A DNA stretch of 37,800 nt, from the IMG/VR virus record IMGVR_UViG_3300008120_000134, positions 1 through 37,800 of that record. One strand, given 5' to 3'. Under the pieces are notes generated by a model. It saw only the letters and a list, made by a program, of their open reading frames with translations. It was not told the origin of the DNA and ran no database searches. Of this stretch, positions 1 to 37,800 are shown in pieces (positions within the stretch are counted from its first letter, which is position 1; each line of letters begins with the position of its first letter). The DNA comes from a virus. The position numbers were made by a program, and so were the translations under genes.

Positions 1-514
1 AGAAGATGCAGTAGCACCAGAAGCAACCGTAGAAGACACAGCAGCAGTTGCTCCCGCAGAGGAAGCACCAGCTGTTGAAGAAGCTCCTGCAGATGCAGTA
101 GCAGACGCTTCTGCCGAAGTTCTAGAAAAAGCAGCCGACGTATCAGAAGTTATGGTTGATGAACCTGATTTTGCAAAGATGCTAGGCGATCTTAAAGGCT
201 TTTTCTCGGATACACTAAACAAGGCTTCAGAAGCAAATGCTGCTCAAGTTTCAGCTATTAAAGATACAGTTGAAACATTCAGCAAGAGCGTTGATGGCCG
301 AATTTCAGAATTGGCAGAACAACATGCAGCACTTTCAAAGGCTGTAGAAGATATCAAGAACACGATTGATGGCGTAGAAAAGCGTGTCGGAGCGGTAGAA
401 TCAGAGACCGCAGTTAAGAAGTCCTATGACCTTGGCGGGTCACAGGAAGTAACAATCAAGAAATCAAAATGGAACGGTTCTTTCCTCGGTTCCGTGAATG
501 AACTTTTAAAATAA
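1..514 (+). CDS. C-terminal part of a scaffold/capsid-maturation-type protein (5' partial)
   Basis: The reading frame is open from base 2, so the gene begins before the window; the first internal ATG at 152 is not its true start. The visible part opens with an Ala/Glu/Pro/Val-rich acidic stretch, then a helical region rich in Ala, Lys, Glu and Ser with heptad-like spacing (about bases 150-400), then a short basic tail. In siphophages the gene directly before the major capsid protein usually encodes the capsid maturation protease, the scaffold, or a fusion of both. An acidic linker and coiled-coil C-terminus fit the scaffold half of such a protein. No protease catalytic residues are visible here, so the protease part is inference. 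It ends 20 bases before the capsid gene. Confidence 0.6.
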   Translation, partial: EDAVAPEATVEDTAAVAPAEEAPAVEEAPADAVADASAEVLEKAADVSEVMVDEPDFAKMLGDLKGFFSDTLNKASEANAAQVSAIKDTVETFSKSVDGRISELAEQHAALSKAVEDIKNTIDGVEKRVGAVESETAVKKSYDLGGSQEVTIKKSKWNGSFLGSVNELLK

Positions 515-534
515 AAGGTAGGTGAAAATAAACA

Positions 535-1587
535 ATGAGCAATGAAATGTTAGAAAAAGCAGTTGCAGCAAATACAACAGTAACTGGAAACATGACAGGT
601 TCAGCCACAGCCACAACAGGTATTCACGTTGCAGCTGAGGGAGAAGGAGGACTTCTCAACCCTGAGCAGTCAGCACGTTTCCTCGATTACATGTTCGATG
701 CAACAGTAATTGGTAAAGTAGCTCGTACTGTTCGCATGCGAGCAGACACTACTGAGATTGATCGCATTGGTGTTGGTGAGAAGCTTATGGTTCTCGCTAC
801 AGAAGCAGACCAGACTGGTGGAAACGCCGCTGTTACCTTCTCCAAGATCTCTCTTACAACAAAGAAGCTTCGCTTGGACTGGGAGCTTTCAACAGAATCT
901 CTTGAAGACAATATCGAGGGTCCAGATCTAGAAGATCATATTGCCCGTATGATGGCAACACAGGCAGGTAACGACATTGAGGATGTACTCCTAAATGGAA
1001 ATACCTCGCTAACATCAGATAACCTTTATAAGGCATTTGATGGTGTAGTCAAGAAGGCAAAGACCTATGGTCACGTTGTAGACGCAGCAGGTGCTGGTAT
1101 CAGCCGTGCTCTCTTCAACTCAGCTCTTAAGGAGCTTCCACGTAAGTACAAGCAACGTCGTTCAGACCTTCGCTTCCTCGCTGGTTCCAATTTGATTCAG
1201 GACTTCCTGTACGCAAACAGCATTGGAACAAACAACACAATCCCACAAGATATCGCATCAAGCGTTATCCGTGGTGAGGGTGTACAGCCACTAGGTGGCC
1301 CAGCAGGATATGTCGCACCATTCGCATTCGGTATTCCGATTGTCGAAGTCCCACTTCTTCCAGAAGCACAGGATGGCGATTATTCAGGCGAGACTGGCAA
1401 CCACGGAGATGTCCACTTGACATTCCCAAATAACGTAGTTATTGGTATCAAGCGTGACGTAACTGTCTATCGCTTCTTCTGGCCAAAGAAGGATGCTATC
1501 GAGTACACAATGTATACTCGTGTTGGCGTTCAAATTGAGCAAGCAGACGCATGGGTTGTAGTTAAGAACGTTAAGGTCGCTTCCTAA
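535..1587 (+). CDS. Major capsid protein (HK97-fold type)
   Basis: This 350-residue protein is preceded by an AGGTAGGTG ribosome binding site 9-17 bases upstream of its ATG. An N-terminal helical/linker segment of about 35 residues is followed by a compact region of mixed sheet and helix, with phrases typical of HK97-fold capsid proteins: a sheet-helix spine around residues 75-140, a middle domain with YKQRRSDLRFLAG, and a C-terminal segment ending in a virion-like beta stretch. Length, position after a scaffold-like gene and before connectors, and the dedicated terminator just downstream all support the call. Its codon use leans to C- and G-ending codons (ctc, ttc, cgt) compared with the AT-rich neighbours, which fits a highly expressed gene. 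Confidence 0.85.
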   Translation: MSNEMLEKAVAANTTVTGNMTGSATATTGIHVAAEGEGGLLNPEQSARFLDYMFDATVIGKVARTVRMRADTTEIDRIGVGEKLMVLATEADQTGGNAAVTFSKISLTTKKLRLDWELSTESLEDNIEGPDLEDHIARMMATQAGNDIEDVLLNGNTSLTSDNLYKAFDGVVKKAKTYGHVVDAAGAGISRALFNSALKELPRKYKQRRSDLRFLAGSNLIQDFLYANSIGTNNTIPQDIASSVIRGEGVQPLGGPAGYVAPFAFGIPIVEVPLLPEAQDGDYSGETGNHGDVHLTFPNNVVIGIKRDVTVYRFFWPKKDAIEYTMYTRVGVQIEQADAWVVVKNVKVAS

Positions 1588-1605
1588 TTAGGAATTAGAT
1601 CTGCT

Positions 1606-1640
1606 GAAAGGCCCCCATTAATTTGGGGGCTTTTCCTTTT
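1606..1640 (+). terminator. Rho-independent terminator after the capsid gene
   Basis: GCCCCCA at 1611-1617 pairs with TGGGGGC at 1624-1630 around a 6-base loop. The stem extends outward through AAAG/CTTT pairs and is followed by TTTTCCTTTT. It lies 20-50 bases after the capsid stop and just before a new promoter. Confidence 0.85.
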
Positions 1641-1651
1641 AATGTACTAAT

Positions 1652-1659
1652 GCTATAAT
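1652..1659 (+). promoter_or_regulatory. Extended -10 promoter (TGC TATAAT) for the neck operon
   Basis: TATAAT at 1654-1659 starts one base inside TG(1651-1652)C(1653), giving an extended -10. No good -35 is visible at the right distance. It sits between the capsid terminator and the next gene (ATG 1686), with an AAAGGAGA ribosome binding site at 1673-1680. Confidence 0.6.
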
Positions 1660-1685
1660 TAAATGACCTACAAAAGGAGAAATTA

Positions 1686-2081
1686 ATGTCATTTGATACA
1701 TTGAAAGTTGCAGAGCTGAAGCAAATTGCCGAAGACTTTGCAGTAGATATTAAAGGATTGGGCGGTAAAAAAGAAATTGTAGCTGCTCTTGCAGAAGAAG
1801 GCGTGACCTGGGCTATTTATAAGAAAGCCAAGGGTATAGAGGAAGAAGAAAAAGAAATGAATGATACATTGCCAAAGGTGGAAACAAAAGTAGTTAATAA
1901 AGAAGATATGGTTCTTGTTAAGATGATCCGCCCTAATTTCAGTTATGAAACACGAGGACATCGTTTTACCAAGGAGCATCCATTTGTTGCTATGGACAAA
2001 GATACAGCCCAAGCAATTTTTGATAAGGAGGAAGGCTTCGTAATGGCAACTCCAGCAGAAGTGCAGGAGTTCTACAGCTAA
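1686..2081 (+). CDS. Small virion/neck-region protein with SAP/HeH-like N-terminus
   Basis: This 131-residue protein has two parts. Residues 1-45 (FDTLKVAELKQIAEDFAVDI ... GKKEIVAALAEEG) match the helix-extended-helix pattern of SAP/HeH/Rho-N domains, which often bind nucleic acid or act as small adaptors. After an acidic Lys/Glu linker, residues about 75-131 form a mixed region ending in FVMATPAEVQEFYS. Similar SAP-like small proteins lie between capsid and connector genes in other siphophages, but their role is not established. It starts with a good AAAGGAGA site and opens the neck operon behind its own promoter. The domain call rests on sequence pattern only. Confidence 0.55.
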   Translation: MSFDTLKVAELKQIAEDFAVDIKGLGGKKEIVAALAEEGVTWAIYKKAKGIEEEEKEMNDTLPKVETKVVNKEDMVLVKMIRPNFSYETRGHRFTKEHPFVAMDKDTAQAIFDKEEGFVMATPAEVQEFYS

Positions 2082-2090
2082 GCCAATTAA

Positions 2091-3086
2091 ATGGCAGAAA
2101 TATACACAAAGAGTTATTCAACTGCAAAAACAAAAGTTTTTTTTAGAAACAATATAGTTGATGCAGACGGTTCAGTAGCTTGCAATATTTATGATATTAC
2201 AAGCTATACAAACAAAACGGCAAATCAAATTTCTGGCGAACCAGACTATCCAAATGTTTCTACAATTAAACTAGAAAACGATATTGGAACATATGAGCTG
2301 CCAGTCCCATATGCAATAACCAGTAAGGATAAAAACCTAAGATTGGTTTGGACATATCAGGTAGGCGGAGTGCCAGTAAATCATACATCATATTTGCAAG
2401 TAGTTACTCCATATTGTGATATAGCAAATGCCATAGAAGATTTAGACTGGGGAACAGACCCGTCAGATCCAAACGCTAAATCTTATCATGAAATTCAAAT
2501 GGCAGAAAAATATGCCAGAGAAATTATAGAAGATTATACTGGTCAAGATTTTTTCTTATACGACGATAAAGAAGTTGTGTATGGGGTAGATTCTGATATC
2601 CTCGTACTGTCTTCAAAGATTAACCAAATTCATAAGCTATATGCTGATGATGTTTTGCTTGTGGATAACACAGCAAACCCACCAGTAAATAATTGGGGAT
2701 ATACTCCAATTGTATCTGAGAACGGATACGGCATAAGAATTGATAGAACAAACTTTTTAGATAATACTGTATATCTTGCAAACGGAATGGTTCCTCCAAC
2801 AATTAACGAATCATATTCTGGACAAGCATTTAGAAGAGGTGTTAGATACCGTGTCGAGGGCGAGTTCGGATGGGACAATGTCCCAGATGAGGTAGAGCAA
2901 GCTTGCATTCAGCTTATGGGTCATTACTTTGATAAGGACAGACATTGGAAGGATCAATATCTAAAGAAGGTGTCCTCATTTGACTGGAACTTTCAATACG
3001 GAGCTGAGATATCATCAGGTACAGGTTGTGCCTATGCAGATAAGCTGCTGGCAGACTATGTAATAACACAAATGGTTGTGATCTAA
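2091..3086 (+). CDS. Head-tail connector (adaptor) protein
   Basis: This 331-residue protein begins 9 bases after the previous stop with no clear Shine-Dalgarno, so it is probably translationally coupled. Residues 1-105 look like an all-beta domain. From about residue 110 (CDIANAIEDLDWG) to the end, the helical pattern AEKYAREIIEDYTGQDFF, then beta strands, then VEQACIQLMGHYF resembles the small head-tail adaptor family (HK97 gp6/SPP1 gp15 type), in which helices flank a short beta insertion. Position two genes after the capsid gene fits. The N-terminal extension is larger than in the minimal family. The exact family is inferred from pattern and gene order. Confidence 0.6.
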   Translation: MAEIYTKSYSTAKTKVFFRNNIVDADGSVACNIYDITSYTNKTANQISGEPDYPNVSTIKLENDIGTYELPVPYAITSKDKNLRLVWTYQVGGVPVNHTSYLQVVTPYCDIANAIEDLDWGTDPSDPNAKSYHEIQMAEKYAREIIEDYTGQDFFLYDDKEVVYGVDSDILVLSSKINQIHKLYADDVLLVDNTANPPVNNWGYTPIVSENGYGIRIDRTNFLDNTVYLANGMVPPTINESYSGQAFRRGVRYRVEGEFGWDNVPDEVEQACIQLMGHYFDKDRHWKDQYLKKVSSFDWNFQYGAEISSGTGCAYADKLLADYVITQMVVI

Positions 3087-3087
3087 A

Positions 3088-3516
3088 ATGTTTAGCGTAA
3101 TAGATGCAGTCCTTTCTATGAAGATTGACATTTATAAGCAAATAGATTCACAAAATGCAGATACTGGAGCAATAGTAAAAGAGTGGATTTATTACAAGAC
3201 TCTGCCTTGTCATGCAAAAGGAGTTATTAGTAATTCTTCTTCTACCCGCACAAATAGCATTCAGTCTTTTGGCACCAAGTATGAAAATCAAGAAATTTTG
3301 CAATTAAGAACTGTAGAGAAGTTGACCTTTAGGGAAAAGGTTACTAACGTAAGAGACTCAAAGGGTAATGTAATTTGGGTAGAGTTAAACTATCCAACTG
3401 AGACCCCCACCGTGTTTGAGGTGATTGGAAGCACACCAGTAACAGATGCATTTGGCGAAATAATTGCATATAACTCTGTACTGAAGAGATCGGAGAATCA
3501 GACAATTGGACTATAG
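3088..3516 (+). CDS. Head closure / neck protein (hypothetical)
   Basis: This 142-residue protein starts 1 base after the connector stop; an alternative start is ATG 3118 (MKIDIYKQI). The later start would place the protein directly at a beta-rich core with IDIYKQIDSQNADTGAIVKEW and a C-terminal TPVTDAFGEIIAYNSVLKR, resembling head-closure (stopper) proteins of the SPP1 gp16 / HK97 gp7 type, which are small beta barrels. Gene order (connector, then stopper, then tail completion) supports this. No catalytic motif is present. It overlaps the next gene by 11 bases. Confidence 0.5.
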   Translation: MFSVIDAVLSMKIDIYKQIDSQNADTGAIVKEWIYYKTLPCHAKGVISNSSSTRTNSIQSFGTKYENQEILQLRTVEKLTFREKVTNVRDSKGNVIWVELNYPTETPTVFEVIGSTPVTDAFGEIIAYNSVLKRSENQTIGL

Positions 3517-4285
3517 CGTTCCTTTGATTCAGGCATCAAGTGGGCTTAAGAACCTTATGGTCAAGTCCAGCGGCGGGGTATTAAAAGAAAGCCTAGTAGC
3601 ACAAGTATCAGCTTACATGTATTATAATGTTCAAGTTATAAGTAAACTGACTACAAATGTAGCATTTCAAAATAGATTTAATGAAGTTATATTTAATCAG
3701 ATTAATAAAGACTTTGCAGAGTATGTAGATTCTCAAGCCAGAATAAAGCCAAAATCATTACACCATGTATATGAATGGCGTCAGACTGGCGATCCTGGAT
3801 CAAGACTATTTAAATTAAATAAATTAGATTCTTTAGGACTTGGGTTTTCAATGACCTATGATTTTCTTCCATCTAAGTCTTTTGCATCAGCAGAAGGAAA
3901 TCGTAAACATGTATTTGTAAGTAAAGCGTCTGTGATGGAAGCTGGAATGCCTCTTAAAATTGCTCCACGCCATTCTAAGCGCCTTGTATTCGAAACTAAT
4001 GGTTATACAGTCTTTATGCCAGAAGGGGCCTCTGTGGTCGTTAAAAGGCCTGGAGGAACCAGCGTAAAAAATTCTTTCATGATGACATATTCTAAATTTT
4101 TTAGAACTAATTTAGTTAATGTTTCTATTAAGAGGTCAGGATTCCAGCAATTGTTTAATAGGTCAATGACTAGAGCTCTTAATTTACCATCTGAAATAAA
4201 GACAGTCAAATATTCATTTAATCCTAATACAATCTCTATTCAAGCAGATGCAGCATTATCTGCAGCATTCGGAGGAGCCCTATAG
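3506..4285 (+). CDS. Putative neck/tail protein (hypothetical structural)
   Basis: This 259-residue protein begins with TTG at 3506, 10 bases after a CGGAG ribosome binding site and inside the end of the previous gene. An N-terminal helical part (to about residue 90) is followed by beta-rich sequence with many Lys, Ser and Phe residues and a C-terminus ending in SAAFGGAL. No enzyme motif is visible. Its place between stopper-like and tail-terminator-like genes suggests a neck component or a minor tail protein; the longer length compared with classic HK97 gp10-type proteins leaves the assignment open. Confidence 0.4.
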   Translation: MDYSVPLIQASSGLKNLMVKSSGGVLKESLVAQVSAYMYYNVQVISKLTTNVAFQNRFNEVIFNQINKDFAEYVDSQARIKPKSLHHVYEWRQTGDPGSRLFKLNKLDSLGLGFSMTYDFLPSKSFASAEGNRKHVFVSKASVMEAGMPLKIAPRHSKRLVFETNGYTVFMPEGASVVVKRPGGTSVKNSFMMTYSKFFRTNLVNVSIKRSGFQQLFNRSMTRALNLPSEIKTVKYSFNPNTISIQADAALSAAFGGAL

Positions 4286-4800
4286 TGCCAGTTAATTATA
4301 AAATAGATGCAATGCTTGAACTTCGTAAATATGTTTGGGCTAAATTACAGGCGGCAGAAATATTTGATCCAGAAGATTACTATAGCGACAATATAGGAGA
4401 AACCCTAGTTCCGATATTCCCTGTTCAACAGCAGGCTGAAATGAGTCAATTCTTGAGCGGGAAGAAACATATAATCTATGACAAGATTGGGGTAGCTTAT
4501 GATACCCTATGGCTTATATGTAATGAGCAGATATTGTTCACAGTCTATTCAACAGATGTTTCAGAGATCAATGAGATTAAAAATTTTATGATAGATGAAT
4601 TTAGACGCATGGATGAATCGGCTGTTGATGTAAATCGTTCGTCTGGCTTTAATTCAGAGAAATTTAAATTCCACAGCATATATGTCTCAGATATGTCCCC
4701 AACAGAGCCCTCAGAGGAGCTACATGGCTTCTATTCGGCAGATATAATCATTGAGGCCAAATACTCTCGTATAACAAATAGCTCTGGTAGATACGTATAA
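4285..4800 (+). CDS. Putative tail terminator / tail completion protein
   Basis: This 171-residue protein starts with GTG overlapping the previous TAG by one base (TAGTG), with a GGAGGAG ribosome binding site at 4271-4277. It opens with a helix (DAMLELRKYVWAKLQAAEIF) and then alternates sheet and helix, with YDTLWLICNEQILFTVYSTD and a C-terminal HGFYSADIIIEAKYSRI. Small alpha/beta proteins immediately before the major tail protein are usually tail terminators (lambda gpU / HK97 gp10 type). The order supports this; sequence similarity to a named family cannot be judged by eye. Confidence 0.5.
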   Translation: MPVNYKIDAMLELRKYVWAKLQAAEIFDPEDYYSDNIGETLVPIFPVQQQAEMSQFLSGKKHIIYDKIGVAYDTLWLICNEQILFTVYSTDVSEINEIKNFMIDEFRRMDESAVDVNRSSGFNSEKFKFHSIYVSDMSPTEPSEELHGFYSADIIIEAKYSRITNSSGRYV

Positions 4801-4806
4801 TTAGGT

Positions 4807-4835
4807 TTGCCTTTTTACCCCCTATGGCCTAAAAT
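4807..4835 (+). promoter_or_regulatory. Candidate promoter for the major tail gene
   Basis: TTGCCT at 4807-4812 and TAAAAT at 4830-4835 are separated by 17 bases in the 108-base gap before the major tail protein. Both boxes deviate from consensus, so this is a moderate call. The transcript would carry a leader of about 65 bases. Confidence 0.35.
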
Positions 4836-4880
4836 TGGACATAGAGGAAAGAGGAAAGGGCCTAGCCAGCCTAACAATTT

Positions 4881-4894
4881 AATTTTTAAAAATT
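4881..4894. repeat. Perfect 14-base palindrome in the major-tail leader
   Basis: AATTTTTAAAAATT is self-complementary and sits directly before the AGGAGG ribosome binding site (4895-4900) of the major tail gene. It could be an operator or a leader RNA element. Such AT palindromes also arise by chance in AT-rich DNA. Confidence 0.35.
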
Positions 4895-4908
4895 AGGAGG
4901 TAGAAACA

Positions 4909-5628
4909 ATGGCATTTAACAATGCTAAAAACATTATCGTCGGTGCTGCCCCTGTGTACATTACGACAAAAGATTCAACTGATCCTACTTATGTAGCAGA
5001 TTACGAAAACCTTTTGGAAGCTGGCCACATCAGCTTCACACCACGTACAGCAGCAGCTACCGCTCTCGATGCAAGTGCTAAAGTCCGTAACGTAGGTTTT
5101 ACCAACAACGGTCTTCAGATTACTTACAACCCAACTTACGAAGATGTTACTGTAGATCAGCTTCTTGACGCAGCTAAGTTGTTCAAGTCTGCTATGCAGG
5201 TTATGATCATGACTGAAATGACTGAAGGAACACTACAGAACGTTCTTACTGTTTTCGGACAGGGAACAGACACTCTTACCAAGTCTGGTACAGAGTCAGG
5301 CGATCTTTATCCAACAAAGGGCGCAACTGGCGCACAGGATGCAGATTTGACTCTTGGATTCGAAGCAGGTGCTCTAGGTATTGCTCCGACTGAGCGTCAA
5401 CTTATTGCAGTTGGACAGGCTCCAACATTCGCAAAGTCAGGCTCTTCAGAAGTAAGCGCATCAACTGAGCGTGTATATTATGCTCGCCGTGTTCTCTCTG
5501 TTCAACAGACACAGTTCACATTGGCACGTAATACACCAACCACATTCCCAGTAACCTTCCGTCTCCTTCCAGATGCCCGCTATGCAGGTTCGGAATACGG
5601 TAAGATTATTGATCGAGTATTGGCTTAA
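4909..5628 (+). CDS. Major tail (tube) protein
   Basis: This 239-residue protein is preceded by an ideal AGGAGG site 8 bases before its ATG, and its gene uses C-ending preferred codons like the capsid gene, consistent with high expression. The sequence is beta-rich with a central helix (YEDVTVDQLLDAAKLFKSAM) and ends in a strand-rich segment (QFTLARNTPTTFPVTFRLLP) typical of tube proteins that form hexameric rings. A dedicated terminator follows, and the frameshifted tail chaperone pair and tape measure gene lie downstream, exactly the order found in siphophages. Confidence 0.8.
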   Translation: MAFNNAKNIIVGAAPVYITTKDSTDPTYVADYENLLEAGHISFTPRTAAATALDASAKVRNVGFTNNGLQITYNPTYEDVTVDQLLDAAKLFKSAMQVMIMTEMTEGTLQNVLTVFGQGTDTLTKSGTESGDLYPTKGATGAQDADLTLGFEAGALGIAPTERQLIAVGQAPTFAKSGSSEVSASTERVYYARRVLSVQQTQFTLARNTPTTFPVTFRLLPDARYAGSEYGKIIDRVLA

Positions 5629-5646
5629 TTTAATTTAGGCTATTAG

Positions 5647-5674
5647 CAAAACCCCCATTTTTATGGGGGTTTTG
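5647..5674 (+). terminator. Rho-independent terminator after the major tail gene
   Basis: A perfect 12-bp stem (CAAAACCCCCAT at 5647-5658 with ATGGGGGTTTTG at 5663-5674) closes a TTTT loop, and the 3' arm carries its own T run. The run of A on the 5' side means it may also terminate transcription on the opposite strand. Confidence 0.85.
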
Positions 5675-5677
5675 TGC

Positions 5678-5706
5678 TTGTATTAATAATATTGATTTGT
5701 TATAAT
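5678..5706 (+). promoter_or_regulatory. Promoter for tail chaperone and tape measure operon
   Basis: TTGTAT at 5678-5683 and TATAAT at 5701-5706 have a 17-base spacer, with TGT directly before the -10 (extended -10). The promoter begins four bases after the major tail terminator. Confidence 0.65.
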
Positions 5707-5732
5707 GTTTATAACTATCCAAGGAGGATAAA

Positions 5733-6065
5733 TTGGCAACTACAGTATACGACGTAGAAGAAATTAAATTACAAAATGGCGAAACAATCCAGTTGAAGCC
5801 ACTATCAATTAAGCAGCTGCGTAAATTTATGGCAGCAATGAATAAGGCTCAAGAAGCCACAACAGAAAATGAATCATTAAGCGTACTTATTGATGCATGT
5901 GCTATTGCTTTGGAAACACAACTACCAGAATTGGTAAAAGATCGTGATGCCTTGGAAGAGGCTCTTGATGTTCCAACAATTAACAGAATTCTTGAAGTAT
6001 GCGGAGGAATTAAACTCGACGACCCAAACCTAATAGCGGCGGCGGTTCTGGCTGGTCAGAACTAG
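5733..6065 (+). CDS. Tail assembly chaperone, short form (G-like)
   Basis: This 110-residue protein starts with TTG 5733, five bases after a strong AAGGAGG site (5721-5727). It is helical and acidic (EIKLQNGETIQLKPLSIKQL at residues 7-26). In lambda-like tails, protein G and its frameshifted GT form bind the tape measure and tube subunits during tail assembly. Position between major tail and tape measure, size, and the slippery site near the 3' end give the call. In zero frame it ends with NLIAAAVLAGQN. Confidence 0.8.
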   Translation: MATTVYDVEEIKLQNGETIQLKPLSIKQLRKFMAAMNKAQEATTENESLSVLIDACAIALETQLPELVKDRDALEEALDVPTINRILEVCGGIKLDDPNLIAAAVLAGQN

Positions 6066-6391
6066 ACCTTGCCGCATTAGTTAAGGAAGTTTTTCTTTTA
6101 GGATCTTGGATAAACTACCAAGACCTAGAAGAAAGCCTCTCTCTTCCAGAGCTTTTGCAAACGTTAGAAACGATGCAAAAGAAAGAGAGGGAAAACAAAA
6201 TATTCTTGGCATCTCTACAAGGAGTAGACCTAAGAGATGAGCAAGATCAAAAAGGTCCAACCTTCGATGATATCCGATTGAAGGCCATGGGGATAAATGC
6301 ATCAACGGATGATGTGGTTTCTCTTCAAGGGTCATTCGCCGCAGAAGCGGGATTCGGAATCAATGCAGGACTTGGATACTCTAAGGAGTAA
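5733..6391 (+). CDS. Tail assembly chaperone, -1 frameshift fusion (GT-like)
   Basis: The reading frame -1 to the short form is open from 6014 to the stop at 6391 and carries a clear protein sequence (SGWSELDLAALVKEVF, then GSWINYQDLEESLSL) that has no good start of its own. Slippage at the heptamer C CCA AAC (6023-6029) would join bases 5733-6029 to 6029-6391, giving about 219 residues with NPNSGGGSGWSELDL across the junction. The Gly/Ser-rich segment after the shift suits a linker between the G and T parts. An ATG at 6155 in this frame is internal and not needed. Fusion GT proteins recruit the tape measure in lambda-type tails. Confidence 0.85.
6023..6029 (+). promoter_or_regulatory. -1 ribosomal frameshift slippery heptamer (CCCAAAC)
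   Basis: In zero frame the bases read C CCA AAC, which is the canonical X XXY YYZ arrangement; both tRNAs can re-pair on CCC and AAA after slipping back one base. The zero-frame stop is at 6063-6065, about 35 bases downstream. Confidence 0.85.
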
Positions 6392-6402
6392 TAAGCATAT
6401 AA

Positions 6403-9400
6403 ATGGCTGATGAAAAAATTGTAACTAGTATAGTTGCTAATTCTGATTTTTCAAATCTTATTGCAGATGTGCAACGAGTTACGACCAGTCTATTTAAAAT
6501 GCAGCAACAGTTTGCTGGAGCTAACAGATCTCTTGCAGGACAGATTGATGCAACGAACGCAATGTTCAAAGAGACAATGCTCAAGACTGGGCAGTTCTCT
6601 TCACACTTTGTTAGCTTAACTTCTGATGTAGAAAAGTTTGGTAGAAATCTAGATGGCGGTAGACTAAAGCTAAAAGATTACTTTAGAACATATCAAGAGC
6701 ATGCTAGAACAAGCGGCGGTCTTATAAGAGACCTAGCTAAACAACAGGTACAATTACAAAATGCTGTATTGCAACCCCTAGGAAGAAATTCCCAGGGGCT
6801 TATGCAATATAACGTGCATATCCCTCGTGGATTAGATTTAACTAAGAATAAAGCATCATTGTTGAAGCAAGAGCTTCAGATTATGAATAAGGTTATTCAG
6901 GATGGCGGAGTTCAACTTATTAACTGGGGTAAGAATACTCAATGGGCAGGTCGTCAGTTAACAGTAGGTTTAACTTTACCGTTAGCTGCATTTGGTAAAG
7001 CTGCGGCAGATGCATTTAAAGTAGCAGATCAAGAGCTAACTCGTTTGACTAAGGTTTACGGAGATGTGGCAGGAACATCAGCACAAGAGCTAGGAAAAGT
7101 AAGAGAAGAAGTTTCAGCAACAGCTAAAGAACTATCTGCGGCTATGGGCGTTAACTTTGCAGAAACTATCGGTCTTGCTGCAGATATTGCTGCTACTGGT
7201 AAAACTGGAAATGAATTACTTGGATCATTAAAAGAAACTACAAGACTAGCAGTTCTTGGTGAAGTTGATAGACAAGAAGCTATGAAAGCAACTCTTGCAG
7301 TACAGTCAGCATTTAGACAAGACACTGATGAGCTAGCGGACTCAATTAACTTTTTAAACGCAGTTGAAAACCAAACATCAACAACCCTTAATGATCTTGT
7401 AGAAGCAATTCCAAAAGCTGGGCCAGTTATAAAAGGTTTGGGTGGAAGCGTACAAGATTTAGCTCTTTATCTTACCGCTATGAGAGAAGGCGGAATTAAC
7501 GCATCAGAAGGTGCAAATGCTTTGAAGTCTGCTCTAGCTTCTTTGATTAACCCAACAGATGTTGCGGTGGATAAGTTTAAAGGATTTGGAATTGATCTCC
7601 TTGGAATTGTAAAGAACAATGCTGGTGATGTTACAGCTACATTATTTGCTTTACAGGCAGCCCTAGATAGATTAGATCCACTACAAAAGCAACAGGCAAT
7701 CGAGCAGCTTTTTGGCAAGTTCCAATTCTCACGTTTGAATGCTTTGTTTGAAAATCTAGGAAGACAAGGTAGCCAGACTCTACAGGTTCTAGATCTAATG
7801 AGTGCTAGCGCAGGTGAACTTGAAGCCGTAGCAAGCCGAGAGTTAACAGCAGTTACTGAATCTGCTTCTGGAAGATTCCGCAGAGCATTGGAAACTTTAA
7901 AGGCAGAAATGGCAGGAATAGGCGATGACTTCCTAAATATTGGAACTAAGCTTATAAATGTATTAGGCAGCATTATAGATTTTGCACAAAAGCTACCAGA
8001 TCCAATTAAAAAAGTTATAGCATTTGGAGGAGCATTTACTGCAATCATAGGTCCAGTAATTATGCTTACTGGTGTTCTTGCTAACTTCTTTGGATACATA
8101 ATTAAAGGTCTTGGTCACTTCAAAGCTCTATTTAAAGGAGCAGAAGGATTTAAACTCCTTACGCCAGAGATCATGGCGGCTCGTGCAGCAAGCGAGCAAT
8201 TAGGAAATGAATTTTATAGCGACGCTAGAGCAACAGATACTCTTAGATTAGCAATTGAAAAATTAAATGAAGATCTTTTGCTACTTCAACAAAATGCAGT
8301 AAAGGCAAAGTCTGCTACTGAAAGTCTTGGAAAAACAATTGTAACTGCTGCTGGAATGCCTATATCTACAATGGGCGGGCCAAGAATAGTTGATCCTTCA
8401 CACCCATTACTAGGCGGAACATCAAGAGCAGCAGCTCACCTAAATCCTAGAAATCCAAATGATCCTTCTTCAATATTTGGATTAACAATGCAGCCAATTC
8501 CTGTAAATAGAAAGATTGGCGCAAACCCTCAAATATTAATGTCTGAAAGATTGCCAGATGTTCCAGGTCTTACAACAATTGGCGGAGTTTCAACAGGCGT
8601 TGTAGCGGAAGAGCATGCAAGATATGCAGCACTTATGGGAACACTTGGAGTTCAAAGCAAGCAAGAAATTGATGCTCTAAAGAAAATTATTGGACTGGGA
8701 GGTCAAGTATCAAAAGAATTAATTGATACATTTGATGACATACTCCCTATTACTCAACAACTCACAGCTAATGCTGCTAAGCAGTCTGCACAAATTGTTG
8801 CTGAATTAAAAGCTGGCAAATTAAATGTAGAGCAAGCACGTGCAGCAATTATTGCGGTAAACGCCGATCTTGAAAGATCCATGGGCATGCAGATATCATC
8901 TTATGCGGCAGCTCGTGGAAGAACAATTGATTTAACTAAGGCTCCTCTGATCGATCAGCCAGTTGTTGATGCCGCTGGAAAGCCAAATGTTCGTGGTCAA
9001 TTCCGTCAAGGTATTTTCCAGGATGTTATGTCTGCGCTTGGCAAAGCTACAAGAACAAGAACAATGGGCGGTCCATATAGCATTGAAACAACTAAGCCTC
9101 AGGGATTAAATGCTGGCGGACAAGTTTATATGTCTAGTGGAGCAATAGTTCCAGGACCAAATGTAAATGCAGACGTAGTTCCAGCAATGCTAACTCCAGG
9201 AGAATTTGTTGTAAATAGAGAAGCGACAGCTGCTAATCTTCCATTACTACAAGCAATAAATGGAAGCGGATCAAATGGTCCAGGATACAATAATGGAAGT
9301 AATGGCTCTATAAGAAGCACACAATATGAAGATATGGTGGAGCCAAGATTAACTGGAATAACTCCTGAAGAAATGTCACGACTAGCTCCTGGAAGATTTA

Positions 9401-12400
9401 GAGGAAGTAGATCCTCTTATAGAGTTAGAGGAACTGCTGGTGTTTATTTAAATGCAGTCACAGACCCAGCAATTATTGCTAAGTATCCTTATCTAAGCAC
9501 AGATGGAAGAACAATTAGTGTTGAGACTTTGAATGCCAGAATGGCTGCAGGAGGACTACATCACGAAGTTTATGAAGCTGCGATGGCAGCATCAAGAAGC
9601 CAATATGCTGGCTCGTCAGATCAATTATTAAGATCGCTAGCACAAAATGGAATTATTACTGAAAGCGAAGCTAGCACAATTTCTCGTGATATTGATTCTC
9701 AGTTTAGAAGAAGTATACGTAGTCAAGTTGGAGTAAGAGATGCCAACAATAGATATTGGTCAATATCAAATAGAGTTATAAATAGAGCATTAGCTAATAA
9801 CAGTAGAGCACTTGGATTCTGGAATGAATTTTCTAGCCAACCAGCATACATAGTGTCAGAGTCATTGCGTTCAAGCGGAGAACCAATGAGAAGCCCAAGC
9901 ATGGAATTGAGAAGACTAACGCATAATGGAGAGTCAATAAGCATACCTCCTCTTAGAGGCAGAAGAGGCGAATCATTTTTTGCACATTCAAAAACACCTA
10001 CTCCATTACTAAATAGATTAATGAATGCTGGAATTACAACTCTTGGCCGCAGAGCCCTGCCATTCAGATTTACCAGAAGAAATTCTGGTGGAATAATTGG
10101 AATGAACCGTGGCGGAATGGTTCCTGGATATCAAGAAGGCGGGCAAGTAGATTGGTCAAGAACTCCTTTCGGCAGAGGATTTGGTCCATCATTCGCATTA
10201 CCTGAAGAAACAACACAATCAGTAGCACCTCGTCAAAGATCTTTTGGAATGGGATCAATGCTTGGAACCTCCCTACTTTCTATGGGAGGATTTTCTGCAG
10301 GATCTGCATTAGGCTCTAGATTTGGACAAACAGGATCAATGGTTGGTGGAATGCTTGGAAGCATGCTTGTTCCATCATTGATGGGTGGACTTGGAGGAAT
10401 GGGACGAGGAGCGGATCCTCAGGTCTATTCAGAAAAATTAAATAAATCTGTAATGGCACAAAAACAATGGGCTCAGTCAGCTGCTGCAGCGGCAGGACAA
10501 GGAAAAGCTTGGGGAAGAATTTTAACTGGCCTAATTGGTGGATTAACTAAAACAAACTTAATTATTGGCGGAGTTACTCTTGCAATAACTGGAGCTGTTA
10601 AAGTATGGCAAAATTACAATGAAACTCAAAGACTAAGTGCTGCTGCATTTGGTATGACAGCAGATTCTGCACAAAAAGCAGGACTTAAATTTACGGATTA
10701 CGGACAAAAAATTAAAGATGCTGTGTTAGCACAAAAGCTTATGATAGATCAGAATAAGCTGACGTACGACAGCATGCAGTCTGCAGGCACACCATTTAAG
10801 ATGACTATTGCAGAATATAAGAAGCTTCGCAAAGAAATAAAAGAAACTATGGAGGAGCAGATTAAGGTTATCAATGCTACCTCAAGGCCAGATGCAGCAC
10901 GAGTTGCAGCTCAATTAAAAGAGCAATTGATGGCTGCTGGTCTATCTGCAGAAGAAGCTTCCAAGAGAATTTATACTTTGTTTAATCTTTCAAATAAAGC
11001 CAATATGGCCATCAATGTATTAAACACTGCAAAGTTTAGAGAAATTGTTGACGCACAAACAGCAGCAGCAAGCGCTGTGGATTCATTTAATTATTCTAGA
11101 AGTTTTGAAAATACAAAAGATCAAGCGTCAGCATTAAATACAGCTTTAACTGCTCTTAATACAGGCGTTGAAGATCTATTTACTAAGAGCGAAAAGGCGG
11201 CTAAGAAGAAAGGCGAAAACTTTGACGAGACTGCAGCAAGATATGAAGCAGAGCAAAAACAGATAGATATAATTTCTAGCAAGGTTAAAAACCAGGAGCA
11301 AATAGGTCAAGGCGTTCTTAATAACTTAAAAAAGCAAAATCCAGAAATAGCTAAGTTCCTAACCTCATCAGATACGGTTGTTAGCATATTCCAAAAGCTA
11401 AGACTTGTTGCAATGGGTTTTACTGGAGACTTGTCTAAGTTAAACGCAGAACAAGCAGACCAAGTTTATAAACTTCAAATAGCAACAGCCAAGGCTGTAG
11501 AAACATCTAACAGGGGAGGGCTATTAAAGTCTCAGTATAAGATTCTTGGAGACTTAAAGAGTCGTAGAGATGCCTTAGAAAAATCTGCTAAGGGACAAAG
11601 TGTAAAAGAACAGATTGATATCAAGGAGAGGCTAAAGCTTCTTGATAAGGAAGTTAAAAAGATTTATGACAAAGCAGATGCCCGAAAGAAAGCTCTACGT
11701 GAGGAAGCTCAGGCAGAAGATGTAGCTCTAAGACTTCAGCAACAGAGAGCAGAATATGAGAAGCGTGTTGCTTCTGGAGACTTTGGCGGCGCAGCTGAAT
11801 CACAAATTGAAATTCAAAGAACTCTTAATGAGCAGCAACTTGTAATAGCTGAACAGCAAATAGACGCTGCTGCAAAGAGACAGGCAAAGCCATTTGAGCG
11901 TGAAAGAGAAAGAATACAAAATGCTCAAGAAGACATGGCTAATAAGGCTGCTCTTGCTGCTGAGAGTCTAGATTCTATAAATAAACAATACACAAAGCAA
12001 AAAGAAAAAATTGATAATGTTAATACTTCAATGACATCTTTGCACATGGCCCTTAAGTTAAATGCTAAAGACATAGAAAAATTTAAAACAACAAAAGAAT
12101 TTAAGGGATTGGCTGCAGACTTTGTGGACGCTCTAAAGGGTGTAGGCGTTAATATGCCAGAGTACAGCTATTCAGGTGGCGGAATGCCAACTAGAACAGA
12201 TGTTGGGACATTTGCATTAGATCAATTAAATAAATTTGGCGCAGGTATAGATTCTATATTAGCTCAAAATGATGTTACTGTAACAGCTAATGGAGACATT
12301 ATAATTGATGGAAAGAAATTAACTGGCGGCAAAGATAGTGATCTAAGGTATACAAGAGAAAATCCATTGAAGGTTACTAGTGTTCCTGGCGCAAAATCTT

Positions 12401-12984
12401 ATGAAACTCATAAAGAAGGAGATAAGGCTGGAAGATTAACAACTGAAGGTGGCAAAGCATTAATTAAAGATAGAAAGCTAATGCCTGGAGAATTTGTTGA
12501 GTATAAGGGAGTCTTGTATAGAATAAAGCAGCCACAAGGAAATATGGACCCAAGTTCATGGTCTACAGTTGCTCAGAAGGCATCTGGCGGACTACTACGT
12601 GGTCCAGGAACTGGAACCTCTGATTCAATAATTGGTATGTATGCAAATGGCGGAATGGTAAGAGTATCCAATGGCGAATACATCGTAAACGCAAAGACTG
12701 TATCTAAATTAGGAGTTCCATTCTTTGACCGTATAAATGGTATGAAAAATGGCGGACTTATGCTAAACTATGATATACCAAAGTATGGCAGCGGAAACGA
12801 ATTAATTCAAGCAATGGCGTATCAGCCAGACATGGGCGGAACTGTATATAATGTTGGAAATGTTACTATGCAATTCGCAGAAGCGCCAGCAAATGGCAAG
12901 CAGCTATTTGAAGAGTTTAAGACTGCTATGGCTTTGGAACAAAGAAAATCTGGTACACAGATTAATATGAGCAGGAGATATTAA
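6403..12984 (+). CDS. Tape measure protein
   Basis: At 2193 residues this is by far the largest gene and lies directly after the chaperone pair. Residues about 185-400 match the TP901/PhageMin_Tail core (GRQLTVGLTLPLAAFGKAA, then LNDLVEAIPKAGPVIKGLGG). Hydrophobic segments at about 537-575 and 1370-1395 and a Gly/Met-rich stretch at about 1280-1330 could cross or line a membrane pore. Long helical regions (about 1400-1990) are rich in Lys, Glu, Gln and Ala. Gly-rich loops of the form GGMV/GEFVVN/GEYIVN appear near residues 905-945, 1225-1250 and 2060-2110. The length predicts a tail of roughly 330 nm at about 1.5 angstrom per residue. An AAGGAG lies 15 bases upstream of the ATG. Confidence 0.92.
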   Translation: MADEKIVTSIVANSDFSNLIADVQRVTTSLFKMQQQFAGANRSLAGQIDATNAMFKETMLKTGQFSSHFVSLTSDVEKFGRNLDGGRLKLKDYFRTYQEHARTSGGLIRDLAKQQVQLQNAVLQPLGRNSQGLMQYNVHIPRGLDLTKNKASLLKQELQIMNKVIQDGGVQLINWGKNTQWAGRQLTVGLTLPLAAFGKAAADAFKVADQELTRLTKVYGDVAGTSAQELGKVREEVSATAKELSAAMGVNFAETIGLAADIAATGKTGNELLGSLKETTRLAVLGEVDRQEAMKATLAVQSAFRQDTDELADSINFLNAVENQTSTTLNDLVEAIPKAGPVIKGLGGSVQDLALYLTAMREGGINASEGANALKSALASLINPTDVAVDKFKGFGIDLLGIVKNNAGDVTATLFALQAALDRLDPLQKQQAIEQLFGKFQFSRLNALFENLGRQGSQTLQVLDLMSASAGELEAVASRELTAVTESASGRFRRALETLKAEMAGIGDDFLNIGTKLINVLGSIIDFAQKLPDPIKKVIAFGGAFTAIIGPVIMLTGVLANFFGYIIKGLGHFKALFKGAEGFKLLTPEIMAARAASEQLGNEFYSDARATDTLRLAIEKLNEDLLLLQQNAVKAKSATESLGKTIVTAAGMPISTMGGPRIVDPSHPLLGGTSRAAAHLNPRNPNDPSSIFGLTMQPIPVNRKIGANPQILMSERLPDVPGLTTIGGVSTGVVAEEHARYAALMGTLGVQSKQEIDALKKIIGLGGQVSKELIDTFDDILPITQQLTANAAKQSAQIVAELKAGKLNVEQARAAIIAVNADLERSMGMQISSYAAARGRTIDLTKAPLIDQPVVDAAGKPNVRGQFRQGIFQDVMSALGKATRTRTMGGPYSIETTKPQGLNAGGQVYMSSGAIVPGPNVNADVVPAMLTPGEFVVNREATAANLPLLQAINGSGSNGPGYNNGSNGSIRSTQYEDMVEPRLTGITPEEMSRLAPGRFRGSRSSYRVRGTAGVYLNAVTDPAIIAKYPYLSTDGRTISVETLNARMAAGGLHHEVYEAAMAASRSQYAGSSDQLLRSLAQNGIITESEASTISRDIDSQFRRSIRSQVGVRDANNRYWSISNRVINRALANNSRALGFWNEFSSQPAYIVSESLRSSGEPMRSPSMELRRLTHNGESISIPPLRGRRGESFFAHSKTPTPLLNRLMNAGITTLGRRALPFRFTRRNSGGIIGMNRGGMVPGYQEGGQVDWSRTPFGRGFGPSFALPEETTQSVAPRQRSFGMGSMLGTSLLSMGGFSAGSALGSRFGQTGSMVGGMLGSMLVPSLMGGLGGMGRGADPQVYSEKLNKSVMAQKQWAQSAAAAAGQGKAWGRILTGLIGGLTKTNLIIGGVTLAITGAVKVWQNYNETQRLSAAAFGMTADSAQKAGLKFTDYGQKIKDAVLAQKLMIDQNKLTYDSMQSAGTPFKMTIAEYKKLRKEIKETMEEQIKVINATSRPDAARVAAQLKEQLMAAGLSAEEASKRIYTLFNLSNKANMAINVLNTAKFREIVDAQTAAASAVDSFNYSRSFENTKDQASALNTALTALNTGVEDLFTKSEKAAKKKGENFDETAARYEAEQKQIDIISSKVKNQEQIGQGVLNNLKKQNPEIAKFLTSSDTVVSIFQKLRLVAMGFTGDLSKLNAEQADQVYKLQIATAKAVETSNRGGLLKSQYKILGDLKSRRDALEKSAKGQSVKEQIDIKERLKLLDKEVKKIYDKADARKKALREEAQAEDVALRLQQQRAEYEKRVASGDFGGAAESQIEIQRTLNEQQLVIAEQQIDAAAKRQAKPFERERERIQNAQEDMANKAALAAESLDSINKQYTKQKEKIDNVNTSMTSLHMALKLNAKDIEKFKTTKEFKGLAADFVDALKGVGVNMPEYSYSGGGMPTRTDVGTFALDQLNKFGAGIDSILAQNDVTVTANGDIIIDGKKLTGGKDSDLRYTRENPLKVTSVPGAKSYETHKEGDKAGRLTTEGGKALIKDRKLMPGEFVEYKGVLYRIKQPQGNMDPSSWSTVAQKASGGLLRGPGTGTSDSIIGMYANGGMVRVSNGEYIVNAKTVSKLGVPFFDRINGMKNGGLMLNYDIPKYGSGNELIQAMAYQPDMGGTVYNVGNVTMQFAEAPANGKQLFEEFKTAMALEQRKSGTQINMSRRY

Positions 12985-12986
12985 TA

Positions 12987-13472
12987 ATGACAAACGGAAA
13001 TAGAACTACCTATTTACCTAGAGGATCTGCAATTCAGGTATATGCTAGAGACCTTTATGCCAACCCTGCCGATACTACAAAAGACTGGATTAAATTAACT
13101 GAGCATAATAGAAGCGAAATTTCTATTACCCCAGAAAGAATTGAGCAAACGCAAAGAATGGGCAACGGATCTTTGCGTAAATTCTTTGTTGCAGATAAAA
13201 AACAATTTAGCGTATCCTGGAGAATGTTGCCAGGAACTAGAGGATATACTGTTGATGGACAATGGGGAGCTTTAGACCTAATTGAATTCTATAACAGTAG
13301 CGAGGGGCAATCAACTTTTGATATTAGACTAAACTTTGCTAAGAATGGCATGAATCAAGAATCATCAGGATATGAGCAATACACAGTATCTTGTACTTCT
13401 TTTACCGCCACCCTTATTAAACGAGGCGAAGTTCCTTTCTATGATATATCATTCTCAATGGAGGAAGTATAG
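12987..13472 (+). CDS. Minor tail protein (distal-tail-like)
   Basis: This 161-residue protein begins two bases after the tape measure stop (TAATAATG). It is beta-rich with the phrases ISITPERIEQTQRMGNGSLR and KKQFSVSWRMLPG and ends in YDISFSMEEV. The gene after the tape measure in siphophages usually encodes the distal tail protein; the length and tube-like strand pattern (a fold shared by tube and distal tail proteins) fit the N-terminal domain of such a protein. No carbohydrate-binding insertion is seen. It overlaps the next gene by one base. Confidence 0.55.
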   Translation: MTNGNRTTYLPRGSAIQVYARDLYANPADTTKDWIKLTEHNRSEISITPERIEQTQRMGNGSLRKFFVADKKQFSVSWRMLPGTRGYTVDGQWGALDLIEFYNSSEGQSTFDIRLNFAKNGMNQESSGYEQYTVSCTSFTATLIKRGEVPFYDISFSMEEV

Positions 13473-15718
13473 TGATTACAGCTAGTCCTTCCCTTAAAAC
13501 TTTATTTTACGAATCTAATTCTGTAAAGAGTTCTATTGGATGTACTATAGAATACAACATGAACCAAATGTTAGATAACATTTTGGTTTCTACAACAATT
13601 ACAGACAATGATTACAAGTCTACTATAGAGCCTGTAAGTGGACAAGAAATTAGAATCAACCCGTTCAGAAAGCTATTTCCAATAGACTCAATTCTAAAAC
13701 CTAATAGGCCAGTATACCCTGGTGTAAAATATTATATATTGAGAGACTCAGATCATACTGGCCCTAATGTGTTCTATGATTATAAGACAACACCATATCC
13801 ATCAAACTCACCAAGAGTATATTATCCAGCAGTTGAAACGGCTTATAAGTATTGGGTGGCACCTGCTGGAAGCGGAATTAATTTAAATATAACTTATATT
13901 ATTGCAACAGCTACTGTCAATGAAGCATATTCAACTGGAACAAAAGTTGTATATAAGACAACAGCAGACCATGGCTTTAAGGTTGGTAATAGAGTAACTA
14001 TATCAGGAGCAGGGGCATCATCATTAAATTTGACTAACCAGTTGATCACATCTATTCCAGACTCTAAAACATTTGAAGTCTTGAATACCGTTGCTTCTAC
14101 GCAGGCTACTGGCTTATCTAAAACAGCGACTCTAGTAAATTCTGCTGGAACTGCGACCCCTACAAAGCCAGCTCTATCAAATAAGATAATGGTTAAATTT
14201 GAAAAGTACCACTCGCTTCCAGCAACATGCACAATGGTAATTACTTATAGTGATAATACAACTGCATCTCCCTCCGCTTTTTCTGTGCCATCATCTGGCA
14301 TATTAAATGTATACTACAATGGAACGACTTGGTCATCTAATCCACCATTTAACTCCACACAGCCAATATCCTATCCAGCACCTAAAGAAATTAAATCAAT
14401 TGCTATCACAACGCCGTCGGCAGGCAGTGGTGGAATCATAGGAATTATAGAAGTATCCGCAAGATGGATAAAGAATATATCCTCAGACCTTGTATCATTT
14501 AATATAGAAAAAGAATCCACGTCAAATCCAGAGGACATTCTGCCAGTAGGTAATATTACTGCAAATAGCTTGTCTTTAGATTTAGTTAAATATGATCAAA
14601 GCAATTTAAAGGTTTTGGCATACAACAGAGATTCAACTTGGACAACTACACCAGTGCCAAATGATGTAATTTATTTATATAAGAATGCTGAAATAAAGCC
14701 TCATATGAGAGTGTTTCATTCAAACGGATCTGTTGTTGAGGGATCTACGAGATATGACATTGTAGAGCAAGGAACATTTTACTTAGATTCATTTAATATA
14801 TCTCAGTTCGGTGATGTATCAATAGATGCACTTGATGGCGCAAAGTACTTAATGGAAACAGTGTGCCCAGATCTAGTTTATGAGCTAACCCCAGTAACAT
14901 CTATTTTAATGAGCTTGTTGGATTCAATAGGATTTACAAATTACAATATGAATGTTTTGTTAAACAATTCAAATGTTTTAATAGATAAATCCATTCCAGT
15001 ATTGACCACATGGTGGACGGAAGACTCAAAGACAGTCTGGGAAGCTGTCCAAGAGCTATGTAGAGATATTCAAATGAATGCTTTCTTTGACGAAAATAAT
15101 ATTCTTCAATTCTATACAAGAGACAAGATATACTCAGACCAAACTGTAGACTGGGAATTTTATTACAATAAGACTGGAAACAAGCTTCCTAATATAGTTA
15201 CATTTAACAAAAAAGAAATAATGTCTGCAAACCAAGTTAAGATATTATGGAAAGTTCCAAAGAGCTCTCTATACACACAAAGCGCAAGCGACCTGTGGTC
15301 GTCAGACCCATCATTTTTAATTGCGGCAGGCTTAAGATATGACATAGAATCCACAACACCAGCAGAGCTAGTTAATTTTCATTTAGACATTGATAGCATG
15401 GATCCATATGTAAAGTTTGAAACATCATTTAGTTACAATGGATACTTTTTGATAAATTCTGAAATTTTTGAATATGATGCAATTGAGTTTGAATACGAGC
15501 CTTTAAATTCAACAACAAAGATACCTGTATTTGTAGCTAATCAAGGAGAGTGGGCACAGTACAGATCTTTATCTAAAGTAGGCTCTGAATCATTTAAGCC
15601 AACTGGTAAATTTAGAATTAAACGTAGAGGGGTATTTCAGACAGAAAAAAGAACTCATAAAGCTACCTCAATAGATAATACTATATGGAGTCAAATTGTA
15701 GAGGATGAGTGGAACTAA
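13472..15718 (+). CDS. Large minor tail / hub-like protein
   Basis: This 748-residue protein starts with GTG overlapping the upstream TAG. An N-terminal beta domain (to about residue 130) is followed by Thr/Ser-rich strands with a possible inserted Ig-like or KOW-like part (GFKVGNRVTISGAGASS near residue 170). From about residue 400 (YDIVEQGTFYLDSFNISQFG, DVSIDALDGAKYLME) the sequence has the layout of tail hub proteins, with a helical segment TVWEAVQELCRDIQMNAFFD near 525 and FYTRDKI after it. This pattern occurs in the Tal/gp27-like family at the tail tip. The C-terminus is again beta-rich. The hub role is inferred. Confidence 0.55.
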   Translation: MITASPSLKTLFYESNSVKSSIGCTIEYNMNQMLDNILVSTTITDNDYKSTIEPVSGQEIRINPFRKLFPIDSILKPNRPVYPGVKYYILRDSDHTGPNVFYDYKTTPYPSNSPRVYYPAVETAYKYWVAPAGSGINLNITYIIATATVNEAYSTGTKVVYKTTADHGFKVGNRVTISGAGASSLNLTNQLITSIPDSKTFEVLNTVASTQATGLSKTATLVNSAGTATPTKPALSNKIMVKFEKYHSLPATCTMVITYSDNTTASPSAFSVPSSGILNVYYNGTTWSSNPPFNSTQPISYPAPKEIKSIAITTPSAGSGGIIGIIEVSARWIKNISSDLVSFNIEKESTSNPEDILPVGNITANSLSLDLVKYDQSNLKVLAYNRDSTWTTTPVPNDVIYLYKNAEIKPHMRVFHSNGSVVEGSTRYDIVEQGTFYLDSFNISQFGDVSIDALDGAKYLMETVCPDLVYELTPVTSILMSLLDSIGFTNYNMNVLLNNSNVLIDKSIPVLTTWWTEDSKTVWEAVQELCRDIQMNAFFDENNILQFYTRDKIYSDQTVDWEFYYNKTGNKLPNIVTFNKKEIMSANQVKILWKVPKSSLYTQSASDLWSSDPSFLIAAGLRYDIESTTPAELVNFHLDIDSMDPYVKFETSFSYNGYFLINSEIFEYDAIEFEYEPLNSTTKIPVFVANQGEWAQYRSLSKVGSESFKPTGKFRIKRRGVFQTEKRTHKATSIDNTIWSQIVEDEWN

Positions 15719-17424
15719 TGGCAGAATTAGAAACATTAGAAGCAACAGGAACTCCTAATTTAAATATAAATCAGTTGTTTGCTCCTGAGGTTCAAAAGGC
15801 TTCATCCACATCAATTTTTGTTAACATGATTACTCTAGGAATGACTGGTGCAAATAGTATAACTACTTATAGAGTTACACATCAAAGAATGGTAAACAAG
15901 TTAACATCTGCAGGTATTCCTCAAATAGTTAATTCTTCAACAAACCCAGTTACAATAACTGGACTAGTTCCAGACGCATTGTATAAAGTAACAACTCAAG
16001 CAATTAGTTCAACTGGCGAAGGAAATAGAATGACTGTCTACTATAGACTAGCGTCATCCATAAAGCCAGTAACTAAAATTGGAACACCTAAAGCAATTGG
16101 AGTTTCAAAAGATCAAAAGTCATTTTTAAAGATAACTGGCGGGGCAAAGACAGACAATAAGTATACTTTTGCTTTTAGAAATTTTGATTCAATTCAACTG
16201 CCAACATATACTACAGACACAATAGGAGAAGGAGCTTTCGCAAGACAAGCTAAAAATTATAGTGTAGGATATTATTCATTTGGCACCATGGTATTAATGC
16301 CTTCATTGGTAACTGGGTACGAAGCTCAAGGGGCTGGCATAGGATTTTTTATGAACGAGGCCAGGGACTCTGGATATTTTATAACCATAGATACAGTAGG
16401 CACCTCAGCAAATTTAAATAGTAAGCCAGTAAAAATATTTAAGCTAAAAAATAAACAAATAAAACAATTGCAAAATTCTCAAAAAGGAAATGCAGCAACT
16501 CTAGACTCTATCTTTGGAGGCAGGACATACAATATTGATGTTCGTGTAAAGATTCAAGGCTATACATTAACAATAATAGCTTATATAAATGGATTTAAAA
16601 TAACTGCAACCGACACAACTGGAGCAGCATCCAATAATCAGATACTTGATCCATCTAAAACAATCTCATTGGTCGGTACGTCTGGAGTCAGCATGTTCGA
16701 TTACGTATATGCAGACACTATTACGGCAACACAATACGACAGTGCTAATTCATTGAATTTTTATAAAGGTCAGTTTACAAAAGATTTTATAGAAATAGCA
16801 TACGGAGATATGATATATAATGCTAGCACAGAAGATACGGGCAATGACTCTATAGATGAAAAGAAAGAATCTTTTGATGAATTTGGAACAGTAGTTAGAG
16901 AGATTGCTAGAAGAAAAATTAAACTGCCAGCAAGACCATCAGTTCCTGTTGGATGGACAACAGGTGGAAATAACTTGGCACAAATAATGTCCCAATCTTA
17001 TAATAGTTTTACTGGAGAAGTTATGGTTCTTAATAACAGCTCCATTACAGTTCCGCTTTCAGACAAACAGGCAAATGATTTATCTATATTTGGTTACGAC
17101 ATAGGTTTTTCAGGAGACATAGAATATTCAACAGACCCAGTATCTGAAAACTCTTCAAGGGAACCAGTAATTTTTGAATCACAATGGCTACAATCTGAAA
17201 ATGATGTAAAGAAGCTGGCGGAATGGATCCAAAGCAAGGCTGTAAATAAATCTAATATTGTAGAGATGGAAGTGTTTGGAAACCCATTAATATCCGTAGG
17301 AGATATAATTACAGTAGATTACGCTTATCAAGGATTTACTTCTGACCAAAAAATTATAGTAGTCAAAGTATCTCATAGTTTTGAAGGGGGGCTATCTACT
17401 AGAATAGTAGGCAGGACGCTTTAG
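15718..17424 (+). CDS. Minor tail protein with FN3-like and hub-like parts
   Basis: ATG 15718 overlaps the previous stop (TAATG); a GTG nine bases earlier is possible but less likely. Of 568 residues, about 20-120 look like a fibronectin type III domain (TNPVTITGLVPDALYKVTTQ, then a Thr/Ser-rich strand). Residues about 130-345 resemble a jelly-roll or LamG-like carbohydrate-binding domain (YNIDVRVKIQGYTLTIIAYI). The C-terminal part ends with VGDIITVDYAYQGF and KVSHSFEGGLSTRIVGR, a pattern common at the end of phage hub and baseplate proteins. It is probably part of the tail tip along with the preceding protein. Confidence 0.55.
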   Translation: MAELETLEATGTPNLNINQLFAPEVQKASSTSIFVNMITLGMTGANSITTYRVTHQRMVNKLTSAGIPQIVNSSTNPVTITGLVPDALYKVTTQAISSTGEGNRMTVYYRLASSIKPVTKIGTPKAIGVSKDQKSFLKITGGAKTDNKYTFAFRNFDSIQLPTYTTDTIGEGAFARQAKNYSVGYYSFGTMVLMPSLVTGYEAQGAGIGFFMNEARDSGYFITIDTVGTSANLNSKPVKIFKLKNKQIKQLQNSQKGNAATLDSIFGGRTYNIDVRVKIQGYTLTIIAYINGFKITATDTTGAASNNQILDPSKTISLVGTSGVSMFDYVYADTITATQYDSANSLNFYKGQFTKDFIEIAYGDMIYNASTEDTGNDSIDEKKESFDEFGTVVREIARRKIKLPARPSVPVGWTTGGNNLAQIMSQSYNSFTGEVMVLNNSSITVPLSDKQANDLSIFGYDIGFSGDIEYSTDPVSENSSREPVIFESQWLQSENDVKKLAEWIQSKAVNKSNIVEMEVFGNPLISVGDIITVDYAYQGFTSDQKIIVVKVSHSFEGGLSTRIVGRTL

Positions 17425-17428
17425 CCTC

Positions 17429-17442
17429 TATAATGGTATAAT
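17429..17442 (+). promoter_or_regulatory. Double TATAAT promoter, probably leaderless
   Basis: TATAAT occurs at 17429-17434 and again at 17437-17442, where it is preceded by TGG to form an extended -10. Only six A bases separate the second box from ATG 17449, so transcription would start at or near the A of the start codon. No Shine-Dalgarno is present, which agrees with a leaderless mRNA. Confidence 0.65.
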
Positions 17443-17448
17443 AAAAAA

Positions 17449-17865
17449 ATGATGAAAAAGATCCCTGACGCCAATATTGTAAAAGGCTCTAAAAGAGTAT
17501 TGCCTGCTGGGCACCCGCTTCTTGCTCTCTACGATCCATCGGAAGTCATTATTGTTGGCCAGGTTTCTGAATACGATCTTAATTATAAAAGCTTTCCAAT
17601 AGGTACAGGAGCAGGCGGATTTAATGGTGGAAATTTAAGAGACGGCAAAGATGACGAAAAAGATAAAAAGAAAGAAGAAGAAGAGGCAAAAGAAAAGCCA
17701 GACGTCCCACAACTTTCAGATATAGAAAATATTGAATATGTAAAATATTTTGACTCTGTAACAAAGGTTGAAAAAGTTAAAGCAATAATTAAAATTAGAA
17801 ATTCTAGTATAAATAAAAATAAAATATCTGGTGTAGATGCTAGAATCGCACCGTTGGGAGCATAA
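17449..17865 (+). CDS. Hypothetical tail-module protein with charged linker
   Basis: This 138-residue protein starts with ATGATG, so initiation at 17449 or 17452 is possible. Residues 1-60 contain hydrophobic strands (HPLLALYDPSEVIIVGQVSEYDL) and a Gly-rich segment; about 65-85 is a highly charged Asp/Lys/Glu run (DDEKDKKKEEEEAKEK); the rest is predicted mixed sheet (YVKYFDSVTKVEKVKAIIKI). It seems to open a new transcription unit within the tail tip module. Function is unknown; position suggests a small virion or fibre-attachment protein. It overlaps the next gene by one base (TAATG). Confidence 0.6.
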   Translation: MMKKIPDANIVKGSKRVLPAGHPLLALYDPSEVIIVGQVSEYDLNYKSFPIGTGAGGFNGGNLRDGKDDEKDKKKEEEEAKEKPDVPQLSDIENIEYVKYFDSVTKVEKVKAIIKIRNSSINKNKISGVDARIAPLGA

Positions 17866-18797
17866 TGCTAAAAGGCACATATGTATTTTACGAAGACGGT
17901 AAAGAGATTTACAGGTCTGAAAATGTTATAACTAAATTTGGCAAAAGATTTTTAACAAACTTTGTGGCGGGCAATGTATTCGGATTTAGCAAAGATATGG
18001 CATTTGGCATAGACTCTACAGCAGCTACTCAAAATGACACTAGGCTTGGTTTTGAATTCTACAGGACTCCAGTATTATTTGGAACGCCAGATATACAAAC
18101 TGTAAACAATTCTACATCATATTCTGTAGTATATAAGACAACAATCTCACAGGATATTGTTGGAGAAATATATGAGGTTGGTATATATCCATCAACAAGG
18201 TCTTCGATAAATGATTTTGACAATAAATACATATCAGATTTTGATGATGCATTAGACTGGGAAGACTCTTCTGGGAACAACCCATCAATTGTAAATACTA
18301 ACTATAGAATTGGCGGCAACCTTCTAAGAATGTATGCTACATCGGCGGCACCAAGAGAATATAAGTCAAACATTAATTCATTAGATCTTTCTGGCTATAG
18401 TACATTAGATACTATTAAGCTAGCGTATTATAGAGAAGATGCTAATCTGTCTAGTATTAAAATTAGATTGTATAGTGATCCAACCAGGTACTACGAGGCT
18501 ACAGTTATACCAACTTCTGGGAATGGATACAAGATAACTGCCGATATTCCATTGTCGACATTCTTTTCTGGTTCTACCAGCCCAGGTCCAGATGTTACAA
18601 ACATAAACCAGATTGGAATAATTGTTACTGCTTCTGCTGGAACAACATATGTTGGCATGGATGGCTTAAGAATAAATGATGAGGATACTTTCGATCCTAC
18701 ATTTGGGATGATTAGTAGATCTGTTTTGGCTGTACCTCTTTCAAAAGTTTCTGGGCGGCAGGTAGACGTAGAGTATAGACTGAACTTAGGATTCTAA
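17865..18797 (+). CDS. Putative minor tail / fibre-associated protein
   Basis: This 310-residue protein starts at ATG 17865, overlapping TAA. It opens with a strand-turn pattern (YVFYEDGKEIYRSENVITKF), followed by a region with FGIDSTAATQNDTRLGFEFY. About residues 130-280 have a jelly-roll-like pattern (LSGYSTLDTIKLAYYREDAN, IRLYSDPTRYYEATVIP), resembling carbohydrate-binding modules of tail proteins. A C-terminal strand VDVEYRLNLGF closes the protein. It is placed directly before the fibre and could form the fibre base. Family not recognised. Confidence 0.55.
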   Translation: MLKGTYVFYEDGKEIYRSENVITKFGKRFLTNFVAGNVFGFSKDMAFGIDSTAATQNDTRLGFEFYRTPVLFGTPDIQTVNNSTSYSVVYKTTISQDIVGEIYEVGIYPSTRSSINDFDNKYISDFDDALDWEDSSGNNPSIVNTNYRIGGNLLRMYATSAAPREYKSNINSLDLSGYSTLDTIKLAYYREDANLSSIKIRLYSDPTRYYEATVIPTSGNGYKITADIPLSTFFSGSTSPGPDVTNINQIGIIVTASAGTTYVGMDGLRINDEDTFDPTFGMISRSVLAVPLSKVSGRQVDVEYRLNLGF

Positions 18798-18798
18798 T

Positions 18799-21663
18799 AT
18801 GAGCGGGCCATATCAAGATATACTAAAAGATTCAAGCGAATCATTTGAAAATGGAGATTACTTTTTAGTAACCATTTTAGATTTGGATCTTGGAACTCAA
18901 TACCCATTAGAGTTTAGATGGAAATATAAAGATGGAACATTTGGTAAAGACTGGTCTGCCGTAAGGTATATTACGACTCCAGGCGGAACAGTTCCAGAAG
19001 AGCCTCAACTTCTTGTTACTGATGTAACAGCGGAACCTGGTATTATAAAAGTTACTTGGTCTGGTAAAGGTGCTTCTAATCAAAATCTACAAAATATAGA
19101 TAGAGTAAATATTCATATTACTGGAACAAGTTTTGGAGACGGAACAAAGCCAGCTGGATTTTTTAAAGAGGCTGGAACTCAGACATTCTCAGTAGAAGCT
19201 GGTACATATTTTGTACAACTAAAATCAGTAACGGTTAACGGAGTAACGTCTTTCTTCAGCGAATCAAGGACTGTAGTAGTACCAGCTATTGAAGAGCCTA
19301 TCGAAGCTCCAGTAGCCCCAGTAGGATTTTCTGCAAGACCTGTTTTAAGCGGTATTGAAGTAACATGGAACGGTGCATACTCTGGCGGAGCAAGTTGGCT
19401 AGGATTTGAAGCTGTTAATATCTATGCTGGTACGTCAGCATCAGCCACAGGCGGGACATATATAAAAGTCGGTCAAATGACTGCTAATAAAACAGAAAAC
19501 AAAATAATTATTCCTATAGACGGAACATATGTTAAATACGGCAGCGTTGCATATATTCATGCAAGCTCTTTAAATCGTGCAATACCACCAGTAGAGTCTT
19601 CTATATCTGCAAATGTTGCAAGCGCAACTCCAAGTCAAGTAGTAAATACAGATTTAATTAACGAGGTTGTTACGGCCACTAAAATTGCAACTGCAGCAAT
19701 TACTGAAGTTAAAATTGATAATAACGCTATAACTGCTGCTAAGATTGCTACAGGAGCAATTACTGAAACTAAAATTGCCTCTGATGCGATTACTGCGCCT
19801 AAAATTGCAGCAGGTGCTATTGAGGCTGGTAAAATTGCTGCAGGAGCAATTACTGCAGATAAGATTGCGGCAAATGCTATAGAAGCAGATAAAATTGCAG
19901 CAAATGCAATTACTGCTGTAAAGATACTTGCAGGATCAGTAACTACTGCAAAGCTAGACGCTTTAGCTATAACATCAGATAAGATTGCTGCCAATGCAAT
20001 TATTGCTGGAAAAATCGATACCAATGCCATTACAGCAGATTTAATTAATTCTGGAACATTAAAAGCTACTACGTATATAAGAGTTGGAACTAAAAACTTG
20101 ACTACTGGAGCTGGAGGCAGAATAGAAATATCTGGCTCTGCTGTAGAAGATGGAGCTTTTGATATTCCAGCAGGATTGTACATATATAATTCAGCAGGAA
20201 CTGCAGTTTTATCAGCGCCATTAGGTGGTGGTTTATCTGTAACTGGTTCTTTAACTGCTACATCTATATCTACATCTTCTGGAAGATTTACTGTAGGCGC
20301 TACTGGAATTATGAATGCACAAGACGCAACATTTTCTGGAACAATAACTGCAAGTGGAGGATCAATAGGAGGAATAAGAATATTTGCTTCCTCTATTCAA
20401 AACAATACAGATGAAGCTGCATCTACATTTAAGTTAGATAATAGCGGTAGAGCACGTTTTGGAGCAACATCTGGTAATTCTATAATATTAAATCCTGTAA
20501 GCGGTACTGGAACCAATATTATATACCATTCAACTGACGGCGGAGCTACTGCATCTGGAAGCTTCTCGGTTACTGGAGGAGGCATTCTAACTGCGGTAGG
20601 AGGAAACTTCAGCGGAACAATTACAAATGGTACTGATTTTTGGAATGCAAACAATACATTTAGATTAGGCGGAGCAAATGGAATCAATAAAGCTTCAGCA
20701 ACATCTAATGCAATAACAATCGGATCAGATGTAACTATTAGCGGAGACCTGACAGCAAAATCTATAAACATAGATACAAATAATTATTGGAATAATACAG
20801 GAAATGCTGGCAAATTTAGAGTTGGCGGAAGTACAAAATATGTTTATTGGGATGGGTCTACAATAGACATTAACGGTAAAGTGACTGCAGATTCTGGACA
20901 AATAGGACCTTGGGTCATTAATAATGCTGGATACCTCTCAGATTCTGGGGGAACAGTTAGATTGTTGCCAAGCGGAACAATAGGTTCACAAGTATATACA
21001 CTTTTAACAAACAGAGCTTTACTAGCAAATTCTATTACTCTTGGAGCAATTGCAGAAACTGGTGGACCAAACACTGGAGAAATGTATATTGCTGGTTCAA
21101 GTGCACCTTCTGGATTTGCATTAAATGTTTCTGGGTCCTGTCAAATAGGTGCACAAACACAAATTTATAATGATGGATACGTTAGTTTTAGAGGCGGAAG
21201 CATAAGTATAAATGGATCTTTAAGCTTTGGCGTTCCTGCAAATGGATTATTTGAATTTTTAAATACCTCTGGCAACGTAAGAGTAGCTTCTACATATTCA
21301 AATAGCGTAAGCGGCAGAACTATGATTATATCGAATACTGGACTTTTCGGTACAGCAGCTTCTACAATAAGAAAAAAGCATGAGGTAGAAGATTATGCGA
21401 TAAATGAAGATGCCTTGTTGTCATTAGAATTAAAAACATTTAAATATAAGCCACAATATGATGAACTCCAAGAAAATCAATACGGGTTTATTGCAGAAGA
21501 AGCGGAAGCCTTAGGGTTGGCTGAGCTTATACAATACGACAAAGATGGTCTTGTAGATTATTTCGATTACTCCAGATTACCAGTATTTTTATTTCAAATT
21601 ATCAAAAATCAAAGACAAAAGATTAATGATATAGAAACAAGACTTGACGCCCTTGAAGGATAA
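18799..21663 (+). CDS. Tail fibre / receptor-binding protein with S74 chaperone
   Basis: This 954-residue protein has three FN3-like beta sandwiches in about residues 1-285 (for example VTDVTAEPGIIKVTWSGKG and PVGFSARPVLSGIEVTWNGA). Residues about 287-415 hold repeats of the type AITxxKIAxxAI. Residues about 420-845 are Gly/Ser/Thr-rich beta sequence of a trimeric shaft. The end (about 853-954) matches the peptidase S74 intramolecular chaperone: S855-TIRK-K860 gives the Ser-Lys pair at the usual five-residue spacing, then TFKYKPQY, YGFIAEEAE and a final coiled coil (NQRQKINDIETRLDALEG). In related fibres the chaperone trimerises the shaft and cuts itself off. Confidence 0.85.
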   Translation: MSGPYQDILKDSSESFENGDYFLVTILDLDLGTQYPLEFRWKYKDGTFGKDWSAVRYITTPGGTVPEEPQLLVTDVTAEPGIIKVTWSGKGASNQNLQNIDRVNIHITGTSFGDGTKPAGFFKEAGTQTFSVEAGTYFVQLKSVTVNGVTSFFSESRTVVVPAIEEPIEAPVAPVGFSARPVLSGIEVTWNGAYSGGASWLGFEAVNIYAGTSASATGGTYIKVGQMTANKTENKIIIPIDGTYVKYGSVAYIHASSLNRAIPPVESSISANVASATPSQVVNTDLINEVVTATKIATAAITEVKIDNNAITAAKIATGAITETKIASDAITAPKIAAGAIEAGKIAAGAITADKIAANAIEADKIAANAITAVKILAGSVTTAKLDALAITSDKIAANAIIAGKIDTNAITADLINSGTLKATTYIRVGTKNLTTGAGGRIEISGSAVEDGAFDIPAGLYIYNSAGTAVLSAPLGGGLSVTGSLTATSISTSSGRFTVGATGIMNAQDATFSGTITASGGSIGGIRIFASSIQNNTDEAASTFKLDNSGRARFGATSGNSIILNPVSGTGTNIIYHSTDGGATASGSFSVTGGGILTAVGGNFSGTITNGTDFWNANNTFRLGGANGINKASATSNAITIGSDVTISGDLTAKSINIDTNNYWNNTGNAGKFRVGGSTKYVYWDGSTIDINGKVTADSGQIGPWVINNAGYLSDSGGTVRLLPSGTIGSQVYTLLTNRALLANSITLGAIAETGGPNTGEMYIAGSSAPSGFALNVSGSCQIGAQTQIYNDGYVSFRGGSISINGSLSFGVPANGLFEFLNTSGNVRVASTYSNSVSGRTMIISNTGLFGTAASTIRKKHEVEDYAINEDALLSLELKTFKYKPQYDELQENQYGFIAEEAEALGLAELIQYDKDGLVDYFDYSRLPVFLFQIIKNQRQKINDIETRLDALEG
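19660..20050 (+). repeat. In-frame repeats encoding A-I-T-x-x-K-I-A units
   Basis: About a dozen imperfect 30-base units encode AI(T/E)xxKIAxx blocks in the fibre stalk. The DNA repeats (gcaattactgc, aaaattgcagc and variants) are near-identical over short stretches and could recombine or slip to change stalk length in frame. Confidence 0.75.
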
Positions 21664-21672
21664 TGGTATCCT
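21644..21672 (+). promoter_or_regulatory. Candidate promoter overlapping a stop-codon hairpin
   Basis: TTGACG at 21644-21649 and TATCCT at 21667-21672 have a 17-base spacer with TGG before the -10. The -10 lies in the 3' arm of a hairpin (AAGGATA 21656-21662, ATGG loop, TATCCTT 21667-21673) that spans the fibre stop codon. The hairpin could be a weak terminator instead; both readings are tentative. Confidence 0.35.
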
Positions 21673-21698
21673 TTAACTCTACCCAAAAGGAGAAACAA

Positions 21699-21860
21699 AT
21701 GGCTGATAAAGCTGAACTAGTAATCACCGCCCTGCAACAGCGCATTGGCGAAATCGTATCAAACTATGAAACTCAAGTTGCAATTCTACGTGCAGAAATT
21801 ACAAAGCTCATGGAGCAGAGTGAAGCTAAAGAAGAAACAGCAACAGTCGTTAATAATTAG
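21699..21860 (+). CDS. Small coiled-coil protein
   Basis: ATG 21699 follows an AAAAGGAGA ribosome binding site at 21685-21693 with a good 5-base gap; an in-frame ATG at 21663 lacks such a site. The product is 53 residues, mostly one amphipathic helix with heptad spacing (LVITALQQRIGEIV, then QVAILRAEITKLMEQ), ending in an Ala/Thr/Val tail. It could trimerise next to the fibre or act as an assembly factor. The last 41 bases of coding overlap the next gene in another frame. Function is unknown. Confidence 0.65.
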   Translation: MADKAELVITALQQRIGEIVSNYETQVAILRAEITKLMEQSEAKEETATVVNN

Positions 21861-22215
21861 TCCTACTGTAATCCCATCTGGCCTTGCCGTCAAAACCGAC
21901 AAGGCCAGTTATTGGGTTAAGGACAATAAACGATATAAGCTTATATCTGACCGTGCCGCTAAATCATGGGCATTTACAACTGTAAACGCTACAGAGCAGG
22001 CTATTGCTTCTATGAAGATAGTTGGCAAGCTGGGCTTCCGTGATGGGACTTTGATAAAGAACATAGCGGATGGTAAAATGTATTTAATATCGCAAAACAA
22101 AAAGCGACATATTGTTGACCCAGATTCGTTTGACAAGTATGGCCTGAATAGAAATTCAGTCATAGAGGTAAGCGAGGCGGAAGCAAATATGCATGAAATA
22201 GGAGAAGACTTATGA
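21820..22215 (+). CDS. Putative surface/host-interaction repeat-domain protein, start uncertain
   Basis: From about base 21866 the protein has a clear pattern: IPSGLAVKTDKASYWVKDNK, then FRDGTLIKN, MYLISQNKKRHIVDPDSFDK, and VIEVSEAEANMHEIGEDL. Paired units of this kind (a GTLIK strand, a YLI strand with an xKKRHI segment, and a VS-x-x-E tail) occur in bacterial surface proteins and in phage tail-associated proteins. No ATG lies near the start of the domain. GTG 21820 has a GGAG four bases upstream and would give 131 residues beginning with a Lys/Gln-rich segment; TTG 21745 and ATG 21766 are alternatives, as is a frameshift from the coiled-coil gene. It overlaps the next gene by four bases (ATGA). 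Confidence 0.6.
   Translation: MKLKKKQQQSLIISPTVIPSGLAVKTDKASYWVKDNKRYKLISDRAAKSWAFTTVNATEQAIASMKIVGKLGFRDGTLIKNIADGKMYLISQNKKRHIVDPDSFDKYGLNRNSVIEVSEAEANMHEIGEDL
21878..21908 (+). repeat. Nine-bp perfect hairpin 17 bases after a stop codon
   Basis: CTGGCCTTG (21878-21886) pairs with CAAGGCCAG (21900-21908) around 13 bases. It lies inside the downstream gene and has no T-run, so it is not a standard terminator. It might stabilise the RNA or affect translation of the overlapping pair. Confidence 0.5.
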
Positions 22216-22649
22216 CACTACCATATGATCCCAATGTAATATTTAACCCAGGGGCTCCTATTAACCTTGATCAATTACGTAAGCTTCAAAATAATATTGC
22301 GGCGGTAAAGCTAGAGTCTGATAACAAGATTCAGAATGCCACATTAAGCATTGAGGGCGTACAAAAGTTTGTAAAAGTTAACCCAGTTATATTTGCTAAA
22401 ACTGTTACTATATCAATTAATGCAAATAGAGGATACGATACAACCGATTTTGGCGGAACTGATTTTAGCGAAACCCCAATTATGGTAGCATCAATTTCCA
22501 CAAATACTAGCCCTAATGATGGGGTTACTTTGAGAGCAACTGCTACCAGCAAAACTGGCGGGCAGATTGAAGTTTTTACAGCAGCTAAAAGTACTTTGAA
22601 AGAAATTAAAGTTAACTTTTTAGCTGTTCAGATGAAACAAGTAGAATAA
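22212..22649 (+). CDS. Putative fibre-tip protein with lectin-like C-terminus
   Basis: This 145-residue protein starts at ATG 22212 within an ATGA overlap. Residues 1-50 contain a short helix (NLDQLRKLQNNIAAVKLESD) suited to trimerisation. From about residue 60 the strand pattern (TVTISINANRGYDTTDFGGT, PIMVASIS, GVTLRATATSKTGGQIEVFT, VNFLAVQM) resembles the C-terminal gp53-like/H-type lectin domains found at the end of phage tail fibres, which often carry a strand pair ending in a short hydrophobic tail. It is the last gene before the replication-module promoter. Receptor binding is inferred. Confidence 0.5.
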   Translation: MTLPYDPNVIFNPGAPINLDQLRKLQNNIAAVKLESDNKIQNATLSIEGVQKFVKVNPVIFAKTVTISINANRGYDTTDFGGTDFSETPIMVASISTNTSPNDGVTLRATATSKTGGQIEVFTAAKSTLKEIKVNFLAVQMKQVE

Positions 22650-22653
22650 CCTA

Positions 22654-22681
22654 TTGACAATATAAAACCAAATGCTACAAT
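22654..22681 (+). promoter_or_regulatory. Strong promoter opening the replication module
   Basis: A consensus TTGACA at 22654-22659 is followed after 16 bases by TACAAT at 22676-22681, with TGC immediately before the -10. It lies in an 81-base gap between the tail module and the metallophosphoesterase gene. This is the best -35/-10 pair in the window. Confidence 0.8.
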
Positions 22682-22711
22682 TCGTAGCATATAAGTTGCT
22701 GTTTGCAACTT
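22672..22711. promoter_or_regulatory. Tandem inverted repeats over the -10 and in the leader
   Basis: ATGCTAC/GTAGCAT (22672-22690) forms a perfect 7-bp stem with a 5-base loop and covers the -10 box. Two bases later AAGTTGC/GCAACTT (22693-22711) forms a second perfect 7-bp stem with a 5-base loop. The first is operator-like by position; the second would be in the transcript leader. Confidence 0.6.
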
Positions 22712-22730
22712 TCTATAAGTAAGGATTTAA

Positions 22731-23531
22731 ATGACAAACGATCTTAAGTGGATGCTATCGTCAGATCAGCAGTTCCCATATCAAGACGACAAGATGATTG
22801 AGCTATGGTTTAAAGTTATGAAATGGTTTAAGCCAGATGTAGTAGACTATCTTGGAGACACAGATGATCAGGCATGCTATAGCAAGTATACAGAAGGACG
22901 TTCAGCAGAATTCCTTAATTTGCATAAGACTGATAGTAAAGATTTGATTGTTCCTATGATGCGACATGAAGCAAAAGGCGCAAGAGATTTTTATGCAAAG
23001 ACTCGTGATATGTTGCCAGACGCACAGCTATTCTCAGCCTTAGGAAATCACGATGTTAGAATTTTTAATTATGTAGACGCAAAGCTTCCAGACTACATTA
23101 GCGAAGTTACCCCAGAAGCTTTATGGTCTTTAGATTCTTTAGGTTATGAATATATCTACTATGATTCTTTGCCCAAGCGCAGATTCGGAGATATACATGT
23201 TCATCATGGTATTTCAATCTCTGCAACTGGTTCTGTAAGAAAAGACATGGAAGATATGCAGGTTTCCATCATCCGTGGACATTCACATAGAATTGCATCT
23301 CATATGGTAACTTATGAATTGCGTAACGGCGGAGAAGGAGAAACTCTTCGTGGATACGAAATTGGTCACATGTGTGATGAAAAGGGTCCAGGCATGAAGT
23401 ATACACAGCATCACGATTGGCAAAAGGGATTTGCTATTGCACACATTGTAAATGATTACCCTCATATTCAAATGATCCACGTAGCCCCAGACTACTCATG
23501 TGTTGTAGATGGCAAGGTGTTTAAGTTATGA
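22731..23531 (+). CDS. Calcineurin-like metallophosphoesterase
   Basis: This 266-residue protein carries the metal-binding motifs of the family in order: D12-x-Q14 (in place of the usual D-x-H), G42-D43-x-x-D46, G105-N106-H107-D108, a histidine pair near 157-158 (HVHHG), and G183-H184-S185-H186. These bind two metal ions and cleave phosphomonoesters or diesters, as in Mre11, YfcE and phage lambda phosphatase. The small size and position at the head of the replication operon suggest a nuclease or phosphatase acting on DNA or on nucleotides. The Gln at the first motif is a known variation. It has an AAGGA ribosome binding site and overlaps the next gene. Confidence 0.85.
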   Translation: MTNDLKWMLSSDQQFPYQDDKMIELWFKVMKWFKPDVVDYLGDTDDQACYSKYTEGRSAEFLNLHKTDSKDLIVPMMRHEAKGARDFYAKTRDMLPDAQLFSALGNHDVRIFNYVDAKLPDYISEVTPEALWSLDSLGYEYIYYDSLPKRRFGDIHVHHGISISATGSVRKDMEDMQVSIIRGHSHRIASHMVTYELRNGGEGETLRGYEIGHMCDEKGPGMKYTQHHDWQKGFAIAHIVNDYPHIQMIHVAPDYSCVVDGKVFKL

Positions 23532-23716
23532 TGCATTGTAAGAAGTGTGGCGGGAGAGTATTTGTAGATAGAGTATTTTCTCAAAAGTTGCATATAGAAC
23601 TTTTCTGCATATTGTGTGGTAAGAGATGGATGCTAAACAAGGATAGAAACGCATTAGGACGATGGCTAGAACAAAAAGAGTTCAACCAGCTAAAAGACTA
23701 CTCTATTTTTTCTTAG
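23528..23716 (+). CDS. Small zinc-ribbon protein
   Basis: This 62-residue protein starts with ATGATG overlapping the metallophosphoesterase stop. Two Cys-x2-Cys knuckles (CKKCGG at residues 4-9 and CILCGK near 28-33) separated by about 20 residues form a typical zinc ribbon, followed by a basic C-terminus with a short helix. It may bind DNA or a polymerase partner. No specific family is recognised. The next gene overlaps it by 55 bases. Confidence 0.65.
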   Translation: MMHCKKCGGRVFVDRVFSQKLHIELFCILCGKRWMLNKDRNALGRWLEQKEFNQLKDYSIFS

Positions 23717-24150
23717 ACGGAAAAATACACAAGACGTTGCGTATATCTCGTGCTAGAGATGAAATAACGGCTTGGTGTTATCCAGATAGGCGTAGAGTTA
23801 TGTATAGTTATACTCTTGTAAAAAAGAATATGAAGAAGGCCTATAGTATAAAAGAGGTTGGCTTATTCTTAAATAGACATAAGGTGACTGTAGAGAATTA
23901 TATTTTAGATGGTAAAATTCAACAGCCAGATAAAATATATCCAATTGGTAATCCTGATAATCCTGGATGGACAAAGTATATGCTGTCAGAAGAAGATATT
24001 CTGAAAATACATCAGTTTATTTTAGATGATGGATATACAACAGATTTTCCATCCCGCTCAGAATTATTAGCTCTTCTCAGACACGATACAATATTGTATA
24101 CTAAGACTACAGACGGGAGATTCGTTCCAGTGTGGAAGGCGGAAGAATGA
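23662..24150 (+). CDS. Helix-turn-helix DNA-binding protein
   Basis: This 162-residue protein starts at ATG 23662 with TTAGGACG just upstream. Residues 10-50 form beta strands (LLYFFLDGKIHKTLRISRAR, then DEITAWCYPDRRRVMYSYT). Residues about 60-85 (AYSIKEVGLFLNRHKVTVEN) match a MerR/excisionase-type winged HTH, where the first helix leads into a turn and recognition helix; KYMLSEEDILKIHQFIL after it resembles the following wing and helix. It may regulate the operon or mark the replication origin. The 55-base overlap with the upstream gene is long but the reading frame is well supported. Confidence 0.7.
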   Translation: MARTKRVQPAKRLLYFFLDGKIHKTLRISRARDEITAWCYPDRRRVMYSYTLVKKNMKKAYSIKEVGLFLNRHKVTVENYILDGKIQQPDKIYPIGNPDNPGWTKYMLSEEDILKIHQFILDDGYTTDFPSRSELLALLRHDTILYTKTTDGRFVPVWKAEE

Positions 24151-24266
24151 CAGGTAAAGTTGTTGTTTGTCCAGTTTGTAAAAAAGAGACGGAAGTACGG
24201 TGGGGAATATTCGCACACGATACTCTAAGCAGGCATATGAAGGAGCACGGTGATGTCAGAGACTAA
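24147..24266 (+). CDS. 39-residue C2H2-type zinc finger protein
   Basis: ATG 24147 overlaps the previous stop as ATGA. The 39-residue product has Cys-x2-Cys (CPVC, residues 8-11), a basic middle, and His-rich FAHDTLSRHMKEHG (two histidines four apart after a helix start), which is the outline of a C2H2 finger. It is followed by an internal GAAGGAG used by the next gene. Small genes of this size are easy to miss; the zinc-ligand spacing supports it as real. Confidence 0.6.
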   Translation: MTGKVVVCPVCKKETEVRWGIFAHDTLSRHMKEHGDVRD

Positions 24267-24462
24267 AGTAAAAATAGATCTATCATTTACTAGAAATCTT
24301 GGTAACTATGAAAGTATCAAGATTGGTATAGGCGTAGAGGATATTGTTCGTAGCGGGGAAAACGTAGACTCAGCTACAGAGCGTGTATATAAGTTTGTTG
24401 AGGATAAGCTTATCCAAAAGACTCGTGAAGTGGAAGAGGAATTAAGTGGCGGTAAAAAGTAA
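24253..24462 (+). CDS. Hypothetical small protein
   Basis: This 69-residue protein starts at ATG 24253 with a GAAGGAG site seven bases upstream; an in-frame GTG at 24250 is less likely. It has a strand-rich start (KVKIDLSFTRNLGNYESIKI) then a helix (SATERVYKFVEDKLIQKTRE) ending in a Gly/Lys tail. The pattern (a beta hairpin with an EDI-helix tail) is shared by several small phage proteins of unknown function. It sits in the replication operon and overlaps both neighbours. Confidence 0.6.
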   Translation: MSETKVKIDLSFTRNLGNYESIKIGIGVEDIVRSGENVDSATERVYKFVEDKLIQKTREVEEELSGGKK

Positions 24463-24769
24463 AGAGCCATATATACTCATATCTTTATACGAAACTTTGT
24501 ATTTTGAGAAGTATAACAAGAAGCCACGCCTAAATAAATTTCGTGAGAAGTGGGCTATGCAAGATGTCATAGATAGTGTAGGATATGATCGTGCCAAAGA
24601 ACTATTGGAGTATTATTTCAAGACTAGCAAAAGTGGTCATCCTTTAACCTTTTTCTTTTATAACTTTGACAAGATAGATCAATTGCAGGCAGAGATAGAG
24701 AAAGATAAAAAGAATAGAGAAAGACTTAGAGAGGCTACCAAAAGACTAGTGGAAGGCGGAGAAGAATGA
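24446..24769 (+). CDS. Hypothetical protein in helicase-loader position
   Basis: This 107-residue protein starts with GTG 24446, preceded by GAGGAA, and overlaps the helicase start as ATGA. It is helical and charged: YILISLYETLYFEKYNKKP, then KFREKWAMQDVIDSVGYDRA, then a C-terminal coiled coil of Glu/Lys/Arg. In many phages the gene before a DnaB-type helicase encodes a loader or a replication initiator; this is context only, since no ATPase or DnaD/DnaI motif is present. Confidence 0.5.
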   Translation: MAVKSKEPYILISLYETLYFEKYNKKPRLNKFREKWAMQDVIDSVGYDRAKELLEYYFKTSKSGHPLTFFFYNFDKIDQLQAEIEKDKKNRERLREATKRLVEGGEE

Positions 24770-26019
24770 ATATAGAGGCAAAGGTAATCACGTCAGTATG
24801 TCAGAATAAGGACATAAGCACTTTGCTCACAGCTAATGTTGATGAGCTATTTACTGCATATCGTGACGTATGGGAAAGCCTAAAGACATATTACTATAAG
24901 TTCAAGGCTGTTCCTGAGGTTGGCATTCTTATGGAGCGACATAAAGACTTTGAGCCAGTTGCAGATGTTAAAGCAGAAACTGGTTATTATTTAGATCAAT
25001 TAAAGAATGAGTATATCTCTAGCAGATTGAAGTCTATCATCTTGCAGGCTGGAGCTTCCCTAAAAGAAGATTCTGCTTCAAGAGTGCTTGCTGATATTCA
25101 AGGAAAGCTTGCAGGTTTAAGCAGGCATACAAATAATGTCCGTGATATTGATGTTACTGATTTAGAGGCAGCCGAAAGACATTTCCAGTCTGTAAAGGAA
25201 AGATCAGCTGCTATGGGCGGAGCCCCAGGTATTCTAACTGGCTTTGAGGCTATCGATAAAGCATACCCTACTGGAATGGCACCAGGACATTTAATTGTTG
25301 CTATTGGATGGCCAGGTCGTGGTAAGACTTGGTTTACTTCATATCTTGCATGTAAGGCATGGGAGCAAGGCTTTAAGCCAATGATCGTATCTCTTGAGAT
25401 GTCTCCAGAAAATATGCGTGACCGTATCTATACAATGCTAGGTTCTGGTTTGTTTAAGGCAAGCGACTTCTCCAAGGGAGATGTTAACATTGATGACTTT
25501 AGGTCATGGGGTAAAAAGAAGTTTGAAGGAAAGAATAGTTTTGTTCTTATATCTAATGAAGGTGCTGCAGAAGTAAGTCCAGCCACAATTCAAGGCAAGA
25601 TCGACCAGCATAAGCCAGACTTAGTTATCCTAGATTACCACCAGCTATTTAATGATAATAAGCGTAGCAATTCAGAAGTAGAGCGAAATAGAAATATCTC
25701 TCGTGAGTTCAAGATGCTTGCTGTGTCAAACAATATTCCTATTATTGATATTACAGCTGCGACGGCAGATGATGTATCAGATCAAGATGAGCCACCAATG
25801 ATGAGTCAAGTGGCATGGTCTAAGGCTATTGAGTATGATGCAGACATGGCTATGGCAATTCATAGATATCCAGGAACCAATATGATTGAAGTAGTAAGCA
25901 GAAAAAATAGACATGGACACGAGTTCGACTTCTATTTAGATTGGGATATCAACAGGGGTATCATCAAGCCTATTTATGAGAATATGCCAGACTTTAAGAA
26001 TGACTCATCGTCAAATTAA
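24766..26019 (+). CDS. dnaB: DnaB-type replicative helicase
   Basis: This 417-residue protein has a short N-terminal helical domain and a RecA-type ATPase core. Walker A is G181-WPGRGKT188; a DnaB-type segment MIVSLEMSPENMRDRI follows; Walker B is LVILD290-YHQ; ISREFKMLAVSNNIPIIDIT and VSRKNRHGHEF near the C-terminus match DnaB motifs 3-4. The protein unwinds DNA ahead of the phage polymerase and would pair with the primase encoded two genes downstream. The N-terminal part is shorter than in bacterial DnaB. It ends 20 bases after the start of a small overlapping gene. Confidence 0.88.
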   Translation: MNIEAKVITSVCQNKDISTLLTANVDELFTAYRDVWESLKTYYYKFKAVPEVGILMERHKDFEPVADVKAETGYYLDQLKNEYISSRLKSIILQAGASLKEDSASRVLADIQGKLAGLSRHTNNVRDIDVTDLEAAERHFQSVKERSAAMGGAPGILTGFEAIDKAYPTGMAPGHLIVAIGWPGRGKTWFTSYLACKAWEQGFKPMIVSLEMSPENMRDRIYTMLGSGLFKASDFSKGDVNIDDFRSWGKKKFEGKNSFVLISNEGAAEVSPATIQGKIDQHKPDLVILDYHQLFNDNKRSNSEVERNRNISREFKMLAVSNNIPIIDITAATADDVSDQDEPPMMSQVAWSKAIEYDADMAMAIHRYPGTNMIEVVSRKNRHGHEFDFYLDWDINRGIIKPIYENMPDFKNDSSSN

Positions 26020-26299
26020 AAGGTTTCAGGTAAGAGTTCAATTTGCAGATGATTCTGATATGATCAGGGTTAAAAATCTGTATGAGAATATGCTTACTCA
26101 TGATATGAGAATAAAAGGATATGCTAGGGTACTTGACATAGACCCAGCATTTTCAGTAGAATTTACAGGCGAGACATGGAAGTGCCTAATGACTATCCAT
26201 GGAGTATATGTAGGAAAGAAGAAGGCATGGCAATCAGAGGGAATTACGCAGGGCAAGCTGATGCCTCGCTCTATGCACCCAGCCATATCAAAGCAATAG
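26000..26299 (+). CDS. Hypothetical small protein between helicase and primase
   Basis: The chosen start ATG 26000 gives 99 residues; an earlier in-frame ATG at 25976 would lie deeper in the helicase gene. A basic N-terminus (THRQIKRFQVRVQF) leads into a helix (DDSDMIRVKNLYENMLTH) and strands. The C-terminal 25 residues overlap the primase start in another frame by 73 bases. No family is recognised. Operon position suggests a replication accessory role. Confidence 0.5.
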   Translation: MTHRQIKRFQVRVQFADDSDMIRVKNLYENMLTHDMRIKGYARVLDIDPAFSVEFTGETWKCLMTIHGVYVGKKKAWQSEGITQGKLMPRSMHPAISKQ

Positions 26300-27225
26300 T
26301 CAAAGGCTTAGGTCTTAATATTGTTGGCGAGTCTAATGATAACCTAATACTTTACTGCCCATTTCATAACAATACTCATACTCCATGTTTTTATATAAGT
26401 GAGCAAACTGGAGCATGGCTATGCTTTAATCCTTCTTGTGGAGAATCTGGCGGAGTAAAAGAACTCGTAAAGAAGATCTTAAATAAGAACGAGTTTGAGG
26501 TACTTAGATTTATTTTATCAAAGAAGTCTCAACTAGATGACGTATTTGAAGATACTTTAAATTCTTTGTTTGAAGAAAAGCCAGACTTTGAAGAGTTTCC
26601 GCAGCAGACTCTAGACAACCTTTATAATGAATTATCAAATTCACAAGAGGCAAAAGATTATTTTATATCTCGTGGCATCAATGAAGAGTCCATGCAGCAT
26701 TTTAAATTAGGATACTCTGCCAAAATGGATATGGTTATTGTTCCAGTACATAGCCCAGACGGAATGCCAGTAGGCCTTGTTGGTAGAGCTGTAAAAGAGA
26801 AAAGGTTTAAGAATAGTACAAACTTGCCAAAGAATAAAACTATGTTTAATATTCATAGAGCTAAAAGAATTGGTGAGAATGTAATAGTTGTAGAATCAAG
26901 CTTTGATGCAATTCGTGTGCATCAGGCTGGCTTTCCAAATGTTGTTGCAACTTTGGGTGGCCATTTGTCAAAAGAAAATATTGCTCTGTTAAATAGATAT
27001 TTTAATCGAATAACTATTATGACAGATGCAGATTTGGCTGGCAGGGAATTAGGCCTCAGCATTGCCAATAGATTAAGAAATAAAGACATCTTGTGGGCTT
27101 CTTATGAATATGGTAAGATATATCCACATGACGCAAAAGATGCAGGCGATATGACTGAAAAAGAAATTATTGCATGTGTGAAGAATGCAGTTTCCGATAT
27201 CGAATATCGATCTTGGAACCCATGA
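26227..27225 (+). CDS. DnaG-type primase (CHC2 zinc finger and TOPRIM)
   Basis: With start ATG 26227 (AGGAAAGAAGAAGG upstream) the protein has 332 residues. The zinc-binding site is C44-x2-H47 with C66-x4-C71, the CHC2 arrangement of DnaG-like primases. The TOPRIM fold has E223 in VIVVESSFDAIRV and D267-x-D269 in MTDADLAGR, which bind the metals for primer synthesis. The protein lacks the C-terminal helicase-binding domain of cellular DnaG and is shorter. It acts with the DnaB-like helicase encoded upstream. An in-frame ATG at 26176 would add 17 residues overlapping the previous gene. Confidence 0.88.
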   Translation: MAIRGNYAGQADASLYAPSHIKAIVKGLGLNIVGESNDNLILYCPFHNNTHTPCFYISEQTGAWLCFNPSCGESGGVKELVKKILNKNEFEVLRFILSKKSQLDDVFEDTLNSLFEEKPDFEEFPQQTLDNLYNELSNSQEAKDYFISRGINEESMQHFKLGYSAKMDMVIVPVHSPDGMPVGLVGRAVKEKRFKNSTNLPKNKTMFNIHRAKRIGENVIVVESSFDAIRVHQAGFPNVVATLGGHLSKENIALLNRYFNRITIMTDADLAGRELGLSIANRLRNKDILWASYEYGKIYPHDAKDAGDMTEKEIIACVKNAVSDIEYRSWNP

Positions 27226-27231
27226 TATAAT
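27223..27231 (+). promoter_or_regulatory. Extended -10 promoter (TGA TATAAT) for SSB and polymerase
   Basis: TATAAT at 27226-27231 is preceded by TGA, which is also the primase stop codon. No convincing -35 is present. A small stem (GACGG 27241-27245, CCGTC 27253-27257) follows in the leader before the AAGGAGA site of the SSB gene. Confidence 0.6.
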
Positions 27232-27278
27232 GAAAGAACAGACGGATCTATACCGTCAACTATATAAGGAGAAAACAT

Positions 27279-27947
27279 ATGGGTATCGTAAAAGGTCTTA
27301 AGGACCTAAACAAGGCTTTAGACAAGCCACAATCATCAGGTGATGGCAGCAAGGCAAGATGGGTAAAGCTAGAAGATGGAGAAAGCGTAAAGATTCGTTT
27401 CCTTCAGGAACTAGATCCAGACTCACCAACTTATGATGCAAAGCTAGGACTGGGCTTTATTGCAGTCGAACATACAAATCCTAAAGATTATCGCCGCAAA
27501 GGACTCTGCTCAATGGATGATCAGGGCAAGTGCTATGGCTGTGAACAACATCGCAAGGATTACAAGGCGGGATGGAAGGGTCGTTCACGACTTTACATCA
27601 ATGTGCTTGTTGATGATGGCAAGGAAGAGCCATACGTAGCAATTCTTTCACAAGGTTCTAGCGGTAAAACCGTTACACCTACGCTAATTGAATACGCAGG
27701 AGAAATGGGTTCAATCACAAATCTCGTATGGCGTATTAAGCGAAGCGGTCTAAAGACCGAAACTAGCTATACAATTATCCCTCTAGCAAAGGATGAGACC
27801 CCGTTTGATTCATCATCCCTTGAATTGTATAAGCTTGAAGAAACTGCAGTACGTGACTTGCCATACGTAGAGCAGGAAGCTTTCTTTAATGGAGAAGGCG
27901 GACAAGAGGAATCTGAGTCTGCAACTAGCAGCAACTTAGACTGGTAA
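27279..27947 (+). CDS. Single-stranded DNA-binding protein (gp32-like)
   Basis: This 222-residue protein has a strong AAGGAGA site. Residues 25-75 form strands (ARWVKLEDGESVKIRFLQEL) typical of the OB fold; C77, C85, C88 and H91 (in CSMDDQGKCYGCEQH) form a zinc module inside it as in T4 gp32. The middle (SRLYINVLVDDG, VWRIKRSG) continues the fold and the C-terminus is acidic and Ser-rich, ending in SSNLDW, which in SSBs binds partner proteins. It coats single strands at the replication fork. The family call rests on the zinc module, acidic tail and context. A terminator follows. Confidence 0.8.
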   Translation: MGIVKGLKDLNKALDKPQSSGDGSKARWVKLEDGESVKIRFLQELDPDSPTYDAKLGLGFIAVEHTNPKDYRRKGLCSMDDQGKCYGCEQHRKDYKAGWKGRSRLYINVLVDDGKEEPYVAILSQGSSGKTVTPTLIEYAGEMGSITNLVWRIKRSGLKTETSYTIIPLAKDETPFDSSSLELYKLEETAVRDLPYVEQEAFFNGEGGQEESESATSSNLDW

Positions 27948-27951
27948 TATG

Positions 27952-27975
27952 ATGGGGGCCTTCGGGCCCCCATTT
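27952..27975 (+). terminator. Rho-independent terminator with UUCG loop
   Basis: ATGGGGGCC (27952-27960) pairs perfectly with GGCCCCCAT (27965-27973) around a TTCG tetraloop, followed by only TT. It may cap the abundant SSB transcript; some readthrough into the polymerase gene is expected because no new promoter is seen in the 39-base gap. Confidence 0.7.
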
Positions 27976-27986
27976 CAAAGGCGGTT

Positions 27987-30900
27987 ATGAACTTTATACA
28001 TTTGCATGTCCATTCACATTACTCAACAATGGACGGACTTAATTCACCAGATGAATTAGCTAAACAGGCTAAGATGCTTGGCATGTCTGCGATTGCTATC
28101 ACAGACCATGGAACATTGTCATCACATCGTGATATGCAAATTGCTTGTGAAGAATATGGCATCAAGCCAATCTTGGGTGTAGAGGCGTACATATCTCCTA
28201 CCGATAGATTTGACAGATCGTCATTCAAGGATAAAAGCATTCAGGCTTACAACCATATTATTCTTCTTGCTAAGAATAAAAAGGGGCTACAGAATATACA
28301 TAGACTGCAAGAGATTGCATGGACAGAAGGATTTTATTCTAAGCCACGTATTGATAGAGAGGTGTTAAAAGAATATGCTGAAGGTATTATTGTACTTAGC
28401 GGATGTCTTAATGGACTTATTGGTAAGTCTATTGAACGCCAGGAATTCTCGGAAGCAAAACTTATACTCAAAGACTTTAAGCAAACTTTTGGTGAAGACT
28501 TTTATGTGGAGGTACAATCACATAACCCAAAAGAAATAAACGACAATTTGCTACAACTGGCAGATGAATTAAAAATTAAGGCGGTAGCAACAGGTGACAT
28601 TCATTATGCTAAAGAAGAAGATAGACTATTAGAAGAAGCTTTACTTATTATTTCTACCAACCCTAAAATGAATAAGGATGCCGATTTCGACATGTCGAGA
28701 CAGATGAAGGATATGGCAGATAGATTTGATTATTTATATCCTGATCGTCGTATGTCATTTAAGGGGATGAACCTATTTATGCAGACTCGTGAGGAAATCG
28801 AGGCAGACTTTAAAAAGGCTGGAATAAATAGGACTGATATATTTGACAATACATTGGAAATTGCAGACAAGATAGGCTCATATGACCTGCATCGAAACCT
28901 AGACCTCCTGCCAGTCCCAAAGACGAACGCTGATGAAAAGCTACGAGAGCTGGCCGAAAAGGGCTTAGAGAGGCTTCAGAAGGCCTCAGACGAGGTATAT
29001 AGGGCTCGCCTAGAGGAAGAATTGGCAGTTATTAAGGATAAGAAGTTTGCCTCCTACTTCCTAATTGTGGCCGATATGATTAATTGGGCTAAAGGCCAGG
29101 AAATTATGGTTGGCCCAGGACGTGGTTCGGCAGCAGGATCGTTGGTCTGTTACGCAATTGGAATTACAGATGTAGACCCAATAGAATATGACCTCTTGTT
29201 CTTCCGATTCATCAACCCAGACCGTAACGATTTCCCAGATATTGATACAGATTTTGAAGACCGCCGTCGTAAAGAGGTAAAGGAATATCTTAAAAAGAAG
29301 TTTAAATATGTGGCTTCTATTTCTACATTTACTTACTTTAAAGATAAAGGCGTAGTCCGTGATGCTGCTCGTGCATTCTTAGTTCCATTGGCAGAAGTTA
29401 ATCATGCATTGAAGTCTGTAGATACATTTGATGAATATGCCACATCACCAAACACAAAAGAATTTAGAATAAGATACCCTGAAGTTACATGGCTTGCTGA
29501 AAGACTTCGTGGAAAGATCAGAAGTACAGGCATCCATGCTGCAGGAGTTATCGTTGCTAAAGATGATATTAGAAACTACGGTCCAGTCGAAACACGAGAA
29601 GATCGTGAGGATAAAGCCTCTGGTCGTATACCAGTTATCGCATATGATATGGATACTGTTGCTGATATAGGACTAATCAAATTAGATGCTCTAGGATTAA
29701 AGTGTTTATCTGTAATTTCAGACACATTGACATCAATTCGTAAAAGGACTGGTAAGCACGTAGATCTATCCAAAATGAAATTTGATGACCCAGAAGTTTA
29801 TAAGATGCTTAGCGAAGGGTATACAAAAGGTATCTTCCAAGCTGAAGCAACCCCGTACACAAACTTGCTTATTAAGATGGGCGCTACTGAATTCGAAGAT
29901 CTAGTAGTTTCAAATGCTTTAGTTCGACCAGGAGCAATGAATACTGTCGGAGCTTCATACATTAACAGAAAGCACGGCAAAGAGGCTGTAGAATATGTTC
30001 ACCCATTAATGCAGCCATTCACAAAAAATACTTATGGCGTTATTATCTATCAAGAGCAGGTTATGCAGGCCTGCGTACATCTTGGAGGAATGTCCTGGTC
30101 TGAGGCAGACAAGGTTCGTAAGATTATCGGAAAGAAAAAGGATGCAAAAGAATTCGACCAGTTCAAAGATAAATTTATTGAAGGTGCTTCAAAGCACATT
30201 TCTAAAAAACAAGCCGAAAAACTTTGGCACGACTTTGAGGCACATTCTGGATACTCGTTCAATAGGAGCCACGCTGTTGCTTACTCTATGCTTTCTTATT
30301 ATACCGCTTGGCTTAAGCTTCATTATCCTTTGGAGTTTATCTTTGCTGCTCTCAAGAACGAAGGAGACAAGGATACAAGAACAGAATACCTCATCGAAGC
30401 AAAACGACTTGGACTAAGAGTTCAGTTACCACACATTAACGAGTCTGATGTATACTTTTCTTTGCAGAAAGATTCATTAAGATTTGGGCTGGCCGAAATT
30501 AAATATATTTCAGACAGCATAGCAAACAAAATAATAGAAGGAAGACCATATGCAAGCTATAAAGAATTTGTTGAAAAAGCCTCAAAGAAAGGAAGCGGCA
30601 TTAATAGTAGGGCTGTTAGCTCTCTTAATGCTATTGGCGGTGCTGCCTTTGAGGATAATCCTAGGAGCGGTGAAGAGAAAGAAAACTACTACGAATACCT
30701 AGGAATACCAGCATTTGAGTTAAAGAATATACCACCACGTATCAAGGCTCAAGCTTTAACTATCGACCAATTTGATCCGCTTGGATCATTCGTAATGTTT
30801 GGAATGGTAAAAAGTATTAAGCGAGGTAAAGGCTGGGCTCGTGTTGAGCTAGTAGATGAGACTGGTTCAATTGGATTATTCCATCACGAACAGACACAAA

Positions 30901-31256
30901 TCGAGGCTGGCAAGATGTATTTTATATTAGTGGGAGATAATCGTATCGCCAGATATGTAGAGGTAAACGATATTACCCCAGACTCTAAAGATATATTTGT
31001 AGACTTCTTGTATCGAAAAGAGTATGCTCTTGAAGAAGACCAGAAGATTGTGATAAACTTTACCCCGTATCAAACAAAAGGTGGCAAAACAATGTCACAT
31101 ATTGTTATGACTGATAAGGACAAGAACTTAACCAGAGCAATTGCATTCCCATCAATGTATAAAATAACTCTGGCTAAAATGAGAGATGGGATGACTTGCA
31201 ATCCAGTGCTATCTAAATTAGATGACGGCACATTAATGATTAAGGAAATCAAATGA
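27987..31256 (+). CDS. dnaE: DNA polymerase III alpha subunit
   Basis: This 1089-residue protein has the full DnaE layout. The N-terminal PHP domain carries H7-V-H9-S-H11 and ITDHGT; the palm contains GPGRGSAAGSLVCYA and the catalytic pair D420/D422 in PDIDTDFED, with the third aspartate at D567 in KLDALGL. Fingers and tau-binding-like segments include YGVIIYQEQVMQ and SFNRSHAVAYSMLSYYTAWL. An OB-like domain (FVMFGMVKSIKRGKGWARVE) lies near 930. It lacks a DnaQ-type exonuclease, so proofreading, if any, could come from the intact PHP metal site. Length is close to cellular DnaE (about 1160). It copies phage DNA together with the upstream helicase, primase and SSB. Confidence 0.92.
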   Translation: MNFIHLHVHSHYSTMDGLNSPDELAKQAKMLGMSAIAITDHGTLSSHRDMQIACEEYGIKPILGVEAYISPTDRFDRSSFKDKSIQAYNHIILLAKNKKGLQNIHRLQEIAWTEGFYSKPRIDREVLKEYAEGIIVLSGCLNGLIGKSIERQEFSEAKLILKDFKQTFGEDFYVEVQSHNPKEINDNLLQLADELKIKAVATGDIHYAKEEDRLLEEALLIISTNPKMNKDADFDMSRQMKDMADRFDYLYPDRRMSFKGMNLFMQTREEIEADFKKAGINRTDIFDNTLEIADKIGSYDLHRNLDLLPVPKTNADEKLRELAEKGLERLQKASDEVYRARLEEELAVIKDKKFASYFLIVADMINWAKGQEIMVGPGRGSAAGSLVCYAIGITDVDPIEYDLLFFRFINPDRNDFPDIDTDFEDRRRKEVKEYLKKKFKYVASISTFTYFKDKGVVRDAARAFLVPLAEVNHALKSVDTFDEYATSPNTKEFRIRYPEVTWLAERLRGKIRSTGIHAAGVIVAKDDIRNYGPVETREDREDKASGRIPVIAYDMDTVADIGLIKLDALGLKCLSVISDTLTSIRKRTGKHVDLSKMKFDDPEVYKMLSEGYTKGIFQAEATPYTNLLIKMGATEFEDLVVSNALVRPGAMNTVGASYINRKHGKEAVEYVHPLMQPFTKNTYGVIIYQEQVMQACVHLGGMSWSEADKVRKIIGKKKDAKEFDQFKDKFIEGASKHISKKQAEKLWHDFEAHSGYSFNRSHAVAYSMLSYYTAWLKLHYPLEFIFAALKNEGDKDTRTEYLIEAKRLGLRVQLPHINESDVYFSLQKDSLRFGLAEIKYISDSIANKIIEGRPYASYKEFVEKASKKGSGINSRAVSSLNAIGGAAFEDNPRSGEEKENYYEYLGIPAFELKNIPPRIKAQALTIDQFDPLGSFVMFGMVKSIKRGKGWARVELVDETGSIGLFHHEQTQIEAGKMYFILVGDNRIARYVEVNDITPDSKDIFVDFLYRKEYALEEDQKIVINFTPYQTKGGKTMSHIVMTDKDKNLTRAIAFPSMYKITLAKMRDGMTCNPVLSKLDDGTLMIKEIK

Positions 31257-31456
31257 CAGAAGAAGTTATTGAGTCTATGAGCCTAAATAAAATCTTAGTG
31301 GCATTACTTGAAGAACACGGCAGTTTAGCTGTTCCAACCACAAGATTTGTAAATGCGGCAAATGTAGACAAAGAACTATTAGTAGAATATGACGATCAAG
31401 ATTTGACGTTTAAATTTAGTTTAAGGGAAAAGAATGAACAGCCAGGAAATAGTTAG
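31253..31456 (+). CDS. Hypothetical small protein
   Basis: This 67-residue protein starts at ATG 31253 overlapping the polymerase stop (ATGA). It has an N-terminal helix (SMSLNKILVALLEEHG) and strands (ELLVEYDDQDLTFKFSLRE), suggesting a compact alpha/beta fold. It overlaps the MazG-like gene by 23 bases. No family recognised; tight coupling to the polymerase gene suggests a replication-linked role. Confidence 0.6.
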   Translation: MTEEVIESMSLNKILVALLEEHGSLAVPTTRFVNAANVDKELLVEYDDQDLTFKFSLREKNEQPGNS

Positions 31457-31781
31457 TCAATATGGACTAGATGCTCTAGCCGCAATGCTTCATGAAACAG
31501 CGGTGGAAAAAGGATTTTGGGATGGTGAATATACTCATGACAAAATTGGAAACAAATTAGCTCTAGTACATTCAGAAGTAACAGAGGTCCTGGAGGCTAT
31601 CAGAAAGAGTCAAGGCTCTGAAAAAGTTGTAGAAGAAATAGCAGATATAATCATTCGTATTCTTGATGTATATGCCGCTATGAGAAATGAAGAAGCAGTA
31701 TTGCATAGTCTTGATGAAGTTCTTCATAATAAAATGGAAAAAAATAAAGTACGACCAACCCTTCACGGCAACCTATTCTAA
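31434..31781 (+). CDS. MazG-like nucleotide pyrophosphohydrolase
   Basis: This 115-residue protein has the all-helical MazG metal-binding pattern: E48-x2-E51 in LVHSEVTEVLEAIRK and E68-x2-D71 in VEEIADIIIRILDVY, plus a C-terminal K-x3-NKVRPTLHG segment typical of the phage MazG-like/dUTPase-related group. Such enzymes hydrolyse NTPs or dNTPs to monophosphates and may clean the nucleotide pool or lower host alarmone (ppGpp) signalling. It starts with AAGGGAAAAGA upstream of ATG 31434 and ends before the RecA promoter. Confidence 0.85.
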   Translation: MNSQEIVSQYGLDALAAMLHETAVEKGFWDGEYTHDKIGNKLALVHSEVTEVLEAIRKSQGSEKVVEEIADIIIRILDVYAAMRNEEAVLHSLDEVLHNKMEKNKVRPTLHGNLF

Positions 31782-31782
31782 A

Positions 31783-31791
31783 TGATATAAT
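31783..31791 (+). promoter_or_regulatory. Extended -10 promoter (TGA TATAAT) for recA operon
   Basis: TATAAT at 31786-31791 with TGA before it lies directly after the MazG stop and 23 bases before the RecA start. It repeats the TGN-TATAAT form seen at other operon heads. The -35 is weak. Confidence 0.6.
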
Positions 31792-31814
31792 AGTAGAGAG
31801 AAGAAAGATAAATA

Positions 31815-32819
31815 ATGACAATTACGTTAGATGATGTATTAGCAAAGTTAGACCCGAAAACAAGAGCAAGAGTTCAATCAGCAGTAGACGTACAAGTAGA
31901 AAAGCAGCCTACCCCAAGTATTGGCCTTAACAAAGCTTTAAAAGGCGGATTGGGATTTGGAAGGCAGGTTCTTGTTTGGGGTAATAAGTCTGCTGGTAAA
32001 TCATCGTTCTGCCTACAAATGATTGCTGAAGCTCAAAAGAATGGCAAGACATGTGCTTGGATAGACGCTGAAGCTTCCTACGATCAGAGCTGGGCAGAAA
32101 AGCTTGGAGTAGATTCTTCTAAGTTAATCTATTCCCCAGCAAAGACTATCAATGACATGGTAGATGTTGCAACACAATTGATGGAAGCAGAAGTAGATTT
32201 AATTGTAGTAGATTCCATATCTGCTCTTCTTCCTGCCATTTACTTTGAAAAAGATAGTTCTGAATTAAAGAAACTTGAGGATACCAAGCAAATTGGTGCC
32301 GAAGCAAAGGACATGACTCATGCGGTTAAAATGCTTAATTATGCGAACAAGAACACGCTTCTTGTCCTCATATCACAGCAGCGTAATCAGTTTGGTTCTA
32401 TGCATGCTTCGCATATCCCGACGGGTGGAATGGCGGTTAAATTCTTCTCATCTACTGTTATTAAATTGTGGAGCTCGGAAGCTGAAGCGAATGCGATCAA
32501 GGCTGGCGTACAGGTTGGCGATAAGGTACTTGAGCAAAAAGTAGGAAGACCAGTTAATTGGATTATTGATTATAATAAGCTTGGTCCACCTAATTTATCT
32601 GGACAATATGATTTCTATTATCAAGGAGATAATGTAGGAATTGATAGAGTAGGAGAAACTCTTGATGTTGCCGAAATGTACGGACTCGTGGAAAAAGGTG
32701 GCGCTTGGTATACCGTGGAAGGGGAGCGACTACAGGGAAGAGCAAAGGCTGTGCAGCACCTTCGAACCAACCCAGATGTAGTAGAAACGTTGACGGAAAA
32801 AATAAATGCCAAATCTTAA
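31815..32819 (+). CDS. recA: RecA-family recombinase
   Basis: This 334-residue protein has Walker A G56-NKSAGKS63, a Walker B-like D133 in LIVVDSISALLP, and the L1/L2-type loops in the region VLISQQRNQFGSM to PTGGMAVKFFSS. It opens with a short N-terminal helix and lacks the long C-terminal domain of cellular RecA, as is usual in phage. It forms filaments on single-stranded DNA and drives strand exchange; the nucleases encoded downstream would make substrates and resolve junctions. It is preceded by a promoter and a weak purine-rich site, and overlaps the next gene by 14 bases. Confidence 0.88.
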   Translation: MTITLDDVLAKLDPKTRARVQSAVDVQVEKQPTPSIGLNKALKGGLGFGRQVLVWGNKSAGKSSFCLQMIAEAQKNGKTCAWIDAEASYDQSWAEKLGVDSSKLIYSPAKTINDMVDVATQLMEAEVDLIVVDSISALLPAIYFEKDSSELKKLEDTKQIGAEAKDMTHAVKMLNYANKNTLLVLISQQRNQFGSMHASHIPTGGMAVKFFSSTVIKLWSSEAEANAIKAGVQVGDKVLEQKVGRPVNWIIDYNKLGPPNLSGQYDFYYQGDNVGIDRVGETLDVAEMYGLVEKGGAWYTVEGERLQGRAKAVQHLRTNPDVVETLTEKINAKS

Positions 32820-32997
32820 TGAATTCATAGGCCCTAAGCCAACAGACAATGAAGTCTCTCGTTTAGAAAAACTGGGCGCTGGCAAGCCTTGTTCTAAGTG
32901 TAACCTTGACTCAGAAGATTCATACTGGGATCCAGTAAACTTTATAATGTCATGGAAATGCCCAGATGGCCATAGCAACTCGTATAGGATCAATTGA
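32806..32997 (+). CDS. Small zinc-ribbon protein
   Basis: This 63-residue protein starts inside the end of recA. It has one knuckle CSKC near residue 29 and a second CPDGH near 52, a Cys3His-type zinc ribbon, between an N-terminal helix and a short tail. It overlaps the next gene by one base (TGATG). Such mini-ribbons often accompany recombination genes in phage; the specific role is unknown. Confidence 0.6.
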   Translation: MPNLNEFIGPKPTDNEVSRLEKLGAGKPCSKCNLDSEDSYWDPVNFIMSWKCPDGHSNSYRIN

Positions 32998-33296
32998 TGT
33001 CCGAAAGATCAGAGGCTAAGCGTGATGGTGCAAAGCAACAAAAGAATAGTGGCAGAGGAGATTATCAAAAAGGCGATGCCATATGGAATGGATTTGTTGT
33101 AGATTATAAAGAAACTGGCAAGTCCGTTGCAGTTTCAAAAGATATGTGGGCTAAAGTTTGTACAGACACATTCAAGGTAAGTAGATCTTTTAATCCAGTA
33201 TTAAAGCTGGTTATTGGAGAAGGAAATAGCAAGACAAGGCTGGCAGTAATAGAGTGGTCTTTACTGGAACAACTAGTAGAAAAGTGGAGCGAGTGA
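32997..33296 (+). CDS. Candidate small PD-(D/E)XK nuclease (Hjc-like)
   Basis: ATG 32997 overlaps the upstream stop, giving 99 residues. The pattern E6 in an N-terminal helix, SGRGDYQKGD27, then FVVD36-Y-K38-ET and GKSVAVSKDMW matches the order of catalytic elements in archaeal Hjc-like Holliday junction resolvases and VRR/PD-(D/E)XK nucleases: Glu, Asp before a strand, then (E/D)-x-Lys in the next strand, then a Ser-containing helix. The C-terminal strand (VLKLVIGEGNSKTRLAVIEW) continues the fold. It lies between RecA and a Cas4-like nuclease. The catalytic triad is inferred from spacing; activity is unproven. Confidence 0.55.
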   Translation: MSERSEAKRDGAKQQKNSGRGDYQKGDAIWNGFVVDYKETGKSVAVSKDMWAKVCTDTFKVSRSFNPVLKLVIGEGNSKTRLAVIEWSLLEQLVEKWSE

Positions 33297-33451
33297 GAGA
33301 TATATTAATGACAACAGGCGTAGGAGCAATTACAGGCGCTATCTTTAGCGCATTTAAATTGCCAATACCTGCTCCACCAGTATTTGCAGGACTTATGGGT
33401 ATTGTTGGCCTATGGATTGGCTATGCTATAGTTACAAGGATGATGGCATGA
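33293..33451 (+). CDS. XapX-domain membrane mini-protein
   Basis: GTG 33293 overlaps the previous stop (GTGA) with GGAG three bases upstream, giving 52 residues; ATG 33308 would give 47. The sequence is almost entirely hydrophobic: GVGAITGAIFSAFKLPIPAP, then VFAGLMGIVGLWIGYAIV. Two membrane helices joined by a PIPAPP turn is the hallmark of XapX domains (DUF1427), which are found in bacteria and phages; no biochemical role is established. It would sit in the host membrane. It overlaps the next gene by four bases (ATGA). Confidence 0.65.
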   Translation: MRDILMTTGVGAITGAIFSAFKLPIPAPPVFAGLMGIVGLWIGYAIVTRMMA

Positions 33452-33783
33452 GCGATAAAAGTACATTAGAATTAATTAGCGATATCACAGAATTTAATGA
33501 TCTTCATGAGTTCATGAAGGATGAACATCTTGATAAAGCTTTAGCTATTACAGTCAAGCTGCTCATGAACCCAGATGTTCCTGCTGCCAAAGCACCACAA
33601 TTAATTATTGAGCTACAAGCAATGTCGACAAAGTTTTCTATGCTTGCTGCTGTCTATTCAACGATAGCAAAAGATAAAGCGGGCACAGCAAACAATAATA
33701 AAAAGAATGTATATTATTCAGCAAAGGAGTCGATAGATAAGCTTGTGGATGCCCTCAAGTATATCGTTCGTTATAATGGCTAG
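33448..33783 (+). CDS. Hypothetical helical protein
   Basis: ATG 33448 (AAGGATG site upstream) gives 111 residues. It is all helical: STLELISDITEFNDLHEFMK, HLDKALAITVKLLMNP, APQLIIELQAMSTKFSMLAA, and a C-terminal helix SAKESIDKLVDALKYIVRY. No enzyme motif is present. It lies in the recombination operon between the XapX and Cas4-like genes and overlaps the latter by eight bases. Confidence 0.6.
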   Translation: MSDKSTLELISDITEFNDLHEFMKDEHLDKALAITVKLLMNPDVPAAKAPQLIIELQAMSTKFSMLAAVYSTIAKDKAGTANNNKKNVYYSAKESIDKLVDALKYIVRYNG

Positions 33784-34561
33784 AGATATAGTAAAGAATT
33801 TAAAATTTAAAAAGTACGAAGGTAAGTTTGATCCAAAAGAGTTTGCCAAAATGCTAGATGACGCATATCTAGCTACCAAGAGGGCAGATGGAGCAATGAC
33901 TAAGTATACATTTAGTCCAAGTAGTTTTGGTTATGGTAATGGAAATTGCCCTAGATATTGGTATATGGCTTTTAGCGGAGCTCATTTTGTAGACAACAAT
34001 GATGCACAAGCGATTGCAAATATGGCTAATGGTACTAAAGCCCATGAAAGAATTCAAAGTCTGATAGAAAAAATGGGAGACCCCGTTAAGTCAGTACAGA
34101 CAGAAGTAGAAATTAAAAATGAATATCCGCCTATTCGTGGCTTCATAGACCTTGTAATTAATTGGGACGATGAAGAAGTGCTTGGTGAAATTAAGACTGC
34201 GAAGCAAGAAGTATGGGATACAAGGCAAGCAGAGATGTCACCTTCGGCAAACCATATGCTTCAGCTTTTAGCATACATGAAGTTGCGTAATGTCAAGGAA
34301 GCCTTCTTCCTATATGAGAATAAGAATACTCAAGAGCTTCTTATCATACCACTGCAGATGAATGAAAAGAATAAAGAGATTATAGATAATCTATTTGTAT
34401 GGCTTTGCGAAGTTTATGATAATTACAAAGATGGCGGAATTCCAATGAGGCCATTCCTTAAAACAAGTTACGCATGCAAGGGATGTCCCATAAAGAAAGA
34501 ATGTTGGTCTGGAGAAACTGGAACGGTACAGATAGAAGCATATGAGGTTCCAAAGCTATGA
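33776..34561 (+). CDS. Cas4-like PD-(D/E)XK nuclease with Fe-S cysteines
   Basis: With start ATG 33776 the protein has 261 residues. Four cysteines of a likely iron-sulphur cluster are C58 (GNCPRYW) and C234, C237, C243 (ACKGCPIKKEC), the split arrangement of Cas4/AddB nucleases. Between them lie the catalytic elements H90 (GTKAHERI), D125 (RGFIDLVI), E138-x-K140 (LGEIKTAK) and Q163 (MLQLLAYMK). These enzymes resect DNA ends to give single strands, which RecA can use. It is a stand-alone phage nuclease and not part of a CRISPR locus, as no cas genes or arrays are present. It overlaps the next gene by four bases (ATGA). Confidence 0.85.
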   Translation: MARDIVKNLKFKKYEGKFDPKEFAKMLDDAYLATKRADGAMTKYTFSPSSFGYGNGNCPRYWYMAFSGAHFVDNNDAQAIANMANGTKAHERIQSLIEKMGDPVKSVQTEVEIKNEYPPIRGFIDLVINWDDEEVLGEIKTAKQEVWDTRQAEMSPSANHMLQLLAYMKLRNVKEAFFLYENKNTQELLIIPLQMNEKNKEIIDNLFVWLCEVYDNYKDGGIPMRPFLKTSYACKGCPIKKECWSGETGTVQIEAYEVPKL

Positions 34562-34836
34562 TCTGTGCTAATAAAGAATGCTCAAGGGAATTTGATGCGA
34601 AGACGCATAATCAAAAGTATTGCTCAGATGAATGCTGCCGTGTAGCAACAAATAGACGGATTATGGAAAAGTATTATGAGAAAAAAGCAATCCGTAATGG
34701 TGCTAAAAGGGTATGCAGGAAATGTAATACTAGGCTGAGCAGATATAACGAATCAGAAATATGTGCGGGATGCCAGAAAAAAATAGACATTACACAAAAG
34801 AATAAGTTATTGAGGATGATAGATGAAATTGGGTGA
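34558..34836 (+). CDS. Two-zinc-finger protein
   Basis: This 92-residue protein starts at ATG 34558. The first module is CANKEC-x-EF (residues 3-8) followed by KYCSDECCRVATNRR (near 20-30), which resembles phage HNH-associated or MYND-like zinc modules with a basic helix. The second is CRKC (near 53-56) with ICAGC (near 69-72). It lies between the nuclease and resolvase genes and overlaps the latter by 14 bases. DNA binding is likely but the family is not named. Confidence 0.65.
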   Translation: MICANKECSREFDAKTHNQKYCSDECCRVATNRRIMEKYYEKKAIRNGAKRVCRKCNTRLSRYNESEICAGCQKKIDITQKNKLLRMIDEIG

Positions 34837-35389
34837 ACTAATTAAAACAAAGGCCCACAGGGTTCTTGGTATAGATGCTTCTACAAATTCTGTTGCATTC
34901 TGTTTAATGGAAAATGATAAGCCATTGAAATGGGGCAAGATCGAATTTGAAGGATCAGACATATACGAAAAGATACATGACGCAAAGGTCAAGATGCATG
35001 CTATGCTTCCTGAGCTTAAGTCTGATTACATAGTAGTTGAGGGTGCAGTATTCGTTAAGTCTCCAGATGCTGTAATTAAACTATCTTATGTTTATGGAGT
35101 CGTTATTGCAGAGCTGATGTCTACTGGCGCTAAGGTTATGACCATATCACCTACATCTTGGCAGGCGTACATAGGAAATAAAAATCCAACAAAGATGGAG
35201 AAAGATAAGCTTAAGTTTGAAAATCCAGGGCATGCTGAATCTTGGTACAAAGCAAAAATGCGGGAAATAAGAAAGCAAAGAACTGTAGATTATTTTAATA
35301 AGAAATACAATTTAGGCCTAGACGATTTCGACGTAGCAGATGCATTCGGCATTGCTCATTATTCAAACACGGTGTTAACAGAACGATGA
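34823..35389 (+). CDS. RuvC-like Holliday junction resolvase
   Basis: This 188-residue protein has the RNase H-fold acidic residues of RuvC: D18 in GIDAS, E73 in YIVVEGA, and D170/D173 in DFDVADAFGIAHY. SWQAYIG near 113 matches the conserved segment before the last helix. An insertion with Lys/Glu (NPTKMEKDKLKFENPGHAES) occurs before the final helices. It cuts four-way junctions formed by RecA-driven recombination and during packaging of branched DNA. It is of the phage type and overlaps the next gene by four bases. Confidence 0.85.
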   Translation: MKLGELIKTKAHRVLGIDASTNSVAFCLMENDKPLKWGKIEFEGSDIYEKIHDAKVKMHAMLPELKSDYIVVEGAVFVKSPDAVIKLSYVYGVVIAELMSTGAKVMTISPTSWQAYIGNKNPTKMEKDKLKFENPGHAESWYKAKMREIRKQRTVDYFNKKYNLGLDDFDVADAFGIAHYSNTVLTER

Positions 35390-35526
35390 AACTATATAAA
35401 AGTAAAGACTGGCTATACCGACGATATGTCGTTCAAAAAAAGACTATGGAAGAAATTGCAAAAGAATGTAATGTGACGGTAATGACCATTTATCGTTCTT
35501 TAAAAGAAAATGGGCTAATAAAATGA
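35386..35526 (+). CDS. 46-residue HTH protein
   Basis: ATG 35386 overlaps the RuvC-like stop as ATGA, and TGA 35524-35526 overlaps the next start. The product has a basic N-terminus (KLYKSKDWLYRRYVVQKK) and a clear HTH (TMEEIAKECNVTVMTIYRSL), where EEIAKECNV forms the first helix and turn and TVMTIYRSL the recognition helix. The fold resembles the HTH of resolvases or of RNA polymerase sigma factors (region 4-like). It may be a regulator of the next genes. Confidence 0.7.
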   Translation: MKLYKSKDWLYRRYVVQKKTMEEIAKECNVTVMTIYRSLKENGLIK

Positions 35527-35945
35527 GCGTTATCTATACTGGGGGCACCTTTGACCTGTTTCATTCTGGTCATGTTAACCTTTTGAAAAGATGTAAAGAG
35601 CTGTCTGGAGACTGGGGGAGCGTAGTAGTTTCATTAAATACAGACGAATTCATTCAGCAGTATAAAGGAAAGCCACCAATTTGTAGCACAGAAGAAAGAA
35701 TGTCTGTTCTTGAATCATGCAGATATGTGGACCAAGTAGTTTTAAATGTTGGGGGGGCAGATTCTAAAATAGCAATAGAAATTGTTAAGCCAGACTATAT
35801 AGTAATAGGATCTGATTGGGCAAAAAAAGATTACTATTCTCAAATGGGTTTTACCCAAGATTGGCTAGATGATCGTGGTATTGGATTGGTTTATGTCCCA
35901 TATACACAAACAATTTCTACTACAAAATTAAAAGGAAGAATGTGA
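35523..35945 (+). CDS. TagD-like nucleotidyltransferase
   Basis: This 140-residue protein has the GTFDLFHSGHV signature (H14-x-G-H17) near the N-terminus, a mid-region TEERMSVLESCRYVDQVVLN, DYIVIGSDW, and ISTTKLKGR at the C-terminus. All are marks of the TagD/GCT family that transfers CMP or AMP to a phosphorylated alcohol or sugar (glycerol-3-phosphate, heptose-phosphate type). A phage copy next to a glycosyltransferase suggests activated building blocks for virion or DNA decoration. The substrate cannot be named from sequence. It overlaps the glycosyltransferase by one base. Confidence 0.8.
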   Translation: MSVIYTGGTFDLFHSGHVNLLKRCKELSGDWGSVVVSLNTDEFIQQYKGKPPICSTEERMSVLESCRYVDQVVLNVGGADSKIAIEIVKPDYIVIGSDWAKKDYYSQMGFTQDWLDDRGIGLVYVPYTQTISTTKLKGRM

Positions 35946-37336
35946 TGAAATTTTTTACCTATGTGGTTTGCTGGGATGAAGTGTATGATAATGTTCTTAA
36001 TATAGAGCATTCATTTAAGTCAAATAATATTCCACATAAAATTATAAATTCTGGTTCTAGAATTAGTGACGAATGGTTAAATGTTGGAGACATAAGATAT
36101 TATAGGCAACTATATAGAGCTGTTAAAGATTTTGATCGTTCTTATGAGTACATGTTTTGGCTTGCTGGTGACGTAAGTTATAATAACTGGACATCATTTC
36201 TAGATAGGGCAAACTTATCTGTTTCAACATATAATGTTTTTGCATATGCTCCACATTTGACAAGTGAACCATGGCATGAAGGATCTTCTAGAATATCTAA
36301 TTTAGACTTAGACAATAAAATGCTGCTTTCAATTCAAACAGATGGTATAGCAGTTATACTGCATAGAGATGTAGTTGACATGCTTGAAAAATATTTTGAT
36401 TTCCTATCCAGTAAGACGGATATTACAAAGTTGACTAGCGGCTGGGGAATGGATATGATTTGGTGTGCGTATTCTATATATAATGAAAAACTAGTTCTAA
36501 GAGATAATGAAAATATTTTAAATCATCCCTCTGGTAGCAGCTATAATCATGACAAAGCTTCCCATGAATTAAAAATAATTCTAGAAACTTTTTATGAGTT
36601 TTGTGATGTAAATGATATAGACTCTAATAAGATTAAACAATTACATGACAAGATATATGGAAGAATGCAGCACAGGCCAGACTGCTTGTCTATAAGTTCA
36701 TTTTACGACACAGAGCCAAACTTGTTAAAAAATAAATATCCAATAAACTATCACACGATATATATAGATGACACCAGAGCATCTAATAGAGATAATTTAG
36801 ACTACATGCTAAATGGTAATAAGATAGATATAAAATGTCTTAATGCTAAAAAAGACGGAGAAATAGATAAATTTAAATTAGAAAATCCAGAATTTAAATT
36901 TGCTTGGGATGGGTTCAAATTAGGAGAAATTGGTAATTTTGGAAGTCATTATCTTGCTTGGAAATACTTAAAGCAGAGCGATTTAAATGAATTAATTATA
37001 TTTGAAGATGACGTTTTAATAAATAATTCATTTCATTATAAATATCAAACTGCTATGAGTGTGTTGCCAAATGATTATGATATATTTAGTATCTATGTAG
37101 ATCCAAATCAGCATCCAAGATTTGACGAATCTCAAAGAATTAGTTATTATATAGCCAAGGGATATCAGGACTGGTCTACTTTATGCTATGTAATTTCAAA
37201 GCGTGGAGCAGAAAAACTCTGCAAATATGTAGAAGAGATAGGATTTGATCATCCAACAGATTGGTTTATTTTTAGGAAAGGGCATCAGGGTATATTTAAT
37301 GTTTATACCCTCCCACCATATATTGAGAAATATTGA
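35945..37336 (+). CDS. Two-part glycosyltransferase (C-terminal GT25-like)
   Basis: ATG 35945 overlaps the previous TGA; the in-frame GTG at 35942 is an alternative. The C-terminal half (about 265-463) matches glycosyltransferase family 25: HTIYIDDTRASNRDNL, GEIGNFGSHYLAWKYLK, an EDD motif at E354-D355-D356 (LIIFEDDVL), and YVISKRGAEKLC. The N-terminal half (1-240) begins KFFTYVVCWDEVYDNVLNIE, has YMFWLAGDVSYNNW near 75-90 and resembles another nucleotide-sugar transferase fold, but its family is unclear. The codon use is more AT-rich than in nearby genes. Decoration of virion proteins or modified bases is inferred. Confidence 0.7.
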   Translation: MKFFTYVVCWDEVYDNVLNIEHSFKSNNIPHKIINSGSRISDEWLNVGDIRYYRQLYRAVKDFDRSYEYMFWLAGDVSYNNWTSFLDRANLSVSTYNVFAYAPHLTSEPWHEGSSRISNLDLDNKMLLSIQTDGIAVILHRDVVDMLEKYFDFLSSKTDITKLTSGWGMDMIWCAYSIYNEKLVLRDNENILNHPSGSSYNHDKASHELKIILETFYEFCDVNDIDSNKIKQLHDKIYGRMQHRPDCLSISSFYDTEPNLLKNKYPINYHTIYIDDTRASNRDNLDYMLNGNKIDIKCLNAKKDGEIDKFKLENPEFKFAWDGFKLGEIGNFGSHYLAWKYLKQSDLNELIIFEDDVLINNSFHYKYQTAMSVLPNDYDIFSIYVDPNQHPRFDESQRISYYIAKGYQDWSTLCYVISKRGAEKLCKYVEEIGFDHPTDWFIFRKGHQGIFNVYTLPPYIEKY

Positions 37337-37390
37337 GAATCCACTCAGTATAGATTCAAGATATGAATCACAAGTTCAATAGGAGCGGAT

Positions 37391-37720
37391 ATGTTAGAAC
37401 CAGTATTTCCAGATTCACCTCAATTTAAATGTGAAGACTTGTATCTACTTACAGTAGGTACAGAAGCAGGCAAAGAAATTTTAGAAACCTGCCATGAAAT
37501 TGCACATATGTTGGTCAAAAAGAATATTGCCTACGGCAATTCAGCCCTAGATCCTGTGCGTATATTTTCAAAGGCGGGACCAAGAGAGCAACTCCATGTA
37601 AGAATCGATGACAAATTAAATAGATTAATGAAGGGCACAGATTACCCAGGCGATAATGATATTGATGATTTAATTGGTTATTTAGTCCTATTAAAGATTG
37701 CCAAGCAAAAATCTAGTTGA
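37391..37720 (+). CDS. DUF1599/MazG-like protein
   Basis: This 109-residue protein has an AGGAGCGG site before ATG 37391. The segment KKNIAYGNSALDPVRIFSKA, then REQLHVRIDDKLNRLMKG and DDLIGYLVLLKIA fits the DUF1599 family (also described as nucleotide modification associated domain 1), an all-helical MazG-like fold whose conserved D-D-L pair and YGN turn are visible. These proteins are frequent in phages and are thought to act on nucleotides. Enzyme activity is unproven. The C-terminus overlaps an inverted repeat. Confidence 0.65.
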   Translation: MLEPVFPDSPQFKCEDLYLLTVGTEAGKEILETCHEIAHMLVKKNIAYGNSALDPVRIFSKAGPREQLHVRIDDKLNRLMKGTDYPGDNDIDDLIGYLVLLKIAKQKSS

Positions 37721-37735
37721 TTTTTTAGTCAACTA
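37714..37735. repeat. Perfect inverted repeat over the DUF1599-like stop codon
   Basis: TAGTTGA (37714-37720) pairs with TCAACTA (37729-37735) around TTTTTTAG. It contains the stop codon and overlaps the -35 of the next promoter, so it could be a terminator, an operator, or both. Confidence 0.55.
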
Positions 37736-37745
37736 AGATTATAAT
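37717..37745 (+). promoter_or_regulatory. Promoter for the last, probably leaderless gene
   Basis: TTGATT (37717-37722) and TATAAT (37740-37745) have a 17-base spacer. Eight bases separate the -10 from ATG 37754, so transcription would begin at or within one or two bases of the start codon, and no ribosome binding site is present. Confidence 0.6.
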
Positions 37746-37753
37746 GTATATAT

Positions 37754-37800
37754 ATGGACATTGAATTAGCTGATCATTTTGATCGCATGAATAAGGTGGT
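37754..37800 (+). CDS. Start of a hypothetical gene (3' partial)
   Basis: ATG 37754 opens a frame of 15 complete codons (MDIELADHFDRMNKV) that runs off the window. The other nearby ATG (37744) hits a stop after six codons. The promoter spacing and missing Shine-Dalgarno support a leaderless mRNA. Too little is visible to name a function. Confidence 0.45.
   Translation, partial: MDIELADHFDRMNKV

Follow-up and report, generated by a model that had tools for sequence, protein, structure and literature searches.

A candidate virion glycan decoration cassette built around a nucleotidyltransferase and a fused glycosyltransferase in a virus contig

The right end of the window, meaning the whole 37.8-kb virus contig that was analysed, carries a compact row of genes in the order RuvC, helix-turn-helix protein, nucleotidyltransferase (NT), glycosyltransferase (GT), and 109-residue protein. 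The plus strand of the contig holds head, tail, and replication genes, and positions 33000-37800 showed no DNA similarity to known phages. A tail-fibre-like protein at 18799-21663 contains tandem 30-nt (10-residue) repeats at window positions 19666-20055. The features of the right end are listed below.

34823..35389, plus strand: RuvC-like Holliday junction resolvase (PF02075, 6.8e-5; phrog_159, 1.2e-22)
35386..35526, plus strand: 46-aa helix-turn-helix mini-protein, absent from the earlier note on this DNA (phrog_9759, DNA-binding protein, 1.1e-10)
35523..35945, plus strand: NT, cytidylyltransferase fold, phrog_7878 subfamily (PF01467, 2.4e-18)
35945..36673, plus strand: N-terminal half of the GT, residues 1-243, predicted GT-A (AlphaFold, Foldseek)
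36737..37330, plus strand: C-terminal half of the GT, approximately residues 265-462, GT25 (PF01755, 3.7e-15; invariant FEDD at 353-356)
37320..37336, plus strand: 10-nt insertion specific to the window (comparison with relatives, 475 aa)
37391..37720, plus strand: small conserved protein of 109 residues (phrog_1485, 8.8e-13)

The genes are tightly packed and under strong purifying selection. The helix-turn-helix gene overlaps both RuvC and the NT at ATGA junctions, the NT stop and the GT start share one base (TGATG at 35943-35947), and overlaps of 1 to 4 bases continue as far as the GT. The three open reading frames described previously, NT, GT, and the 109-residue protein, are all present, and the reported overlap between the NT and a 463-residue GT is borne out as a one-base overlap with the GT at 35945-37336. 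Values of dN/dS range from about 0.02 to 0.22 for all genes against relatives that are 56-100% identical (Nei-Gojobori method; in the more distant pairs the synonymous sites are nearly saturated), which argues that the genes are not chance reading frames. In syntenic relatives the small and large terminase subunits, recognised by size, position, and synteny with gp86-87 of phage TunaTartare, follow shortly downstream. Since these relatives continue into terminase genes, the contig appears to end just short of its packaging genes.

The NT has the cytidylyltransferase fold and, judged from its sequence, is a distinct subfamily that is TagD-like without being a TagD equivalog. It scores 67 bits against PF01467 (cut-off 21), which places it in the cytidylyltransferase superfamily, and matches phrog_7878 at 2e-36. 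The HxGH motif is present as HSGH, which is the consensus of the NT family. Among solved structures, its closest relatives are ethanolamine-phosphate cytidylyltransferase (CDP-ethanolamine synthase) and TagD (1coz). The term TagD-like in the earlier note therefore holds for the fold but not for the equivalog: the score against TIGR01518 is 80.6 bits with a cut-off of 165.4, and the RTEGISTT signature is absent. Assignment to the HldE adenylyltransferase domain, despite the PHROG name, is likewise rejected (TIGR02199, 76.8 bits with a cut-off of 181.5). Alignment of 62 distinct NT homologues shows the motifs TGGTFDLFHSGH and GSDWA and a conserved insert, DYYxQMxFxQxWLD. The family has PYTxxIS[ST]T at the position of PRTEGISTT in TagD. 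Tyr takes the place of the Arg of RTEGISTT both in the window and in the consensus of the family, and all 30 of the commonest motif variants have it as well (PY), while the homologues from Streptomyces phages retain Arg there (DRRTGMSTT). The predicted substrate that the NT activates is a phosphorylated polyol or sugar.

The C-terminal half of the GT is a GT25 domain with a GT-A fold, in agreement with its earlier description as GT25-like. The PF01755 profile matches GT residues 285-441, counted from a GTG one codon upstream, with an E-value of 3.7e-15 and 56.8 bits against a cut-off of 24. The acidic FEDD motif is invariant in this domain (32 of 32 sequences), and the half superposes on the TunaTartare GT with a TMt of 0.86 and an rmsd of 1.7. 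The model and Foldseek agree with a GT-A fold for this domain.

The N-terminal half, previously unassigned, is a new sequence family with a predicted GT-A glycosyltransferase fold. The structure prediction that had been proposed for residues 1-240 gave, for residues 1-243, an AlphaFold model with a pLDDT of 93.5 and a GT-A fold. GT-A enzymes lead the Foldseek matches, among them TarS (TMq 0.61), B4GALNT1 (0.59), and TarP (0.58). This identity was resolved by structure only, because sequence searches of Pfam and PDB sequences gave no match and searches of PHROG and, by tblastn, of phages gave no supported match. Homology to TunaTartare gp78 was also considered and found no support from BLAST, phmmer, or hmmsearch --max, where the best score was 2.1 bits, to a relative of gp78. 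Across 31 homologues, 14 positions of the N-terminal half are invariant, including D76, D170, and D187. The domain also occurs as a single-domain gene in five loci (L041, L043, L072, L077, and L079), and in two it adjoins a separate GT25 gene (L066 and L068).

Both halves are GT-A domains in the AlphaFold model of the whole chain, which has a pLDDT of 92.8. Compared as a whole with the PDB, the chain is matched best by the collagen galactosyltransferase COLGALT1, a protein-glycosylating protein with two GT domains, and GTs of PBCV-1 and mimivirus are also among the structure matches. A pattern search of cellular genome contigs found no cellular relatives of the fused GT. The NT and GT are probably cytosolic, since no strong hydrophobic segment was found in either. 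At the C-terminal end of the GT, a 10-nt insertion near 37325 duplicates ATATTGAGA and shifts the frame, replacing the last 13 or so residues seen in relatives, whose proteins are 475 aa long compared with 463 in the window. The insertion is lacking in L002, and L017 matches the window over GT residues 409-462 and then continues as a reading frame 13 residues longer. The insertion could be a real allele, or it could stem from an error in sequencing or assembly.

The third gene probably does not belong to the cassette proper, since it is found with other GT types (L039, L044, and L051) and is missing beside the fused GTs of L015, L050, L067, L080, and L081. Its only match is phrog_1485, a family of unknown function (9e-13), and Pfam matches none of seven homologues. 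The suggestion that it is a DUF1599-like protein linked to nucleotide modification has no support from profiles: PF07659 (DUF1599/Nmad1) gave no match at E<=10 in the window or four relatives while detecting the control genomes, and no base-modification enzyme was among the matches listed for the window.

The genes between RuvC and terminase form a slot whose content varies among relatives around a constant pairing of NT and GT. Loci were collected for their resemblance to the window's NT or GT, so that the counts describe this NT family rather than all phages. Dereplication left 57 NT loci, of which 35 have complete flanks. A GT-class gene adjoins the NT in all 35, where three (L039, L044, and L051) rest on a 175-aa ORF family that is GT-like from sequence alone. 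This family (FLQDS) replaces the fused GT beside the NT in L039 (6426-6953) and about 20 further loci, and it has no match in Pfam or PHROG. The RuvC-like gene forms the left border of the slot and is kept in most syntenic relatives. Inside the slot are GT25, GT2, GT1, and DUF4422 genes, split or fused GTs, and FkbM sugar methyltransferases, the last in 12 of the 35 complete-flank loci. Some loci have genes resembling NAD-dependent (nucleotide-sugar) epimerases or dTDP-glucose dehydratases. GT-A, GT25, and FkbM are joined in one chain in L067 (6414-8522, 702 aa) and L050 (6426-8501, 691 aa), and a gene of the IMP dehydrogenase/GMP reductase family lies between the GT and the third gene in L023 (7843-8862) and also in L026, L034, and L038. 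Convincing splits of the GT gene are found in L066 and L068. The apparent splits in L064 and L038 look like frameshifts, with a C-terminal part that lacks the first strand. Comparison of L008 with the window suggests that its GT was exchanged as a block, because the GTs are only 79-82% identical while the flanking NT and third gene are 97% and 100% identical. The invariable NT-GT pairing and the sugar-tailoring enzymes in the slot give good support to the earlier view of the locus as a decoration cassette that makes and transfers an activated group.

The reading favoured here, with moderate confidence, is that this freshwater-type phage cassette is a cytosolic glycan-building island that decorates a virion protein. 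From its fold and motifs, the NT would couple a phosphorylated sugar or polyol to a nucleotide, giving an activated donor. The two domains of the GT, whose folds are predicted from models, might then act one after the other, each adding a residue, or one might add the linking residue and the other extend it; the order of action and the sugars are inferred. The acceptor would most likely be a virion protein made in the cytosol, by analogy with mycobacteriophages and in view of the probable cytosolic location of the enzymes, their sugar-methylating and sugar-epimerising partners, and the exchange of GTs. The glycan probably differs between related phages, since GT, FkbM methyltransferase, and epimerase or dehydratase genes are swapped in one slot, and such variation is what would be expected of a trait under selection for surface variety. 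Against this reading, the neighbours of the cassette are replication and terminase genes and not tail or capsid genes, and the GT of the window lacks its usual C-terminus. CDP-polyols are not known as usual donors for GT-A enzymes, which also counts against decoration. A bolder and rather unlikely version is that the NT is phage-specific with an unusual donor, as its PYT signature and conserved insert suggest, and that the fused double GT-A enzyme uses this donor to build a virion glycan in abundant aquatic phages, one that changes quickly as GT and tailoring genes are exchanged in blocks. If true, this would be a phage counterpart of serotype switching.

The same genes could act on other targets, each of them less probable than a virion protein. 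Modification of the host surface, in which the cassette alters cell-wall glycan or teichoic acid and blocks superinfection or adsorption to debris, is improbable. The fold of the N-terminal domain is near those of the wall teichoic acid GTs TarS and TarP, and the NT shares its fold with TagD, an enzyme of teichoic acid precursors. However, the likeness to TarS and TarP is a general GT-A similarity (TM of about 0.6, 12-13% identity), and the cassette encodes neither a flippase nor a membrane GT of the Gtr kind. With no integrase family among the matches listed in the window scans, lysogenic conversion would not be expected. Slightly more doubtful still is DNA hypermodification, in which the NT makes an activated sugar that the GTs attach to a modified base of phage DNA, conferring resistance to restriction. 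The position of the cassette next to replication and packaging genes and a MazG-like gene within the window are consistent with this, and DNA pentosylation is known in phage Thanatos, which encodes its own sugar pyrophosphorylase and has a candidate GT (PMC12838424). Thanatos also encodes a putative deoxycytidylate hydroxymethyltransferase (PMC12838424), whereas no enzyme that hydroxylates or hydroxymethylates bases was found here, in genomes that are incomplete for the window and for most relatives. In 15 contigs there was no gene with a thymidylate synthase fold and no Tet/JBP match above the cut-off, with two weak matches in two relatives, and no base-modifying family was among the first 25 families listed for 40 further ORFs of the window. 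FkbM methylation and variable GTs also fit surface glycans better. Base hypermodification is less likely than virion decoration, since the scans turned up no enzyme of base modification among the matches listed and the presence of the third gene does not follow that of the GT. The weak Tet/JBP match in G001 was set aside as below the cut-off and within a row of ORFs that read as 2OG-oxygenase-like. Three neighbouring ORFs at 40-2136 of L093, a 112-kb contig of a relative, read as 2OG-Fe(II) oxygenase-like.

Least probable is a chance assembly, in which the three are auxiliary genes without a common task that accumulated in a hotspot of gain and loss where the replication module meets the packaging module. 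In favour of this, the content of the slot is plastic, with independent variation of the third gene and the IMP dehydrogenase gene. The NT and GT nevertheless occur together in every complete-flank locus and are under strong purifying selection, and their pairing recurs with differing GT families across several phage groups, including Streptomyces and Arthrobacter phages. On the favoured reading of virion decoration, a conserved activator combined with transferases and tailoring enzymes that can be exchanged would mean that phages are able to vary the sugars on their surface. The presence of the cassette in aquatic phages as well as in culturable Streptomyces and Arthrobacter phages makes the question directly testable in culture.

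Related gene rows are found in cultured actinophages. Stanwilliamsviridae phages of Streptomyces have a GT25, a second GT, and an NT in a row (TunaTartare gp77-79, Jay2Jay gp39-37), and the Arthrobacter phage Talia1610 has two GTs and an NT. The NTs of TunaTartare and Jay2Jay are homologous to that of the window (about 58% identical), as are their GT25 proteins. The TunaTartare row lies downstream of RuvC, directly after a helix-turn-helix gene (gp76), and upstream of the terminase genes, and the cassette of the window likewise lies between RuvC and terminase. This synteny with Streptomyces phages suggests an actinobacterial host. In contrast to the window, the Stanwilliamsviridae have separate GT genes in the order GT-GT-NT rather than NT-GT, and no sequence relation is detectable between the second GT, TunaTartare gp78, and the N-terminal domain of the window. 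In Actinoplanes phage phiAsp2, pas34 (L096, 2992-4782) is 599 residues long and has a GT-like N-terminal part related to gp78; it is flanked by two GTs, with structural genes nearby. It is labelled a putative O-methyltransferase by the depositors and a DNA methyltransferase in RefSeq, a label that may mislead inferences about DNA modification.

The enzymes and their proposed role also have known counterparts. The NT shares its fold and its HxGH and GxDW motifs with the glycerol-3-phosphate cytidylyltransferase TagD/TarD, while it has the additional DYYxQMxFxQxWLD insert and Tyr in place of the Arg of RTEGISTT. COLGALT1 resembles the fused GT in having two GT-A domains per chain with GT25 at the C-terminal end, but identity is about 13% and the whole-chain TM is poor (about 0.33), so the domain arrangement differs. 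A precedent for virion glycosylation comes from PMC12363180, which reports Freeman et al. 2023: in mycobacteriophages (Che8, Corndog, and Myrna) the phages' own GTs modify the capsid and tail tube. In the literature consulted, such glycosylation has been demonstrated in a few mycobacteriophages. These three phages provide an actinophage precedent with phage-encoded GTs, as in the window. The cassette would represent a familiar phage strategy in a new layout.
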